64,000 nucleotides of DNA from Natronorubrum aibiense (GTDB taxonomy: Archaea > Halobacteriota > Halobacteria > Halobacteriales > Natrialbaceae), in NCBI RefSeq assembly GCF_009392895.1, contig NZ_CP045491.1:1-64000 (forward strand), written 5' to 3'. Positions 1-64,000 of this stretch are shown here, piece after piece. A program made the position numbers and the translations under genes. The notes beneath the pieces were generated by a model. That model did not search any database and was not told the origin of the DNA. It worked only from the letters and a program-made list of their open reading frames with translations. Positions within the stretch are counted from its first letter, which is position 1; the number at the start of each line of letters is the position of its first letter.

Positions 1-7
1 CTACACA

Positions 8-60
8 GTGCCAACTGTCTCGACCTCAAGAACGGTGTTCGATGTCCGAACGGTTGGCAC
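8..60. repeat. Spaced inverted repeat upstream of parA
   Basis: GTGCCAAC at 8-15 is matched by its reverse complement GTTGGCAC at 53-60. Between the arms GAACGGT occurs twice. The site lies 40-90 bp before the parA-like start, so it could be an operator or a partition-type binding site. No function is shown by sequence alone, and the window edge hides what lies further upstream. Confidence 0.4.
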
Positions 61-100
61 CGTCCACGCGACTGCTGTGGCGACTGAGGTGTTCTTACGA

Positions 101-934
101 ATGACGACACAGACCCCACGCGCCGTCAGCGTCGCCCTGCAGAAAGGCGGCGTCGGCAAAACGACTCTCGCGATCAATCTCGCTGAACGACTCGCCAACC
201 GAGACAACGACGTCTTGCTCGCCGACTTAGATCAGCAGGGCAACGCCACCGAAGGTGTCGGGCTGAGCGAGGCCTACACGAGCGACGTCCACCTCGGCGA
301 CGTCTTGGAAGACAGCTCGGAGACGACCCTCGACGACGTGATCCGTTCGACCGACGCCTTCGACGTGTTGCCGGCCCACGAGGACTTAGATAGTGTCGAA
401 AACAGCATTCGAAGCGCGACCTTCGGTGAGTTGTGGATCAGAAACGAGATCGTCGACCCAGTGTTGGGCGACGAGTACGACTACGTCGTCGTCGACTCGC
501 CGCCGAACCTCGGCCCGCTCGCAGATGCCTCGCTGATCTCGACTCAGAACGTCATCGTCCCGCTGCGGATGAGCGAACCAAGCGTCAGCGGCTTCGAGCG
601 CATGTACACCCAACAGATCGGCCCGATCCGAAAGGAGATCGATCTCGACATTCTCGCGATCGTCCCGAACTCACTCTCCGGCGACAACGAGGAAAAGCGG
701 ATCATCGGCGATCTCGAGGATTCCCAGTTCGGCGACCTGCTCCCGTCGTTCGCCCGGTCAGCACACTTCGACGATCCCGATTCACCCGGTCCCGGCCTCC
801 GCGAGCGGATCGCGTTCAAACGGGCGTGGCGCGAGGGCGTCCCGCTCGCGGCGTACGACCCGGACAACGACATGCTCGAGCGACTCGACGAACTGGCGGC
901 GATCGTCGAACGCGGAGGTGTCGACGATGCCTGA
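101..934 (+). CDS. ParA/Soj-family ATPase
   Basis: 277-residue deviant-Walker ATPase of the ParA/MinD superfamily, which moves or positions DNA or protein cargo through ATP-dependent dimers. The P-loop KGGVGKTT with its signature lysine is at residues 15-22, followed by DLDQQGNATEGVG (A' motif) and VVVDSPPNLGPLA (Walker B). An upstream in-frame start at 8 exists, but ATG 101 places the P-loop at the usual distance from the N-terminus. The gene overlaps the next one by 8 nt, so the two are probably translated together. No ParB-like gene is adjacent. The family is clear; the cargo is unknown. Confidence 0.9.
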   Translation: MTTQTPRAVSVALQKGGVGKTTLAINLAERLANRDNDVLLADLDQQGNATEGVGLSEAYTSDVHLGDVLEDSSETTLDDVIRSTDAFDVLPAHEDLDSVENSIRSATFGELWIRNEIVDPVLGDEYDYVVVDSPPNLGPLADASLISTQNVIVPLRMSEPSVSGFERMYTQQIGPIRKEIDLDILAIVPNSLSGDNEEKRIIGDLEDSQFGDLLPSFARSAHFDDPDSPGPGLRERIAFKRAWREGVPLAAYDPDNDMLERLDELAAIVERGGVDDA

Positions 935-1364
935 GGAGAACCGGTTTGCCGGGCTCAGCGAGGCCGTTGACGAGGACGATTCCGACGATTCCGCTGACGA
1001 GTCGACGAGCGATGCTGAATCGGTCGACGGCGACTCGAGTGCGACGACGGTCGAGTACGATTCCGCCGCGGACGAAACGGCGACCGACGATGAACCGTCC
1101 GCCGACAGCGCCGACGGCGAATCGACCGACGCCGACGACCCCACCGCGTTTCCGTTCGACGCGACGGAAAAGAAGACGGTGTACGTCCGTCCCGAAACGA
1201 TCGACGCGCTGGAGGACGCGCGGGCGCTGGTCGACGCCCAGTTGCGAACCGACCACGACGTCCGCGACCTGACCGGTCGGGAGTTCTACGACGCGGTCTT
1301 CCGGCTCGCAGCCGCCGATACCGACGGCTTGATCGAGGAACTGCTCGAGGCCCGAGAGGAGTAG
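927..1364 (+). CDS. Acidic ParA-associated protein, unknown function
   Basis: 145 residues. The first ~70 are almost all Asp, Glu, Ser, Thr and Ala and are probably disordered. The C-terminal ~75 residues start near KKTVYVRPETIDAL and look like a compact helical domain. ATG 927 is preferred to GTG 918 because GGAGGTG at 914-920 then sits as a Shine-Dalgarno six bases upstream. It overlaps the end of the ParA gene by 8 nt. By position it could be the partner or adaptor of this ParA (a ParB-like role); no ParB motif is visible, so this is inference. Confidence 0.75.
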   Translation: MPEENRFAGLSEAVDEDDSDDSADESTSDAESVDGDSSATTVEYDSAADETATDDEPSADSADGESTDADDPTAFPFDATEKKTVYVRPETIDALEDARALVDAQLRTDHDVRDLTGREFYDAVFRLAAADTDGLIEELLEAREE

Positions 1365-1372
1365 CCCCCGCG

Positions 1373-3343
1373 TTACTCGTCGCTGCTGTCGCTTCCGTCG
1401 GTCCTCTCGACCGTCTGCTCGCGGATCGTCATCCCCTTGCGACCGAGATGCTGGAGCTGTTTCCGAGCGAAATCCTCCTCACGCGTGCCGTAGGTCGCGA
1501 GCACGTACACGAGCGCGCCGCCGGCCGGCCGCATCGTTCGGCCGGCTCGCTGGGTTCCCTGCCGTCGCGAGCCGCCGAGTCCCGAGGCGATGATCGCGAG
1601 ATCAGCCGTCGGCAGGTCGATCCCCTCGTCGCCGACACGAGAGATGACCAGCAGGTCGCGCTCGTTTCGTCGGAACTCCTCGAGCAACCGGCGTCGCTCG
1701 TGGTGTGGCGTCTCTCCGCTGAGGAAGGGTACGTCGAGTGCGGCTGCGAGGTCGCGGCCCTGCTCGAGGTAGTCGACGAAGACGATCGCTTTCGAGTCGG
1801 GATGGGCCGAGAGCAGATATCGGACGTCGTCGACCTTCCCTCGGTTTTTCGCGGCGATCCGGTACTTTTCGCGGCCCTCGGCGGAGACGTAGGCGTTTCG
1901 TTGCTCGTCGTCACCCCACGGGACGTAGCGGATCTCGAGTTCCGGTTCGGCGACGAAGCCGGCCTCGAACAGCGCCTCCCAGTCGGTGCCGATGGGTGGG
2001 CCGACGAGCGTAAAGATCTCGGTCTGGCGGTCGTCCTCCCGGATCGGGCTGGCGGAGAGCCCGAGTCGATGACGAGACTGCAGATGCGTACTCCGCCGGT
2101 AGACGTCCGAGGGGACGTGCTGGCACTCGTCGAAGACGACCAGCCCCCACTCGCGGTCGTCGAACAGCGACCGATGGCGGTCCATCCCGGCGATCTGGTA
2201 GGTCGCGATCGTGACCGGGCGGACCTCCTTTCGGCCCCCGTGGTACTGCCCGATCTGATGGGGCTCGAGGGAGGTGTGCTCCGCGATCGACTCGGCCCAC
2301 TGGCGCGCGAGATCCCGACTCGGGACGAGCACGAGCGTTTCCCCGCCGACGTGGGCCATCGCACCCATCGCCGCGATCGTCTTCCCACTGCCCGGCGGGC
2401 CGACGAACACACCCTCTCCGGCCTCGGCGAAGCGGTCGACCCACGTTTGCTGGTAGTCCCGCAGGCGTACCTCGAGGTCGATCGAGAGCGACTCGCCGGC
2501 CTCGAGGTCCCGGTGGTCCTGAACCGGGTAGCCCGCTTCGTAGAGGATGCGCTTGATCGCTGCTTCCGACCCTTCCCGCACCCAGTCTTCGGTCTCGGAG
2601 ATCGGCGCGTGGACGTGTTCCTCGTCGAGTTTCTGTCGGGCGACGTTCCCCATCACTTCGGGCGTTTTGGCCTCGAGCACCGTGTAGCCGTCCTCGTGGG
2701 TCGCTAGTCGGAACTGATGGGCGCGATCCCATTGGCTCTTGACCCACTCCTCGAGCGCATTCGAGCGCTGGCCCAGCGCCTGTCGCATCCTCCGGGCCAG
2801 ACCTTCAAAACTGTCGTGGGGCGCCTGCCAGATGTCCTCCGGGCGGACGACGTACCGGTAGCCGTCCTCTCCATTGCCGTCCGCAAGGTGGGCGAACTGC
2901 GAGAGTTGGGCCCGCGTGAACTGCTCCGGTCGGTCGACGATGATCTCGCGCCGTTTCGGAAAGACGACCACGCGCTCCCGGTCGGTCAGGTCCTCGAGTT
3001 CGCTGGGATACCAGACGACGGGATCGGTTTCGACGGACAGGCGCTCGACGTCGCCGCGCTCTGCAAGCTCCGCCAGCGCCTCGCTGGTCGCCTCGTGAGG
3101 GTGCCCAAGAGCCTGTGCGACGGACGCGGCGGTGAGCACAGGACGTCCTGCCTGCTGGCACGCGTCGTGGAACTCGGCGAGTGACAATTCTTTCGGTTCC
3201 TGTTCACCCTCGAGATCGTCCGCTGGCGGCTCGTCGTCGGCGTTTCCGCCGATCGGCTGGTGGTCGATGTCGGGCGCATCTGGGGAGCGTTCGTCAGTCA
3301 CTGGCCGGTCTAACGGCGGTGTGGGTAAACCGATTTCGTTCAC
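1373..3343 (-). CDS. XPB/Rad25-like superfamily 2 helicase
   Basis: 656-residue DNA helicase of the XPB type, a family acting in repair or transcription-coupled DNA opening. After an acidic N-terminus there is a winged-helix-like stretch (~50-100), then Walker A GPPGSGKT, motif II as FDECQH, motif III LGLSASP, RVGDEGIDLP (V) and QRAGRTMRP (VI). Motif II reads DECQ rather than the DExH I would expect. The start is GTG at 3343; an in-frame GTG at 3301 is an alternative and no early ATG exists. It converges with the ParA pair, with only 8 bp between stop codons. Confidence 0.85.
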   Translation of the reverse strand: MNEIGLPTPPLDRPVTDERSPDAPDIDHQPIGGNADDEPPADDLEGEQEPKELSLAEFHDACQQAGRPVLTAASVAQALGHPHEATSEALAELAERGDVERLSVETDPVVWYPSELEDLTDRERVVVFPKRREIIVDRPEQFTRAQLSQFAHLADGNGEDGYRYVVRPEDIWQAPHDSFEGLARRMRQALGQRSNALEEWVKSQWDRAHQFRLATHEDGYTVLEAKTPEVMGNVARQKLDEEHVHAPISETEDWVREGSEAAIKRILYEAGYPVQDHRDLEAGESLSIDLEVRLRDYQQTWVDRFAEAGEGVFVGPPGSGKTIAAMGAMAHVGGETLVLVPSRDLARQWAESIAEHTSLEPHQIGQYHGGRKEVRPVTIATYQIAGMDRHRSLFDDREWGLVVFDECQHVPSDVYRRSTHLQSRHRLGLSASPIREDDRQTEIFTLVGPPIGTDWEALFEAGFVAEPELEIRYVPWGDDEQRNAYVSAEGREKYRIAAKNRGKVDDVRYLLSAHPDSKAIVFVDYLEQGRDLAAALDVPFLSGETPHHERRRLLEEFRRNERDLLVISRVGDEGIDLPTADLAIIASGLGGSRRQGTQRAGRTMRPAGGALVYVLATYGTREEDFARKQLQHLGRKGMTIREQTVERTDGSDSSDE

Positions 3344-3372
3344 CGAGCGCCACCACCGTCGTCTCTACCCAG

Positions 3373-4248
3373 GTGGCGCTCGGCGATCACCTCGCATGCG
3401 GTGTCTTCGATACTGTAGCCGTGGACGCCTCCGGCCCGGTCGCAGATCGACTCCGTTCGGCTGGACAGGCAGTCGCCCTGACGCTGCCGGAGACGATCGA
3501 CGATGCAGACGGATATCGTCCCGTCGGTGACGACATCAAACAGCGACCCGAAGGTCGAACGGTACTTTTGGCACGGACACTTTCGCCGGCTGAGCGTCGA
3601 ACGCGGCTTCGACGGCGACTCGAGGACGATTTCGATCTCGGATACGTCGCACCCGAGTTCGCTGCCGATGGCTCAGTTGCGTCGCTGGCAGTCGGTGAGC
3701 AACAGACTGGTCTCAGTGCGACGCTCCCGCCCGATCGTGTTGCCGTTTCGATTCGGGCCGCGTATCCGCCGGTCGTCAGCACTGGCGATCCGGTCGAGGT
3801 CTGGACGGCCGATGCAGACTCGAGTCAGCTCGTTGCGACGGGAACGCTTCGCGCGAGTTCGGAGACAGTGGCGACACTGGTCGTCGACGAGGACGACGCC
3901 ACTGCGTTCACACACGGGAAAACGTACCGACTCACTGTCCAGCCGGCGTCGGCGTCGGATGCTACCGAACTCGTCTCCGCGATCCGATTCGCGGACGAAA
4001 CGGTGACCGTGACGACTGTCGTCGCAGATGGGCCCCTCAAGGGAGAATTCGTCGAGTGGATTCCAGGAACTGTGCTTGCAATCGAACGCGATGAGGACGT
4101 GATCGCGCGCCCAGCAGCTACTGAAACAGTACGGACAGGTGACACAGTGTACGTACTTGCCACGCCCGAAACACTACGCCACTTGTGTTCCCGGTCACTG
4201 CGTGACCCGACAGTTGATTTGCCACCCGAGGACACGTCGTCGGGGTGA
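3373..4248 (+). CDS. TrkA-C domain protein, apparently missing its N-terminal membrane part
   Basis: 291 residues from GTG 3373. The body resembles haloarchaeal proteins with two TrkA-C-like ligand modules; visible landmarks are LTLPETIDDADGY, LPPDRVAVSIRA and GDTVYVLATPETL near the C-terminus. As I recall the family, members carry several membrane helices before this region. Here the space upstream is taken by the N-terminus of the helicase on the other strand, and the in-frame upstream translation is Arg-rich with no hydrophobic helix. It may be a remnant of a larger gene or a stand-alone regulatory module. The reading frame is intact and has no Shine-Dalgarno that I can see. Confidence 0.55.
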   Translation: MALGDHLACGVFDTVAVDASGPVADRLRSAGQAVALTLPETIDDADGYRPVGDDIKQRPEGRTVLLARTLSPAERRTRLRRRLEDDFDLGYVAPEFAADGSVASLAVGEQQTGLSATLPPDRVAVSIRAAYPPVVSTGDPVEVWTADADSSQLVATGTLRASSETVATLVVDEDDATAFTHGKTYRLTVQPASASDATELVSAIRFADETVTVTTVVADGPLKGEFVEWIPGTVLAIERDEDVIARPAATETVRTGDTVYVLATPETLRHLCSRSLRDPTVDLPPEDTSSG

Positions 4249-4816
4249 TTGTTCAGGACTTGTCGAATCGAACGCTTTCGACGTTTGGTGTCGGTGCCAC
4301 TGAGGTCACTGCACTGACCGGACGGTAGCTGTGCGATCGATGTGTAACTCGGTTTGGTTGTTTCTATAGTCGCTTATACCGTCGTCGACTCAATCTATGA
4401 GCATGTTTGACATACACATGGTGGTCAGATATATATATCAACCTTAGAAGAGATATCGATAATTATAGTGTAACTGATAGTCTTTGATACGCTCAGTCAC
4501 TCACAGCTAACTGCCGATCTGAGGCCAGTTCTGGTGTTACCAACCATTTTTGTTGATTGCTGTATGTGGTGTGATACCAATTTCAATGAGCGTCTGTTCG
4601 GGAGCACTTTATATTAGTGTTCTCCGATCAATACGTTATATATCAGCCCTCAACATCAGATCTATTATTACTATATAAATTTGATATTTACCATGAGAGA
4701 TATTCGATCAAATACGTTATGGTTTACACAAGTATCTCTGTAAACAGTTGTGGGATACGTTTCGGGTAAATGCTCGCTTCGAAGTGCTTTTTGTGTACGA
4801 AACAGTACACGAACCT
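4249..4816. other. AT-rich intergenic region
   Basis: About 570 bp without a supportable gene. From ~4370 the composition turns AT-rich, with several TATATA runs near 4428 and 4636-4690, unlike the coding DNA around it. A copy of a short dispersed repeat lies at 4296-4369. The distal part probably carries the rdfA promoter. Composition like this often marks low-selection or transferred DNA in haloarchaea. Confidence 0.6.
4296..4369 (+). repeat. Dispersed intergenic repeat, copy A
   Basis: Begins GCCACTGA and ends CTATAG. It shares the core CTGTGCGATCGATGTGTAA (4329-4347) with a second copy at 45794-45871, differing at one base. The left half is shorter and more diverged than in copy B, so the hairpin arm present there is mostly lost here. 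It lies just after the TrkA-C gene. Confidence 0.6.
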
Positions 4817-5440
4817 GTGACTGAGAACAACCACGATTCGGAGTCGGAGAAGCCGTGTTGTAAAATCGGTCGGATCGCCGATACATACGACCTCTCGACT
4901 CTCGACGACGATCTCATTGCCTACTGGACGGGGGAAACGGCCGAACAGTACAGCACTCGAGAACTTGCCACGTACGTCAATCAGCGAGTCCTTGAGTCCG
5001 CTCTCGAGACGGCCGGCGTCTCTGTCAAGGAGGGAGAAGTCGAAAACACGTACCGATTGCTCACTGACGAGGATGTCAGCAGCGGGACACGGGTACAGAC
5101 ACGAACTGAACTCGAGCGCGACGGCGTGCCGATCGAGCAAGTCGAATCGGATTTCGTTTCCCACCAGACGGTCTACAATCATCTGACGGACTGCCTCGAG
5201 ACCTCACTCGAGACACCGAGTGACGAAGAGCGACTCGAAAAAAGCGCAGAGAAGCTCGGTGCACTCCAGAATCGAACGGCTGCGGTCACCGACGATACTG
5301 TCACACAACTCGACCGGAACGGGATCATCGATATCGGTGAACACAGTGTTACTGTCTCGATCACGGTGACGTGTGAGGAGTGTTTCCAAGAGTTTACCGT
5401 CAGGGAGTTGCTCGATGAACGGTCCTGTAACTGCTACTAA
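4817..5440 (+). CDS. rdfA: Rod-determining factor RdfA
   Basis: 207 residues from GTG 4817. Resembles haloarchaeal RdfA, known in Haloferax volcanii as a factor needed for rod shape. Landmarks are KIGRIADTYDL near the N-terminus, ENTYRLLTDEDVSSG in the middle, and a C-terminal cysteine cluster CEECFQEF plus CNC that could bind zinc. A TTG-started extension to 4748 is possible, but family members begin shortly before the KIGRIADTYDL block. The next gene encodes the SMC-related ATPase that accompanies RdfA in other genomes, which supports the assignment. Confidence 0.85.
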   Translation: MTENNHDSESEKPCCKIGRIADTYDLSTLDDDLIAYWTGETAEQYSTRELATYVNQRVLESALETAGVSVKEGEVENTYRLLTDEDVSSGTRVQTRTELERDGVPIEQVESDFVSHQTVYNHLTDCLETSLETPSDEERLEKSAEKLGALQNRTAAVTDDTVTQLDRNGIIDIGEHSVTVSITVTCEECFQEFTVRELLDERSCNCY

Positions 5441-5554
5441 CCCAGACCCATGCCAGCGTAATACCGAGTTGGCGACCGACCGATCGGCTGCACAGTGGCT
5501 TGCCCTGAAACGGGAGTGGTAATACCTATCTGTCAGGAGCCGAAACACCGTGGT

Positions 5555-7513
5555 ATGGAACATCGTTTAGACACGAAAAAACGGGACGTCCCTGAAGAAG
5601 CAACACTCGTGGTCGACAATATCGGCGGTATCGACGAAACGGCAGTCTCGTTTCAACAGGGCGTGACTGTTCTCTCGGGTCGCAACGCGACGAATCGAAC
5701 CTCGTTGTTGCAGGCGATTATGGCTGCACTCGGCAGCAATCAGGTGAGTCTCAAAGCCGATGCAACTGAAGGGAGCGCCATGCTCGAGTTCGGTGACGAG
5801 ACCTACCGACGGACGTTGCAGCGTCGAAACGGTACGATCACGACTGACGGCGAGCCGTACCTCGACGACCCGGAACTGGCCGATCTGTTTGCGTTTTTGC
5901 TCGAGTCCAACGAGGCGCGACGGGCCGTCGCCCGTGGCGACGACCTCCGTGAGTTGATTATGCGGCCGGTCGACACCGCTGCTATTCGTTCGGAGATCGA
6001 ACAGTACGAGCAGCGAAAGCGCGAACTGGACGACCAGCTCGCACAACTGGACGATCTCGAGGGGCGGCTTCCCGACCTCGAGGCAAAACGGAAACGAGTG
6101 ACCGACGAAATCGAGACGTTAGAAGTGGACCTCGAGGAAGCACGGGCGAAACTCGACGAAACGAACGTCAACGTCGAAGAACGGCGGGAAGAACAGTCCG
6201 AACTCGAAACCAAACTCGACGAGGTTCGGACGACGCGATCCGAGATCGAACGTACCCGTGAGCGAATCGAGACCGAACGGGCGAGCATCGAGGCACTCGA
6301 GGACGAACGGGACCAGGTCCGGGACACACTCGAGTCGCTTTCGACGGGTGATGAAACCGAAATTGGTCGACTCGAAGCCGAAATCGAGACGCTACAGGCC
6401 GAGAAAGCGGATCTCTCCGAGGAAATCTCTCAACTCCAGAGCACGATCCAGTTCAACGAACAACTCCTTGACGAGCCGGAGTCGTTCCTCGAGGACGAAA
6501 CTGAGACCAACGATGGGCCACTGACGGACCAGTTACTCGACGACTCGGAGACAGTCACGTGCTGGACCTGTGGCTCGTCGGTCGCTCGAGAGCAGATCGA
6601 GACGACGGTCGAACAGCTTCGAACCGCGCGACAAGAGCGCCTCGAGGAACGCTCCGAGATCAGCGCCGAACTTAACGACCGGCGGGAGACGCTGTCGACG
6701 ATCAACGAGAACCGTACCGAGTATCAACAGACTCAGCGGCGACTCGAGTCGATCGAGGACGAGATCGACCGGCGAAGCGAGCGAATCGAAGAGTTGACCG
6801 AAGAGCGCGAGCAACTCACCGAGGAAATCGACGCTCTCGAAGCCGAAATCGATGCCCTCGAGACTGAAGAGCAAAGCGGCGTGCTCGATCAGCATAAAGA
6901 AGTCAACCAGTTAGAGTTCAAACTCGAGCGCAAAGAGCGCGAGCGCGACGAAATCGAAGACGAAATCTCCGAGATCGAATCCCGCCTCGACGAACGCGAA
7001 ACGCTCGAAGCTCGCCGTGAGGACGTGACTGACGAACTGACGACGCTTCGTACCCGGATCGATCAGATCGAAGCGGATGCGGTCGACGCGTTCAACGAAC
7101 ACATGGAAAACTTACTCGAGACGCTTCGATACGAAAATCTCGAGCGGATCTGGATCGATCGAACCACGCGCGAGGCTCGTGAAGGCCGTCGGAAGGTCTC
7201 GAAGTCGTCGTTCGACCTCAAGATCGTCCGAAGTACCGACGATGGGGCGGCCTACGAGGACACGATCGACCACCTGAGTGAGAGCGAACGAGAAGTGACC
7301 GGACTCGTGTTCGCGCTCGCCGGATATCTCGTTCACGATGTTTACGAGACGGTTCCGTTCATGCTGTTGGACTCGCTCGAGGCGATCGATTCCGAGCGGA
7401 TTGCAGCGCTCGTCGAGTACTTCGAATCGTACGTGCCATATCTCATCGTCGCGCTGTTAGAAGAGGACGCACAGGCGGTCGAGGGCGGCCACGGCGTGAT
7501 CACGGATATCTAG
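5555..7513 (+). CDS. Archaea-specific SMC-related protein (Sph family)
   Basis: 652-residue SMC/Rad50-like protein. The N-terminal ATPase half contains GRNATNRTSLLQ where Walker A should be, so Arg-Thr replaces the usual Lys-Ser/Thr. About 450 residues of heptad-rich Glu/Arg/Leu coiled coil follow, broken by a CWTC zinc-hook-like turn near residue 340. The C-terminal half has HLSESEREVTGL (signature) and MLLDSLEAIDSERI (Walker B/D-loop). ATG 5555 is chosen over an upstream start because the ATPase strand begins soon after. The pairing with rdfA matches the cell-shape locus of other haloarchaea. Confidence 0.88.
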   Translation: MEHRLDTKKRDVPEEATLVVDNIGGIDETAVSFQQGVTVLSGRNATNRTSLLQAIMAALGSNQVSLKADATEGSAMLEFGDETYRRTLQRRNGTITTDGEPYLDDPELADLFAFLLESNEARRAVARGDDLRELIMRPVDTAAIRSEIEQYEQRKRELDDQLAQLDDLEGRLPDLEAKRKRVTDEIETLEVDLEEARAKLDETNVNVEERREEQSELETKLDEVRTTRSEIERTRERIETERASIEALEDERDQVRDTLESLSTGDETEIGRLEAEIETLQAEKADLSEEISQLQSTIQFNEQLLDEPESFLEDETETNDGPLTDQLLDDSETVTCWTCGSSVAREQIETTVEQLRTARQERLEERSEISAELNDRRETLSTINENRTEYQQTQRRLESIEDEIDRRSERIEELTEEREQLTEEIDALEAEIDALETEEQSGVLDQHKEVNQLEFKLERKERERDEIEDEISEIESRLDERETLEARREDVTDELTTLRTRIDQIEADAVDAFNEHMENLLETLRYENLERIWIDRTTREAREGRRKVSKSSFDLKIVRSTDDGAAYEDTIDHLSESEREVTGLVFALAGYLVHDVYETVPFMLLDSLEAIDSERIAALVEYFESYVPYLIVALLEEDAQAVEGGHGVITDI

Positions 7514-8169
7514 CCGGCGACGCTGACGAGACCGATTTTTTCGGCGAGCGTAGGATTACACGAGTATGGTTGTAAGAGGATGCTGCAAGCGCCGGTGTGT
7601 TCGAATTGAATATCGCCCAAAATGGACGAAAATGGCCCTATTGAAGCTCCAAAACCCATTTTCGATTATACCGAAAAACAATCCGAAACCGAAAACTGAT
7701 TTTGTGGTATCTAACACGGTTATTCTGAATATACACCAGAGCTAGCTGCTGAAAAGGGTTTTCGATAGTACCGGAAACTGTTTTCGCCGCGTACTATCAA
7801 ATCTCGACTGGAGTAACCAATCGTGAGCAACGGTCGTATCGGCAGTTTGGGGGATGAATTATAAACGGCACCGTTTTCCACGTTTTACTGCAGTCGTGTA
7901 CTTCCTGAATAATATTGTATTAAAACAATATAATCACCTGAAGGTGATTCGGCTCTTCCGGAACGATTTTAGACTGCTAGTCGGTTGTTAACATTCATTG
8001 CCTACTTACAAAATCACGTATTTCGGGTATAGAACGCTTATTTTCAGCCGATCACTGAGATTCAGTCTCGAAAACGGAATGTCAAAACGTGTCGTCGTCT
8101 CGAAGTCAATCCGGAAATATTTCCGGCATAGCCGAAAGCCTTCTATATCTGGCAGTTGTGTCTCGATTC
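7514..8169. other. Intergenic region upstream of the IclR gene
   Basis: About 655 bp with no supportable gene. A T-run (7537-7542) shortly after the SMC-related stop could end that transcript. The middle is AT-rich and has repeated CCGAAA words at ~7668-7696. Two adjacent palindromes at 7912-7949 are described separately. In-frame ATG codons before 8170 extend the IclR frame but lack family similarity. Confidence 0.6.
7912..7949. promoter_or_regulatory. Two adjacent palindromes, candidate operator
   Basis: ATATTGT (7912-7918) pairs with ACAATAT (7925-7931), and AATCACCT (7932-7939) pairs with AGGTGATT (7942-7949) across a two-base centre. They lie side by side about 220 bp before the IclR-family start. 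IclR proteins bind palindromic sites and often autoregulate, so this could be such a site. That link is inference. Confidence 0.4.
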
Positions 8170-8922
8170 ATGGGAGGGACATCAAACCGGTCGGTCGAAC
8201 GGGCGTTCAAACTCATCGACGAACTCGCCGAAAACGGCAGTGGGGGCGTTTCAGAGCTCGCAGAACGGCTCGATATGCCCGTCAGTACGGTTCACGATTA
8301 TTTACAGGCGCTCGTCGCGACAGGATACGTAACGGTACACGACACGGAGTACCGAACGACGACGCGGTTTCTCGAGGTCGGCCACCGCCAGCGACATCGG
8401 TTAGAGGTCTTCAAAGCGGTCCGTGATGAACTCGAGGACGTTGCATCGGAAACTGGCGAACATGCAACTCTACTGATCGAAGAAGACGATCAGGCGGTGA
8501 TCCTCGCGGTTCAGGAAGGGCCGGATGCCGTTAACCTGTTCGCGTACCCGGGTGCCAGAATGCCCCTTCACGCGACTGCACCCGGAAAGGCGATGCTTGC
8601 GCACATGACTGATGACCGCGTCGACGAGATCATCGACCGGCAGGGTCTCGTTGCGGTCACCTCACAAACGATCACCGATCCCGACGTGCTCTTCGAGCAA
8701 CTCGAGTCGATTCGCCAGCAGGGATACGCGATCGACGAAGGGGAACGTATCGCCGGCATGGTCTGTATCGCAGCGCCGATTCTCGATAAGAGCGATCGGA
8801 TTCGCGGGTCGATCTGTGTCTGTGGGCCACAGAGCCGGATCGACGAAACACGGCGCGAGGAGATCGCGGACGTCATCCAGCGGGCCGCGAACGTCACCCA
8901 GGTAAATTTGGATTACGTGTAG
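8170..8922 (+). CDS. IclR-family transcriptional regulator
   Basis: 250 residues. An N-terminal winged helix (ERAFKLIDELAENGSGGVSE, then VSTVHDYLQALVATGYV) precedes a GAF-like effector domain with FAYPGARMPLHATAPGKAML and RQQGYAIDEGERIAGM. IclR proteins control catabolic operons and sense small organic acids. ATG 8170 gives the family's normal length. Directly downstream, mostly on the other strand, lies an acyl-CoA degradation set, which is the likely target. Confidence 0.9.
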   Translation: MGGTSNRSVERAFKLIDELAENGSGGVSELAERLDMPVSTVHDYLQALVATGYVTVHDTEYRTTTRFLEVGHRQRHRLEVFKAVRDELEDVASETGEHATLLIEEDDQAVILAVQEGPDAVNLFAYPGARMPLHATAPGKAMLAHMTDDRVDEIIDRQGLVAVTSQTITDPDVLFEQLESIRQQGYAIDEGERIAGMVCIAAPILDKSDRIRGSICVCGPQSRIDETRREEIADVIQRAANVTQVNLDYV

Positions 8923-8960
8923 CCGACTCAGTTGGGTTCGATGTCGGCTTTCGAAGCCGA

Positions 8961-9944
8961 TTACGCCTCCGAAACCGGTGCGAGTGCGTCGATCGTTTCC
9001 GTGGCCAGTTCGTCGGCGGCCTGCTCCGGAATCGTCACCAGTGGGCGGTCCATCGCCGTTTCGGCGATTAGTTCCCTGAGTTGCTCGCGCGCGTCTTCGG
9101 GTGTCCCCGCGACGCCGAGTTCGTGGACCATCTCGTCCGTGACGAGACCGGTGGCCTCTCCGCGGTTACCCGCTTGCCACGCTTCGGCGACGCGTTCGGC
9201 TTCATCGGGGAACAGCGTCGAAACCGCGTTCTGATAGCCTTTACCACTTCCGACGTAGTAGGCGATGTGGCCGCGAACGGCATCGTAGGCTTCTTCAGCG
9301 TCGTCGCTGACCGCCGCCGGAACGTAGGGCGCGATCGTGATCTCGTCGGGATCGCGGTCGGCTTCGCGGGCTGTTCGTTCGACGACCTCGAAGGCGTTCT
9401 CGAGTTCGGAAAACGGGATATTGTGGGGCATCCAGCCGTCACAGAGTCGCCCGACGACGCGTCGGTTGGCTGGCCCGAGCGCTGCGTGATAGATCGGAAC
9501 ATCCGCATTGATTGGTGGAACGCCGTTGACGCCGAGCAGTTCGCCGTCGTAGTCGACTGGCTCGTCGTCGCGCAGAATTTTCGTAATGATCTCGATCGTC
9601 TCGTGGGAGCGACGAACCGGTCGTTCGAACTCCATACCGTGGATGTTTTCGACGGCCGTCGGCGTACTCGTTCCGACGCCGAACGACGCGCGGCCATCCG
9701 AGACCTGATCGAGCGTCGCTGCGGTCATCGCGAGTACGGCCGGTGTCCGCGAAAACACGTTTACGATGGCCGTCCCGAGTTCGACCTCGTCCGTCGACGC
9801 TGCGATCTCTGCGAGTTTGACGACGGAACTCGTTCCCCAGAGCTCCCCCATCCAGACGGAGTCATACCCCTGTTGTTCCGCGTCGATTGCGAGATCGGTC
9901 GGGTCGTGTGCGCCAGTTCGTGGGATTACCAGGCCGAGGTGCAT
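8961..9944 (-). CDS. LLM-class (F420-type) flavin-dependent oxidoreductase
   Basis: 327 residues, a TIM-barrel oxidoreductase of the luciferase-like family that in archaea usually uses coenzyme F420. Visible features are LGLVIPRTGAHDP at the N-terminus, DSVWMGELWG, FGVGTSTPTAVENIHG and AALGPANRRVVG. It is close to methylenetetrahydromethanopterin reductase in sequence style, but haloarchaea hold many paralogues with unknown substrates. It lies in the IclR-linked catabolic cluster, so a role in redox of an organic substrate is likely but unproven. Confidence 0.85.
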   Translation of the reverse strand: MHLGLVIPRTGAHDPTDLAIDAEQQGYDSVWMGELWGTSSVVKLAEIAASTDEVELGTAIVNVFSRTPAVLAMTAATLDQVSDGRASFGVGTSTPTAVENIHGMEFERPVRRSHETIEIITKILRDDEPVDYDGELLGVNGVPPINADVPIYHAALGPANRRVVGRLCDGWMPHNIPFSELENAFEVVERTAREADRDPDEITIAPYVPAAVSDDAEEAYDAVRGHIAYYVGSGKGYQNAVSTLFPDEAERVAEAWQAGNRGEATGLVTDEMVHELGVAGTPEDAREQLRELIAETAMDRPLVTIPEQAADELATETIDALAPVSEA

Positions 9945-10016
9945 ACCACCACGTTTGGGATTTGTCGTGATAAATCATTCTGCGAATATGAGGATTGGAA
10001 ACTCGATGGTCGCTCG

Positions 10017-10805
10017 CTATCGGCCGACGAACTCGGGATCGCCGTCACCGAAGAATGCCTCGAGGCCACGCTCGTAGTCTTCCGTCTTGGATGCGCCGGC
10101 AATGGCGTCGGCTTCAGCAGCGAGTTGGCCCTCGAGGCCGCGTTCGTAGCTGTCGGTCAGCAGTTGGGTCGCCGTGCCGAGTGCGTGTGTCGGTCCAGCC
10201 GCGAGTTCCGAAGCGAGTGACTCGAGTCGCTCGTCGAACTCGTCGGCGGGTGCGACCTCCGTCGCGAGCCCCATCTCGACGGCGTCGTCCGGTGCGATCG
10301 CCTCGTCGCGGAGGACGATTTCTTTCGCTTTTCGGAGCCCGACGAGTCGCGGCAGGAAGAAGGTCGCGCCGCCGTCGCCAGTCAATCCGATCCCGGGATA
10401 GGCGAACTTCAGCGTCGCGTCTTCGCCGAGGACGACCAGATCAGGCAACAGCGCGAGGCTGAAGCCGATACCGGCCGCGATGCCGTTGATTCCCCCGACG
10501 ACGGGTGTCTTCGTCCGGTGGAACTGGGAGATTGCTTCGTGGGCGCGGCCGGCCAGTTCCCGGAGGTGTGGGGCGTCGGCGGCGTCGCCCGTGAGCTGAG
10601 AGAGGTCGGCTCCGGAGCCGAAGAAGTTCCCCTCGTGGGTTAGGACGATACACCGGGTGTCCGGATCGTCGCCAAGCGTCGTGGCGACCGACACCAGTTC
10701 GTTCGCCATCTCGAGGGAGAGTGCGTTCCGACCGGCCGTGCTGTCGAGCGTTACCGTTGCGACGCCGTCGTCGTGGTCGACGGACAGGTTTTCGTACGCA
10801 GCCAT
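10017..10805 (-). CDS. Enoyl-CoA hydratase/isomerase family protein, PaaG-like
   Basis: 262-residue crotonase-fold enzyme. The oxyanion-hole region reads GNFFGSGADLSQL and the second active-site segment reads YPGIGLTGDGGATFFLPRLV. In classical hydratases this segment holds a catalytic Glu; here an Asp stands before GGAT, as in the phenylacetate-pathway isomerase PaaG. The protein is therefore more likely an acyl-CoA isomerase than a hydratase. It lies in the same minus-strand group as the CoA transferase. Confidence 0.82.
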   Translation of the reverse strand: MAAYENLSVDHDDGVATVTLDSTAGRNALSLEMANELVSVATTLGDDPDTRCIVLTHEGNFFGSGADLSQLTGDAADAPHLRELAGRAHEAISQFHRTKTPVVGGINGIAAGIGFSLALLPDLVVLGEDATLKFAYPGIGLTGDGGATFFLPRLVGLRKAKEIVLRDEAIAPDDAVEMGLATEVAPADEFDERLESLASELAAGPTHALGTATQLLTDSYERGLEGQLAAEADAIAGASKTEDYERGLEAFFGDGDPEFVGR

Positions 10806-10903
10806 ATCGATCGTCGATTACTCTCGAGAGATGTTAACGATACTGATCTCTGACCCTGCCCGTGGCGGCCACAAAAGAAGACAGGCGGTATCGCGGGCCG
10901 TGA

Positions 10904-12463
10904 TCAGTCGACGTATTCAGTCAGATCGAGCGGCTCCGTCCGGAAGAGGTCCGGATGCATCTCAGCAACGTCATCTGCAATCGCGGGCGTACACTCGAGT
11001 TGGTCGAGGACGTCTTCCTCGAGGTCGATGCCGGGTGCGACCTCGACGAGCGTAAGCCCGTCCTCGCGAAGGTCGAAGACCGCGCGTTCGGTGACGTACC
11101 GAACTGGCTGGTCGATCTCGCGAGCGTACTCGCCGCTGAAGGTGATCTGTTCGACGGACTCGAGGAACTTCGGCTGAGCACCCTCGCGTTCGATCGCGAG
11201 TTCTCCGTCGCCGACGTCGATCTCGAGGCCCTTGGTCGTCAGCGTCCCACAGAAGACGACCGTCTCGGCGTTTTGCGTGATGTTGATGAAGCCGCCACAG
11301 CCGGGCAGTTGCGAGCCGAAGCGGCTCACGTTGATGTTGCCCGCGGGATCGACTTGGGCCATTCCCAGGAAGCCGAAGTCGAGGCCGCCGCCGTCGTAAA
11401 AGTCGAACTGCTGGGTGGAGGCGACGAGCGCCTCGTGGCCGGTCGCGGTTCCGAAGCTGATCCCGCCCGAGGCGGAGCCGCCGACGGGGCCGGACTCGAC
11501 AGTCTGAGTGATCTCGTCGTCGATGCCGCCTTCCGCTGCCACGGCGGGGATGAGTTCGGGGACCCCGACGCCGAGGTTGATGACCGCATCGCTCGAGAGC
11601 TCCATCGCGGCCCGTCGGGCGATGATCTTCTTCGCCGACAGCGGTGCGTCATCTGGCGAGTTGCTCGCGGGTGGTTTGATTTCGCCGCTGTAGGCGGGGT
11701 TGTACGCTTCGGCGTACGTCTGCGGGTGGTGTGACGCCGGAGCCTCGACGACTGCATCGACGAGCACGCCCGGAACGGCGACCGACCGCGGATCGAGCGT
11801 CCCCGTCTCGGTGACGCGCTCGACCTGCGCGATCACGGTGCCACCGGAGTTGTGGGCCGCCTGTGCCATCGCCAGCACGTTCGACTCGAGGGCCTCCCGT
11901 TCCATCGTGATGTTGCCGTTCTCGTCGGCGGTCGTTCCCCGAATAATCGCGACGTCGATGGGGACCGACCGATAGAACAGGTACTCTTCGCCGTCGAGTG
12001 TCACGACGTCGACGATGTCCTCGGTCGTACTGTCGTTGGCCTTCGCCCCGTCCTGTCGCGGGTCGACGAAGGTCCCGAGGCCGACGTTCGTGATCGTGCC
12101 GGGTTTACCCGCCGCCGTATCCCGGAGCATGTGATCCATCGCACCGAACGGCAGGTTGTACGCCTCGACGTCCTCCTCGACGATCCGCTCCATCAGATCG
12201 GGCGTGAATCCCCAGTGGCTAGCGATCGTCCGCTCGATCATGCCGTCCTGAACGAGATGGGAGACGCCGTTCCCCTGTCGGTCGCCCTCTGCAGCCGGGT
12301 GATACAATGTGAGATCGCCCGGTGTGCCCGTCTCCGCGTAGCGCTCGCCGAGTCCCTCGAGGAGATATTCGGGAATGCCAACGGCCACGAAGCCGCCGAT
12401 GCCGACGGTGTCGCCGTCATCGATCAGCTCGACTGCCGTCTCCCGTGACTGGATGACTGTCAT
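10904..12463 (-). CDS. Family I acyl-CoA:carboxylate CoA transferase
   Basis: 519 residues holding both the alpha-like and beta-like halves of family I CoA transferases in one chain, as in propionate or acetate CoA transferases (YdiF/Pct type). The catalytic-Glu region reads QTVESGPVGGSASGGISFG; NLGVGVPELIPAVAAEGG precedes it. It would swap CoA between acyl-CoA and a free acid, activating or releasing acids without ATP. It is divergent from the acyl-CoA dehydrogenase gene with a 90-bp gap between starts, so the two may share a control region. Confidence 0.9.
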   Translation of the reverse strand: MTVIQSRETAVELIDDGDTVGIGGFVAVGIPEYLLEGLGERYAETGTPGDLTLYHPAAEGDRQGNGVSHLVQDGMIERTIASHWGFTPDLMERIVEEDVEAYNLPFGAMDHMLRDTAAGKPGTITNVGLGTFVDPRQDGAKANDSTTEDIVDVVTLDGEEYLFYRSVPIDVAIIRGTTADENGNITMEREALESNVLAMAQAAHNSGGTVIAQVERVTETGTLDPRSVAVPGVLVDAVVEAPASHHPQTYAEAYNPAYSGEIKPPASNSPDDAPLSAKKIIARRAAMELSSDAVINLGVGVPELIPAVAAEGGIDDEITQTVESGPVGGSASGGISFGTATGHEALVASTQQFDFYDGGGLDFGFLGMAQVDPAGNINVSRFGSQLPGCGGFINITQNAETVVFCGTLTTKGLEIDVGDGELAIEREGAQPKFLESVEQITFSGEYAREIDQPVRYVTERAVFDLREDGLTLVEVAPGIDLEEDVLDQLECTPAIADDVAEMHPDLFRTEPLDLTEYVD

Positions 12464-12553
12464 ACGTACTACCCTCCGGGCGAGCGCCCATTTCTATGTA
12501 TCTATTCGCCGACGGATCGCACCCTTTAGTAGCCCACTCGCAAATACCGAGGT

Positions 12554-13678
12554 ATGGAGCTTACCCACGAACAGCAGCTCATCCAAGATACGGTGCAGGA
12601 GTTCGTCGAAAACGAGGTCGGTGCCGACGTTCACGATGCCGACGAAAAGCAGAAATTCCCGGAAGACGTCTGGGATGGGCTCGCGGAACTGGACTTTACC
12701 GGCATGACGGTGCCCGAGGAGTACGGCGGTCTCGACGTCGACGAACTCACCTACAGCATCATCAACGAGGAACTCGCCTACGGCCACCTCGCCGTCGCGA
12801 CGGCGCTGTCGGTCCACTGTCTCGCGACGTCGTGTATCCGCCAGTTCGGCTCCGAAGCGCACAAAGAAGAGTGGCTGCCGGAGATGGCCCGTGGCCGACC
12901 CGTCGGTGCGTTCGCCCTCTCAGAACCCGACGCCGGCTCGAACCCTGCTGAGATGTCGACCGAAGCCCGACTCGAGGGCGACGAGTACGTCATCAACGGC
13001 AAGAAACAGTGGATCACGAACGGTGAGCGTGCAGGCGTCGTCATCCTGTTCGCCAAGACCGATCGCGACGACCCCGACACCGTCACCCAGTTCCTCGTGC
13101 CGAAAGACGTCGAAGGCCTCGAGGTCGGCAAGAAAGAGGACAAACTCGGCCTCCGAGCGAGCGACACGACGACGCTCATCTTCGACGATGTCCGAATTCC
13201 GGCCGAAAACCGCCTGACTGAGGTCGGTCGCGGACTCAAAGCCGCGTTCTCGATCCTGACTGGCGGCCGCGTGGCGATCGCGAGTCAGGCGGTCGGCGTC
13301 GCACAGGCTGCCCTCGACGACTCGGTCCAGTACGCGAACGAACGCGAGCAGTTTGGCCAACCGATCATCGAACACCAGGCGATCAGCCAGAAACTCGCCG
13401 ACATGCAGACAGACGTCCAGGCAGCGCGCCTGCTGACTCGTGATGCTGCGCGGAAAAACGAGGATGGCGTCGCAGCGAAGGCCGCGGCGATGGCGAAGTA
13501 CTTCGCCAGCGAGACGGCCGTCGACGTAGCGAACGAGGCCGTCCAGATCCACGGCGGCTACGGCTACACCAAAGACTTCGACGTCGAGCGCTACTACCGC
13601 GACGCCAAGATCACGACGATCTACGAAGGAACGTCCGAGATCCAGAAAAAGATCATCGCCCGCCACCTCAAACAGTAG
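12554..13678 (+). CDS. Acyl-CoA dehydrogenase
   Basis: 374-residue FAD-dependent enzyme doing the first step of beta-oxidation. It has the family blocks FALSEPDAGSNPAEM, GKKQWITNGE, IHGGYGYTKDF and TTIYEGTSEIQKKIIARHL; the Glu in YEGT is the catalytic base in this family. GAGGT directly precedes ATG 12554. The gene is divergent from the CoA transferase and close to the 3-hydroxyacyl-CoA dehydrogenase. Confidence 0.95.
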   Translation: MELTHEQQLIQDTVQEFVENEVGADVHDADEKQKFPEDVWDGLAELDFTGMTVPEEYGGLDVDELTYSIINEELAYGHLAVATALSVHCLATSCIRQFGSEAHKEEWLPEMARGRPVGAFALSEPDAGSNPAEMSTEARLEGDEYVINGKKQWITNGERAGVVILFAKTDRDDPDTVTQFLVPKDVEGLEVGKKEDKLGLRASDTTTLIFDDVRIPAENRLTEVGRGLKAAFSILTGGRVAIASQAVGVAQAALDDSVQYANEREQFGQPIIEHQAISQKLADMQTDVQAARLLTRDAARKNEDGVAAKAAAMAKYFASETAVDVANEAVQIHGGYGYTKDFDVERYYRDAKITTIYEGTSEIQKKIIARHLKQ

Positions 13679-13728
13679 GGGCGGACTGAATGCCCACTGG
13701 GATCGTCGTTGGGTCGAGTAAACCCAGT

Positions 13729-14586
13729 TCAGTCGTACTCGTAGAAGCCCGAACCCGTCTTTTTACCGAGTTCGCCCGCCTCGACTTTCCGCTTGAGGAG
13801 GTAGGCCGGTTTGTACCGATCGCCGAGTTCCTCGTGAAGCGTTTCCGTGGCGTGCAGACAGATATCGAGACCGATGTGGTCGGCGAGCGTCAGCGGCCCC
13901 ATCGGCACGTTCGTCCCGAGTTCCATCCCCGCGTCGATGTCCTCTTTCGTCGCGACGCCTTCGTCGAACGCGCGAATCCCCTCGTTGATCCAAGGCATGA
14001 GAATGCGGTTCGTGACGAAGCCGGGCTTGTCGTCCGACTCCCAAGTCGTCTTCTCCAAATCCTCGGCGAACTCGTGGGCGACATCGACGAGTTCGGGGTC
14101 GGTCTGTTCGCCAACGACAATCTCGACACCTGGCATCACCGGCACGGGGTTCATGAAGTGCAGTCCGACGACCGACTCCGGTCGCTCCGTCGCTGCGGCA
14201 ATCGACGTGATCGAAAGCGTGCTCGTGTTCGTCGCGAGCACGGCGTCGTCGGCTGCGATTTCGTCGAGGTCGCCGAAGATATCGCGTTTGATATCGAGAT
14301 CCTCGAGCGCTGCCTCAACGACGAGGTCACAGTCCGCGAGGTCCTCGAGTTCGGTCGTGCCGGTGATTCGGTCGCGAACAGCTGCGGCCTCGTCTTCGGT
14401 GAGCGTCTCGTTCGAGACGAGTCGACCCAGACTGTCGTCGATCGTCTCGAAGCCGTTCTCGACGAACTCCTGTTCGATGTCGCGCATCACGACATCGTAG
14501 CCGTGTGTGGCGGCGACCTGTGCGATACCACTACCCATCGTTCCCGCGCCGATAACGCCGACGCGGTTGATCGTCTCTACGTCCAT
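13729..14586 (-). CDS. 3-hydroxyacyl-CoA dehydrogenase
   Basis: 285-residue single-domain-pair enzyme oxidising 3-hydroxyacyl-CoA with NAD. The Rossmann motif GVIGAGTMGSGIAQ is at residues 9-22; NTSTLSITSIAAAT and VVGLHFMNPVPVMP (with the catalytic His) follow, and the end is GKKTGSGFYEYD. ATG 14586 gives the standard family length; the open frame runs further upstream but has no family similarity there. It is the third step of the beta-oxidation set. Confidence 0.93.
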   Translation of the reverse strand: MDVETINRVGVIGAGTMGSGIAQVAATHGYDVVMRDIEQEFVENGFETIDDSLGRLVSNETLTEDEAAAVRDRITGTTELEDLADCDLVVEAALEDLDIKRDIFGDLDEIAADDAVLATNTSTLSITSIAAATERPESVVGLHFMNPVPVMPGVEIVVGEQTDPELVDVAHEFAEDLEKTTWESDDKPGFVTNRILMPWINEGIRAFDEGVATKEDIDAGMELGTNVPMGPLTLADHIGLDICLHATETLHEELGDRYKPAYLLKRKVEAGELGKKTGSGFYEYD

Positions 14587-14715
14587 CACCAGTGTCTGTT
14601 CCGAGCAAGCCAATAAGTGTGCCGACTCGACAGATCTCACTGTCGGTCCCGCTGGCTGTCGCGAGCCGTTCGATACACATATAGTCCTGTCTGCCCAACT
14701 GTAGCGTGGTAGATA

Positions 14716-15885
14716 ATGTCGAAGGCATTCGTCGCCGGAACAGGGATGACTGCGTTCGGAACGTTCCCCGATCGGAGAGGGAGAGATATGTTTGCAGAAG
14801 CCGGGCTCGCTGCGCTCGACGATGCCGGGCTTGGCCCTGAGGACATCGACGAGGTGTTTTACGGCAACTTCATCGGGACGCTTGCGGAAAATCAGGGCCA
14901 TCAGGGACCGCTGGCAGCCGAAGCACTGGGTACGACCGCCCCGTCTAGGCGGGTCGAAAGCGCGTGTGCCTCGAGTGGCCTCGCGATTCGAGATGCAGTC
15001 CGTGCGGTCCGAAGCGGCGAGGCAGATGTCGTCGTCGCGGGTGGAATGGAACGGATGAGCAACATGGGAACTGCTGGAGCGACCGACGGATTGGCCCGTG
15101 CCGCCGACGATCTCTTCGAGATTCGATCCGGCGTCACGTTCCCCGCAGCGTACGCGTTGATGGCACGAGCGTACTTCGACGAGTTCGGCGGCGATCGTGA
15201 AGATCTCGCTCACATTGCCGTCAAGAATCACGACAACGCACTCGTCAACGACCACGCCCACCTCCAAGAGGAGATCACCGTCGACGACGTCCTCGAGTCA
15301 CCAGAAATCGCGGCCCCGCTCACGCTGTACGACGCCTGTCCGATCAGTGACGGCGCAGCCGCACTCGTCTTGCTGTCGCCCTCCTACGCCGAGGAACACG
15401 GTCTCGACAGTGGCGTTGCGATCACGGGCTCGGGCCACGGCGGCGATACAATGGCTCTGCAGGATCGCCAGTCGCTCGCAACGGCCCCAGCGACACGCGA
15501 CGCTGCCGAGGAGGCCTACGACGACGCGGGAATCAGCCCTGACGACGTCGGCTTCGTCGAAGTCCACGACTGCTTTACGATCGCCGAAGTGCTCGCCCTC
15601 GAAGGCCTCGGCCTCTACAGCTACGGGGAAGGGATCGGCGCGGCCCGACGCGGCGAGACGCGCCGCGACGGCGACCTCCCAGTGAACCTCTCGGGTGGAC
15701 TCAAAGCGAAGGGTCACCCCGTCGGCGCAACCGGCGCAGCACAGGTCGCAGCCGTCAGCAATCTGCTTACCGGCATTCATCCACGAGCCGATGCCGTCAG
15801 CGAGGATGTCACCGTCGGCCTCGCACACAACGCGGGTGGGACGGTTGCCAGTGCAGCCGTGCACGTTCTGGAGGTGACACGATGA
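14716..15885 (+). CDS. Thiolase family protein (SCP-x type)
   Basis: 389 residues. The nucleophilic cysteine is in VESACASSGLAIRD, and GHPVGATGAAQ with VEVHDCFTIAE give the catalytic histidines. The style is that of archaeal and SCP-x thiolases, which need a DUF35 partner. The next gene encodes such a protein and overlaps by 4 nt (ATGA). It would cleave a 3-ketoacyl-CoA or run the reverse condensation. Confidence 0.92.
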   Translation: MSKAFVAGTGMTAFGTFPDRRGRDMFAEAGLAALDDAGLGPEDIDEVFYGNFIGTLAENQGHQGPLAAEALGTTAPSRRVESACASSGLAIRDAVRAVRSGEADVVVAGGMERMSNMGTAGATDGLARAADDLFEIRSGVTFPAAYALMARAYFDEFGGDREDLAHIAVKNHDNALVNDHAHLQEEITVDDVLESPEIAAPLTLYDACPISDGAAALVLLSPSYAEEHGLDSGVAITGSGHGGDTMALQDRQSLATAPATRDAAEEAYDDAGISPDDVGFVEVHDCFTIAEVLALEGLGLYSYGEGIGAARRGETRRDGDLPVNLSGGLKAKGHPVGATGAAQVAAVSNLLTGIHPRADAVSEDVTVGLAHNAGGTVASAAVHVLEVTR

Positions 15886-16268
15886 CGGACACACAGGATG
15901 GGTGCTACGACGCGTTCCTCGACGCACTCGAGGCCAGCGACGGCTACTACTACGAGTGTGCGGATGGTCACGCGCTGGTCCCACCCCGACGTGTCTGTCC
16001 ACACTGCGGTGACCGAGAGTTAGAGCGGGTGGAACTGCCTGAAACGGGTTCGATCGTCACCCACACGACTGTCGCCGTTCCAACGCCGCAGTTCGAAGAC
16101 GATGCGCCGTACGTCACGGCGATCGCGACGTTCGGACAGGCCAAACTGACCGGTATCCTTCGAGACGTCGATCCGAACGACGTCGAAATCGGGCAGGAAG
16201 TCACCGTCACCGTCGACACAGCCGAAACCACTGGCGATCGGACGATCACGTTTGACCGACACAGCTAG
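15882..16268 (+). CDS. Zn-ribbon OB-fold protein (DUF35), thiolase partner
   Basis: 128 residues. The N-terminal zinc ribbon uses C of YECADGHALVPP and CPHC, followed by an OB-fold with AIATFGQAKLTGIL. DUF35 proteins form complexes with archaeal thiolases and channel CoA esters between active sites. The start overlaps the thiolase stop by 4 nt, and a thioesterase gene follows 4 bp after its stop, so the three form one operon. Confidence 0.92.
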   Translation: MTDTQDGCYDAFLDALEASDGYYYECADGHALVPPRRVCPHCGDRELERVELPETGSIVTHTTVAVPTPQFEDDAPYVTAIATFGQAKLTGILRDVDPNDVEIGQEVTVTVDTAETTGDRTITFDRHS

Positions 16269-16272
16269 TTCG

Positions 16273-16695
16273 ATGTCACACACGACACCGATCACCATCG
16301 ACTGGGGTGATACCGACGCCGGCGGGCTCATCTACTATCCACGGTTCTTTCATTTCGTGATCGTCGGGCTGAACGACTACTTCAGTCAGGCCACTGACGG
16401 CGAGCATCCGATGGAATCGTACCGGAAAGATGGGTATCTCCTCCCCGCAGTCGAGGCGTCGGCGTCGTTTCACTCGCCGCTTCGGGCTGGCGACACCGCG
16501 CTCCTCGAGACGACCGTCGTCGACAGCGGTACGTCGTCGCTGACGGTGGCGTTTACCATCGTGCGACCGTCGACCGACGAACGCGTCGCCGACGGCGAGG
16601 TGTCGTTCGTCTTCGTCGACGAGACGTTCGAGGCGACGCCGTTGCCCGACGACATGCGCGAGTGTATCCGAGAACGCGGTGACGCAGCGAACTAA
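16273..16695 (+). CDS. 4-hydroxybenzoyl-CoA thioesterase-like hotdog protein
   Basis: 140-residue single-hotdog thioesterase. The segment DWGDTDAGGLIYYPRFF closely follows the active-site helix of Pseudomonas 4-hydroxybenzoyl-CoA thioesterase (FGDCDPAGIVWYP), with the catalytic Asp kept. It would release a free acid from an aryl- or acyl-CoA. ATG 16273 lies just after the DUF35 stop; a TTG at 16252 is an unlikely earlier start. The precise substrate cannot be read from sequence. Confidence 0.85.
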   Translation: MSHTTPITIDWGDTDAGGLIYYPRFFHFVIVGLNDYFSQATDGEHPMESYRKDGYLLPAVEASASFHSPLRAGDTALLETTVVDSGTSSLTVAFTIVRPSTDERVADGEVSFVFVDETFEATPLPDDMRECIRERGDAAN

Positions 16696-16878
16696 GACCG
16701 GCTTCACGCCCTCGCGTCCCCGCGTCCGTGGGCACTTTTCGAACACACCGAGAGGAATACTCCTCGAGTAGCGACATCGTCGGGGAGCCATGAGAGACGT
16801 CCGAAAAGAGCCGTCGATTCGTGAACGGTCCGATTACCGACCGAAACGAGTGTCTACAGTTGGTGGCTGACCGATCAT

Positions 16879-18513
16879 CTAGCTGTGTTTTTCTTGCTCC
16901 TGCTGGCGAAGCTCGACGCGGCGGATCTTGCCACTCGAGGTCTTGGGGAGTTCGTCGACGAACTCGATCCGGCGGGGGTATTTGTACGGAGCCGTCTCCT
17001 CTTTCATGAACTCCTGCAGTTCGACCTTGAGGTCGTCGCTGCCCTCGTAGCCCTCGGCGAGGATGACGTAGGTTTTGACGACGCTGCCACGTTCGTCGTG
17101 TGGGCTGTCGACGGCGGCTGCCTCGGCGACGGCGTCGTGGCTGACGAGTGCGTCTTCGACTTCGAATGGGCCGATGCGGTATCCGGAGGAGATGATGATG
17201 TCGTCGGCGCGGCCTTCGAAGAAGAAGTAGCCGTCTTCGTCCTGAGAGGCCAAGTCACCGGTACGGTAGTACTCACCCGAGAGTTTCTGCTCGTCGAGTT
17301 CCGGTTTTTCGTAGTAGCCGTCGAAGATCGCTGGGGAGTCGACCGGCACCGCGATCTCGCCGATCTCGCCGGTTTCAACCTCTTCTTCCTCGTCGACCTC
17401 GATGATCGTCGCCCCGACGCCGGGGGTTGGTTTCCCCATGCTGCCGGTCTTGACGTCGATGCCCGGGTAGTTCGTCACGAGTGCGACCGTCTCGGTCTGG
17501 CCGTAGCCGTCGCGTGGCGTGACGCCCCACGCGTCCTGAATGCGCTCGATCGGCTCGCGGTTGAGTGGTTCGCCCGCCGACAGCGTGTCGTTCAACTGGA
17601 CGTCGTAGTCGTCGAGGTCGGCGTTCGCGAACATCCGGTACTGGGTCGGGACCGCACAGAGTTTCGTGACGCCTTCGTCCTCGAGGATCTGGAGGAACGT
17701 CTCCGGTTCGAAGTCGCCATCGTAGATCAACTGCGTCGCGCCCGTCGTCAGTCCGACACCGATCGGACTCCAGAACCACTTGGCCCAGCCGGTGCCGGTC
17801 GTCGCCCACAGCAGTTCCTCCTCGAGATCGGTGTCTTCGTCGACGCCCCACCAGTACGGCGCGTTGATCTGATTGAAGCAGTACTGCCAGCGGTGTTTGT
17901 GTAGGACTGGCTTCGGCTGACCGGTCGTTCCGCTGGTATAATTGATCGACATCGGGTCCTCGGCCGCGAGATCAGGACCATCGTAGTCGGTCGACTGCCC
18001 GTCCATCACCGACTGGAACGTCGTCCAACGATCGTCGTCGAGCGCGTCCTCGTCACCCTCGAGAACGATCACGCGCTCGAGTGGCGTCTCCTCGAGTACG
18101 GGTTCGACCATGTCGGTGAGCGACTCGTGGACGACGATTGTCGTCGCGTTACAGTCGTTCGCACGGAACTCGATATCTTTTGCTCGCAGCATCGACGAAC
18201 ACGGGACCAACAACGAGCCAGTCGCGAGTGCACCGAGCTGGATCACGAACGTGTCTGGATGCCGCGGGAGCAAGTGCATGGTCCGGTCGCCCTTGCCGAC
18301 ACCCAGTTCCTCGAGGCCGTTTGCAAATTGGTTCATCCCGTCGCGAAGGTCGGCGTAGGTTCGTTCCTCCCGATGGCCGTCGTCGCTCAGAAAGTGAACG
18401 GCGACTCGGTCGCCGAACGACGCCGCGTGGTCGGCGACGGTCGACGTGACCGTATACGATTCCGGAATATTCCATTCGAACTCCTCGACTATGGTATCGT
18501 AATCCACACCCAT
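16879..18513 (-). CDS. AMP-forming acyl-CoA synthetase
   Basis: 544-residue adenylate-forming ligase activating a carboxylic acid with ATP and CoA. It carries NYTSGTTGQPKPVLHKH (P-loop), DGYGQTE, YRTGDLA, YRIGPFEVEDAL and the C-terminal catalytic lysine in KTSSGKIRRVEL. The style is that of medium-chain or benzoate-type ligases. ATG 18513 is chosen because relatives begin just before the YDTIVEEFEW block. It converges with the thioesterase operon and would supply its CoA esters. Confidence 0.92.
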   Translation of the reverse strand: MGVDYDTIVEEFEWNIPESYTVTSTVADHAASFGDRVAVHFLSDDGHREERTYADLRDGMNQFANGLEELGVGKGDRTMHLLPRHPDTFVIQLGALATGSLLVPCSSMLRAKDIEFRANDCNATTIVVHESLTDMVEPVLEETPLERVIVLEGDEDALDDDRWTTFQSVMDGQSTDYDGPDLAAEDPMSINYTSGTTGQPKPVLHKHRWQYCFNQINAPYWWGVDEDTDLEEELLWATTGTGWAKWFWSPIGVGLTTGATQLIYDGDFEPETFLQILEDEGVTKLCAVPTQYRMFANADLDDYDVQLNDTLSAGEPLNREPIERIQDAWGVTPRDGYGQTETVALVTNYPGIDVKTGSMGKPTPGVGATIIEVDEEEEVETGEIGEIAVPVDSPAIFDGYYEKPELDEQKLSGEYYRTGDLASQDEDGYFFFEGRADDIIISSGYRIGPFEVEDALVSHDAVAEAAAVDSPHDERGSVVKTYVILAEGYEGSDDLKVELQEFMKEETAPYKYPRRIEFVDELPKTSSGKIRRVELRQQEQEKHS

Positions 18514-18695
18514 ACTCGACCAATCATACCATGCCTGCTTTAATGTTTTGCTGCTTCCAGCGTTCGTACCGGTGTCAACGGATATATCCGTTGGGTCCGG
18601 AATCAGCCGATTTGCCACCGATAGCGAGTCTCGGTTTTAGGTAGAGTCGAATGCCTCGTGGGAACTCTTAACAGTGTATACACCACTACTCGAGT

Positions 18696-19580
18696 ATGGA
18701 CACGAGCAAGCAACTCTACGAACTCGAGGCCACGGGCTGGAAGCGAGGGCTGTATGACGACGTCAAACGGACGTTCCGCGCGCCGATCGTCAACTGGATC
18801 TTCCGAACGACGATCGCGAACTACCCCGAGTTCGTTCGGTACGCATGGGGGCAGGTGAAACCGGCGTTCGAGACCGCTCGCTTCGGCCAGTTTTCGGTTA
18901 CGTATCGCGATACCGTTCTCTCGGCGGTTTCGGCGGACACATCGATTCCGACCTATCGCTGTGACGAACTCGAAGTATCCCCGTCCGAATACGGTGAACT
19001 TCGCGGCCAACTCGAGACGTACGATATCGTCGCCCCGCGCCTCGCCGTCCTCTTCGAACTCGTCGACAGAGCGCTGTCCGAGAAACCGATCGGCACTGAG
19101 CCCGATCGAACTCGAGCAGCGACCGCACCGTTGCCCGCCTGGCTCGATGCCGATCGAGGGCGGCCGCCGACGATGGTCGCGTTCGACGAGTCGCCGGCGG
19201 AACTGGCCGACGTTGTCGACGGGATCCAGTCGTTTCACGGTCTCGAGGACGGCCTGCCGAGTATCTACCGGACAGTTGCCCAGTGGCCCGGATATTTACT
19301 CCCGATGTGGAACGATCTCGAACCGGTGCTCCGCAGTGACGGGTTCTCGACGGCGGTCGATGACGGTCGCGCAGTCGTCACCGAGTACGTGGACTCACTC
19401 GCTTACACGCCACAACTCGGCCCCGACGCGCTCGCACAGCAGGGCCTCGACGAATCGGCGATCGACGAACTTCAGGATCTGTTCAGGGAGTTCAATCAGG
19501 GTGTGATCGAGACCGTCATCCCAGCGCTGCCGGTGTACGCAACGACGGTCGACGCCGTCGGCAGCCGCTCGCTCGAGTAA
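18696..19580 (+). CDS. DehI-family 2-haloacid dehalogenase homologue
   Basis: 294 residues resembling the DehI (class I 2-haloacid dehalogenase) family, which hydrolyses D- and L-2-haloacids by direct attack of water and forms a pseudo-duplicated helical fold. The two repeat halves are visible: an RTTIANYPEFVRYAWGQVKP block near the start and a YRTVAQWPGYLLPMWNDLEP block near residue 190. A DUF2204-like or simply DehI-like role without dehalogenation is also possible. The next gene encodes a class II homologue. Confidence 0.82.
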   Translation: MDTSKQLYELEATGWKRGLYDDVKRTFRAPIVNWIFRTTIANYPEFVRYAWGQVKPAFETARFGQFSVTYRDTVLSAVSADTSIPTYRCDELEVSPSEYGELRGQLETYDIVAPRLAVLFELVDRALSEKPIGTEPDRTRAATAPLPAWLDADRGRPPTMVAFDESPAELADVVDGIQSFHGLEDGLPSIYRTVAQWPGYLLPMWNDLEPVLRSDGFSTAVDDGRAVVTEYVDSLAYTPQLGPDALAQQGLDESAIDELQDLFREFNQGVIETVIPALPVYATTVDAVGSRSLE

Positions 19581-19629
19581 GCGAGCGGAGGTTCATATTT
19601 CGTCGCAGCCGTGTGAAATTCACCCATAG

Positions 19630-19635
19630 TATATT
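19630..19635 (+). promoter_or_regulatory. TATA-like box of the HAD dehalogenase gene
   Basis: TATATT centred about 29 nt before ATG 19661, the spacing of leaderless haloarchaeal transcripts. It suggests the HAD gene has its own promoter even though the DehI-like gene lies just upstream on the same strand. Confidence 0.45.
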
Positions 19636-19660
19636 GCCAGTGCGAGCGAACAATGCTCGT

Positions 19661-20350
19661 ATGTCATTCGATCCAACCGCCGTCGAAACGATCACCGTCG
19701 ACTCGTATGGGACCCTCGTCGATCCGGCTGCCGTTGAACGAACACTCGAGACACACGTCGACGACGAACACGTCCAGTCGGTATCCAACCAGTGGCGTAG
19801 TCGCTCACTGATGTACACGATGGTGAGTAACTTCACCGACAGCTACCAACCGTTTTACGACATGAACCGCGATGCGCTACGAGTTGCGCTCGCAGGCCAC
19901 GGCGTCGACCTCGACTCGGAGACGATCGAGGAAATCCTCGCTTCGTACCACGATCTCGATCCGTTCGAGGACGTCCGCAGCGGACTCGCAGCGATAGCCG
20001 ACGCCGGGTACGACGTCTTCGTGGTCTCGAACGGCAATCCAGACATGCTCGAGTCGATGGTCGAGACGGCTGATCTCGAGTCAGTACTGTCGGGCACGAT
20101 CAGTGCGGACGAGATTCGGACGTTCAAACCCGATAGCGAGATCTATCGACACGCGGCGGCACGAACGGGGACGCCGATCGAGTCGATCGCCCATGTCGCT
20201 GGGCCGACCTTCGACGTGCAGGGGGCGATGCACGCGGGCATGCAGGGGGTCTGGATCAATCGAACGGGTGGTATCTGGGATCCGTTCGCGGACGAGCCGA
20301 ATCTGACGATCAAAACGTTCGACGAGTTAGCAGTCGAACTCGGCGTATAG
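19661..20350 (+). CDS. Haloacid dehalogenase type II (HAD superfamily)
   Basis: 229 residues. The HAD nucleophile is the Asp in TVDSYGTLVDP; QWRSRSLMYT, VSNGNP and FKPDSEIY match the class II haloacid dehalogenase pattern (Arg, Ser-Asn, Lys and Tyr). The segment before the last catalytic Asp reads HVAGPTFDVQGA, so two residues that are Ser and Asn in the characterised Pseudomonas enzyme, as I recall it, are Ala and Pro here. True L-2-haloacid dehalogenase activity is therefore plausible, not certain. ATG 19661 fits a TATA box at -29. Confidence 0.85.
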   Translation: MSFDPTAVETITVDSYGTLVDPAAVERTLETHVDDEHVQSVSNQWRSRSLMYTMVSNFTDSYQPFYDMNRDALRVALAGHGVDLDSETIEEILASYHDLDPFEDVRSGLAAIADAGYDVFVVSNGNPDMLESMVETADLESVLSGTISADEIRTFKPDSEIYRHAAARTGTPIESIAHVAGPTFDVQGAMHAGMQGVWINRTGGIWDPFADEPNLTIKTFDELAVELGV

Positions 20351-20531
20351 CGTCGCTCACGTCTCGTTACGATCGTCTTCCGAGCAAGCAGTATCCGTCA
20401 TTCTGCACGTACTGCGCAATCGTCAATGATTTTATAATAAATATTCTTTAAATTATTGGTCTCGGCGGGAATGACGTATTCACACCGCCGTATTCAAGTA
20501 GTCGCGAACCATAATTCGACATACATAACAA

Positions 20532-20557
20532 TTTAATACTTGCAATATGACGGAGAG
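20532..20557 (+). promoter_or_regulatory. Promoter and Shine-Dalgarno of the symporter operon
   Basis: TTTAATA at 20532-20538 lies about 29 nt before ATG 20564, and CGGAGAG at 20551-20557 gives a Shine-Dalgarno six bases before it. The preceding ~200 bp is AT-rich and otherwise empty. Confidence 0.45.
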
Positions 20558-20563
20558 TAGTGT

Positions 20564-20866
20564 ATGCAGACTCATACCAAGGAAGCGCTGGCATCATTGA
20601 CTGCAGCGGTAGCACTCATTGGTGTCATACACGCGGGGATCTGGTTCACGATGTTCGGGACCCCCGATTTGACCGTGTTGGGGTTCCCGTTCCACTACTT
20701 TTGGTTAGTGGCGGGTGGGCCAGTGGCGATGTTCGTCCTGTACTGGGTGTACTACCAGTACATCACGTCGTCCATTATGGAAGAGAAACGGCAGCTGAAG
20801 GCGTCTGCAGGTGGCGTTGGAGCACCTGACGATATCGGCGCAAAAGCGGGTGATGACGATGATTGA
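20564..20866 (+). CDS. Small two-helix membrane protein, symporter subunit
   Basis: 100 residues with two hydrophobic helices (~10-32 and ~40-65) and a charged tail. FPFHYFWLVAGGPVAMFVLY resembles the small membrane proteins (DUF3311 or DUF4212 type) encoded before sodium:solute symporters. It overlaps the symporter start by 14 nt, so it is probably co-translated and part of the transporter. Confidence 0.8.
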   Translation: MQTHTKEALASLTAAVALIGVIHAGIWFTMFGTPDLTVLGFPFHYFWLVAGGPVAMFVLYWVYYQYITSSIMEEKRQLKASAGGVGAPDDIGAKAGDDDD

Positions 20867-22529
20867 GCCGCTGGCACTCCAGCAAACGGGGGAGTACCCG
20901 TTTCAGGAGACGTTCACCGACCTCGTGATCCCGATCGGGATCATCGTCGTGATGTTTCTCGTGTTCTACGGGATCAGTTACTACATGAAAAGCAACATCC
21001 AGGGCAGCGACGACTACATGGTCGCTGGACGGACCATCGGCCCATTCGTCAACGGGTCTGCGGTCTCAGCTACCTGGGAAAGTTTAGCGACGTTCATGGG
21101 TGTCGTCGCACTGATGGTCCAAGTCCAGATTCCGTTCCTGGCAGTGTGGACTAACTTCCTGCTGTCGATCCCACTGATCGTCATTCTGTACGGCCAGACG
21201 CTACGCCGACTCGGCTCGTACACGCCGGCGACGTTCTGTAAGGATCGCTACGGCAACACGATGTCAGTCGTGATGGCGCTGCTCATCGTGTTCGTCATGT
21301 TGATGTACGCCCTCGGTCAGTTCATCGGGCTGGCACAGGTCGCCGAGATTCTGTTCGGGTGGGACTACACGCTCTCACTGTTCGTCATCGCCGTGTTGGT
21401 TACCGGATACGTCGTGATCGCCGGGATGTGGGGTGTGTCGTACAACTCCGCCCTGCAGTTCTGGATCATGCTCACCGCCGCGTTCATCCCGATGATGTTC
21501 GTTCTGAATCAACTCGGTTCGTCCGGTTGGTACTTCCCACCGCTTGGTTACGGTGACCTCGTGCCGGAAATGCAACAGACGAATCCCGGCTTCTTCGACA
21601 TGACGTTCGATACGCGGTGGTACTTCGCGATGTTTCTGGCGATGGCGCTGGGGCCGATCGGGATGCCCCACCTCGCCCAGCGGATCTTTACCAGCCGCAG
21701 CGTCGAAGCCGGGCGGAAAACCGTCTTCTGGTTCGTCCTCGTGACGGGCCTGATGTTCGCGACGATCTACTCCGTCGCGTTCGCCGGCGTCTACTGGCTC
21801 GGGCAAGAAGGGTTCGAAGTCGCCGAAGCCGACTTCGACAAAATGATCTTCTACCTGAACTTCGCGTTCAACGGTGATTCGATCACCGGCTACGTCGTCG
21901 CCGGTGCAATCGCGGGCGGACTCTCGACCGTCAGCGGTCACATGCTCGCGATCAGCGCCGCGGTCGCAAACGACGTCATCGAAGCTTTCGAACTCGAGGT
22001 CACCGAAGATCGCAAGACACAGTTCGGCTACGCCGCCGTCATCGCGTCCGGACTGATCGTTGCCCTGATCGCACTCAGTCCGCCGGCGTTCCTCGTCGTC
22101 AGTATCCTCTGGGCGTTCGCCATCAGTGCCGCAGCGATCACCCCCGTGATCGTCCTCGGCGTCTGGTCCGCCCGCGTGAACCGATACGGTGCACTCGCCT
22201 CGAGTGCCGTCGGCTTTCTGACCGTCCTCGTACTCTCGCCGCACGCGTTCGGCAGCATCGGTGCCGGAGCCGAGGGACTCACGGCACAGCTCGGTATCGA
22301 CGCGATCATGATCGCGTTCCCGCTGTCGATCCTGACGTTCGTCGTCGTCTCACTGATTGCGGAACGCGTCGGCTCGCTGAACGTCGATCCGGAATCGAAC
22401 CGCAACCTGATCAACGAAATGCACGGCTACCCTGACGACGACGTCGACCGCTTTACCAGCGCGACGCCGCTGATCGTCCTCGCTGTGTTGATGCTGCCGA
22501 TCCTCTGGTGGGGCATACAACCCTGGTAG
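20853..22529 (+). CDS. Sodium:solute symporter family transporter
   Basis: 558 residues with about 13 hydrophobic segments. The SSS landmarks are SDDYMVAGRTIGPFVNGSA, ATWESLATFMG and MPHLAQRIFTSRS, with SGHMLAISAAVANDV in the distal half. Members of this group import monocarboxylates such as acetate, lactate or haloacids with sodium. ATG 20853 overlaps the small subunit gene by 14 nt. The neighbouring dehalogenase genes and acid-catabolism cluster point to an organic acid as substrate. Confidence 0.93.
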   Translation: MTMIEPLALQQTGEYPFQETFTDLVIPIGIIVVMFLVFYGISYYMKSNIQGSDDYMVAGRTIGPFVNGSAVSATWESLATFMGVVALMVQVQIPFLAVWTNFLLSIPLIVILYGQTLRRLGSYTPATFCKDRYGNTMSVVMALLIVFVMLMYALGQFIGLAQVAEILFGWDYTLSLFVIAVLVTGYVVIAGMWGVSYNSALQFWIMLTAAFIPMMFVLNQLGSSGWYFPPLGYGDLVPEMQQTNPGFFDMTFDTRWYFAMFLAMALGPIGMPHLAQRIFTSRSVEAGRKTVFWFVLVTGLMFATIYSVAFAGVYWLGQEGFEVAEADFDKMIFYLNFAFNGDSITGYVVAGAIAGGLSTVSGHMLAISAAVANDVIEAFELEVTEDRKTQFGYAAVIASGLIVALIALSPPAFLVVSILWAFAISAAAITPVIVLGVWSARVNRYGALASSAVGFLTVLVLSPHAFGSIGAGAEGLTAQLGIDAIMIAFPLSILTFVVVSLIAERVGSLNVDPESNRNLINEMHGYPDDDVDRFTSATPLIVLAVLMLPILWWGIQPW

Positions 22530-22552
22530 CCTGTTCAAGCCTCTCATAGTAT

Positions 22553-22717
22553 ATGCAGCTCTTTGGCTCCAAACTCGGAACGGTGGCGTGGCTGCTCATC
22601 GGCGCTGGAACGGCCGCACTCGCGGTCTACAACGATAACCAGCTGACGGCACTCATCGCCGTCGGCTGGGTCACTCTCGCCGTGTTCAGCTGGGCCGAGT
22701 ATCGAAAAGACGACTGA
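22553..22717 (+). CDS. 54-residue membrane microprotein downstream of the symporter
   Basis: A short ATG-started frame 23 bp after the symporter stop encodes a protein with two hydrophobic stretches (VAWLLIGAGTAALAV and LIAVGWVTLAVFSW) and a charged end, AEYRKDD. Codon use and composition match the coding DNA around it. It could be a further small subunit of the transporter. Confidence 0.6.
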   Translation: MQLFGSKLGTVAWLLIGAGTAALAVYNDNQLTALIAVGWVTLAVFSWAEYRKDD

Positions 22718-22874
22718 CCGCCGCAGACGTTTTTGCCATTGCAGCGTCCCGAGTTGCCGCTCGAGCGATTACAGACGTCGCGAAGCTACGAAAACACCTT
22801 TAAAACGGATACAGTCGACGCCACTCTCTACTGCGTACACTGAAAAGAAGAATACACCTGCAGTCGGTGAGGGC

Positions 22875-23318
22875 TTACTGTTCGTCCAATAACACGGTGA
22901 CCGGCCGTGTCGACTCGAGCAGCACCGACTGGGTGACGCTCCCGAACAGCATTTTCCCGGCGGCACTCTTCTTTCGACCGCTCATGATGATGTTGTCGGC
23001 GTCGATCTCGTCGGCGACAGCGAGAATCTGCTCGATGATGTCACCTCGTTCCAGTCGCGTTTCCACCTCGACCCCAGCGTCGGCAAGCAGTTCGTACGCG
23101 ACGGTCGTGCTGTCGGGGAGTTCCGGCTCAGCTCGCCCTTCGTCCCGTTGTGATTCGAACTCCTGTAACCAGGGTTGCTTGGTGGAGGCGGACACGTTCA
23201 GTAGGATGACCGCTTTCTCCGACGGCTCACCGGGAAGGTCCCTGACGATCTCTGCCGCTCGTTTTGCCCGTGTTTCGCTCTCATCGATCGGGAGCAAAAT
23301 CGTGTGCATAGGTGACAC
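22875..23318 (-). CDS. Universal stress protein (UspA family)
   Basis: 147 residues with the ATP-binding pattern of UspA: TILLPIDESE at the N-terminus, then DNIIMSGRKKSAAGKMLFG and SVTQSVLLESTRPVTVLL, which fit G-2X-G-9X-G(S/T). It probably acts in stress adaptation or as a small regulator. It converges with the symporter operon and diverges from the mutase gene. Confidence 0.9.
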   Translation of the reverse strand: MSPMHTILLPIDESETRAKRAAEIVRDLPGEPSEKAVILLNVSASTKQPWLQEFESQRDEGRAEPELPDSTTVAYELLADAGVEVETRLERGDIIEQILAVADEIDADNIIMSGRKKSAAGKMLFGSVTQSVLLESTRPVTVLLDEQ

Positions 23319-23479
23319 TCGAGTTACCGTTACTTAATCATTTGGGCGACCGACAGCCGTCCGTGACCGACCCCGAGTCAGATCGCACAGATCAGCAGCC
23401 GGATACGTCGAGGTATGTGATTGATTCTCCAGTAAACCGATAACAAGACTTTAGAATATTGGCACTCATGGTCATACCA

Positions 23480-25180
23480 ATGTTCGACAAAAACGAGCTC
23501 GAGGGGATTCGCGAGCAACAGGACCAGTGGGAAGAAGAGACACGTGATCCCGTGCTCGAGCGCCACGGGGAACGGAAAGACCGCTTTGCGACGATTTCGA
23601 ACCACGAAGTCGATCGGCTCTACACACCGGATGACATCGCCGATCTCGATTTCGAAGACGATCTCGGATTTCCCGGTGAGCCACCGTACACGCGCGGCCC
23701 GTATCCGACGATGTACCGCGGACGGACGTGGACGATGCGGCAGTTCGCCGGCTTCGGCACGGCTGAAGAGACCAACGAGCGCTTTCATTACCTGATCGAC
23801 GAGGGCCAAACCGGTCTCTCGACGGCCTTCGACATGCCGTCGCTGATGGGGATCGACTCGGACCATCCGATGAGCGAAGGCGAAGTCGGCAAAGAGGGCG
23901 TCGCCGTCGACACGCTCGCCGATATGGAGGTTCTCTTCGACGGGATCGATATCGGCGAAGTCTCGACGTCGTTCACGATCAACCCGTCGGCGGCCGTCAT
24001 CTACGCGATGTATATCGCCCTGGCCGACCAGCAGGGCGTTCCTCGGGATAAAGTGCGCGGCACGCTCCAGAACGACATGCTCAAAGAGTTCATCGCTCAG
24101 AAGGAGTGGGTGATTCCGCCGAGTCCCTCGCTGAAGATCGTCACCGACACGATCGAGTTCGCCGTCGACGAGACGCCGAAGTTCCACCCCGTCTCCATCT
24201 CGGGCTATCACATCCGCGAAGCCGGCTCGACGGCTGCCCAAGAGGCCGCTTTCACACTCGCTGACGGCTTCGCCTACGTCGAGGACTGTCTCGACCGCGG
24301 CCTCGACGTCGACGACTTCGCTCCCCTCCTCTCGTTTTTCTTCAACTCCCACAACTCCATTTTCGAAGAGATCGCCAAGTTCCGCGCCTCCCGCCGCGTG
24401 TACGCCCGCGTAATGGAAGACTGGTACGGTGCCGAACAGCCCGAATCGAAACGGCTGAAGTTCCACACCCAGACGGCCGGGCAGTCGCTGACCGCCCAGC
24501 AGCCGCTGAACAACATCGCTCGTGTCACCATTCAGGCACTCGCGGGCGTCCTCGGTGGCACGCAGTCGCTGCACACGAACAGCTTCGACGAAGCGCTGGC
24601 GCTACCAAGCGAGAAGGCAGTCCGTGTCGCACTGCGAACCCAACAAATCATCGCCGACGAATCCGGCGCGGCCGATATCGTCGACCCGATGGGCGGCAGC
24701 TACGCCATCGAAAAACTCACCAACGAGATGGAAGCCGAGATCATGGGCTACATCGAGGAGATCAAAGAGATCGGCGACGGCTCCGTCCGCGACGGCGTCC
24801 TCGACGGCATCGATCAGGGCTACTTCCAGCGCGAAATTCAGGAGTCGAGCTACGAGTACCAACAGCGCGTCGAACGCGGCGAGGAGGTCGTCGTCGGCGT
24901 CAACAAATACACCATCGAGGAGGACACCTCCCCAGAGATCCTCCAGATCGACGAAACGACGCGCGACCGCCAACTCGAGCGACTCGAGCGGGTCAAAGAC
25001 GAGCGTGACGACGAGGAAGTCGAGGCCACCCTCGAGGCGCTGTCGGATGCGATCGACTCCGAGGAGAACGTCATGCCGTACATCATCGACGCCGTCAAAG
25101 CCTACGTGACGATGGGCGAGATCATGCAAGTCTTCGAAGACCACCACGGCGCCTACCAAGAAGAGCTCAGTCCTGTCTAA
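23480..25180 (+). CDS. Acyl-CoA (methylmalonyl-CoA) mutase large subunit
   Basis: 566-residue substrate-binding TIM-barrel subunit of a B12-dependent acyl-CoA mutase. YPTMYRGRTWTMRQFAGFG includes the active-site Tyr, and SISGYHIREAG carries the His that contacts substrate. Where classical methylmalonyl-CoA mutase has Arg (in VRNTY), this protein reads AQKEW with Gln, as isobutyryl-type mutases do. Methylmalonyl-CoA to succinyl-CoA is still the most likely reaction. ATG 23480 is preferred to ATG 23468. The B12-binding subunit and MeaB are encoded 0.7 kb downstream. Confidence 0.92.
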   Translation: MFDKNELEGIREQQDQWEEETRDPVLERHGERKDRFATISNHEVDRLYTPDDIADLDFEDDLGFPGEPPYTRGPYPTMYRGRTWTMRQFAGFGTAEETNERFHYLIDEGQTGLSTAFDMPSLMGIDSDHPMSEGEVGKEGVAVDTLADMEVLFDGIDIGEVSTSFTINPSAAVIYAMYIALADQQGVPRDKVRGTLQNDMLKEFIAQKEWVIPPSPSLKIVTDTIEFAVDETPKFHPVSISGYHIREAGSTAAQEAAFTLADGFAYVEDCLDRGLDVDDFAPLLSFFFNSHNSIFEEIAKFRASRRVYARVMEDWYGAEQPESKRLKFHTQTAGQSLTAQQPLNNIARVTIQALAGVLGGTQSLHTNSFDEALALPSEKAVRVALRTQQIIADESGAADIVDPMGGSYAIEKLTNEMEAEIMGYIEEIKEIGDGSVRDGVLDGIDQGYFQREIQESSYEYQQRVERGEEVVVGVNKYTIEEDTSPEILQIDETTRDRQLERLERVKDERDDEEVEATLEALSDAIDSEENVMPYIIDAVKAYVTMGEIMQVFEDHHGAYQEELSPV

Positions 25181-25213
25181 TCCAGCGTTGCATTCGCCCC
25201 TGTAGTCGCCGCG

Positions 25214-25723
25214 CTACTCGCTTGCCGTGTCTTCGGGCTCGAGCACGTACGTACACTCCGTATACGTCTCCTCACCGATCGTGATCGGTTCCGTTGTGGC
25301 CTGTTCGAAGCCGAACCCGCGGTAGAACGCGTTCCCCGGCTCGTTGGCCTCGAGAACCATCGCGTTGAGCCGCTCGACGCCCTGCTCGACCAACCGATCG
25401 CGTGTCGCCTCGAGTAACTGCCGACCGAGGCCCTCGTTGCGATGGTCCGGCGCGACGTAGACCCGGAGAATGTTCCCTTCGTTGTCGTCGGGGTCCCAGA
25501 CAGCGTGGGCAAAGCCAACGACCTCGTCGTCACGTTCGGCGACCAGCATGAGTGCGCGCGACCAGATAATCGAGTCTCGAACGAGGTCGTCCGAGTACCA
25601 CTCGTCGAATCCTTCCTGAATTGATTCCCGGCTCAGGATATCCGGGTAGTCTTCGGTCCACGAGGAGCGGGCGACGTGTTGGATCGCATTGACATCATCG
25701 GGGGTGGCAGCGCGTACTGTCAT
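25214..25723 (-). CDS. GNAT-family N-acetyltransferase
   Basis: 169 residues. The acetyl-CoA-binding motif is RVYVAPDHRNEGLGRQLL, preceded by VVGFAHAV and followed by NEPGNAFYRGFGF. The substrate is unknown. It lies on the opposite strand between the two mutase subunit genes, so it interrupts that locus without belonging to it. Confidence 0.9.
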   Translation of the reverse strand: MTVRAATPDDVNAIQHVARSSWTEDYPDILSRESIQEGFDEWYSDDLVRDSIIWSRALMLVAERDDEVVGFAHAVWDPDDNEGNILRVYVAPDHRNEGLGRQLLEATRDRLVEQGVERLNAMVLEANEPGNAFYRGFGFEQATTEPITIGEETYTECTYVLEPEDTASE

Positions 25724-25836
25724 ATGCTGACAAGCACCTATGTCGAATTAACATTTGTGCCCCGCAGACGTATGCGTGGGGACGACGCACCACGAATTTC
25801 GATAGAATCATACCCCCTCCAGCGAAACGCGAATGT

Positions 25837-26253
25837 ATGAGTGCTGACAGCGAACAGCGGAGTATCCGTTGTATGGTAGCGAAAGTAGGACTCGACGGCC
25901 ACGACCGTGGCGCACACGTGATTGCCCGTGCGTTCCGTGATGCCGGTTTCGAAGTCATCTACTCCGGTCTGCACAAATCCCCCGACGACGTCGTGCAGGC
26001 AGCCGTCCAAGAGGACGTCGACGTTCTCGGCATCTCGATTCTCTCGGGCGCTCACGACACGCTCGTCCCGAAAATCATGGACGGCCTCGATGAGTACGGT
26101 GCGAAAGCGGATACGCTCGTCCTCGCCGGCGGCGTTATTCCAGAGGAAGACCGAGCGGAACTCAAAGACGAGGGCGTCGCAGCGATCTTCGGCCCCGGAA
26201 CGTCGATCGAAGAGACGATCGACTTCGTCCGCGAGAACGCGCCCGAGCGATGA
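25837..26253 (+). CDS. Mutase small subunit, B12-binding domain
   Basis: 138 residues. The cobalamin-binding signature is KVGLDGHDRGAHVIA (DxHxxG), with VDVLGISILSGAH and VLAGGVIP following. In archaea the B12-binding domain is a separate chain that pairs with the large subunit encoded upstream. The stop overlaps the meaB start by 4 nt. Confidence 0.95.
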   Translation: MSADSEQRSIRCMVAKVGLDGHDRGAHVIARAFRDAGFEVIYSGLHKSPDDVVQAAVQEDVDVLGISILSGAHDTLVPKIMDGLDEYGAKADTLVLAGGVIPEEDRAELKDEGVAAIFGPGTSIEETIDFVRENAPER

Positions 26254-27341
26254 CCGCCGACACCGACCGACTGCTCGAGGACCTGCTCGAGGGCGACCAC
26301 CGTGCACTGGCGCGGGTTATCACGAAGATCGAAAACCGATCGCCGGGGTACCGAGAGCTCGTGTCGGCGCTGCACACCCACACTGGCAGTGCGGACGTGA
26401 TCGGCATCACCGGCTCGCCCGGCGCAGGTAAGTCGACGCTCGTCGACAAGATCGCAAAGACCTACCGCGACCGCGGACAGACCGTCGGCGTCATCGCCAT
26501 CGACCCGTCCTCGCCGTTCAGCGGCGGCTCCGTGCTGGGTGACCGCATTCGGATGGCCTCGACCGTCGGCGACATGGACGTCTTCTTCCGCTCGATGTCC
26601 GCCCGTGGCTCACTCGGCGGCCTCTCGACGGCGACAACCGACGCCGTGCGCGCACTCGACGCCTTCGGCAAGGACAAGATCATCATCGAAACCGTCGGGG
26701 CCGGACAGAACGAAGTCGACATCGTCAAAACCGCCGACACAGTCGCGGTCCTCGTTCCGCCGGGTGGCGGCGACGACATCCAGATGCTCAAAGCCGGCAT
26801 TCTCGAGATCGCCGACGTCTTCGTCGTCAACAAGGCGGACATGGATGGCGCGGATATGACCGTCAAAGAGCTCCGGGAGATGGTCACGATGGACGACCCG
26901 ACGCCGCTGGCGGGCCACCACGGCCCGGACGAAACGGCGTCGTTCGGCGAATCCGACGATGCGACCGCCGACTCCGCCGCCGAGACGTGGACGCCACCGA
27001 TCATCGAGACGATCGCGACCAGCGGCGAGGGCGTCGCCGACTTCCTCGACACCATCGACGACCACGTGACGTGGCTCGAAGACACCGGCGAGCGAGCAGC
27101 TCAGGAGCGCACCCGCTACGCCGACGAGATTCGGACGCTCTTTCGCGAAGATACATCCGCACTGCTCGAGGCCGAACTCGAGGCCCGCGGCGGCCTCGAC
27201 ACCTACGTCGATTCGGTCGTCGACGCCGAGACGGACCCGTACACGGTCGCTGCCGAGTTCCTGGAGCCACTCGAGGCGTGTCTTCAAGAGCAGTCGCTGG
27301 CGTCGGAGCCGAATGAATCGACCGTAAAACGCGCCGAGTAG
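26250..27341 (+). CDS. meaB: Mutase-associated GTPase MeaB
   Basis: 363-residue G3E P-loop GTPase that loads and protects adenosylcobalamin in the mutase. It has GITGSPGAGKSTLVDKIA (Walker A), VIAIDPSSPFSGGSVLGDR (switch), IIIETVGAGQNEVDIV and the NKAD base-recognition motif. It overlaps the B12-binding subunit by 4 nt, which fits coupled synthesis. Confidence 0.95.
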   Translation: MTADTDRLLEDLLEGDHRALARVITKIENRSPGYRELVSALHTHTGSADVIGITGSPGAGKSTLVDKIAKTYRDRGQTVGVIAIDPSSPFSGGSVLGDRIRMASTVGDMDVFFRSMSARGSLGGLSTATTDAVRALDAFGKDKIIIETVGAGQNEVDIVKTADTVAVLVPPGGGDDIQMLKAGILEIADVFVVNKADMDGADMTVKELREMVTMDDPTPLAGHHGPDETASFGESDDATADSAAETWTPPIIETIATSGEGVADFLDTIDDHVTWLEDTGERAAQERTRYADEIRTLFREDTSALLEAELEARGGLDTYVDSVVDAETDPYTVAAEFLEPLEACLQEQSLASEPNESTVKRAE

Positions 27342-27437
27342 CCAGTTCGGAGACCGACACGAATCGTCACCAGCCTCTCTCGAGCGCGCAGAAATTGAAA
27401 TCGGTCGAAAAGCAGTCGAGAAACGCTGCGACCGCCC

Positions 27438-28580
27438 TCAGTTCAGCAGGTGTTGAGCGATCGTATTTCGCAGCACTTCGCTCGTCCCTTCGTAGATCTC
27501 GTTAAGTTTGGCGTCGCGGTAGAACCGTTCGGCGGGGAAGTCCTTGGTGTAGCCGTAGCCGCCGTGGATCTGGATGCCTTCGTTTGCGACCTCACGGCTC
27601 ACTTCGCTGGCGTAGAGTTTCGCCTGCGCGGCCTCTTTGATGAAGTTCTCGCCGCGGATCTTCTTGTCTGCAGCGTCGTGCATGAGCAGGCGGGCAGCGC
27701 GCGTCTTCGTATCCATGTCAGCGAGTTTGTGCTGAATTGCCTGGAACTCGCTGATCGGCTGGTCGAACTGCTCGCGGTCCTGGCTGTATTTGACTGCCTC
27801 GTCGAGCGCGGCCTGTGCGATCCCGATCGACCGGGCGGCGATCGTGATACGGCCGCCGTTGAGCGTCTTCAGCGCCTGCACGAAGCCGTCGCCCTCGTCA
27901 CCGAGCAGTCGGTCTTCCGGAATCCAGAGGTCGTCAAACCGGAGTTCGGCCGTCGGACAGCCCTTATCGCCGAGTTTCTCCTCCGTCCCTTCGACGATGA
28001 ATCCGTCGTCTTCCTCGGGACGGACGATGAACGACGAGATCCCCTTGTTGCCCGCGTCGGGATCGGTTTTGGCGAACACGGTCACCGTGTCGGCGACCGA
28101 ACCGTTCGAAATCCAGAGTTTGCCACCGTTGATCAGGTAGCCGTCGCCGTCTTCTTCGGCCGTCGTCTCCATCGCCGGCACGTCGCTGCCAGCGCCGGCC
28201 TCCGAGAGGGCGAACGCACCGATGTCCGTCCCCTCCGCGACGGGCGTGAGGTACTCCTCTTTCTGGGCCTCGTCGCCGAACTCGTAGAGCATGTTCCCCG
28301 CGAGCGAGATGTGGGCGGCGACGATCGTTCCGAGACCGCCGGAGCCACGCGAGATCTCCTCGAGGGCTGCCGGGTACGTGTGGTAGTCGAGACCGGCACC
28401 ACCGTACTCCTCGGGGAACGGCATCCCCATCAGTCCGAGTTCGGCGAGTTCGTCGACGATGTCCTGGGGGAACTCGTCTTTTTTATCGATTTCGTCGGCG
28501 ATGGGAACGATCTCCTCGTCGACGAACTCAGTAACCATCTCCGTGATCTGGCGCTGCTCGGCCGAGAGACTGAAGTCCAT
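27438..28580 (-). CDS. Acyl-CoA dehydrogenase
   Basis: 380 residues with FALSEAGAGSDVPAM, GGKLWISNG, IHGGYGYTKDFPAERF and LNEIYEGTSEVLRNTIAQHL; the Glu of YEGT is the expected base. It is a paralogue of the enzyme encoded at 12.6 kb. Convergent to meaB, it may feed short- or branched-chain acyl-CoA oxidation that ends in propionyl-CoA and the mutase. Confidence 0.95.
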   Translation of the reverse strand: MDFSLSAEQRQITEMVTEFVDEEIVPIADEIDKKDEFPQDIVDELAELGLMGMPFPEEYGGAGLDYHTYPAALEEISRGSGGLGTIVAAHISLAGNMLYEFGDEAQKEEYLTPVAEGTDIGAFALSEAGAGSDVPAMETTAEEDGDGYLINGGKLWISNGSVADTVTVFAKTDPDAGNKGISSFIVRPEEDDGFIVEGTEEKLGDKGCPTAELRFDDLWIPEDRLLGDEGDGFVQALKTLNGGRITIAARSIGIAQAALDEAVKYSQDREQFDQPISEFQAIQHKLADMDTKTRAARLLMHDAADKKIRGENFIKEAAQAKLYASEVSREVANEGIQIHGGYGYTKDFPAERFYRDAKLNEIYEGTSEVLRNTIAQHLLN

Positions 28581-28714
28581 ACCTCACACTTCACACGTCT
28601 TTCGTATAGATTTTCCTCTTTGGGAAGCCATCGCAGTGGCACTTTGACTCCTCCCACGACGAGCGACGCTGGGCCCGCGAAAGAATATGTACGATGCCCT
28701 AGAACAGGTCCGGT

Positions 28715-29179
28715 ATGGCATACAGTTACGAGCCACACCGCTTCGAGGAGTTCGAAGAGGGCCAGACGTTCCAGAGTCCCGGCCGAACGATCACCGAGAC
28801 GGACGTCGTCATGCATTCCGCGATGACCAGCGACTGGAACGAACTGCACACGAACGCCGAACACGCGAAAGAGCGCGATTTCGGCGAACGGATCGTCCAC
28901 GGCCCGATGACGTTCGTCCAAGCGATCGGCATGGTCATGCGAATCGGCATTCTCGAGCGAACCGCCTACGCGTTCCTCGGCATGAACTACATGGATCTGC
29001 CGAACCCAGTCCACATCGGCGACACCATCTCACTCGAGATCGAAGTCGCCGAGACGAAGGAGTTAGAGAGCCGTGACGACGTGGGGCTGGTCGTCTTCGA
29101 GACGGAAATGACCACACAAGATGGCAGGATTGTCTTCCAAGGAGATCTGAAGTTTTTCGTCCTCACAGCCGACGACTAA
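28715..29179 (+). CDS. MaoC-family dehydratase
   Basis: 154-residue hotdog enzyme. SDWNELHTN and HGPMTFVQAIGM hold the Asp and His of the MaoC hydratase site. It would hydrate enoyl-CoA, supplying the step missing beside the 27.4 kb dehydrogenase, which starts divergently 134 bp away. ATG 28715 follows directly on a typical haloarchaeal start. Confidence 0.88.
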   Translation: MAYSYEPHRFEEFEEGQTFQSPGRTITETDVVMHSAMTSDWNELHTNAEHAKERDFGERIVHGPMTFVQAIGMVMRIGILERTAYAFLGMNYMDLPNPVHIGDTISLEIEVAETKELESRDDVGLVVFETEMTTQDGRIVFQGDLKFFVLTADD

Positions 29180-29640
29180 CCCGGATTTCTGCCCGGTCAT
29201 CAGCAATCATGGCAGAACTCAAAGTATTATTGCAGTCAGATAATTTGTCGAATGCTATCGAATCAGTAGGTCAACGACCACAACGAGAGTCGTTCTCAAC
29301 GCAACGTACAAATCGGTTGTAAAAGCGTCTATCACTGTGTTTTCGAGATCGACAACCGATCAAGCTGAAACAGGTGTCGGTGATCGCATCGTGCAAAAGT
29401 CAACTGAAATCGTCGACGACAGTTCACAGGGTCACCGGGTGCGTAGCACCGTAAATCGAGGTCCTGTTAGGAGGCACCGTCCGGTGACGAGAGCGGCCCG
29501 GATACCAAACACGGAATGCAGAAAACATCTACAGAAGAAAAGATGTTCAGATAAATATCGGATTAGATATAGTTTTGGGAGCACCAGATACAAGCGCCAC
29601 CATCACACGGTCATCTGCACAGCAGCAGTGCTTCGAGTCG
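29180..29640. other. Intergenic region, no gene recognised
   Basis: About 460 bp between convergent genes (MaoC and the CDC48-type ATPase). It is moderately AT-rich. Frames in it have no family similarity or plausible codon use. No structured element was recognised. Confidence 0.5.
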
Positions 29641-31866
29641 CTACGTCCCGCTTGATGCGCCGTTTTCCCGTGCTGCTTCGAAATGGCGGCGCTCGATGAC
29701 GACCTCGTCGGCCCGGTCGTTTGCCTCGTCGGGTCCGTAGGCGTCGGCAACCTCGCGGATCGCTTTCATCGACGCAGTTCGGACCAGCGCTTCGAGGTCG
29801 GCGCCGGTGTAGCCCTCGAGTTCAGCCGCGAGCGCCGAAATGTCGACCGCGTCGTCGAGTGGCTTCCCGCGGGTGTGAACCTTGAGGATCTTCTCGCGAG
29901 CGTCGTGGTCCGGTTTCGGAACGAGGACGTGCGTATCGAGTCGGCCGGGTCGAAGCAAGGCAGGGTCGATGTGGTCCTTGCGGTTGGTAGCAGCCAGTAC
30001 GACGAGGTTCGGGTTCTCGCGCATTCCATCGAGTTCCGTCAGAAGTTGTGAGACGACGCGTTCGGTGACCTCGTGGCCCCCCTCGCCACGGGTGGCGGTG
30101 ATCGCGTCGATCTCGTCAAAGAAGACGATCGACGGGGCGGACTGGCGCGCCCGTTCGAACACCTCACGGATCGCCTTCTCGCTCTCGCCGACGTAGCGGT
30201 CGACGATCTCCGGGCCGTCGACGCGGACAAAGTTGACGTCGGTTTCGCCCGCGAGCGCGCGGGCGAGCAACGTCTTCCCGGTTCCGGGCGGCCCGTAGAG
30301 TAAGACACCCGAGGGCGGTGTCGTGTTGGTCTCCTCGAAGAGTCGTTCGTAGGTCAACGGCCACTCGACGGATTCGCGAAGGGTCTGTTTGGCGTCCTCG
30401 AGACCGCCGACGTCCGAAAAGTCCGTCGTGGGCGATTCGGCGACGTACTCGCGCATCGCGGACGGCTCGACAGATGCGAGCGCAGCGTCGAAGTGGGCTT
30501 TCGTGACGGTCGGGTCGCGGTTCCACGCTGTCCGGTCGTCGGACTCAGTTGGTCGCCCACGGATCGCCGCCATCGCCGCCTCGCTCGCCACTGCATCGAG
30601 GTCCGCGCCGACGAATCCGTGCGTTCGTCTGGCGATGGCGTCGATGCTCACGTCGTCCGCGAGCGGCATCCCGCGGGTGTGGACCTGCAGGATCTCCTTG
30701 CGGCCGGCCTCGTCCGGCACGCCGATCTGAATCTCACGATCGAACCGACCGCCACGACGAAGTGCGGGATCGATCGTGTCGACGCGGTTGGTTGCCCCAA
30801 TGACGATCACCTCGCCGCGGGCGTCGAGACCGTCCATCAGGGTCAATAGCTGGCCGACGATCCGGTTTTCAGCGTCGCCTTCGTCGTCTCGAGTGCCGGC
30901 GATCGAGTCGATTTCGTCGAAGAAGATGATCGTCGGCGCGTTTTCCTGGGCCGTCTCGAACACGTCACGAAGCCGTTCTTCGGACTCGCCTTTGTACTTC
31001 GACATGATCTCCGGCCCGGAGATCGTCTCGAAGTGGGCGTCGACTTCGTTGGCGACGGCGCGGGCAATGAGCGTTTTACCCGTTCCCGGCGGTCCGTAGA
31101 GCAAAACACCCGACGGCGGCTCAACGCCAAGTCGCTGAAACAGCTCCGGTTCCGAGAGGGGGAGTTCGATCATCTCGCGGACGAGTTCGAGTTCCTCGTC
31201 TAACCCGCCGATATCCTCGTACGTAACTCCCGACGTAGGTGCTGTCCCGGCGTCCTCAGACGTAGAACTCGCCGAACTGGTCGATTCGGCGCGGCCCTGT
31301 GCTCGCCGTCGGTCGTGGCTGGAACTCGAAGAGTCCTCAGAGGGTGACTCCGTGCCGGTTCCGACGATTCGAACTGTCGTCGTGCTCGTGATCCGAACGT
31401 CGCCGTCGGGATCAGTGTCGGTAACTCTGAACGGGTTCTGATCAAGTCCTTCGATGCGGACCTGTTCGCCGGTTCGGACCGGACGGTTGCGGAGTGCCTT
31501 GGCGGCTTCGCGTTCGGCGGCCCCCTGTTGACCACTAAACGACGCCGGCGAGGCGAGCGTCACTCGCGTCGCATCGGCGATCGTCGATGTCGATTTCGTC
31601 CTGACAGTCACCGTATCGCCGACGTGTGCCTTGGCGTTTGCACGGGTGTCGCCGTCGATCTGGATGACGTTCTCCGGCACCGATGAATCCGCCGGCCACA
31701 TCTTCGAGACCGTCGTTTGCCCGCCCTCGATGACCACGGTGTCGCCACTCAACACGCCAAGTTGTCGTCGCGCCGACTCCGGGATTCGTGCAACACCCCG
31801 TCCCGCATCCCGCTTTTCGGCGGCGCGAACCGTCAGCGACACGCCGTCCGAATCCGACTCGCTCAT
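29641..31866 (-). CDS. CDC48/VAT-type AAA+ ATPase
   Basis: 741 residues. An N-domain (to ~165) with RIPESARRQLGVLSGDTVVI is followed by a Ser/Glu-rich linker and two AAA modules. The first Walker A, GPPGTGKTLIARAV, starts near residue 258 and the second near 530, each with a FFDEID Walker B. CDC48 proteins unfold or extract substrates for the proteasome. The linker between N-domain and D1 (SPSEDSSSSSHDRRR and on) is unusually long and Ser-rich. ATG 31866 is chosen because the family N-domain starts right after it. Confidence 0.93.
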   Translation of the reverse strand: MSESDSDGVSLTVRAAEKRDAGRGVARIPESARRQLGVLSGDTVVIEGGQTTVSKMWPADSSVPENVIQIDGDTRANAKAHVGDTVTVRTKSTSTIADATRVTLASPASFSGQQGAAEREAAKALRNRPVRTGEQVRIEGLDQNPFRVTDTDPDGDVRITSTTTVRIVGTGTESPSEDSSSSSHDRRRAQGRAESTSSASSTSEDAGTAPTSGVTYEDIGGLDEELELVREMIELPLSEPELFQRLGVEPPSGVLLYGPPGTGKTLIARAVANEVDAHFETISGPEIMSKYKGESEERLRDVFETAQENAPTIIFFDEIDSIAGTRDDEGDAENRIVGQLLTLMDGLDARGEVIVIGATNRVDTIDPALRRGGRFDREIQIGVPDEAGRKEILQVHTRGMPLADDVSIDAIARRTHGFVGADLDAVASEAAMAAIRGRPTESDDRTAWNRDPTVTKAHFDAALASVEPSAMREYVAESPTTDFSDVGGLEDAKQTLRESVEWPLTYERLFEETNTTPPSGVLLYGPPGTGKTLLARALAGETDVNFVRVDGPEIVDRYVGESEKAIREVFERARQSAPSIVFFDEIDAITATRGEGGHEVTERVVSQLLTELDGMRENPNLVVLAATNRKDHIDPALLRPGRLDTHVLVPKPDHDAREKILKVHTRGKPLDDAVDISALAAELEGYTGADLEALVRTASMKAIREVADAYGPDEANDRADEVVIERRHFEAARENGASSGT

Positions 31867-32674
31867 ACACTCGTCCTTTCGGGCGCGGCGTCTTGAGAAT
31901 TGTCCCGTCATTGGACGTCGAGATCGGGCGCTCATGGTACGTCCACGATAGATCTTACTCTGCTATCATTTTCGATCGATACACAACCGATGTCTTCCGG
32001 ACGGAACGTGTATCCAACCCGTAATTCGACATCCTCGTCCGTATTTACAGGGTCGTTATCGGCTCGAGACGACTCGAGAGATGGAAGCGCGAAACAATCA
32101 AAAAGACAGTTACTCACCCACAGATCTATGTTAAGATGCCACGCATAGTTTGGTAGCCGCAGTTTTCACAATCCATAGTTGTCAGTACTATTTAAATCAT
32201 CACCGTGGCCCCGTCCGGAGAGATACAGCCGCCGCTGAAACAGTGAGACTGGCGCTATACATCGTGGATGGCTTTCGTCTAAACAATCATATACTGAAGC
32301 GGCAGTTCAGGCCCTACAGTCGTTCATGCAGCTCATTTCGCAGTATTCTCTCGTAACATGACTCGTCAACGAATCGGTGAAATTACAGTGTACCGAGACT
32401 GCAACTAGAAGAACGATATTCACCCCGGTATAAAACGACTTACTGGCCTCGCTGAACCGTTACATCTAGCGGCGTGTCTAACTAACGAACTGGAGGTATT
32501 TATCGAAGCGCGAATTATAGCCATCATATTCTTACTATCTATATCGGAATTATCGCCCCAATTAGCAACGATCAGTATGTAGAACTGAGACTGTGTAACG
32601 GTCGTAACGATTGGAGCCGTTAATGCAGCGACTCGAAGTGGCCTCTGACGGGCGGAAACCTGCCCACGAGCACA
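31867..32674. other. Long AT-rich intergenic region
   Basis: About 810 bp between divergent genes. AT content is clearly higher than in coding DNA, and no frame has similarity or haloarchaeal codon bias. GGGC and GCCC flank GGAAACCT near 32650, a small possible hairpin just before the next start. It probably holds two promoters and little else. Confidence 0.55.
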
Positions 32675-33070
32675 ATGACAAAAGACAAAACGACTAGCGA
32701 CCGCCGTGGTGTTCTCCGAACGGCCGGGACAGTTGTCCTCGGCGCGATCGGACTCACCGGTGTCGCTTCGGCAAGTGGAACAGACTACAACGACGGCAAA
32801 CACGACGACGGCAAACACGACGACGGCAAACACGACGACGGCAAACACGACGACGGCAAACACGACGACGGCAAACACGACGACGGCAAACACGGTAGAA
32901 AGAGGTTCCCCGGTAAAGGCAAAGGTTTAGAAGACAAAAAATACGGAGACGGAAAGAAGTTCCCCGGTAAGGGCAAGGGTTTAGAAGACAAAAAATACGG
33001 AAATGGAAAGAAATTCCCCGGTAAGGGCAAGGGTTTGGAAGACAAAAAACACGGAAATAGAAAGAAGTGA
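32675..33070 (+). CDS. Tat-exported lysine-rich tandem-repeat protein
   Basis: 131 residues. A twin-arginine signal (SDRRGVLRTAG, then a hydrophobic stretch to ~30 and an ASAS cleavage region) precedes seven copies of a DDGKH pentapeptide. Three copies of an 18-residue unit built on KKFPGKGKGLEDKKYG follow. The mature protein is very rich in Lys, Gly, Asp and His, and its C-terminal half is basic, the reverse of normal haloarchaeal proteins. I know no family for it. Metal binding by His/Asp and binding to acidic surface polymers are guesses. A terminator-like hairpin follows. Confidence 0.8.
   Translation: MTKDKTTSDRRGVLRTAGTVVLGAIGLTGVASASGTDYNDGKHDDGKHDDGKHDDGKHDDGKHDDGKHDDGKHGRKRFPGKGKGLEDKKYGDGKKFPGKGKGLEDKKYGNGKKFPGKGKGLEDKKHGNRKK
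32789..32893 (+). repeat. Seven 15-bp tandem repeats
   Basis: Seven in-phase copies of GACGACGGCAAACAC, almost identical at the DNA level (the first starts AAC). They encode the DDGKH repeats. Near-perfect nucleotide identity points to recent slippage or unequal crossover, so copy number may vary among strains. Confidence 0.95.
32897..33058 (+). repeat. Three 54-bp tandem repeats
   Basis: Units at 32897-32950, 32951-33004 and 33005-33058 encode the 18-residue units around FPGKGKGLEDKK. They differ at a few bases, mostly silent. Confidence 0.92.
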
Positions 33071-33112
33071 GAACACGGGCCGGTCCGATTGATGACGCTC
33101 TCTAGCGAGACC

Positions 33113-33139
33113 ATTCCCTAATAGGGGAATCCCGTTTTT
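33113..33139 (+). terminator. Terminator-like hairpin with T-run
   Basis: ATTCCC (33113-33118) pairs with GGGAAT (33125-33130) across a short loop, followed by TTTTT at 33135-33139. It lies 43 bp after the repeat-protein stop and would end that transcript. Confidence 0.6.
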
Positions 33140-33316
33140 GCAGCACAATACAAAGAGCGATACGCAGCTGTTATAATGGGTATTGATTAGCGAGGCAGTC
33201 CGTATTGACCGTTTTTCACCCAACCAAGAGATGGTCGGGTCGCAGTCGGGTTGTATCGGAGAACGATCCTTCCGAGCGAGGACCGGGTCACGGCGCGTCC
33301 GCTACCGAACTCGCCA

Positions 33317-33562
33317 TCACTCGAGTCGCTCGCGATGGTCGGCAGCGAGCTCACGAGCCTGCTCGAGCGTGTGAGCCTCAGTCCAGCGAACGCGGTCGCC
33401 GTCGCCGTAGGCGAGCGCCGTTTTGAGTTCGTCGCGGAGCACCCCGTGGTCGACTGCGAGCACCGTTCCGGACCCGTCGCCGAGTTCGTACACGCCCGGA
33501 CGGTCGGGGGCGCTGGCAACGGCGCTTCGATCGAGGTCACGCCAGGGTTTCTGGAGCGGCAT
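33317..33562 (-). CDS. Small conserved haloarchaeal protein, GIY-YIG-like core
   Basis: 81 residues. APDRPGVYELGDGSGTVLAV resembles the start of a GIY-YIG-like fold, and related short proteins (DUF7508 type) occur across haloarchaea. Only the strand core is visible; catalytic residues of GIY-YIG nucleases are not evident. It follows the DUF5796 gene by 6 bp on the same strand, so the two are probably one operon. Confidence 0.75.
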   Translation of the reverse strand: MPLQKPWRDLDRSAVASAPDRPGVYELGDGSGTVLAVDHGVLRDELKTALAYGDGDRVRWTEAHTLEQARELAADHRERLE

Positions 33563-33568
33563 GGGAGA

Positions 33569-34027
33569 TCAGTCGTGCTGCTCGCCGTTGTTGGTGTCGT
33601 CCTCGCTCTCGACGAGTTCGTAGGCGTGTTCGCTCATCTCGTCTTCGGCGAAGACGAACACCCGACCGTCGACCAGCGAAAGGTCGGCTTCGACGCGGAT
33701 CGAGTACCCCTCCGTCGTGACGGTCACACCAGGGAACAGCACTTCCTCGTCGTCGCCCTCGAGCATCACGCGGCCGACGCCGGTCGACTCGAGGATGTCG
33801 TCGTGGGTATTGCGGTCGTTGACGTAGGTCATGACTCCTTCGACGCCGTCGGGATCAGTGACGAGGACGTGGACTTCCTTCCCGGGCGGGGTCTTGATCG
33901 CGCCGTCGACGGGCTGTGGCGGGCCGTGGTAGAACACGTCCCGACCGTCGAGATACTCGACGACGACGCCACCCTCGACGAAATCGACACCGATCGTACT
34001 CGGTGCGACGTTGTTTCGTGCGCTCAT
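33569..34027 (-). CDS. DUF5796 family protein
   Basis: 152 residues. STIGVDFVEGGVVVEYLDGRD, VFYHGPPQPVDG and DPDGVEGVMTYVNDRNTHDD are typical of this conserved haloarchaeal family, which has no assigned function. The protein is acidic and soluble. It is divergent from shikimate kinase by about 105 bp. Confidence 0.85.
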   Translation of the reverse strand: MSARNNVAPSTIGVDFVEGGVVVEYLDGRDVFYHGPPQPVDGAIKTPPGKEVHVLVTDPDGVEGVMTYVNDRNTHDDILESTGVGRVMLEGDDEEVLFPGVTVTTEGYSIRVEADLSLVDGRVFVFAEDEMSEHAYELVESEDDTNNGEQHD

Positions 34028-34132
34028 TGCCAGTCGATTCGGCCGGGACGGGGAAAAGCGACCGGTTCCAGCGCCACCGCTTGCGACGTCGAGACCGTCA
34101 GCCGTAAATACACGCTCTGAGACGATTCCGGT

Positions 34133-35005
34133 ATGGACGGTCGCGCCGTTGCCCCAGCAGCCGGAACGGTTCTCAACGCGCTTGCAACCGGGACCGGTTC
34201 GGCGTTTGCGATCGATCTCGAGACGACAGCCACGGTCAAACTCACCGACGATGGCGAGGTCGACGCCGAGATCGCTGGCCAGCCCGACGCGGATACGACG
34301 CTCGTCGAGCGCTGTGCCGAGCTAACGATCGCCGAACACGCCGACGCTGCAGGACTCGACGAGACAGCAGTGGGTGCTCGAGTGGAGACGAACAGCGACG
34401 TGCCGATGGCCTCGGGACTGAAAAGTTCGAGCGCGGCGGCGAACGCCACCGTGCTGGCGACGCTCGACGCGCTCGAGCTCGGCGACGCGCTCGAGCGGAT
34501 CGACGCCTGCCGACTCGGTGTGCAAGCGGCCCGCGACGCCGGCGTCACCGTCACCGGTGCGTTCGACGACGCCAGCGCGAGCATGCTCGGTGGCGTAACG
34601 ATCACCGACAACATGGCCGACGAACTCCTCGCCCACGAAGAAGTCGACTGGCACGCCCTGGTCTACACGCCACCCGAACAGTCCTTTAGCGCCGACGCCG
34701 ACGTCTCCGCCTGCGAACGAATCGCGCCGATGGCAGACCTCGTCGCTGAACTCGCCCTCGATGGACGTTACGGCGAGGCGATGACTGTCAACGGCTTCGC
34801 GTTCTGCGGTGCCCTCGGCTTCTCGGCCGATCCGATGGTCGAGGCGTTGCCGGATGTCGATGGCGTCTCGCTGTCCGGCACCGGCCCGAGTTACGTCGCC
34901 GTCGGCGACCGACGGACGCTCGAGACGGTACAGGACCGATGGACCGAACGCGACGGAACGACACGACTACTGCAGACACGAACTGACGGGACACAGATCC
35001 AATGA
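34133..35005 (+). CDS. aroK: Archaeal shikimate kinase (GHMP type)
   Basis: 290 residues. Archaea use a GHMP-fold shikimate kinase unrelated to bacterial AroK. The ATP-binding motif is PMASGLKSSSAAANA, with GAFDDASASMLGG and SLSGTGPSYVAVG following. It phosphorylates shikimate in the chorismate pathway. The stop overlaps the chorismate mutase start by 4 nt. Confidence 0.93.
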   Translation: MDGRAVAPAAGTVLNALATGTGSAFAIDLETTATVKLTDDGEVDAEIAGQPDADTTLVERCAELTIAEHADAAGLDETAVGARVETNSDVPMASGLKSSSAAANATVLATLDALELGDALERIDACRLGVQAARDAGVTVTGAFDDASASMLGGVTITDNMADELLAHEEVDWHALVYTPPEQSFSADADVSACERIAPMADLVAELALDGRYGEAMTVNGFAFCGALGFSADPMVEALPDVDGVSLSGTGPSYVAVGDRRTLETVQDRWTERDGTTRLLQTRTDGTQIQ

Positions 35006-35322
35006 CTCGAGACACAGCCACGAACGAAGATGAGGAGAATCGAACGCCGGACGAAATGAGCCTCGATGAACTGCGCGAGGAGATCCAGACGATCGACCGC
35101 GAAATCGTCGAGCTCATCGCCCAGCGAACGTACGTCGCGGACACGATTGCGCAGGTCAAAGACGAACAGGGGCTCCCGACGACCGACGAAAAGCAAGAAC
35201 AGCAAGTGATGGATCGGGCGGGATCAAACGCAGAACAATTCGACGTCGACGCCAACCTGGTGAAAGCGATCTTCCGACTGTTGATCGAGTTGAACAAGGT
35301 TGAGCAGCGAGAGAATCGGTAG
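35002..35322 (+). CDS. Chorismate mutase (AroQ class)
   Basis: 106-residue all-helical mutase making prephenate for Phe and Tyr. SLDELREEIQTIDREIVELI and RTYVADTIAQVKDEQGLP are the helix-1 region with catalytic Arg and Lys; the end is VKAIFRLLIELNKVEQREN. It is translationally coupled to shikimate kinase by the ATGA overlap. Confidence 0.93.
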   Translation: MTRDTATNEDEENRTPDEMSLDELREEIQTIDREIVELIAQRTYVADTIAQVKDEQGLPTTDEKQEQQVMDRAGSNAEQFDVDANLVKAIFRLLIELNKVEQRENR

Positions 35323-35516
35323 CAAATAACATAATTTTCACGTATCTACTGCTGTTTCTTCTCGTCAATAGCTTCAGCGTTCGACGCCGGAACACCTACA
35401 GCAACACGTGGGAATTTCCTATGCACTCGTGGCGAGGGCCTGTTCGTTCACACTCGAGAGAGTTAGAACGCTCGACAAAACGTCGTAAAGCGGAATACCG
35501 CCGGAAATGACCCGCA

Positions 35517-36818
35517 TTAGTCGTCGCTCGGAACCGCTTGTGGCTCGTCGCTCCACGATCCGCTCGAGAAATCAACGCCGCCGTTCCAGTGGCCGACGAG
35601 TGTTGCAACGGCGAGATCTCCGGCGACGTTGGTCATCGTTCGCAGGCGGTCAAGGAGCGGATCGATTCCTGCGATAAAGCCGACGACCGCGACCGGAAGG
35701 CCAACCTGTGTGAGCACGAGGGTCATCAAAACCAGTCCCGCACTCGGAACGCCCGCGGTCCCAATCCCTGCAAGGACGGCGATTGCGACGATGGAAATCT
35801 GCTCGGTAAGTGTCAGAGAAACATCTACAATATTCGCAGCGAAGATGGCGACGATTCCGAGGTACATGCCCGTTCCGTCCATATTGATCGTCGCGCCGAG
35901 CGGGAGTGAGAAACTGTAGATGGCTTCGTTGACGTGGAGGTTCTCGTCAGCATTCGACATCGAAACCGGTAACGTCGCACTTGATGAGCTGATCCCCAGT
36001 GCTGTTACCAGCGCATCCTTGATTCCGACGAGGAATGCGATGGGCGACTGCTGGGTCAAGATGAGAATCATCACACCGAGATAGACAACGGTGACGTGAA
36101 TCGTGACGCCGAGTACTAGCGTCAGTGCCAGCATCGCGAAGGTGCCGAACACGTCGACGCCGGCTTCGGCGAACGCGACAGCCATGAGCGCAAAAATACC
36201 GATCACGCCGTACTCCATAATTCCCCACACGACCTTGAACAGCGCCTCGGAGCCGGCTTCGGCCAGCTTGAAGAACGTCTCGACACCATCCTGAATATCC
36301 CTGTCGTCGGTGCGTTCGCGAAGGACGACGAGTGCGAGGCCAAAGACGATCACGAAGAAAATCATCGCCAAGATGTCGCCGGATGCCATCGCGTCGACGG
36401 GGTTTTCCGGAACGATTCCGAGCAATACCTCCGTGAAGCCCGGGGCTTCCTCAGCATCGAACTCTGCATCCGTTAGCGTCATCCCCGTTCCCGGCTCGAG
36501 GATATTTGCAACAGTCAGGCCGATCGTAACCGCGATCACGGAGGTGATCGCATAGAGCGCCACGACCTGACCGCCGATCTTACCGAGTGACGTGGGTGAG
36601 AGTTGCCTGATTCCCATCAACAGCGTGAAGATGATGATCGGAACAACGATCATGCTCAGCAATCGAACGAACAGATCGCCAAGCGGTTCGAGCACGGTCA
36701 CCGGTTCGCCAACGGTAAGGCCGACTATCGATCCGAGGACGAATGCCACACCGATCCGATAAACGATGGGAATCGATCGGTATCGATTCCACCAGTTTTG
36801 TATGGAAGTTGTTACCAT
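35517..36818 (-). CDS. Dicarboxylate/amino acid:cation symporter
   Basis: 433-residue transporter of the DAACS (GltP/GltPh) family. The serine-rich re-entrant loop SSSSATLPVSMSN and the NMDGTGMYLG motif on TM7 are intact, as is AGIGTAGVPSAGL. It takes up glutamate, aspartate or C4-dicarboxylates with Na+ or H+. It stands alone between the aro operon and the ABC exporter. Confidence 0.95.
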   Translation of the reverse strand: MVTTSIQNWWNRYRSIPIVYRIGVAFVLGSIVGLTVGEPVTVLEPLGDLFVRLLSMIVVPIIIFTLLMGIRQLSPTSLGKIGGQVVALYAITSVIAVTIGLTVANILEPGTGMTLTDAEFDAEEAPGFTEVLLGIVPENPVDAMASGDILAMIFFVIVFGLALVVLRERTDDRDIQDGVETFFKLAEAGSEALFKVVWGIMEYGVIGIFALMAVAFAEAGVDVFGTFAMLALTLVLGVTIHVTVVYLGVMILILTQQSPIAFLVGIKDALVTALGISSSSATLPVSMSNADENLHVNEAIYSFSLPLGATINMDGTGMYLGIVAIFAANIVDVSLTLTEQISIVAIAVLAGIGTAGVPSAGLVLMTLVLTQVGLPVAVVGFIAGIDPLLDRLRTMTNVAGDLAVATLVGHWNGGVDFSSGSWSDEPQAVPSDD

Positions 36819-36897
36819 CCCACATTTATTTTTGAGCCCAGCGTGTGAAACAGTTCACCACGCACAATCCAGGCGTATACATCGGTTGCCAACTCAG

Positions 36898-38355
36898 TCA
36901 GTCGCCCGCTCGATAACGCTCGTTCCACCGCGGTCCGGCCCGACTCGAGAGCGCGTAGCCGACCACACCGAAGCCGAGTCCAGAAAGGGCAAGCGCGAGC
37001 GCAACCGTCGTCGACGGTGGCACGACGACGAAGCCGGCAACCAGCGTCGGCACGAGCGCGATGGCGACGCCGACGGTAAAGAGCGTAAAGCGGACGGCAT
37101 CGAAGAGAAATTCGTTGGGATCGAAGCCGGCGATGTAAACGGTCAAGCCGTAGTAGTATAGTGCATACCCCGCGAGCAAGAGCGCACCGACGACGGCGTC
37201 GACGGCCGTCGCCTCGAACCAGTAGATCGCACCCAGATACGGCACGGCAACGGTCGGCGCACCGACGAGAACAAAGGCGATTCGTTTCGCTTGGAAGACA
37301 TCCGCAACTGAGACTGGATAGACGAGATAGGCCTCGAGTGCATCGAACTGGGTCAGCCAGTTGTACGTGGTAAAGGCGGTTAGCCCGAGGACGCCGCCGA
37401 AGAAGATCCCCGGTGCGGGCGCGATGCCGGTGATCGTCTCGACGAGGCCGACGAGCGCGGCCACGAGTGCGAGCAGAATAGTAGCCGAGACGAACGGCTT
37501 CCAGACGCCGCCGGACGACCGCGCCAGATCGAGCAGCGTCTTCGAGACGAGGGCACTCGTCGAAGACTCGAGGGGAACTGCGTCGCTGAGTCGAGCGAAC
37601 CGGTCGCCGGCGGTTCTCGAGGGATGCCCGTAAGTGGGGTCGTACACGACGAGCGACGCTGTGGCGACGACGGCACCCCCGACGGCCAGTCCGCCTGCGC
37701 TGGCCAGCGACCCCTCGAGTGGCACGAAGACAGCCCAGACCAGCGGTGTGAGCCCCAGCACCCACAGACCACCAATGGCGACGACGACCACGCTGGCGAT
37801 GGCCCACGCCGGCACGCCGCGAGTACGGATCGCGATCACCGCGACAGTCAGGACCATCCCGGCGACGAACGAAAGCGACAGCGACAGCCAGAGCGTGCCC
37901 ACGGCCAACGGCGCCCGAGCCAAGCGGCCGACCAACACCGCGTTGCTGGCCGCCATCGGCAAGACGAACGCGATCGTGTAGAACAGCGCATCCTTCAGCA
38001 AGAACAGTCCCAGCAGCCGACGCCGGGACAGCGGCAGCGTCGCCGGGGTCGACAACACGAGCGAGAGATCTCCGAACACGTTCTCGAGCATATCCGAGCC
38101 CGCGAAACCGGCTGTCCCGCTGTAGAGACCGAAACAGAGTGCGAGGACGTGCAAACCGGTGATGATCGTCCCCTCAGCAGTGCCGGTCTCGCGGAGTGCG
38201 ACCGTCGCCCCGACGGCGAGGGTTGCGATCACGAGCGGGAAAAGCGCGAATCGCCACCCGCCGAACAGACGCGTGTGGAGTCGCCACTCCTCGCGAAAGA
38301 GCACGGCGAACAGCCGCCACGCCGTCGCACCCTGTCGCGTCGACGCCCCGCTCAT
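36898..38355 (-). CDS. ABC transporter permease (ABC-2 type)
   Basis: 485 residues with roughly ten to twelve hydrophobic segments and few other landmarks. Its start overlaps the stop of the ATP-binding subunit gene by 4 nt, so the two form an ABC exporter. The substrate is unknown. Confidence 0.85.
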   Translation of the reverse strand: MSGASTRQGATAWRLFAVLFREEWRLHTRLFGGWRFALFPLVIATLAVGATVALRETGTAEGTIITGLHVLALCFGLYSGTAGFAGSDMLENVFGDLSLVLSTPATLPLSRRRLLGLFLLKDALFYTIAFVLPMAASNAVLVGRLARAPLAVGTLWLSLSLSFVAGMVLTVAVIAIRTRGVPAWAIASVVVVAIGGLWVLGLTPLVWAVFVPLEGSLASAGGLAVGGAVVATASLVVYDPTYGHPSRTAGDRFARLSDAVPLESSTSALVSKTLLDLARSSGGVWKPFVSATILLALVAALVGLVETITGIAPAPGIFFGGVLGLTAFTTYNWLTQFDALEAYLVYPVSVADVFQAKRIAFVLVGAPTVAVPYLGAIYWFEATAVDAVVGALLLAGYALYYYGLTVYIAGFDPNEFLFDAVRFTLFTVGVAIALVPTLVAGFVVVPPSTTVALALALSGLGFGVVGYALSSRAGPRWNERYRAGD

Positions 38356-39155
38356 TGGTTCGACCCGAGGTGCTCGAGCGACGGCGCATCGCGGACGTCC
38401 GTTTCGTTGACGTGCTCGAGGAAGACCTCGAGCAGCGGTTCGTCGTTGGCGCCTGCAGTCGCCGCGTGACTGTCCGCCGAGCGCGGTGCCGTGTGATCGG
38501 CGAATGCTCGTTCGGCGACGAGGTCGCCGTTGGCGACGATGCCGACCCGCGTACAGATCTCCTCGGCGACGTCGATGTTGTGCGTCGAGACGAACACGGC
38601 GTTGTCGCCGGCCGCATACGAGACGAGAAACCGTTTGACCTGCTCCTGGACGAGCGGGTCGAGGTTCGCCAGCGGCTCGTCGATCACGACGACGTCGGGC
38701 TCGTGGAGAAACGCCTGTGTGAGCATCACCTTCTGTTGCTGGCCCCGCGAGAGGTCGGTGTGAAGCGTGTCGAGTTTGCGCTCGAAGCCGAGTCGGGTCG
38801 CCCAGACGTCGGTTTGCTCGGCGACAGTGTCGGGCTCGAGGTCACGAACGTTGCCGACGAACTCGAGGTACTCCCGTGGCGTCAGAAAGCTCGGCGGCGA
38901 TCCCTGCTCGGGTAAGATTCCGACCTGACGTCGCGTTGCGAGTGGCTTGGCAACCGGATCGGTTCCGAGGACGCGGACAGTGCCCGATTCGGGCCGGATC
39001 TGCCCTGTCAGAATCCGAATCGTCGTTGTCTTGCCGGCACCGTTCGGTCCGAGGAAACCGTACACCTCGCCCCGTTCGACGCCGAAACTCAACCCGTCGA
39101 CTGCCCGAACGTCGCCGTAGGACTTCGCCAGTCCGTCGACCTGGATCACACCCAT
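38352..39155 (-). CDS. ABC transporter ATP-binding protein
   Basis: 267 residues with GFLGPNGAGKTTTIRIL (Walker A), DLSRGQQQKVMLTQ (signature, with the variant LSRGQ), and PDVVVIDEPLANLDPL (Walker B). ATG 39155 starts right before IQVDGLAKSYGDVRAV, the usual beginning. It partners with the permease encoded directly downstream. Confidence 0.95.
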   Translation of the reverse strand: MGVIQVDGLAKSYGDVRAVDGLSFGVERGEVYGFLGPNGAGKTTTIRILTGQIRPESGTVRVLGTDPVAKPLATRRQVGILPEQGSPPSFLTPREYLEFVGNVRDLEPDTVAEQTDVWATRLGFERKLDTLHTDLSRGQQQKVMLTQAFLHEPDVVVIDEPLANLDPLVQEQVKRFLVSYAAGDNAVFVSTHNIDVAEEICTRVGIVANGDLVAERAFADHTAPRSADSHAATAGANDEPLLEVFLEHVNETDVRDAPSLEHLGSNQ

Positions 39156-39277
39156 TGCGTATCCGATCGTTCGCAGCAACTGATAATTATACTGTCGGCT
39201 GGGGAAAACAAAGCGACTGCGAGGTCGATTCGATCTCGAACCCGTGACAGCCAATCGACAATATTGTGGGCTGGCAG

Positions 39278-39967
39278 TCAGAACTCCGTGCCGCGCCGTG
39301 CCCGCTGGCCGTCGTCGATCGGGTGTTTCACCTTCCGAACGTTCGTGATCAGATCGACCCGGTCCTCGAGGTAGGTCGGCTCGGCGTGGCTGCCCGAGAG
39401 GACGAGTTCGAGACCGTCCGGTTTCGCGTCGATCAGGTCGTGGACGTCGTCCTCGCCGAGTAGCCCGCGGTCGGCCGCATAAAGCACCTCGTCGAGGATG
39501 AGCATGTGCATCCCGTCTTCCGCCGGCGCGTCGAGGTCGATTGGCGCGTCGAGATCGGCGTCTGCGGCCGCCTCGAGCAACTCGTGAGCGCGCTCGAAGC
39601 CCGCCTGTGCTTCCGCCTCGTGGTCGGCCTCGTCGCTGCCGTCGGCCATGCCGTGCCAGCCGTAGTGACCGAGGTTCTCGTAGCTAATCCCCGGGAGGGC
39701 TTCGATTGCGTTGTACTCGCCACGAACCGCCTCGACGCTCGAGGCCCCACCTTTCATGAACTGGAGCATGTGCACGCGGTAGCCGTGGCCCGCAGCGCGC
39801 ACGCCCATGCCGAGCGTGGCCGTCGTCTTCCCCTTGCCGTCACCCCACCAGACCTGGACGAGCCCGAACTCCTCGGGCGCGGACGGCTCGATTCGCTGGG
39901 CTTCCGGCGTTCGTCCCTGCCCCGGCGTGTTTTCGATCGTCGAGTCGGCTGGCTGATCGTCACTCAT
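39278..39967 (-). CDS. cobO: Cob(I)yrinic acid a,c-diamide adenosyltransferase
   Basis: 229 residues with VWWGDGKGKTTATLGMGVRA (P-loop) and LQFMKGGASSVEAVRGE. The enzyme adds the adenosyl group to the corrinoid, making the coenzyme form that the mutase at 23-26 kb needs. ATG 39967 follows MHM; upstream frame to 40069 would run into the divergent regulator. An acidic N-terminal ~30 residues precedes the core. Confidence 0.9.
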   Translation of the reverse strand: MSDDQPADSTIENTPGQGRTPEAQRIEPSAPEEFGLVQVWWGDGKGKTTATLGMGVRAAGHGYRVHMLQFMKGGASSVEAVRGEYNAIEALPGISYENLGHYGWHGMADGSDEADHEAEAQAGFERAHELLEAAADADLDAPIDLDAPAEDGMHMLILDEVLYAADRGLLGEDDVHDLIDAKPDGLELVLSGSHAEPTYLEDRVDLITNVRKVKHPIDDGQRARRGTEF

Positions 39968-40069
39968 ATGCATGCCGTCGAACCGGTCATACATGTAGTT
40001 AGCCACATCCCGCCGGTCGGACGGACCAAACACGTCATTAGGCTTCGATCCTAACGTATCCGCACCCAT

Positions 40070-40435
40070 ATGTCACTCGAGTTCTCATCGTCCGGCGACA
40101 CGCCCGATCTCGAGCGCATCATCAGCGTGCTGGACGATGCCGACTGCCGGGAGATTATCTCGGTCCTCGAGGAACCCAAGACCGTCCCAGATATCGCAGA
40201 CGACGCCGATCTACCGCTCTCGACGACGTACCGCAAACTCGATCGATTGACCGAAGCCGAACTGGTTGACGAAACGGTCGGTGTTCAGCAGGGTCGACAC
40301 CACAAGTCACGCTACGTCGCGAATTTCGACCAAATTTCGATCAGCTTCGACAACGAGCGAACGCTGTGTGTCGACGTCGATCGTTCGAGCAAATCCTCGC
40401 TTAGCATCTGGTCGAAAGCGACCCAGAAGTTCTAA
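40070..40435 (+). CDS. Winged-helix transcriptional regulator (ArsR-like)
   Basis: 121 residues. The HTH spans CREIISVLEEPKTVPDIADD and LPLSTTYRKLDRLTEAELVD; the C-terminal tail is basic and ends SIWSKATQKF. It is of the small winged-helix type common in haloarchaea. It starts 102 bp from cobO on the other strand and could control it. Confidence 0.85.
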   Translation: MSLEFSSSGDTPDLERIISVLDDADCREIISVLEEPKTVPDIADDADLPLSTTYRKLDRLTEAELVDETVGVQQGRHHKSRYVANFDQISISFDNERTLCVDVDRSSKSSLSIWSKATQKF

Positions 40436-40476
40436 TCAAAACGCGACGGCGAGTTTCCCTCCCAATCGCGAGCGCG

Positions 40477-41598
40477 TTACGACTCGTCGGCGTCGGACTG
40501 CATCCCGGATTCGGTCGTCGTCGATCCCGATCCAATGCCGATATCCTGCCCTTCCTTGATCGCCTGCGCCTCCTGTTCCATCGCTTCGACGTCCATCTCT
40601 GTTTGCTCGATTTCGCCGATGATCTCGGCGATGTCGTCCAACCCGAGCAGTTCGCGCGTCTCCGCGTCGAACTCGAGACTGTCGAGTTGCTGGCCGTCTT
40701 CTTTGACGTCGCTGCCAGTCAGGTGCTTGCCGTAGCGGCCCACCATCGAGGACAGTTCCTGCGGGAGGACGAACGTCGACGACTCGCTCTGACCGATCTC
40801 AGCGAGGGTATCCATACCTTTGTCGATGACGGCGCGCTCACCCATCGATTCGGCCGAGCGAGCACGCAAGACCGTCGAGATCGCATCCCCCTGCGCCTCG
40901 AGGATCTGGCTCTGTTTCTCACCTTGGGCGCGGATGATCGCACTCTGTTTTTCACCTTCCGCTCGTTCGATCGCACTGCGGCGTTCACCCTGTGCCTCGA
41001 GGATCATCGCCCGGCGTCGCCGTTCGGCGGAGGTCTGCTGCTCCATCGCCCCCTTGACGCCCTGCGACGGCGTCACCTCGCGAACTTCGACGCTCTCGAC
41101 GCGAATCCCCCACTCATCAGTTGGCTCGTCGAGTTCGGTTCGAATGCGTTCGTTGATCATCTCGCGTCGACTAAGCGTGTCATCGAGTTCCATGTCGCCG
41201 ATAACGGCACGCAGCGTCGTCTGGGCGAGATTCGAGACCGCACGTTCGTAGTCTTCGACCTCGAGAAACGCGCGTTTGGCGTCCATCACGCGAATGTAGA
41301 CGACAGCGTCGGCCGTGACTGGCGAGTTGTCTCGTGTGATCGCCTCCTGGCTCGGCACGTCGATCGTCTGGGTCCGCATGTCGAACGTGTAGACCCGTGA
41401 GACGAACGGTGGCACGATGTTCAGCCCCGGCTGGAGGAGTTTGCGATACTCACCGAAGACGGTCAGTGCACCCTTGTTGTAGGCGTCGACGATCTCGACC
41501 AGCTGCCAGACGGTGATGGCGACGACCACGAGGGCGACCGCCCCGACAGTCAGCAGTGGATCACCGACCTGCAAGGGTCCGAGTGCTGTAATGTCCAT
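40477..41598 (-). CDS. SPFH/stomatin-like membrane protein
   Basis: 373 residues. One N-terminal membrane helix (~12-32) is followed by an SPFH domain with QPGLNIVPPFVSRVYTFDMR and QTIDVPSQEAITRDNSPV. Then comes a charged Ala/Glu/Arg coiled coil with repeats of EAQGERRSAIERAEGEKQSA. Such proteins form membrane scaffolds. ATG 41598 is chosen; an adjacent ATG at 41601 is equally possible. Confidence 0.9.
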   Translation of the reverse strand: MDITALGPLQVGDPLLTVGAVALVVVAITVWQLVEIVDAYNKGALTVFGEYRKLLQPGLNIVPPFVSRVYTFDMRTQTIDVPSQEAITRDNSPVTADAVVYIRVMDAKRAFLEVEDYERAVSNLAQTTLRAVIGDMELDDTLSRREMINERIRTELDEPTDEWGIRVESVEVREVTPSQGVKGAMEQQTSAERRRRAMILEAQGERRSAIERAEGEKQSAIIRAQGEKQSQILEAQGDAISTVLRARSAESMGERAVIDKGMDTLAEIGQSESSTFVLPQELSSMVGRYGKHLTGSDVKEDGQQLDSLEFDAETRELLGLDDIAEIIGEIEQTEMDVEAMEQEAQAIKEGQDIGIGSGSTTTESGMQSDADES

Positions 41599-41650
41599 CA
41601 TGTACGCTAGGGAGGCTGGCCGAATAACGCTTGGCCCTCGTGACCATACC

Positions 41651-42874
41651 TCACTTCCGTCCGACGAGATCCGAATCCGTCGGCCCCTGGCCATCGAATT
41701 CGTCTACGAACGCGTTCAGCGTCGACGGTTCCGTCGCACCCGGCAGTCGGGTCTTCGCCGTCGAACACGTCGCGTCGACGCCGAGTCGATCGCAGACGAG
41801 GTCCGTCGTCGACTCGGCCATCCGTCGGTATGTCGTCAGCTTCCCGCCGACGATACTGACGAGGTTCTCGACGCCATCGGTAGCGTGATCGAGCCGGTGA
41901 AATCCGCGAGAGATCCCACGTCCGCCTCGAGCCGCTTCTTCGGGTTCGTACAGTGGTCGCACCCCCCACCACGTTCGCACGTGGTCGGCCTCGGCGACCG
42001 ACGGAAGCATCGCCGCACACTCGTCTACCGTCTTCTCGACCTCCCAGTCGCTCCGTTCGTACTCGTCCGGGTCGTCGACCGGGACGCTCGTCGTGCCGAG
42101 AACGACCTCGGCGTCGTGTGGCACGATGATGTCGCCGTCGGCCGGGTCGCGACACCGATTGAGCACGGGCTCGAGGCCGTCGTACTCGACCGAGATCATG
42201 ACGCCTCGCGTCGGCTGCATCTCGACCGTGACGCCGGCCAGCTCGGCGATAGTTTCCGCATGGGCACCAGCCGCGTTCACGACATACGTCGGTTCGACGG
42301 TCTCATCGACGTCACCGCCGAGCGAGACCGCGGCGATTCGCCCGTCCTCGAGTGTCATCCCCGTCACCGGTGCGTGTAGATAGATTCGCGCACCGTGGTC
42401 GCGAGCGTCGGCGGCGTTGGCGGCGACCAGTCGGGACGGAACGACGACACCGTCGGGAACCCACATAGCTCGCTCGACGTTGTCAGCGAGTCCCGTCATC
42501 TCGGCTTGAGCCGTCTCGCCGTCGATCTCCTCGGTCGGAATCCCGAGCTCCTCGCACGCCGTTCGCTTCGTCTCGAAGTAGGACGGATCGTCCTCGCTCA
42601 GTTTGACAAACAGGCCCCGCGTCTCCCGAACGCACTCGCCGGCGATATCGCGGAGGATTCGATTCTCCTCGAGACACTCGAGTGCGCCCTCGGGGTCACT
42701 TTCGGCATAGCGGGCACCGCTGTGGAGCAGGCCATGCGAGCGGCCGGATGCCCCCGCTGCGAGTCCATCACGTTCGACGAGCGTCACGTCGACGCCCCGA
42801 AGGGCGAGATCCCTCGCGATCCCTGTCCCGGTGGCACCACCGCCGATGACAAGCACGTCCGTTCGATCGGTCAT
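41651..42874 (-). CDS. FAD-dependent oxidoreductase, GlpA-like
   Basis: 407 residues. VLVIGGGATGTGIARDLALRG binds FAD, and SGRSHGLLHSGARYAESDP, GVVVPSRLVAAN and ENLVSIVGGKLTTYR follow glycerol-3-phosphate dehydrogenase. GlpA subunits are usually near 550-580 residues and end in an iron-sulphur-binding domain, which is absent here, and no glpB or glpC lies nearby. It is probably a paralogue acting on glycerol phosphate or a related substrate. Confidence 0.85.
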   Translation of the reverse strand: MTDRTDVLVIGGGATGTGIARDLALRGVDVTLVERDGLAAGASGRSHGLLHSGARYAESDPEGALECLEENRILRDIAGECVRETRGLFVKLSEDDPSYFETKRTACEELGIPTEEIDGETAQAEMTGLADNVERAMWVPDGVVVPSRLVAANAADARDHGARIYLHAPVTGMTLEDGRIAAVSLGGDVDETVEPTYVVNAAGAHAETIAELAGVTVEMQPTRGVMISVEYDGLEPVLNRCRDPADGDIIVPHDAEVVLGTTSVPVDDPDEYERSDWEVEKTVDECAAMLPSVAEADHVRTWWGVRPLYEPEEAARGGRGISRGFHRLDHATDGVENLVSIVGGKLTTYRRMAESTTDLVCDRLGVDATCSTAKTRLPGATEPSTLNAFVDEFDGQGPTDSDLVGRK

Positions 42875-42990
42875 ACTGAATCGATGGGGTCCAGACGGAC
42901 GAATCTTTCATTGCCGGCGAGACGGACGACATCGTTGTTCTGCCACTCGAGCGGCGCGACAGTGGATCTGAAAAGACGAAAGTAACGCTT

Positions 42991-43416
42991 CTAGGGACTG
43001 TACTCGGGCGACTGGGATTCGATCGTCTCGGCGACGTTGTCGAGTTCTTCACCGATCGTCGCGATGAGCTCGTCGAGCGTTGCGATCCCCACGAGTTCAC
43101 CGTCGTCGTCGACGATCGGGAACCGACGGACGTTGTGTTCGGCGATCGCTTCCGAAACTGCGATCGGATCGTCGTCCTCGTGGACTGTGGCCGGGTCTTC
43201 GGTCATCACGTCTTCGATCGAGACGGACCCGACATCGTCGTATTCGTGGATCGCAAGGGCAGCGTCACGGTCGGTGATCATCCCGACGGGTTCGTCGACC
43301 TCCGTGACGACGATCGATCCGACGTTTTCATTCGCCAATGTCTCAGTGACATCGCTCAGTTCACTGTCTCGATTCGTCGTCACGACGTTTTCGGGGCCGA
43401 GTTTGCCGACGGACAT
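42991..43416 (-). CDS. CBS-domain pair protein
   Basis: 141 residues. Two CBS modules are visible: VGSIVVTEVDEPVGMITDRD and VRRFPIVDDDGELVGIATLD. Such stand-alone proteins bind adenosine nucleotides and act as regulators. ATG 43416 gives the core; ATGs at 43428 and 43437 also exist. Confidence 0.9.
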   Translation of the reverse strand: MSVGKLGPENVVTTNRDSELSDVTETLANENVGSIVVTEVDEPVGMITDRDAALAIHEYDDVGSVSIEDVMTEDPATVHEDDDPIAVSEAIAEHNVRRFPIVDDDGELVGIATLDELIATIGEELDNVAETIESQSPEYSP

Positions 43417-44118
43417 AGTCACGAGCATCGACGGCAAGACTGGGCATCAACCTAGAACTTTCGAGTGGACGCAGTTCAGTTTCTCGAAACATGGGACACT
43501 GCACACGCCCAGCTTGAGATGATCCGGTAGCTGTCGAACAGGACTGAAAGCAAAAGCTGAGGATCGCATGATGATCTGGGTTGGCATCCCCGTTGTGTTC
43601 CCGGGGTGGGATCCACACGGGACAGTCTCACAGGTTGGAATGGTAAGGGTATCGTCTGAGTGTGGGTGTGGTTAGTATTTGTGATCTCGTTATCAGCACC
43701 ACCTCGATTATAGTTAGCATACAACTACCAATAAAGCTTTTTGATCAGGCAGTATCCATCTATCTGCCGAAAAGATTCCTTGATTTGCACGAATATCCGA
43801 ATTTATATTTAGATGCAGAACTTCCACACTCGCCAGTGGCTATTTTTTACTCGCTCGTTGAATCGGGGTAGCGCAGTCACCGATCCGTACCGACACCACC
43901 GATGACAGAGTGGCATGCACCGACGCCAGTTCGTCGACTGCGAGCCGTCGACGATACCCAGTAGCGGTTGCAACGGTGAGCGTATCGGCTCGAATCAGAC
44001 GGGCTGCTGTCCCCGAGGGCCTGGGACACCCGTAAAACGGCCGGAGGCACACCAGCACTGACTGTTGGGAGTCCGTATCAGGCCAGCAGAGAACAGTTCG
44101 GCCATCGAAGCCCGCGTC
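43417..44118. other. Intergenic region, no gene recognised
   Basis: About 700 bp. The middle (43650-43830) is AT-rich. Open frames here lack similarity and haloarchaeal codon use. No transposase remnant, tRNA or repeat from elsewhere in the window was recognised. Confidence 0.5.
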
Positions 44119-44655
44119 TCAGCGAGATTCGGGTGTCACGCGGTCTGAGAACCTCTCACGGACTTTCTCGACTTTCGGCGCGGCGTGCATCGAACAGTAC
44201 GCATCGTTCGGGTTCTTTTCGAAGTAGTTCTGGTGGTACTCCTCCGCCTCGTAGAACGTCTCGAGCGGCTCGATCTCGGTGACGATACCCTCGTACAGCC
44301 CCTCCGCTTCGAGTTCATCGACGAACGCTTCGGCGGTCTCGAGTTGCTCGTCGTCGTGGGCGTAGATCGCCGATCGGTACTGGGAGCCGACGTCCGGCCC
44401 TTGACGGTCTTTCGTGGTCGGATCGTGGATCGTAAAGAAGACCTCGAGGAGATCCGCGTAGGAAATCGTCTCGGGATCGTACTCGAGTTGGACGACCTCT
44501 GCGTGGCCGGTTCGCCCCGAACAGACTGCCTTGTAGCTCGGGTCGTCAGTGTGGCCGCCCGCATAGCCGGAGGTAACGGATTCGACACCGTCGAGTTCGT
44601 CGAACGCCGCTTCGACACACCAGAAACAACCGCCGCCGAACGTCGCACGTTCCAT
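44119..44655 (-). CDS. msrA: Peptide methionine-S-oxide reductase MsrA
   Basis: 178 residues. The catalytic cysteine is in FGGGCFWCVEAAFDEL, with GYAGGHTDDPSY and HDPTTKDRQGPDVGSQYRS following. It repairs oxidised methionine. ATG 44655 starts three residues before the FGGGCFW block, as in relatives. The frame extends far upstream but only over antisense DNA of the next gene. Confidence 0.95.
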   Translation of the reverse strand: MERATFGGGCFWCVEAAFDELDGVESVTSGYAGGHTDDPSYKAVCSGRTGHAEVVQLEYDPETISYADLLEVFFTIHDPTTKDRQGPDVGSQYRSAIYAHDDEQLETAEAFVDELEAEGLYEGIVTEIEPLETFYEAEEYHQNYFEKNPNDAYCSMHAAPKVEKVRERFSDRVTPESR

Positions 44656-44803
44656 ACCAGGAGTCGGTGGTGCTCGAGGAAAGATGTGACGGCTGTGTTC
44701 ACAGCAGAGTATGACAGGAATGTGCACGCTTGATGTGGCGTCGGTGAGCCCCGTTTCTGCCTCGGTGACAAGGAATTTCACGATGGCCGAGAAACCCGCA
44801 CAT

Positions 44804-45577
44804 ATGTCATGGGAAACCGTACAACTGGACTGGGACGGAGCCGTTGCAACGCTGACCGTCGACCGACCGGACGCTCTTAACGCATTGAACGTCCAGACGC
44901 TCGAGGCGATGGGCGAGGCGCTCACCGAAGCCGCTGACGAGGGAGCCCGTGCGCTCGTGTTGACCGGCGCCGGTGACGACGCGTTTATCGCCGGGGCGGA
45001 CATCGCGTATATGCAGGACCTCGAGACACCGAAAGCGCAGGAGTGGGGCGAACTCGGCCACGACGTCGCGGACGCCCTCGAGGCGTTCCCCGCACCGACG
45101 ATCGCCGCCGTCAACGGCTACGCCTTCGGTGGCGGCTGTGAGATGGCGATGGCCTGTGATCTGCGCGTGGCGAGTGAGTCAGCCTTGATCGGCAACACGG
45201 AGATCGACCTCGGCATTATCCCCGGCTGGGGCGGCACCCAGCGTCTGCCGGAACTCGTCGGCGACGAGACCGCACGGCGGATGATCTTCCTTGGCGAGCG
45301 ACTCGACGCCGAATCGGCCGCCGAAGCCGGCCTGTTCGGCGAGGTCGTCGCCGACGAAGACCTCGAGGACACCGTCGCCGACCTCGCCGAACAGCTTGCC
45401 GCGAAGCCGGCCGTCGCGATGCGAGCCGCCAAACAGGCGATCAATCAGCGCTACGAGGGTCCACAGGCGGCCGGACTCACGTACGAGCAACGCGCCTTCG
45501 CCAGCCTGTTCGGCACGCCGGACCAGCGCGAGGGGATGACGGCGTTCGTCGAAAACCGAGATCCGGAGTTCGAGTAA
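44804..45577 (+). CDS. Enoyl-CoA hydratase
   Basis: 257-residue crotonase. Both catalytic glutamates are in place: GYAFGGGCEMAMACDLRVA and NTEIDLGIIPGWGGTQRLP. It is a true hydratase type, in contrast to the PaaG-like paralogue at 10 kb. ATG 44804 begins at the usual SWETVQLDWDG; ATG 44783 would add seven residues. The likely role is hydration in beta-oxidation or 3-hydroxybutyryl-CoA metabolism. Confidence 0.92.
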   Translation: MSWETVQLDWDGAVATLTVDRPDALNALNVQTLEAMGEALTEAADEGARALVLTGAGDDAFIAGADIAYMQDLETPKAQEWGELGHDVADALEAFPAPTIAAVNGYAFGGGCEMAMACDLRVASESALIGNTEIDLGIIPGWGGTQRLPELVGDETARRMIFLGERLDAESAAEAGLFGEVVADEDLEDTVADLAEQLAAKPAVAMRAAKQAINQRYEGPQAAGLTYEQRAFASLFGTPDQREGMTAFVENRDPEFE

Positions 45578-45612
45578 CGACGAGCTACTGAACATCTGAA
45601 GGGCACACCACC

Positions 45613-45665
45613 CGTTCAAGTGAGTTCGTTCCTTTATAAATACAGGCACCCCGTCGTTCAAGTGA
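45613..45665. repeat. 11-bp direct repeat pair
   Basis: CGTTCAAGTGA occurs at 45613-45623 and 45655-45665, 42 bp apart (about four helix turns), in a 280-bp gap between convergent genes. TTTATAAAT lies between the copies. It might be a regulator site or part of a decayed element. Confidence 0.4.
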
Positions 45666-45793
45666 AACCGTTCGAACTCGGATATCCTTTGAGAATACTG
45701 CATAATCCAAGATGTGATCGCAGTGCTTGATGCGTTGGACGAGACAATCGAATCGGTTGGAGTCTATCAGTCGGTACAAACGACACTAGAGTA

Positions 45794-45871
45794 GCCACTG
45801 AACGTCGATGCACACCTGATCGCACGACGGCTGTGCGATCGGTGTGTAAACCGTTTCAGTTGTCACTATAG
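45794..45871 (+). repeat. Dispersed intergenic repeat, copy B, with strong hairpin
   Basis: Begins GCCACTGA and ends CTATAG like copy A at 4296-4369, and shares CTGTGCGATCGGTGTGTAA (45831-45849). Here the core folds: CACACC-T-GATCGCAC (45811-45825) pairs with GTGCGATC-GGTGTG (45833-45846), 14 pairs with one bulged T and a 7-base loop. The end of the repeat supplies the stop and last codons of the riboflavin-pathway gene on the other strand. Confidence 0.65.
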
Positions 45872-46530
45872 CTATCGACTGTCCAGCATAACAACGCGCC
45901 GTCGTCGAGCCGCTCGATGCGCTCGAGGCGCAACAGCGGGAACTCGTCGACGAACCCGTCGCCGTCGGCCAGCGTGGGAGACTCGCGGCCGCCGATCACC
46001 TTCGGCCCGACGAAAACACGAAGTTCGTCGACCAAGCCGACCTCGAACAGCGAGAAGATGAGTTCGCCGCCACCCTCGACCATGATCTGCTCGAGGCCCT
46101 GTTGTTGCAGCGTCGCGAACGCCCGCAGGAGGTCGACCCGGTCGTCGCCGGCGGTCACGAGTTCCGCGTGGTCTGCGAGATCCATGCGCTGGTCGATTGG
46201 GGCGGCCTCGCTCAGACAGACGTACGTCGTCGCCGCGTCGTCGAGGATCGACGCGTCGGTCGGCGTTCGAGCCGTCGAGTCGACGACGACTCGAGCCGGC
46301 TGCTCAGGGTCGCCTCGCTCGAGACGCTGTTGACACAGCGTCTCGTCTTTGACGGTGAGATGGGGGTCGTCCGCGAGAACGGTTCCGACGCCGACGACGA
46401 CAGCATCGCTGTCGGCCCGGAGTCGATCGACGCGAGTGAAATCCGCCTCGCCGCTGATCGCGAGCTGTTCGCGACGGCGCGAGGAGAGTTTGCCGTCTGC
46501 GCTCATAGCGGCGTTGACGACGACGTGCAT
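45856..46530 (-). CDS. 2,5-diamino-6-ribosylamino-pyrimidinone phosphate reductase
   Basis: 224-residue RibD-C-type reductase of archaeal riboflavin synthesis. NAAMSADGKLSSRRREQLA, DAVVVGVGTVLADDPHL and VEGGGELIFSLFEVGLVDEL are typical. It reduces the ribosyl side chain with NAD(P)H. The last ~5 codons and the stop lie inside a dispersed repeat, so the C-terminal residues SYSDN may derive from it. Confidence 0.92.
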   Translation of the reverse strand: MHVVVNAAMSADGKLSSRRREQLAISGEADFTRVDRLRADSDAVVVGVGTVLADDPHLTVKDETLCQQRLERGDPEQPARVVVDSTARTPTDASILDDAATTYVCLSEAAPIDQRMDLADHAELVTAGDDRVDLLRAFATLQQQGLEQIMVEGGGELIFSLFEVGLVDELRVFVGPKVIGGRESPTLADGDGFVDEFPLLRLERIERLDDGALLCWTVDSYSDN

Positions 46531-46632
46531 ACACCTGACTGCGTGGCGGTCCCTAAAGAAGACACCGTGTACTGGCTCGCGGTGAGATCGCGTTTGCGAA
46601 GCGTATCAGTTGGTCGCCATCGAAAGCAGTGG

Positions 46633-47187
46633 TTACCGACGAGCGACGATCGCGAGCGTTTCGGGTCGATCCCGCACGGATTCGACGGTGAACCCGGCGT
46701 CCTCGAGTTGGGCCGTCACGTCGTCACAGCCGAAGCGTTCGTCCATCGACGGGCCGTCCTCGCCGGTGCCGTCGGCCGACCAGTCGACCGTCACCAGTCG
46801 CCCGCCCGACCGAACGACGCGAGCGAGCTCTGCCATGGTTTCCTCGTCGGCGTACTCGTGGTGGGTCATCACCGAAAATGCACCGTCGAGTTCGTCGTCG
46901 TCGAACGGCAGCGACGAGACGTTCGCCGTCACCAGCTCGACGTTCGACGGCACGCCGTTCTCTCGGTGGATGTCGTGCATCTCCGATTGAACGTCGACGG
47001 CGTGGACTGTGCCGACGAAGGGGGCGACGTCCGTCGTATAGAAGCCGGTCCCAGAACCAAGGTCGGCGATGACGGCGTCGTCGTCGAGGTCGAGCATCTC
47101 GAGTAGCTCTTCGCGCGAACAGAATCGGTAGCGAGACGGGTCCTCGAGGGCGTCAGCCCGATCGACCGGGAACGTGTGAAATCCCAT
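46633..47187 (-). CDS. Class I SAM-dependent methyltransferase
   Basis: 184 residues. Motif I is VIADLGSGTGFYTTDVAPFV, with GTVHAVDVQSEMHD (acidic ribose contact) and DDDELDGAFSVMTHHEYADE following. The substrate is unknown; proteins of this style are often annotated UbiE-like. Confidence 0.88.
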   Translation of the reverse strand: MGFHTFPVDRADALEDPSRYRFCSREELLEMLDLDDDAVIADLGSGTGFYTTDVAPFVGTVHAVDVQSEMHDIHRENGVPSNVELVTANVSSLPFDDDELDGAFSVMTHHEYADEETMAELARVVRSGGRLVTVDWSADGTGEDGPSMDERFGCDDVTAQLEDAGFTVESVRDRPETLAIVARR

Positions 47188-47310
47188 GTGTGCGGTTAGT
47201 ACAACAGCGCCAAATATCTGTGTATCTGGCGGTCACAGGGTGATAGCCGAGTGTCGAACACGTTCGGACCGATCGCCGAACAGCGACTCGTCGCCTCGAT
47301 CACTACCGCG

Positions 47311-48021
47311 TTAGACGGCCAGCCCGACGGCGACGAGGGCAAAGCCGAGCGCCGCCGCGATCGGTTCGGGGATCGCGCCGGAGAGCGTCGTATACAGCAC
47401 CGTCTTCAGCTTCGATAGCCCGGTCCGACTCGCCGGAACGGCCATCGCGAAGCCGTCGGGAATGTTCTGGATCGCGATAGCGATCGCGAGTGCGATACCG
47501 ACGGCCTCGAACCCACCAGCGAATGCGATGCCGATCGCCAGTCCTTCCGGAACGTTGTGGATAGTAACCGCGCTCCCGACCAGCAACGCCCGGCGACCGT
47601 CTCCCGTGCGCTCGTCAGTTTCTGACCCGTTGGACGCACGTTCGTCGGTCGTAGATCCCGATTTGGCGTCGAGTTCCGAACGCGTCTCGAGGATGCCTTC
47701 GGCTCGAGCCGAGGGCGGATACGTCTCCGGTCCCTCGCCGGCGACAGCGAGATGGATGTGTGGAATAGCCCAGTTGCCCACAAGCAAGAAAACGGCGCCG
47801 AGGAGCACGCCGACGACGACCTCCCACAGCGAGCCGAGCTCGAGGCCGGGGACGACGAGCGCGAAGACGGCTGCGCCGAACATGATGCCGGCAGCGAGGC
47901 CGATCGCAGCGTCGTAAAACCGGTGGCTGATTCGGTCCGTCACGAAGACCGGCAGTGCACCGAGACCGGTCGCCGCACCCGCAAGAAACGCGATCCAGAC
48001 GACGTCGACGAGGGAAGGCAC
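47311..48021 (-). CDS. ZIP family metal transporter
   Basis: 236 residues with about seven hydrophobic segments. HNVPEGLAIGIAF on TM4 and QNIPDGFAMAVP on TM5 are the metal-binding ZIP motifs. An acidic loop of ~45 residues (SELDAKSGSTTDER and on) lies between TM3 and TM4. It probably imports zinc or another divalent metal. Confidence 0.92.
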   Translation of the reverse strand: MPSLVDVVWIAFLAGAATGLGALPVFVTDRISHRFYDAAIGLAAGIMFGAAVFALVVPGLELGSLWEVVVGVLLGAVFLLVGNWAIPHIHLAVAGEGPETYPPSARAEGILETRSELDAKSGSTTDERASNGSETDERTGDGRRALLVGSAVTIHNVPEGLAIGIAFAGGFEAVGIALAIAIAIQNIPDGFAMAVPASRTGLSKLKTVLYTTLSGAIPEPIAAALGFALVAVGLAV

Positions 48022-48066
48022 AGTCGCCAGTCGGAACTCACAAACTAAAACAGTTCACAATAGTTG

Positions 48067-48276
48067 TCAGTCGATCCGCCGCGGGTCATCGCTCGAGCCG
48101 AGAAGGATGCGGTAGACGAGATAGCCGACGAGCAGGGCGAACGCGAACGTGGCGACGGTTTCGGCGAACCAGATCGCGACGTACAGGGCTCGAGTGAGAA
48201 CTCTGATGAGCACGATACCGCCGAAGATGGCGACGACGAACGCGAGCCCGCCCAGTGCGGCACCGATACGGTCCAT
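48067..48276 (-). CDS. Small haloarchaeal membrane protein
   Basis: 69 residues with two hydrophobic helices (GLAFVVAIFGGIVLIRVL and TFAFALLVGYLVYRILL). No known function; similar short proteins occur in haloarchaea. It lies 45 bp from the ZIP gene on the same strand and is divergent from rpa1. Confidence 0.7.
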   Translation of the reverse strand: MDRIGAALGGLAFVVAIFGGIVLIRVLTRALYVAIWFAETVATFAFALLVGYLVYRILLGSSDDPRRID

Positions 48277-48397
48277 ACGCCTTCATTCGGTGGTAACGAA
48301 ATGAAACTACTGTCGACCTCTAGCCAGACACCACAGCCCCGTTCACTTCCGCTCCGCTGCGGGAACGCTTTTTAAGCCCCCGGACGAAAAGCCGGTG

Positions 48398-49672
48398 ATG
48401 GAACTCGATGAGCATGCCGAGGCTCTTGCCTCCGACCTCGGTGTCGACAAAGAGGAGGTCAAAGCAGACCTGCAGAACTTGGTGGAGTACAGCGTCCCGA
48501 TCGACGAGGCCAAACAGAGCCTCCGCCGGAAGTACGGCGACGGGAGCAGTGGCGGGGGCGGCGCGCCCTCGAGCAAGGAGATCGGCGAGATCACGCCCGA
48601 GGATAGCAACGTTACCGTAACCGGCGTCGTGTTGACGACTGGAAAACGGTCGATCCGCTATCAGGGCGACGATCACGTTATCGTCGAAGGCCGACTCGCC
48701 GACGAAACCGGCACGATCGACTACACCGCTTGGGAGGACTTCGGCCTCTCGGCAGGTGATACGATCACCGCGGGCAATGCGAGCGTCCGCGAGTGGGATG
48801 GGGAACCCGAGCTCAACCTCGGCGAGAGTACGTCGCTGTCGTTCGAGACAGACTCGCTTACGGTACCCTACGAGACCGGCGGCGACGCCCAACTCGCCGA
48901 CCTCCAGACGGGCGACCGCGCGGTGAACGTCGAGGTCTCAGTCGTCGACTGTGAACGCCGAACGATCGACGGCCGCGATGGCGAGACCGAAATCCTGAGC
49001 GGCGTTTTTGGCGACGAGAGCGGCCGCCTACCCTTTACGAACTGGGATCCCGCACCCGAGATCGAGGAGGGCAGTACGGTTCGCATCGAGAACGCCTACG
49101 TTCAGGAGTTCCGTGGCGTGCCCGAGGTGAACGTCTCCGAGTTTTCGACCGTCACCGCCCTCGAGCGCGAGGTCGATGTCGGCGTCGACACGACGACGAT
49201 GGACATCGGTTCGGCCGTCCGCACTGGCGGTATCTACGACGTCGAAGTCGTCGGGAACGTACTCGCCGTCCGCGACGGTTCCGGACTGATCCAGCGCTGT
49301 CCGGAGTGTTACCGGGTCATCCAGAAAGGCCAGTGTCGAACCCACAGCGACGTCGACGGAATCGACGACCTCCGGGTGAAGGCGATCCTCGACGACGGCA
49401 CCGGCGCGCTGACCGTCGTCCTCGACGACGAACTGACCGAACAGGTCTACGACGGCACGCTCGAGGACGCCCTCGAGCAGGCCCGCGAGGCCATGGATCA
49501 GGAGGTCGTCGCGGATACGATCCGTGAGCGCATCGTCGGTCGCGAGTATCGCGTGCGCGGGCACCTCTCGGTCGACGAGTACGGTGCCAATCTCGACGCC
49601 GAATCCTTCGAAGAGAGCGAAGACGAGCCAGCCGCACGTGCGAGTGCCTTCCTCGAGGAGGTGGACGCATGA
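48398..49672 (+). CDS. rpa1: Single-stranded DNA-binding protein RPA1
   Basis: 424-residue replication protein A. Three OB-fold regions are recognisable by VTVTGVVLTTG, RAVNVEVSVVD and GGIYDVEVVGNVLAVRDG. A zinc finger CPECYRVIQKGQCRTH lies near residue 305. It coats single-stranded DNA in replication and repair. ATG 48398 is taken; GTG 48395 directly precedes it. The stop overlaps the next start by 4 nt. Confidence 0.93.
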   Translation: MELDEHAEALASDLGVDKEEVKADLQNLVEYSVPIDEAKQSLRRKYGDGSSGGGGAPSSKEIGEITPEDSNVTVTGVVLTTGKRSIRYQGDDHVIVEGRLADETGTIDYTAWEDFGLSAGDTITAGNASVREWDGEPELNLGESTSLSFETDSLTVPYETGGDAQLADLQTGDRAVNVEVSVVDCERRTIDGRDGETEILSGVFGDESGRLPFTNWDPAPEIEEGSTVRIENAYVQEFRGVPEVNVSEFSTVTALEREVDVGVDTTTMDIGSAVRTGGIYDVEVVGNVLAVRDGSGLIQRCPECYRVIQKGQCRTHSDVDGIDDLRVKAILDDGTGALTVVLDDELTEQVYDGTLEDALEQAREAMDQEVVADTIRERIVGREYRVRGHLSVDEYGANLDAESFEESEDEPAARASAFLEEVDA

Positions 49673-51405
49673 GCACGTCCGACACCGGCGACGAGGAGAT
49701 CCCGGGCCGCGAACTCGCCTACCGGCTCTTCGCCGCCGAGTACGACGACGCCTCGCTGTCGTACACCGAAAGCGACGAGGAGCGCGCGCCGAACTACGTC
49801 ATCTCGCCGACTGGAGCGCGACTCAACCGGCTGTTCGTCGTCGGCACGCTCACCGAAGTCACCGCGGTCAACGACGAGATGGTCCGTGCGCGCGTCGTCG
49901 ATCCGACGGGCGCATTCGTCGTCTACGCCGGCCAGTACCAGCCCGACGAACTGGCAACGTTAGAACAGCTCGAGCCGCCCGCGTTCGTCGCGGTGACGGG
50001 GAAAGCTCGGACGTTCCAGCCCGACGACTCGGACCAGGTCTACACCTCGATCCGGCCCGAAAGCATCGCGACGGTCGACGCCGACACCCGCGACCGCTGG
50101 GTGGTCAGCGCGGCCGAACAGACCCTCGATCGCATCGGCACCTACGCCGATGCTGCAATGCTCGAGGCCGACGGCGACGAACTGACAGCAGCGCTCCGCG
50201 AAGCCGGCGTCGAATCCGGGCTCGCCGCGGGCATCCCGCTCGCACAGGACCACTACGGAACGACGCCGTCGTATCTCGCGGCCCTGCGCGACTGTGCCCG
50301 CGAGGCGGTCGAAGTCGTCGCGGACGACCGCGAGCAAGTCACCGGCCTCTCGCTTTCCCCCGGCGACTCGAGTCCTGCGGACGAATCGGCGACGTTCGAC
50401 TCGCTCACAGCGCTTTCGAGCGTCGACCTCGACGGACTCGAGTCGGCTGGCACCGACAAACAGCCGGCCGGCGTGGCCACAGCGGCTGCCGAAGCCGCGG
50501 AGACGAGCGCTGACACCGACCGCGAGTCGGTCGGCACCGCCGCAGCGACGGGGACGGCGACGGGTACGGAGCGGGAAACGACGACCGACGGTTCCGAGAC
50601 GGCCGCCGAACCCGAGCTCGAGGCCGATTCGAGCGTCTCGACGGACGCGTCCGCCGACAGCGGTGCGGAACCGAGCACCGCCGAGACGACTGCCTCCGAG
50701 CCCGAACGCGGTGTGACGACTGCAACCGACGACACGGCCGACGAGTCGACGGCGTTCGAGGAATCGACCGACGACGACGTCCTCGAGACCGAGGAACTCG
50801 ACGCACCCGCTGGCGATGACGGCACAGACGATGATCTCGGTGATTTCGACGCCGACAACGGCGGCATGTACGAGATGGACGACGAAGAGCGCGAAGAACT
50901 CGAGGCGGAGTTCGGCACCGAGTTCACCACCGGAAGCGAAGTCGACGAGCCCGGCGCAGCAGACATCGACGTTCCCGAGCCCGACGACGGGGTCGAAGCC
51001 GACGAACCCGGTCACGAAGCCGACTCGGCCACTGACGACGAACCGACGACGCTCTCGACGGACACCGCAACCGACGACGACCTCGGTTCCCCACCGGCGT
51101 CAGGGCTCGAGGACGACTCGGACTCACTCGAAACGGCAGACACGGATGACACGAGCGGCGATACCGACGCCGAGGAGGCCAGCGAGGCCGACGACGAGCC
51201 CGGAGACGATGTCGACCTCCAGTCGTACGTCGTCGAAACGATGGAAGAACTCGACGACGGCGACGGTGCCGATCGAACGACGCTCGTCGAGACGGTCGCC
51301 GACGACACCGGCGCAGCCGAGAGCGACGTCGAAGACGCCATCCAGGACGCGCTGATGGGCGGCGAGTGTTACGAACCGGACGACGAAACGCTGAAAGCGA
51401 TCTAA
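49669..51405 (+). CDS. rpap1: RPA-associated protein (RPAP1 type)
   Basis: 578 residues. The N-terminal ~230 contain an OB-fold (LNRLFVVGTLTEVTAVND, DPTGAFVVYAGQYQP). Then comes about 270 residues of Asp/Glu/Ser/Thr-rich low-complexity sequence, and a C-terminal ~65-residue winged-helix-like domain (LVETVADDTGAAESDVEDAI). In haloarchaea rpap genes accompany and are co-transcribed with rpa genes. The 4-nt overlap with rpa1 fits. Confidence 0.9.
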   Translation: MSTSDTGDEEIPGRELAYRLFAAEYDDASLSYTESDEERAPNYVISPTGARLNRLFVVGTLTEVTAVNDEMVRARVVDPTGAFVVYAGQYQPDELATLEQLEPPAFVAVTGKARTFQPDDSDQVYTSIRPESIATVDADTRDRWVVSAAEQTLDRIGTYADAAMLEADGDELTAALREAGVESGLAAGIPLAQDHYGTTPSYLAALRDCAREAVEVVADDREQVTGLSLSPGDSSPADESATFDSLTALSSVDLDGLESAGTDKQPAGVATAAAEAAETSADTDRESVGTAAATGTATGTERETTTDGSETAAEPELEADSSVSTDASADSGAEPSTAETTASEPERGVTTATDDTADESTAFEESTDDDVLETEELDAPAGDDGTDDDLGDFDADNGGMYEMDDEEREELEAEFGTEFTTGSEVDEPGAADIDVPEPDDGVEADEPGHEADSATDDEPTTLSTDTATDDDLGSPPASGLEDDSDSLETADTDDTSGDTDAEEASEADDEPGDDVDLQSYVVETMEELDDGDGADRTTLVETVADDTGAAESDVEDAIQDALMGGECYEPDDETLKAI

Positions 51406-51414
51406 CGGCGCTCG

Positions 51415-52248
51415 ATGTCCGACCGGTTCCGTCCCGACACCGTCCGAATCGAACCCGTCCCCGGCGAGCCAGCCGCGACTGCGGTCGTCGGGACGGAACG
51501 CGCCTTGCTCGTCGCCGACTACCACGCCGGCTACGAGACCGGTCTGCGGTACGAACGCGGCGTCGACGTCCCCAGTCACGCCCCCGAGCGACGGGACCGG
51601 CTCCAGTCACTGCTCGAGCGAACCGAGCCCGACCGTCTCGTCGTGCTCGGCGACCTCATGCACTCGATCGGCGATCCGGGGGGAGCCGAGCGCGGCGAAC
51701 TCGAGGTGCTGTTCGAGTCGTTGCCGCCGACACTGGACGTGACGGTCGTCAAGGGCAACCATGACGGCCGGATCGAGACGTGGCTCACCGCTGACGACGA
51801 GTCTGGAGTCGAGACGGCGAACGTGACGGTCGTTTCCGGCGAGGGCGTCGCGCTCGGCAGCGCCGAAGTCGGCGTCTGTCACGGCCACACCTGGCCTGCC
51901 CCGGCCGTCCTCGAGTGTGACGTGGTCTGTCTCGGCCACGAGCACCCCTGCGTGCGACTCGAGGACGAAGTCGGCGGCAGCCGCGTCGAGCGAGCGTGGC
52001 TTCGCGGCCGCCTCGACCCGGCACCGTTTCGCGACCGGCCCGAATACGACGGGATTCCGTGGCTCGAGCAGGGCGGTGAGTCGTCGCCTCGAGTGGTCGT
52101 CGTGCCGGCGTTCAACGACCTCGTTGGGGGGACGTGGGTAAACCTCCCCGGACAATCGTTTCTCTCGCCGTTTCTGCCGGCTGGATTCGCGTCCGCCGAG
52201 GCCTACCTGTTAGACGGGACGCGACTCGGACCCTACGAGTCGGTGTGA
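51415..52248 (+). CDS. Calcineurin-like phosphoesterase of the rpa1 operon
   Basis: 277 residues with metal-binding motifs LVADYHAGYE (DxH), VVLGDLMHS (GD), VKGNHDGR (GNHD), VCHGHTW and CLGHEHPC (GH). It follows rpap1 by 9 bp. The order rpa-rpap-phosphoesterase is conserved in haloarchaea; the enzyme's substrate is unknown, but a nuclease or nucleotide phosphodiesterase role linked to RPA is likely. Confidence 0.9.
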   Translation: MSDRFRPDTVRIEPVPGEPAATAVVGTERALLVADYHAGYETGLRYERGVDVPSHAPERRDRLQSLLERTEPDRLVVLGDLMHSIGDPGGAERGELEVLFESLPPTLDVTVVKGNHDGRIETWLTADDESGVETANVTVVSGEGVALGSAEVGVCHGHTWPAPAVLECDVVCLGHEHPCVRLEDEVGGSRVERAWLRGRLDPAPFRDRPEYDGIPWLEQGGESSPRVVVVPAFNDLVGGTWVNLPGQSFLSPFLPAGFASAEAYLLDGTRLGPYESV

Positions 52249-52337
52249 ATCGGTGGTTCGGGAACGCAGCGTGCCGCCGCAAACGGCGACGGTTCCCAGA
52301 CGAATTCGACTCGAGACGGTCTCGAACACGATTGAGA

Positions 52338-52682
52338 CTATTCGGAATCCAGCGTTGTCCGTCCAATGGCGCTCCTGAGTCGGGTCTCCAGTGGACTCCG
52401 CTCGAGATTCAGTCGGCGATGGAGCAGGTGTTGGACGAGCGATGGGAGCGCGGCGACCACAACCAGCACGGCGTTCAGTGTCCACACTGTACGACCGATC
52501 GCGATCCACAGGAGCCCAATGACGCCGACGAGGACCAGCAGGACGCCGGAACCGAGATACGCCCGCGAGAGTCGTGGCGCTCGAGCGCGTTGCTCGGCAG
52601 TGTAGCATCGGGACTCATAGACGACGAGCCCACCACCGAGGACGAGCACGAACGAAAAGAGCCCGTAGATGATATCGATCAT
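52338..52682 (-). CDS. Small membrane protein, unknown function
   Basis: 114 residues with three hydrophobic helices (IIYGLFSFVLVLGGGLVVY, YLGSGVLLVLVGVIGLLW, LNAVLVVVAALPSLVQ) and a basic C-terminal tail. No family recognised. It converges with the rpa1 operon. Confidence 0.7.
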   Translation of the reverse strand: MIDIIYGLFSFVLVLGGGLVVYESRCYTAEQRARAPRLSRAYLGSGVLLVLVGVIGLLWIAIGRTVWTLNAVLVVVAALPSLVQHLLHRRLNLERSPLETRLRSAIGRTTLDSE

Positions 52683-52759
52683 ACGTGGCTATTTTTCGGC
52701 CGGCGATGTAAATGTTGCTTGGGAAACACGATCGGTCGAGCAGTCAGTCGCGCCTGGCG

Positions 52760-53092
52760 CTATCGTTGCACCGTTTTCGATTCGATCCGGTCGCCGTCGC
52801 GCCACTGGTAGTAGTGATAGGTCGTCCCGGCGATCTCTTTGACCGTGACGCTCGCTCGCTCCGGAACGTCCGCCGGGTACTCAACGTCGCCATCGGCGTC
52901 ACCCGTCTCGTCCACGCTGGCATCCGATTCCGGTTCGTCGTCGCTCGCCGACTCCGTCCACGCCGCGAGCGCCTCGAGATACGTGCTGACAGCCCGAAGG
53001 TGGGCAGCGTCGCTGTCCTCGAGGAGCCGCAGCGCCTCGGCGACGTCGTCGTCGAGGTCGGCCGGTGGCGTGGGTCGTTCCTGACTCGTCAT
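52760..53092 (-). CDS. Conserved acidic haloarchaeal protein
   Basis: 110 residues. A helical N-terminal part (DDDVAEALRLLEDSDAAHLR) is joined by an Asp/Ser-rich linker to a short strand motif, EIAGTTYHYYQWRDGDRIES. Similar tails occur in small haloarchaeal proteins of unknown role. ATG 53092 is chosen over an upstream start at 53131. Confidence 0.75.
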   Translation of the reverse strand: MTSQERPTPPADLDDDVAEALRLLEDSDAAHLRAVSTYLEALAAWTESASDDEPESDASVDETGDADGDVEYPADVPERASVTVKEIAGTTYHYYQWRDGDRIESKTVQR

Positions 53093-53269
53093 CGATCGTG
53101 TGTCGACGTTTCGCTGACGGACATAAAACACCCGGCGATCCCGATGTCGGCTCTCAGTGGCGGCATCGGCTGTGGGATAATAGTTGTATGAACTATTTTA
53201 CTGCACTGAACGTCAGGAGAATATCGTATTAGATCCCCCACTGTGATATATACACAAACGACGTGTGGG

Positions 53270-53277
53270 TTTATATA
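53270..53277 (+). promoter_or_regulatory. TATA box of the small HTH gene
   Basis: TTTATATA centred 27 nt before ATG 53301, the spacing of leaderless haloarchaeal mRNAs. This supports ATG 53301 as the start. Confidence 0.6.
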
Positions 53278-53300
53278 CAGGAATCTGGTCGATGCTGGTG

Positions 53301-53540
53301 ATGACACTGAAAACACAGAAACAACGACCCGATTCAGCGATCGACACCGTTCCGGACACCCTCGATTCAGCGCAGGCGAAACTCGTCTATATCTATCTCG
53401 AGGCGACCGGTGGTGCAACGGTCGAGGAGCTGGGGGCAACGCTGTCGATGCAGAAACTCTCGATCTTGAGCATCCTGAACACGCTCTCGAGTGCCGGCTT
53501 CGTCGAGCAGGACGGCGACGAGTACGTCGTCACGAACTGA
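53301..53540 (+). CDS. Small TrmB-like helix-turn-helix protein
   Basis: 79 residues, essentially one winged HTH: DSAQAKLVYIYLEATGGATVE, then MQKLSILSILNTLSSAGFVEQ. It converges with glnA, 158 bp from its stop. The position suggests a role in nitrogen control, but nothing in the sequence proves it. Confidence 0.82.
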   Translation: MTLKTQKQRPDSAIDTVPDTLDSAQAKLVYIYLEATGGATVEELGATLSMQKLSILSILNTLSSAGFVEQDGDEYVVTN

Positions 53541-53698
53541 GCAGTATTTTGTGGGTGGTGGCGCCGGTCTCTGACACGGTCTCGAGTGACGACTGTCTGC
53601 CGGTGGAGGATACTGCAACGCGACGAGAGTCGGTGCTAACGTGGTTTCTGCGTGGGCGAAACACCGAGAAAGAGCGTGAGATGAGCGTCACGAGTGGC

Positions 53699-55054
53699 CT
53701 AGAACGTCTCGAGGTAGCGGTCGAGTTCCCACTCGGAGACGTCGATGAGGTACTCCTCGAACTCCTGGCGTTTGGCCTCGACGAACTTCGAGGCGATGTG
53801 GTCGCCGAGTGCGCTGTAGATCGCCTCGTCGTCCTCAAGGGCGTCGACGGCCTCGCCGAGGTTCGACGGGAGCGTCTCGATGCCGTACTCCTCGCGTTTG
53901 GCCTCGTCGAACTCGTAGATGTTCTCCTGGACCGGATCGGGTGTCTCGAGGTCGCGCTCGACGCCATCGAGCCCGGCGTGGATCATGACAGCGAAGGCGA
54001 GGTAGGGGTTACACGAGGGGTCGGGTGAACGCAGCTCGATACGCGAGGCAGCGGGCACGCGGGCGGCGGGTTTGCGGACGAGGGCCGACCGGTTACGATC
54101 GGACCAGGCGACGTAGACCGGTGCCTCGTACCCCGGCACGAGGCGCTTGTAGCTGTTGACGGTTGGGTTCGCGACGGCCGTGATCGCGGGCGCGTGTTCC
54201 AAGATGCCAGCGAGGAACGAGTGCGCGGTGGCGGAGAGGTTGAACTCGTCGTCCTCGTCGTGGAAGGCGTTCTCGCCGCTCTCGTCCATCAGCGACATGT
54301 GCGTGTGCATTCCCGAGCCGTTGATTTTCGGGATCGGCTTGGGCATGAACGTCGCGTGGAGGTCGTGTTCGGCGGCGATCGCCCGAACGACGGTGCGGAA
54401 GGTGCCGACGTTGTCGGCCGTCGCGAGCGCGTCGTCGTACTCGAAGTTGATCTCGTACTGGCCGCGAGCGACCTCGTGGTGGCTGGCTTCGATCTCGAAG
54501 CCCATGTCCTCTAGCCCGTAGATGATGTCGCGTCGGACGTCGGAGGCGAGGTCCTTCGGCGCGAGATCGAAGTAACCGCCGTAATCGGCCGTTTCAGTCG
54601 TTGCGCGACCGTCCTCGTCTTCCTCGAACATGAAGAACTCCGGTTCGGGCGCGAAGTTGACCTCATAGCCCATCTCGTCGGCACGCTCGAGCGCCTGTTT
54701 AAGAACGTAGCGCGGGTCGCCGTCGAACGGCTCGCCCGTCGAGGTGTTGTAGACGTCACAGATCATCCGAGCCGACGCACCCTCCTCGCTCTGTCTCCAG
54801 GGGAGAATCGAGAAGGTATCCGAGTCGGGAACGAGGCGCATGTCTGACTCCTGGATACGAACGAAGCCTTCGATCGAGGAGCCGTCGAAGTAGATCCCGT
54901 CGGCGAACGCCTTCTCGGCCTGTCGGGCCGGCACAGAGACGTTCTTGACCGTTCCGAGGATGTCGGTAAACTGCAACCGAAGGAAGTCGATCTCTTTTTC
55001 TTCGATTTTGTTCAGTACGGCTTCTTCCGCGGACGTCAGATTTCCGCTCGTCAT
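53699..55054 (-). CDS. glnA: Glutamine synthetase type I
   Basis: 451 residues. [49 protein letters not shown] and [18 protein letters not shown] cover the metal, ATP and glutamate sites. It makes glutamine from glutamate and ammonia. The length is that of archaeal and Gram-positive GSI-alpha. The tyrosine loop used for adenylylation in GSI-beta is not evident. Confidence 0.96.
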
Positions 55055-55320
55055 CTTTTACTCGGATAATCCATCGGTTTCTACTACTAAAGCTCTACTG
55101 TTGTGGGCGAATATAATCAAATAGCATAAAAAGTTCATATTCATACACTAATAGAGGGCATTCAGAGTCGTTCGGATAATAGAAATCGTGAAATCGTGCA
55201 CCGAACTGGATGATCGTAAACGGAAGTGATCGAGTTCGAGACGAACAATAAAGGAACGCGCGCTCGAGACGGCTGTTTCAATGGAAGCGCCATCGAATTC
55301 CGAAAACGTATCCGATCGTG
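55055..55320. other. Intergenic region upstream of glnA
   Basis: About 265 bp, AT-rich in its first half, with no supportable frame. TACTAAA (55085-55091), read on the minus strand as TTTAGTA, lies about 31-37 bp before the glnA start and could be its TATA element. Confidence 0.4.
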
Positions 55321-55656
55321 TTATCGGTGCCCACTCGAAGCCTGTACGGCAGTCGCGACTGCAAGCGTCGACAGTCCGACGTCGATGCTCGCACGCCAGA
55401 CGCCCATCGTCGTGTGAAGCGTTCGTTGCCACATAACTGACGGGGTCGGTGTCGCTCGTTCGGTGGGAGGGGAGTTGGGCAACGGGCGTTTCGCGATCGT
55501 TGTCTCACAGACGGGACAGACGTACTCGACGTGGCGGTCGATCGGCCGCCGATCCCAGTCACCGTCGAGGGGATTCTCGTGATCACAGCCCCAGCAAAAC
55601 AGCGTCGATTTGCGGCGTCCTGACGTGTTCCGGTCGGTGGCTGCGAAGTGAGTCAT
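55321..55656 (-). CDS. Zinc-ribbon haloarchaeal protein
   Basis: 111 residues. A zinc ribbon is formed by CWGC (FCWGCDHENPLDGDW) and CPVC (VCPVCETTIAKRP), followed by a C-terminal hydrophobic-leaning helix VWRASIDVGLSTLAVATAV. Similar proteins (DUF8106 type, as I recall) occur across haloarchaea without known function. ATG 55656 is chosen over an upstream start at 55689. Confidence 0.75.
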   Translation of the reverse strand: MTHFAATDRNTSGRRKSTLFCWGCDHENPLDGDWDRRPIDRHVEYVCPVCETTIAKRPLPNSPPTERATPTPSVMWQRTLHTTMGVWRASIDVGLSTLAVATAVQASSGHR

Positions 55657-55946
55657 TGCCAGCGTCCAAGGGTCGGCCCCTAAAGCCACTGTCTATACTT
55701 CCGGTCTCTCAATCCGAATCTACCCCACATTACGGTCAAACCAACACACGAACCTACCGAACACTGGCTGCTCCCAGGTGTAACGCGTGCTCTCTCGGTT
55801 GTGGATCCATCGACGTTCCGTCTCGTTCGTCAGAACGGTTCAGGCGAGTTTACTCGAGTGAATCGGGACACAGGTCGTTCATCGGCACCGATACCTGTCC
55901 CATAACCTGGCGGTATCGGTTTCCGGATCGAACGAGTACCCCTCGT

Positions 55947-56297
55947 ATGGACGGCACATCGAAACCGACGCGGCTCGAGGACGGTGCCGACCTCGAGGCG
56001 TTCGTCGGCGCTCACGACGTTGCGCTCGTCGAATGCTATACCAGCGGATGTTCGAAATGTCAGGCGATGGAGCCGGTGTTGGGAACCGTCGCTCGGGCAA
56101 CCGACGTCCCCGTCGGACTGCTCAATCCCGGTGACGACATCGCGCTGCTCAAGCGCCTCGAACTCGACTCGGTGCCGACGCTACTGGTGTATCGAGACGG
56201 CACCGAAATCGCCCGCCGAGCCGAGGGGTTCATCGGAGCAGCGGGTGTCCTCGAGTTCCTCGAGGACACCGCCCCAGCGGCTGTCGATCGCAACTGA
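55947..56297 (+). CDS. Thioredoxin family protein
   Basis: 116 residues with the active-site CSKC in CYTSGCSKCQAMEP and the cis-proline loop SVPTLLVYRDG. It would act as a thiol-disulphide oxidoreductase. ATG 55947 gives the single-domain length; the frame upstream to 55449 is without similarity. The 290-bp gap before it holds nothing recognised. Confidence 0.9.
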   Translation: MDGTSKPTRLEDGADLEAFVGAHDVALVECYTSGCSKCQAMEPVLGTVARATDVPVGLLNPGDDIALLKRLELDSVPTLLVYRDGTEIARRAEGFIGAAGVLEFLEDTAPAAVDRN

Positions 56298-56351
56298 TCG
56301 GTCGTTGCGTTCCGCCAGCGACTGATCGGCGCTCGTCGGCACCCGCCGCCG

Positions 56352-56648
56352 CTAGTCGTCGGGTTCGAGGTCCTGTGGGTCGACGTCGCCCGCGAGGAAT
56401 TGTTCGCCGAGGTCGGTGATATCGTACATCCCGACGGTGAGTTGGCTCAACAGCCCATACTTGACGAGTTGCCGACATCGATAGGCGGCATCGGGTGCAC
56501 GACAAACGTCTTCGTCGCTGATGTGCTCAGGTGTAAAGACGTCGTCCGACCGCATCAGTTTGACAATGTCGCCGTCTACGGGTGCCATCCACTCGGCGCT
56601 GCAGATCAGTTCGTCGAGTTCGTCATCGTCCAATATACGTTCGTCCAT
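56352..56648 (-). CDS. Small winged-helix-like protein
   Basis: 98 residues. EWMAPVDGDIVKLMRSDDVF and AYRCRQLVKYGLLSQLTVGMY read as a winged HTH of the PadR/DUF2250-like style common in haloarchaea, with an acidic tail. It converges with the thioredoxin gene. Function unknown. ATG 56648 is preferred to ATG 56657. Confidence 0.78.
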   Translation of the reverse strand: MDERILDDDELDELICSAEWMAPVDGDIVKLMRSDDVFTPEHISDEDVCRAPDAAYRCRQLVKYGLLSQLTVGMYDITDLGEQFLAGDVDPQDLEPDD

Positions 56649-56932
56649 AGCTATCATCCCCTTGAAAGCGGTTGATTCGTGCGGTCGAAGGGTGTCACAC
56701 TACATGAGACTGTTGGTCGCCATAATCCAGCCACCGACATTCGACGCGTCACGGAATCGCGGCCCGTTCTGGTAGACGAGCGAATCGACACTCTCGACCG
56801 AGACTGCTCGACCACCCGTCGCCGTACGGCGAACTGGCGGCCAGTCTGGTCGTGTGATCGGCTTTGGATACTGAAAGTTCGGTTGCAAAACACTTATGCC
56901 CGAACCGAAAGTACGGTTTGTAACTACATTGT

Positions 56933-57136
56933 ATGGCCCTCTCCCGTTTACTTTCTACTCTCTTTGACGGATCAGAAGCGAACACCGAATCACCGTCGAC
57001 GCCACAAGATTCCGAGGAGACGGAACAGCCCGTGGTTATCTACGAGTGTCGAGACTGCGGAACGAACGTCTCGGCTGATACGACCCGTTGTCCGGTGTGT
57101 GACGGAGACGACATCGTGCGCTATTCGATCGAGTGA
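56933..57136 (+). CDS. Small zinc-ribbon protein
   Basis: 67 residues. YECRDCGTNVSADTTRCPVC gives two CxxC knuckles, preceded by an amphipathic N-terminus (MALSRLLSTLF). No known function; such proteins are common in haloarchaea. The stop overlaps the convergent glycosyltransferase gene by 16 nt. Confidence 0.78.
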   Translation: MALSRLLSTLFDGSEANTESPSTPQDSEETEQPVVIYECRDCGTNVSADTTRCPVCDGDDIVRYSIE

Positions 57137-58179
57137 GTCGGCGGCCGACTGTCAGTCCCCGTTCGGTCGGGTTCGCCGCTCGTAACCTCGAGTGAGTCGT
57201 TTTCGTCCGCGTCGAGCCAGATACCGAAGCCGAGTGCAATCAGCCCGAGTAACGTCGCTACGAACGAGCCGATCATGCCGACAGAGCCCTCGTCGTCGCG
57301 GAGGAGACGGACGAGCGAGCCGCCGAGCCCGGCGCTGCCACCGACGAGCCCGACAGCGCCGGTGCCGTAGAAAACGACGGCCGGATGGAACTCCTGAACC
57401 ACGTATCTGGTCTTCAGCCGCCAGAGGAAGCTTCGAAGCAACAGCAGCGAGACGAATCTGATGAACGGGACGTACCGGATGCTGCTTTCCTCGTCGCCGT
57501 AGATGGCCGTCATCGGGACATCGGCGACACGGCGCTCGTGGACGTTGAGGTGAGTCAGGATGTGGTTGAGAAAGCCGTAGCGGTCGGTGATCGCCTCGAG
57601 GTCGAGTTCCTCGATCGCCTCCCTCGAGATGGCGGTGTACCCGTTCTGTGGATCGCCGATCGTCCAGTATCCCGAGGCGAACTTCGAGAGGCCGGTGAGC
57701 ATCGCGTTGCCGAGAAACCGGAACGAGGACATACCGCTGCGGTCTTCGGGGGTGAGCAGCCGGTTGCCCTTGGCGTAGTCAGCCTCCCCCTCGACGACCG
57801 GATCGATGATTCGATCCAAGATGTCGGGGTCCATCTGGCCATCGCCGTTCAAGACAGCGACGACGTCCATCTCGTCCGCAGCGGCGTGTTCGTACCCCGT
57901 CTTGACGGCGGCACCGTAGCCGCGGTTTTCGTCGTGACGGATCGGGACGACGCGTCGTCCTTCACCGCCGTCAGTGACCGTCAGCTCCGGTGTCGACTCG
58001 GCTGTCTCGTTAATCCGGGATGCAACCCGTTGGATCACATCCCAACTGTTGTCCGGCGATGCGTCGTCGACGGCGTAGATCCGGTCGACGAAGTCTGGAA
58101 CCGTCTCGATGACGGTGCCGACGAACGCCGCCTCGTTGTAGGCCGTGACGACGACGCCGATTCGTTTGCCCTTATACAT
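57121..58179 (-). CDS. Membrane-anchored family 2 glycosyltransferase
   Basis: 352 residues. A GT-A domain with GVVVTAYNEAAFVGTVIETV, AVDDASPDNSW and VLNGDGQMDPDIL resembles dolichol-phosphate sugar transferases. Two membrane helices near the C-terminus (VVFYGTGAVGLVGGSAG and FVATLLGLIALGFGIWLD) would hold it to the membrane. It overlaps the dehydrogenase gene by 8 nt, and closes the operon. It may move the diacetamido sugar, or the first sugar, to a lipid carrier. Confidence 0.9.
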   Translation of the reverse strand: MYKGKRIGVVVTAYNEAAFVGTVIETVPDFVDRIYAVDDASPDNSWDVIQRVASRINETAESTPELTVTDGGEGRRVVPIRHDENRGYGAAVKTGYEHAAADEMDVVAVLNGDGQMDPDILDRIIDPVVEGEADYAKGNRLLTPEDRSGMSSFRFLGNAMLTGLSKFASGYWTIGDPQNGYTAISREAIEELDLEAITDRYGFLNHILTHLNVHERRVADVPMTAIYGDEESSIRYVPFIRFVSLLLLRSFLWRLKTRYVVQEFHPAVVFYGTGAVGLVGGSAGLGGSLVRLLRDDEGSVGMIGSFVATLLGLIALGFGIWLDADENDSLEVTSGEPDRTGTDSRPPTHSIE

Positions 58180-59680
58180 CGTGTCCTCCGTCGGCAGCAT
58201 CGAAGTCGACAGTGGAATCGCTCGAGCGATCGGTCCGTCCACCGTCCGCAGTCAGCGACTGTCCGTCCGCCGTCACGGACTCTCGACCGTTACCTGTCGG
58301 CGCGCGACCGCTTGCCGTGCCGCCGAGCGTATACACCTGGTGTGGCGTCGCCGAGAAGTCGACCGCGTCCCGCCCGTCGACGACCACCATCGGCTCGAGG
58401 TCTGCCCACGGGATTCGATCGAACGCCTGGTGTGGTGTGACGATCACGGCCGCATCGAACGACTCGGCTGCGAGGTCGTCGATCTCGACGGCTCGAGCAC
58501 CGTACGCCGATGGATCGACGAGCGGGTCGACGCCGGCAACCGCCGCGTCACGGGCAGTCAGTTCGTCGATCACGCCGATCGCCGGCGAGGCCCGGGTCTC
58601 CTCGACGCCCGGTCGGTAGGTCACGCCGAGGACGACGACCGACGCGTCGGCGAGGTCGGTTCCCGTCGCCGCGAGTTCCCGCTCGAGGCGGTCGACGACG
58701 ACCGCCGGCATCTCGTCGTTGACCTGTCGGGCGGTTCGTGTCAACTCCATCGGCTCGTCCATTCTGGAGAGCAGGAAGTGCGGGTAGTAGGGGATGCAGT
58801 GACCACCGACGCCCGGTCCGGGGTCGTGAAGCTGGCACATCGGCAGGTCGTTCGCCGTCGCGATGGCTTCGCGGACCGAAATACCGAGTTCGTCGGCGAG
58901 CCGGCCGAGTTCGTTCGCCAGCGCGATGTTGACGTCGCGATAGACGCCTTCGAACACTTTGACGGCCTCTGCCGTCGTTGCATCCGAGACCGGATGCACC
59001 TCGTTGTCCGAGAGTTCGTCGTAGACGACCGTCGCGGCCCGCGTGCTCTCCGCGTCGATGCCGCCGACGACCTTCGGATACTGGCCGCGGATGTCCCGCA
59101 GCGCCGTTCCCGAAGACGTCCGTTCCGGGCAGAACGCGAGCCCGAACTCGTCGGAAGCGAGTCCACTCTCCTCGATCAGATGTGGCTCGAGGACGTCGCG
59201 ACAGGTCCCCGGCGGCAGCGTCGACTCGGCGATGACCAGATCGCCGGGCTCGAGTCCGGCTGCGATGTCGTCGATCACCGACTCGACTGTCGTGAGGTTG
59301 GGTTCGCCGTCGTCGTCGATCAGCGTCGGGACGATGATCACGTGAACGCGCGCGTCGGCCGCCGCGGCGGTGCCGTCGGTCGTCGCCTCGAGTCGCCCGC
59401 GCTCGACTTGCTCGGCAATGAGCTCCTCGAGACCCGGTTCGCCGACGACGTGACTGGTGCCATCGTTTATCGTCTCGACGACGTCGGGGTCGATGTCGAC
59501 GCCGGTAACGTTGCCCGTCGTTTCGGCGTAGACGGCCGCAAGCGGGAGCCCCATCTTTCCGAGACCGTAGACAGCGACCGGAATTTCTCCCGTGGTGAAC
59601 AGTTCGCGCTGGCGGTCCGGCGACGCCGTCGACTCGTAGAGCCCAGGCGCTGACTCGGCATCGGGAGTGTCGGGACTCAT
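58172..59680 (-). CDS. UDP-N-acetylhexosamine 6-dehydrogenase (WbpA-like)
   Basis: 502 residues. VAVYGLGKMGLPLAAVYAE binds NAD; the catalytic cysteine is in GVGGHCIPYYP. The domain pattern is that of UDP-GlcNAc/ManNAc 6-dehydrogenases, which oxidise C6 twice to a uronic acid. The C-terminal ~60 residues are a Ser/Thr/Asp-rich extension without similarity. It overlaps the next oxidoreductase gene by 4 nt. Confidence 0.92.
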   Translation of the reverse strand: MSPDTPDAESAPGLYESTASPDRQRELFTTGEIPVAVYGLGKMGLPLAAVYAETTGNVTGVDIDPDVVETINDGTSHVVGEPGLEELIAEQVERGRLEATTDGTAAAADARVHVIIVPTLIDDDGEPNLTTVESVIDDIAAGLEPGDLVIAESTLPPGTCRDVLEPHLIEESGLASDEFGLAFCPERTSSGTALRDIRGQYPKVVGGIDAESTRAATVVYDELSDNEVHPVSDATTAEAVKVFEGVYRDVNIALANELGRLADELGISVREAIATANDLPMCQLHDPGPGVGGHCIPYYPHFLLSRMDEPMELTRTARQVNDEMPAVVVDRLERELAATGTDLADASVVVLGVTYRPGVEETRASPAIGVIDELTARDAAVAGVDPLVDPSAYGARAVEIDDLAAESFDAAVIVTPHQAFDRIPWADLEPMVVVDGRDAVDFSATPHQVYTLGGTASGRAPTGNGRESVTADGQSLTADGGRTDRSSDSTVDFDAADGGHDV

Positions 59681-60666
59681 CGCGCGCTCACCTCGCGGGC
59701 TTGCGTCTCCTCACCGATGAGCGAGTCGATCAACTGGACCGTCTCGAGGGCCTCGATGCCGTCCTCGGCGGTCACGACCGGTTCCGAGCCGGTTCGGGCG
59801 GCCTCGACGAACGCCTCGAGTTCGTGGCGAAGCGGTTCGCCGTTATCGACCCGCGGCCGCTCGACGACGCTCTCGTGACGATAGCGACGCGTGCCGTCGT
59901 CGATGAGATACTCCGGATACGAATCCCGGTGGATCAGGACCGACTGTTGGAGGTAGTCGACCTCGACGAGACAGTCGCGAGCGGTGACGGTGAGCGTCCG
60001 GACTTTCTTCTGGGTGACGCGACTCGCAGTCAGCGAGGCGACGACGTCGCCGTACTCCATCGTCGCCGTGGCATACTGGCCACCGTCGGTCCCCATCGCA
60101 CTCACCGAGTCGGGCCGGTCACCGAGCAGGGAGTCGACGATGTCGACGTCGTGGACCATCAAATCGAAGATGACGTTGCCCGGTGCCGTCCGGTCGATCG
60201 GCGGCCCGAGTCGTTCGGCCTCGAGACTGATGACCTCGAGGTCGTCGATCAGGTCGGCGACCGTCTGCACGGCCGGATTGAACCGCTCGATGTGGCCGAC
60301 CTGCAAAACGAGCCCCCGGTCTCGAGCCAGTTGGGCCAGCGCTCGACCCTGCTCGACCGTCTCGGCGATCGGCTTTTCGACGAGTACGTGGACATCCGCT
60401 TCCAGACACGTCGAGACCACGTCGTGGTGGGCCTGCGTCGGAACGGCGACCGTAACGACGTCACAGCGCTCGAGCACGGTTTCGAACGGGACGGCCTCGG
60501 TCTCGTACTCGTCTGCGATCCGGTGTGCGACGGCGTCGTCGTGGTCGGTGACACACGAAAGATCGACAGTTGGTAATTCACTGTACACGCGCGCGTGATT
60601 CGCGCCCATCGATCCGACGCCGATGACGCCGGCTTTGATCGGGCGTGAAGAGGGAGTTCGACTCAT
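59677..60666 (-). CDS. Gfo/Idh/MocA 3-dehydrogenase (WbpB-like)
   Basis: 329 residues. AGVIGVGSMGANHARVY binds NAD, and EKPIAETVEQGRALAQ is the EKP active-site motif. In the neighbouring pathway such an enzyme oxidises C3 of UDP-GlcNAc uronate. The ATGA overlaps on both sides mark it as part of the operon. Confidence 0.92.
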   Translation of the reverse strand: MSRTPSSRPIKAGVIGVGSMGANHARVYSELPTVDLSCVTDHDDAVAHRIADEYETEAVPFETVLERCDVVTVAVPTQAHHDVVSTCLEADVHVLVEKPIAETVEQGRALAQLARDRGLVLQVGHIERFNPAVQTVADLIDDLEVISLEAERLGPPIDRTAPGNVIFDLMVHDVDIVDSLLGDRPDSVSAMGTDGGQYATATMEYGDVVASLTASRVTQKKVRTLTVTARDCLVEVDYLQQSVLIHRDSYPEYLIDDGTRRYRHESVVERPRVDNGEPLRHELEAFVEAARTGSEPVVTAEDGIEALETVQLIDSLIGEETQAREVSAR

Positions 60667-61892
60667 TGGGAGTGAAAGTGGTCTCGCACTGCTTCGACGA
60701 CGATCCGCCGGTCACGCTCCGAGAGATCCGGATGGACGGGCAGGGAAAGGACGGTCTCGGCGGCCTGCTCCGCGTTCGGCAGCGTTGCGGCGGCCGTGCT
60801 CACCGTTTCGTACGCCGACTGTCGGTGGATCGGCGTCCCGTAGTAGACGCCGGTATCGACACCGTGGTCCTCGAGCGTCGCCGCGAGCGCGTCGCGGTCG
60901 TCAGTCCGAACGGTGTACTGGTGATACACATGCCGGTAACCATCCGGTTCCGTCGGCGTCTCGAGCGGCAGCCCGTCCAACTGCTCGTCGTAGAACGACG
61001 CGTTCGCCCGGCGTGCCCGGTTGAACTCCGGGAGTCGCTCGAGTTGGGCGCGGCCGATTGCGGCCGCGAGACTCGTCAGCCGATAGTTGTGGCCGAGGTC
61101 GACGTGGTCGTAGCTGCCGCCGTCGCCGACGTCTCGGCCGTGGTTGACGAAACTCGCAGCGCGGTCGGCGACGTCGTCGCGGTCGGTGGTGATCATCCCA
61201 CCCTCGCCAGTGGTCATGTTCTTCGTCGGGTAAAACGAGAAACACGCAGCATCACCGAGTGAGCCAACGCGATCGCCATCGATGGCCGCGCCGTGGGCCT
61301 GACACGCGTCTTCGACGACGAACAGATCGTGTTCGTCAGCGAGGGAGCCGAGCGCGTCCATATCGGCTGCCAGCCCGTAGAGGTGAACGGGAACGAGGCC
61401 GACGATATCGTCACGCTCGGCGAGGAGTCGTTCGACGTCGACTGGATCGATCGTGTACGTCTCGGGATCGATGTCCGCAAAGACCGGGGTTCCACCGGCG
61501 AGTCTGATCGCGTTCGCGCTCGCGACGAACGAAAACGGAGACGTGATGACCGCATCGCCGTCCTCGAGGCCGACAGCCTCGAGTGCAGCGTGTAACGCAG
61601 TCGTCCCGTTCGACGTTGCAACACCGCACTCGGCACCGCAGTAGGCAGCGAACGACGATTCGAAGGCCCTCACTTCCGGCCCATCGGCGAGCATCCCGCT
61701 CTCGAGAACGGACTGGACTCGCTGTTTCGCCTCTGCGCCGATATCGGGCGCTGCGATCGAAACCGACTCGTCAGTCGACGGCTCGTCCAGCTCCGTCGTC
61801 TCGCGTTCGGGTTCGGCCCCCGCACCACCGTCGGTGCTGGTTTCCGTGCCACCGTCGGTTCCGATCTCGGGGTCGGTGTTTGAATCAGTCAT
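60663..61892 (-). CDS. DegT/DnrJ/EryC1/StrS aminotransferase (WbpE-like)
   Basis: 409-residue sugar aminotransferase. The PLP lysine is in SFYPTKNMTTGEGGMITT; CGVATSNGTTALHAALEAV and VEDACQAHGA are typical. It would aminate the 3-keto sugar. An acidic N-terminal extension of ~45 residues precedes the fold. It overlaps both neighbours by 4 nt. Confidence 0.94.
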   Translation of the reverse strand: MTDSNTDPEIGTDGGTETSTDGGAGAEPERETTELDEPSTDESVSIAAPDIGAEAKQRVQSVLESGMLADGPEVRAFESSFAAYCGAECGVATSNGTTALHAALEAVGLEDGDAVITSPFSFVASANAIRLAGGTPVFADIDPETYTIDPVDVERLLAERDDIVGLVPVHLYGLAADMDALGSLADEHDLFVVEDACQAHGAAIDGDRVGSLGDAACFSFYPTKNMTTGEGGMITTDRDDVADRAASFVNHGRDVGDGGSYDHVDLGHNYRLTSLAAAIGRAQLERLPEFNRARRANASFYDEQLDGLPLETPTEPDGYRHVYHQYTVRTDDRDALAATLEDHGVDTGVYYGTPIHRQSAYETVSTAAATLPNAEQAAETVLSLPVHPDLSERDRRIVVEAVRDHFHSQ

Positions 61893-62467
61893 GCGATCTG
61901 ATTTGCACCCTCGAGTGGCTCCGGTAGCGTTTGGACCGACGCTGGCGTGCCAACGGCGAGCGTCCCGGGTGGAACGTCCTCGGTGACGACCGAACCGGCG
62001 GCGACGAACGCATTTTCGCCGATCGTTACGCCGGGCAGCAGCGTCGCATTGGCACCGATCGAGGCACCGTCCTCGATCGTCGGTCCCTCGAGGCCGTTGT
62101 CCGTCCTGACCGGATACTCGTCGTTCGTCATGACTGCTCCCGGTCCGACGAAGACGTTGCTCCCGATCGTCGTTTCAGTCGGAACGTACACATTCGTTTG
62201 CAGACTGACGTCGTCGCCGATCGTCGTTTGGCCGTCGATAACCGTCTTGGTCCCGACGAGAACGTCGTCGCCGATCGTCGTGCCCTCTCTGACCAGCACG
62301 CTGTGTCCAGTCGTGAACTCGTCACCGATCGTGACGTCGCCGTAGACGATCGAACCGGCTCTGATCGTTGCGTCGTCACCGACTCGTGTCGGTTCGTCGA
62401 ACGATCCGTAGCCGACCGTCGCATCGTCGTCGACGACACAGTCGTCGCCGTGTACGAACCGACTCAT
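61889..62467 (-). CDS. Hexapeptide-repeat N-acetyltransferase (WbpD-like)
   Basis: 192 residues made of left-handed beta-helix hexapeptides, e.g. IGDDVLVGTKTVIDG and IGSNVFVGPGAVMTND, ending PPGTLAVGTPA. It would acetylate the 3-amino group. It is the first gene of the five-gene operon and probably sits behind its promoter. Confidence 0.93.
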   Translation of the reverse strand: MSRFVHGDDCVVDDDATVGYGSFDEPTRVGDDATIRAGSIVYGDVTIGDEFTTGHSVLVREGTTIGDDVLVGTKTVIDGQTTIGDDVSLQTNVYVPTETTIGSNVFVGPGAVMTNDEYPVRTDNGLEGPTIEDGASIGANATLLPGVTIGENAFVAAGSVVTEDVPPGTLAVGTPASVQTLPEPLEGANQIA

Positions 62468-62886
62468 CGGGTCACACCTCTATTGGTACTCGTTACGTCC
62501 GTCTCAGACAGCCGAAACCGCACGTGTAATTTATACATCATTTGTACGCGATACCCGTGTGGGCAATCATCCTGACACAACTGGTAACACGGCTTTGTTA
62601 TCCCTGTCCTGACGCATCTGTAGTCGGAAACTACACCGCCAGCGACCCCGGAAAACGAAAACAGCGGTGAAACGGCGTCTCACACCCGCGTTCGGATGGT
62701 CCAAGCAGTTATTCGCCGAGAAATAGTCGACTAGACGTCAGTCATGAACGCCAACTGGTACAATCTCCTTTCGATCGGGTAGCCGAGCGATAGTAAAGTG
62801 ATACAGTCTGGCATTCGGTGACGTGAGGTATCCGAATACACCCGATAATCGGGAACGGGAGCCGATTCGGGAACGCGAGGACGCTT
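62468..62886. other. Divergent promoter region of the glycan operon
   Basis: About 420 bp between the glycan operon and the DUF7344-like regulator. Moderately AT-rich in parts; no supportable gene. It must hold the promoters of both. Confidence 0.5.
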
Positions 62887-63423
62887 ATGCCTGAACACGA
62901 ACTGACACAAGCCGAACTGTTCGACGTATTCAGTAACGCTCGAAGACGACGAACGGTCCAGTATCTCAAACAGCGAGGTGGGGTAGCCGACCTGGCCCCG
63001 CTCGTCGAGCAAGTCGCTGCCTGGGAGAACGAGACCGACCCCGACGAGGTCACGCGCACACAGCGCCGGCGAGTCTATATTTCGCTGTACCAGACCCACC
63101 TCCCGATGCTCGAGGAACACGGCATCGTCGATTGGGATCCAGACGACCACGCCATCGAACTGCTTCCCGGCGACGACGTCTTCGAACCATATCTCGATCA
63201 CCGACTCGAGGACGACCGTCCGTGGCACCGACTCTACATGACGGTCACGTCACTCGGGCTCCTCGCGCTCGTGTTGTCGTGGCTCTCGGTCGGCCCGCTG
63301 ACGACGGCCGCCGCGCCGGCGATCGCGCTGGCGCTGTGTCTGCTCGTCCTGGCCGTCTCGGTCGCACAGCACGTCTCGCGACGACCCAGATTCGACTCCC
63401 CGCTGTCCTTTGCGAGCCGCTAA
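62887..63423 (+). CDS. HTH/membrane protein of the DUF7344 type
   Basis: 178 residues. A winged HTH (ELFDVFSNARRRRTVQYLKQ, RRVYISLYQTHLPMLEEHGI) is followed by two membrane helices (TSLGLLALVLSWLSV, APAIALALCLLVLAVSV). Such membrane-linked regulators are common near haloarchaeal surface-glycan loci. Divergent from the wbp-like operon, it is the prime candidate to control it. Confidence 0.82.
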   Translation: MPEHELTQAELFDVFSNARRRRTVQYLKQRGGVADLAPLVEQVAAWENETDPDEVTRTQRRRVYISLYQTHLPMLEEHGIVDWDPDDHAIELLPGDDVFEPYLDHRLEDDRPWHRLYMTVTSLGLLALVLSWLSVGPLTTAAAPAIALALCLLVLAVSVAQHVSRRPRFDSPLSFASR

Positions 63424-63874
63424 CGACCGGCTCGAGTTTTCACCGTCACCGCTCGCCGGTCGCTGCCGATCCGACGTACCATCCCTATCACGTTTCCAGA
63501 TCGGTTCGCATCCAGCAGACCGAACTGCGACACCCGCTCCGAGCGACTATCTCTCGCCGTGAGTGTCGACCTCGAGCGAACGTGAACAGAGCTGTGGGGC
63601 CTCGCGTTGGCGACGAACGACAACGACGGCGCGTCAATCCGGGTTGAAGATCGCTACAACGGGACAGAGGATCACGGAGGTCCGTCTCCGCTACTCATAC
63701 TGCCAGACAAACAGCCAGTAAACGCCCGATCGAACGCGAACGGTCGTCGCTGGAGGCGACGAGCCGTGAGACGCGATCGATTCGTGAATCGTTTTGTCCG
63801 GCAGTATCACCACCGCACAAGAACGTGTTACTCGACAGTCGGCTCGACACTCGGCCTCGTGTCGCACCGACGCG
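63424..63874. other. Intergenic region, no gene recognised
   Basis: About 450 bp. Frames within have no similarity; the longest (63607-63981, plus strand) is Arg-rich, unlike haloarchaeal proteins, and is antisense to the partial gene that follows. Confidence 0.5.
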
Positions 63875-64000
63875 TCACTCGTCGGTCGATTCCTCGGTCG
63901 TCACCCAGACGAACGTATCTTCTTCGGCATTTTCGTTCGTCGGCTCAGCTGGTGGGTCTCCCTGGTACAACAAGACACTGATGCGAACGGATTCTCCGTC
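63875..64000 (-). CDS. DUF1616-like protein, C-terminal end (partial)
   Basis: The minus strand from the window edge encodes 41 residues and a stop. VRISVLLYQGDPPAEPT and TFVWVTTEESTDE resemble the C-terminus of DUF1616 proteins found near archaeal glycan genes. The rest lies beyond the window, so identity is tentative. Confidence 0.6.
   Translation of the reverse strand, partial: DGESVRISVLLYQGDPPAEPTNENAEEDTFVWVTTEESTDE

Follow-up and report, generated by a model that had tools for sequence, protein, structure and literature searches.

The segment described here lies in a 64,000-nt window, the whole stretch of DNA that was analysed, which covers positions 1-64,000 of contig NZ_CP045491.1 of Natronorubrum aibiense (contig 207 kb, genome 4.35 Mb). 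The nearest named relatives belong to the genus Natronorubrum; N. bangense carries the same genes on a 214-kb plasmid. Five genes that an initial annotation had placed between positions 18696 and 22717 are present at or near those coordinates and belong to the families named there. All are on the forward strand and encode a DehI-fold protein of 294 aa (18696-19580; identified by PF10778, a structure model, structure matching and a residue table), a class II HAD hydrolase of 229 aa (19661-20350; TIGR01428, alignments to PDB chains and a residue table), a small membrane protein of 100 aa (20564-20866), a sodium:solute symporter of 556 aa (20859-22529) and a conserved membrane microprotein of 54 aa (22553-22717). 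Divergent from the DehI gene is a reverse-strand gene for an AMP-binding acyl-CoA synthetase (16879-18618), whose true start probably lies some 35 codons into the ORF. A flanking β-oxidation set on the forward strand includes an acyl-CoA dehydrogenase (12554-13678; NCBIfam matches and conserved synteny) and a thiolase with a DUF35-type partner (14716-16268; an NCBIfam match for the thiolase, and synteny). Beyond the microprotein lie a reverse-strand gene resembling universal stress proteins (22878-23318), which is in a conserved block, has syntenic matches and has a pHTUR01 orthologue annotated as a universal stress protein, and then three forward-strand genes: the large subunit of a B12-dependent acyl-CoA mutase (23459-25180, start approximate; TIGR00641, 736 bits), the B12-binding small subunit (25837-26253; TIGR00640, 176.8 bits) and a MeaB-type GTPase chaperone of the mutase (26250-27341; TIGR00750, 330.8 bits, above cut-off). 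Further out are acyl-CoA dehydrogenases, a hydroxyacyl-CoA dehydrogenase, a thiolase, a hydratase and a CoA transferase. Acid-catabolism genes had been proposed on both sides, and this was supported, with the synthetase and β-oxidation set on one side and the mutase on the other.

The synthetase and mutase are separated by 4.8 kb in the window. In genomes G104, G084, G012, G075 and G060 the same two genes are neighbours, with only about 0.1-0.3 kb between the matches and none of the intervening genes, and in G035 and G037 the small membrane protein, symporter and microprotein (the symporter trio) are present with a crotonase gene in place of DehI and HAD, between the synthetase and the trio (crotonase loci L154:11267-12043 in G037 and L153 in G035). 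We read the segment as an insert, a cassette of about 4.8 kb that sits between two divergent genes in a conserved haloarchaeal locus predicted to serve short-chain, probably branched, fatty acids. Its gene order, with the synthetase divergent from DehI, HAD, small membrane protein, symporter and microprotein, recurs in nine Natrialbaceae genomes including that of the window and, outside the family, in one MAG, Tc-Br11, where a crotonase gene is added. In a second layout, found at eight loci in two other genera, HAD and DehI stand divergently and alone. Also outside the family, the symporter trio, HAD, DehI and the mutase are grouped in a different way in G275, and a related symporter lies beside HAD and DehI in G404.

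Among all families, NF047394 (MbcS) gave the best match to the synthetase (581 bits, below the cut-off of 850), and the best PDB match was 3etc (MacsMa; 329.8 bits). Both 2-methylbutyrate and isobutyrate are activated by MbcS, but acetate is not (PMC10026030), and MacsMa prefers 2-methylbutyrate (PMC10455477). The mutase large subunit reads RQF...AQ (RQFAGF, AQKEW) in every cassette locus, and a chromosomal mutase paralogue (L151) reads RQY...ARN, with Tyr and Arg. Phe and Gln at the positions of Tyr89 and Arg207 of methylmalonyl-CoA mutase are what we take to mark isobutyryl-CoA mutase, and by this signature the flanking mutase would be of the isobutyryl-CoA type. It shares separate large and small subunits and a MeaB partner with both isobutyryl-CoA and 2-hydroxyisobutyryl-CoA mutases, and Phe and Gln at the substrate positions with the former; it differs from both in being archaeal. 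Although the nearest PDB chain of the large subunit is the 2-hydroxyisobutyryl-CoA mutase 4r3u, that identity was rejected: where this enzyme has its characteristic Ile90 and Asp117, the flanking mutase has Phe and Ala. Methylmalonyl-CoA mutase was likewise rejected on the signature residues, and the chromosomal paralogue fits that role better. A relative of the mutase was found in 123 of 125 genomes of the family (E 1e-200), with Phe in the 18 extra loci inspected; since it is nearly universal in the family, the cassette is an addition to an older pathway. The Phe/Gln mutase (window 23459-27341; L173-L219) is found in almost every Natrialbaceae genome sampled, alongside another mutase of methylmalonyl type. 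Isobutyryl-CoA mutase was described in 2010 as known only from bacteria (PMC2847961), and searches of the literature for haloarchaeal haloacid dehalogenases, for "halocarboxylic acid dehydrogenase" and for a haloarchaeal isobutyryl-CoA mutase found nothing on point.

The symporter matches the Pfam SSF family (PF00474, 145.7 bits) and falls below every curated subfamily cut-off, reaching 178 bits against 320.75 for TIGR03648 and scoring far below those of the ActP and MctC models. The small membrane protein gene overlaps the symporter start and precedes the symporter in all cassette loci; its DUF4212 match is weak (19.1 bits, below cut-off), and its product is probably the small subunit of the symporter. 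The microprotein follows the symporter in all cassette loci, with 50-87% identity. Like the two-gene SSS monocarboxylate symporters (the VC_2705 family, ActP and MctC), the trio combines an SSF domain with a small membrane protein encoded ahead of it, and it adds the 54-aa membrane protein. The proposed role as an importer of short acids is plausible. When upstream regions from 12 loci were compared, a TATA-like element on the forward strand, TTTAATA (20532-20538), was found about 26 bp before the ATG of the small-subunit gene and was kept across the cassette loci, even where HAD is deleted; weaker TATA-like stretches lie upstream of DehI and of HAD. Since the small gene has its own conserved element, the symporter trio is probably a transcription unit separate from DehI-HAD and may be expressed apart from it.

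The DehI-like protein scores 114.3 bits against Pfam DehI (PF10778; cut-off 28.9). Its AlphaFold model (pLDDT 91.1) superimposes on HadD (5h00) over 275 residues at 2.8 Å with a Z score of 26.8, and DehI-type PDB entries give Z scores of 23.7-26.8 against 3.9 for the next unrelated chain; in the model, then, the DehI fold is kept across the whole protein. Full-length fold, length and the equivalents of Ser204 and Thr76 are shared with the group I dehalogenases (DehI of P. putida PP3, HadD AJ1 and DL-DEX Mb), but the equivalents of Asp205, Asn131, Trp48 and Tyr134 are all replaced. In HMM and MAFFT alignments the catalytic Asp (Asp189 of DehI, Asp205 of HadD) corresponds to Ile190, and Ala113, Ile31 and Leu116 stand at the positions of HadD Asn131, Trp48 and Tyr134. 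Across 65 distinct haloarchaeal homologues the Asp205 position is Ile in 54, Val in 10 and a gap in one; Trp48 is replaced by Ile, Val, Phe or Leu, Asn131 mostly by Ala, and Tyr134 by Leu in all 65. All four residues are kept in each of the bacterial comparators, a set of four proteins only. In HadD, Asp205 and Asn131 activate water, and activity is abolished by Asp205Asn and reduced by about 96% by Asn131Asp (PMC5780510). The haloarchaeal proteins instead have an invariant set of Arg28, Asn33, Arg37, Asp110, Arg115, His181, Arg192, Gln196 and Trp197, and these common polar residues indicate a constrained family rather than decay. Judged by its residues, the DehI-like protein most likely lacks dehalogenation activity, and its ligand or substrate is most likely some other small acid or derivative, handled by means of this different invariant set.

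The HAD protein exceeds the curated cut-off for "haloacid dehalogenase type II" (NCBIfam TIGR01428, 159.9 bits against 125.4), and its similarity to solved HADs is strong in sequence, with a structure model that is poor (pLDDT 60.8). It retains Asp14, Thr18, Arg46, Ser123, Asn124, Lys156, Tyr162 and Asp185, the equivalents of the Asp10 nucleophile, Thr14, Arg41, Ser118, Asn119, Lys151, Tyr157 and Asp180 of the class II L-2-haloacid dehalogenases L-DEX YL, DehIVa and DhlB; the nucleophile, Arg, Ser, Lys, Tyr and the Asn119 and Asp180 equivalents also occur in almost all members of a set of 34 haloarchaeal relatives. The protein departs from the L-DEX YL type at Ser175 and Asn177, whose equivalents are Ala180 and Pro182 in a loop reading VAGPTFD, and none of the 34 relatives has Asn at the latter position. 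Replacement of Ser175 or Asn177 in L-DEX YL significantly lowers activity (Kurihara et al., cited in the review PMC4899344). With the covalent-Asp machinery kept, the protein probably hydrolyses a small 2-substituted acid. Two of the nine genomes with the first layout have a damaged HAD gene: in N. halalkaliphilum about 30 codons from its start are left, and in Natronococcus sp. A-GB7 an in-frame TAG interrupts it. The rest of the cassette is intact at both loci (L118:7877-8300 and L031:8101-8853). An α/β hydrolase near the HAD/DehI pair in Natrinema- and Haloterrigena-type genomes (L034:3955-4806) distantly resembles haloalkane dehalogenases, scoring 112 bits where the cut-off is 241.

It could be argued that HAD alone works as a 2-haloacid dehalogenase, forming an ester on Asp14 and passing the halide to Arg46 and Asn124 as in L-DEX, and that the DehI-like protein has some other role. 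The retention of the residues named above in nearly all of the relatives and the TIGR01428 score speak for this possibility, as does the activity of the L-specific enzyme DehL in spite of its having no Asn177 and lacking other residues (PMC4899344). We nevertheless regard it as unlikely, given that the Ser175 and Asn177 equivalents are lost together and that HAD has disappeared twice from otherwise intact cassettes, which makes it dispensable. Moreover, the VAGP(T/S/A)F loop is found only in DehI-linked HADs, those outside the second layout, which suggests a special substrate.

Among 125 genomes of the family, 19 have DehI, which is broken in one of these, and 83 have HAD relatives. HAD adjoins DehI at 16 of the 19 intact DehI loci, and the HAD-linked loci show three gene orders. 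In a tree built from 63 DehI proteins, five changes are required to explain the HAD link, and supported branches force at least two of these. Values of dN/dS against orthologues are 0.04-0.29 for all five genes (about 0.11-0.18 for DehI and HAD, below 0.3 for the microprotein), and all five are under purifying selection. Because HAD is the direct neighbour at so many loci and in several gene orders, with low dN/dS in five genes, the linkage is not attributable to chance. The co-occurrence on which the initial annotation had staked its proposal was thus borne out in other haloarchaea. Most DehI genes outside the family stand alone, and no constant neighbours were found for the stand-alone haloarchaeal genes. 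OsmC genes are neighbours at two such loci, a plasmid-borne DehI gene of Haladaptatus caseinilyticus comes after a cobalamin biosynthesis cluster (L172:1-8882), and the broken DehI gene (G056; L042:8926-9299) has an intact HAD gene about 3 kb away. The solitary state of most haloarchaeal DehI genes, together with the deletion and the stop codon in the two broken HAD genes, would suit the idea that the DehI-like and HAD-like genes are passengers that moved with the symporter and share no function; however, the dN/dS values of both genes, and an adjacency that occurs in at least three gene orders and has at least two gains or losses on the DehI tree, make this still less likely. The least likely explanation is the one first put forward, namely that both enzymes hydrolyse symporter-imported 2-haloacids to hydroxyacids for the flanking pathways, which the family names, the cut-offs and the conserved linkage of DehI, HAD and symporter would favour but which is weakened because the catalytic Asp, Asn, Trp and Tyr of DehI are absent clade-wide, the HAD set is incomplete without its Ser175 and Asn177 equivalents, and the flanking genes suit branched fatty acids and fit isobutyrate- or butyrate-type acids.

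The explanation we favour, at a probability somewhat above even (about 0.55) and with substrates and reactions that we infer throughout, is that a short and probably branched acid is taken up with Na+, activated and broken down through isobutyryl-CoA and butyryl-CoA, and that the DehI-like and HAD-like proteins are accessories with an altered or different chemistry. The symporter and its small subunit would import the acid with Na+, and the synthetase, by homology to MbcS and MacsMa, would form the CoA ester. Isobutyryl-CoA would then be converted to butyryl-CoA by the B12 mutase, as its signature predicts, and butyryl-CoA would be degraded by the flanking acyl-CoA dehydrogenase, hydratase, hydroxyacyl-CoA dehydrogenase and thiolase. 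The DehI-like protein, which has the DehI fold and not the water-activating Asp/Asn pair, would serve another role with a small acid, and HAD would act as a dispensable hydrolase of a small 2-substituted acid. Several points count against this explanation: HAD scores above the curated type II dehalogenase cut-off, the synthetase scores below the curated MbcS cut-off, the Phe/Gln rule for the mutase comes from alignment and from general background on these enzymes, and dehalogenation might conceivably proceed by residues other than the known catalytic set.

A more specific and tentative proposal, which we rate as possible but short of probable, is that the haloarchaeal DehI-fold proteins have a rebuilt active site with a chemistry other than dehalogenation, and act together with a specialised HAD hydrolase as part of an archaeal pathway for isobutyrate/2-methylbutyrate in which a B12-dependent isobutyryl-CoA mutase is a step. 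DehI homologues occur in 25 of the 86 haloarchaeal genera searched, and the residue comparison suggests that the public annotation "haloacid dehalogenase" is misleading as a DehI label for the sampled haloarchaeal members. If this proposal is true, a fold known only from dehalogenation would gain a second use, an archaeal isobutyryl-CoA mutase would be a notable addition, and haloarchaea would possess a route for short branched acids that can be put to the test.
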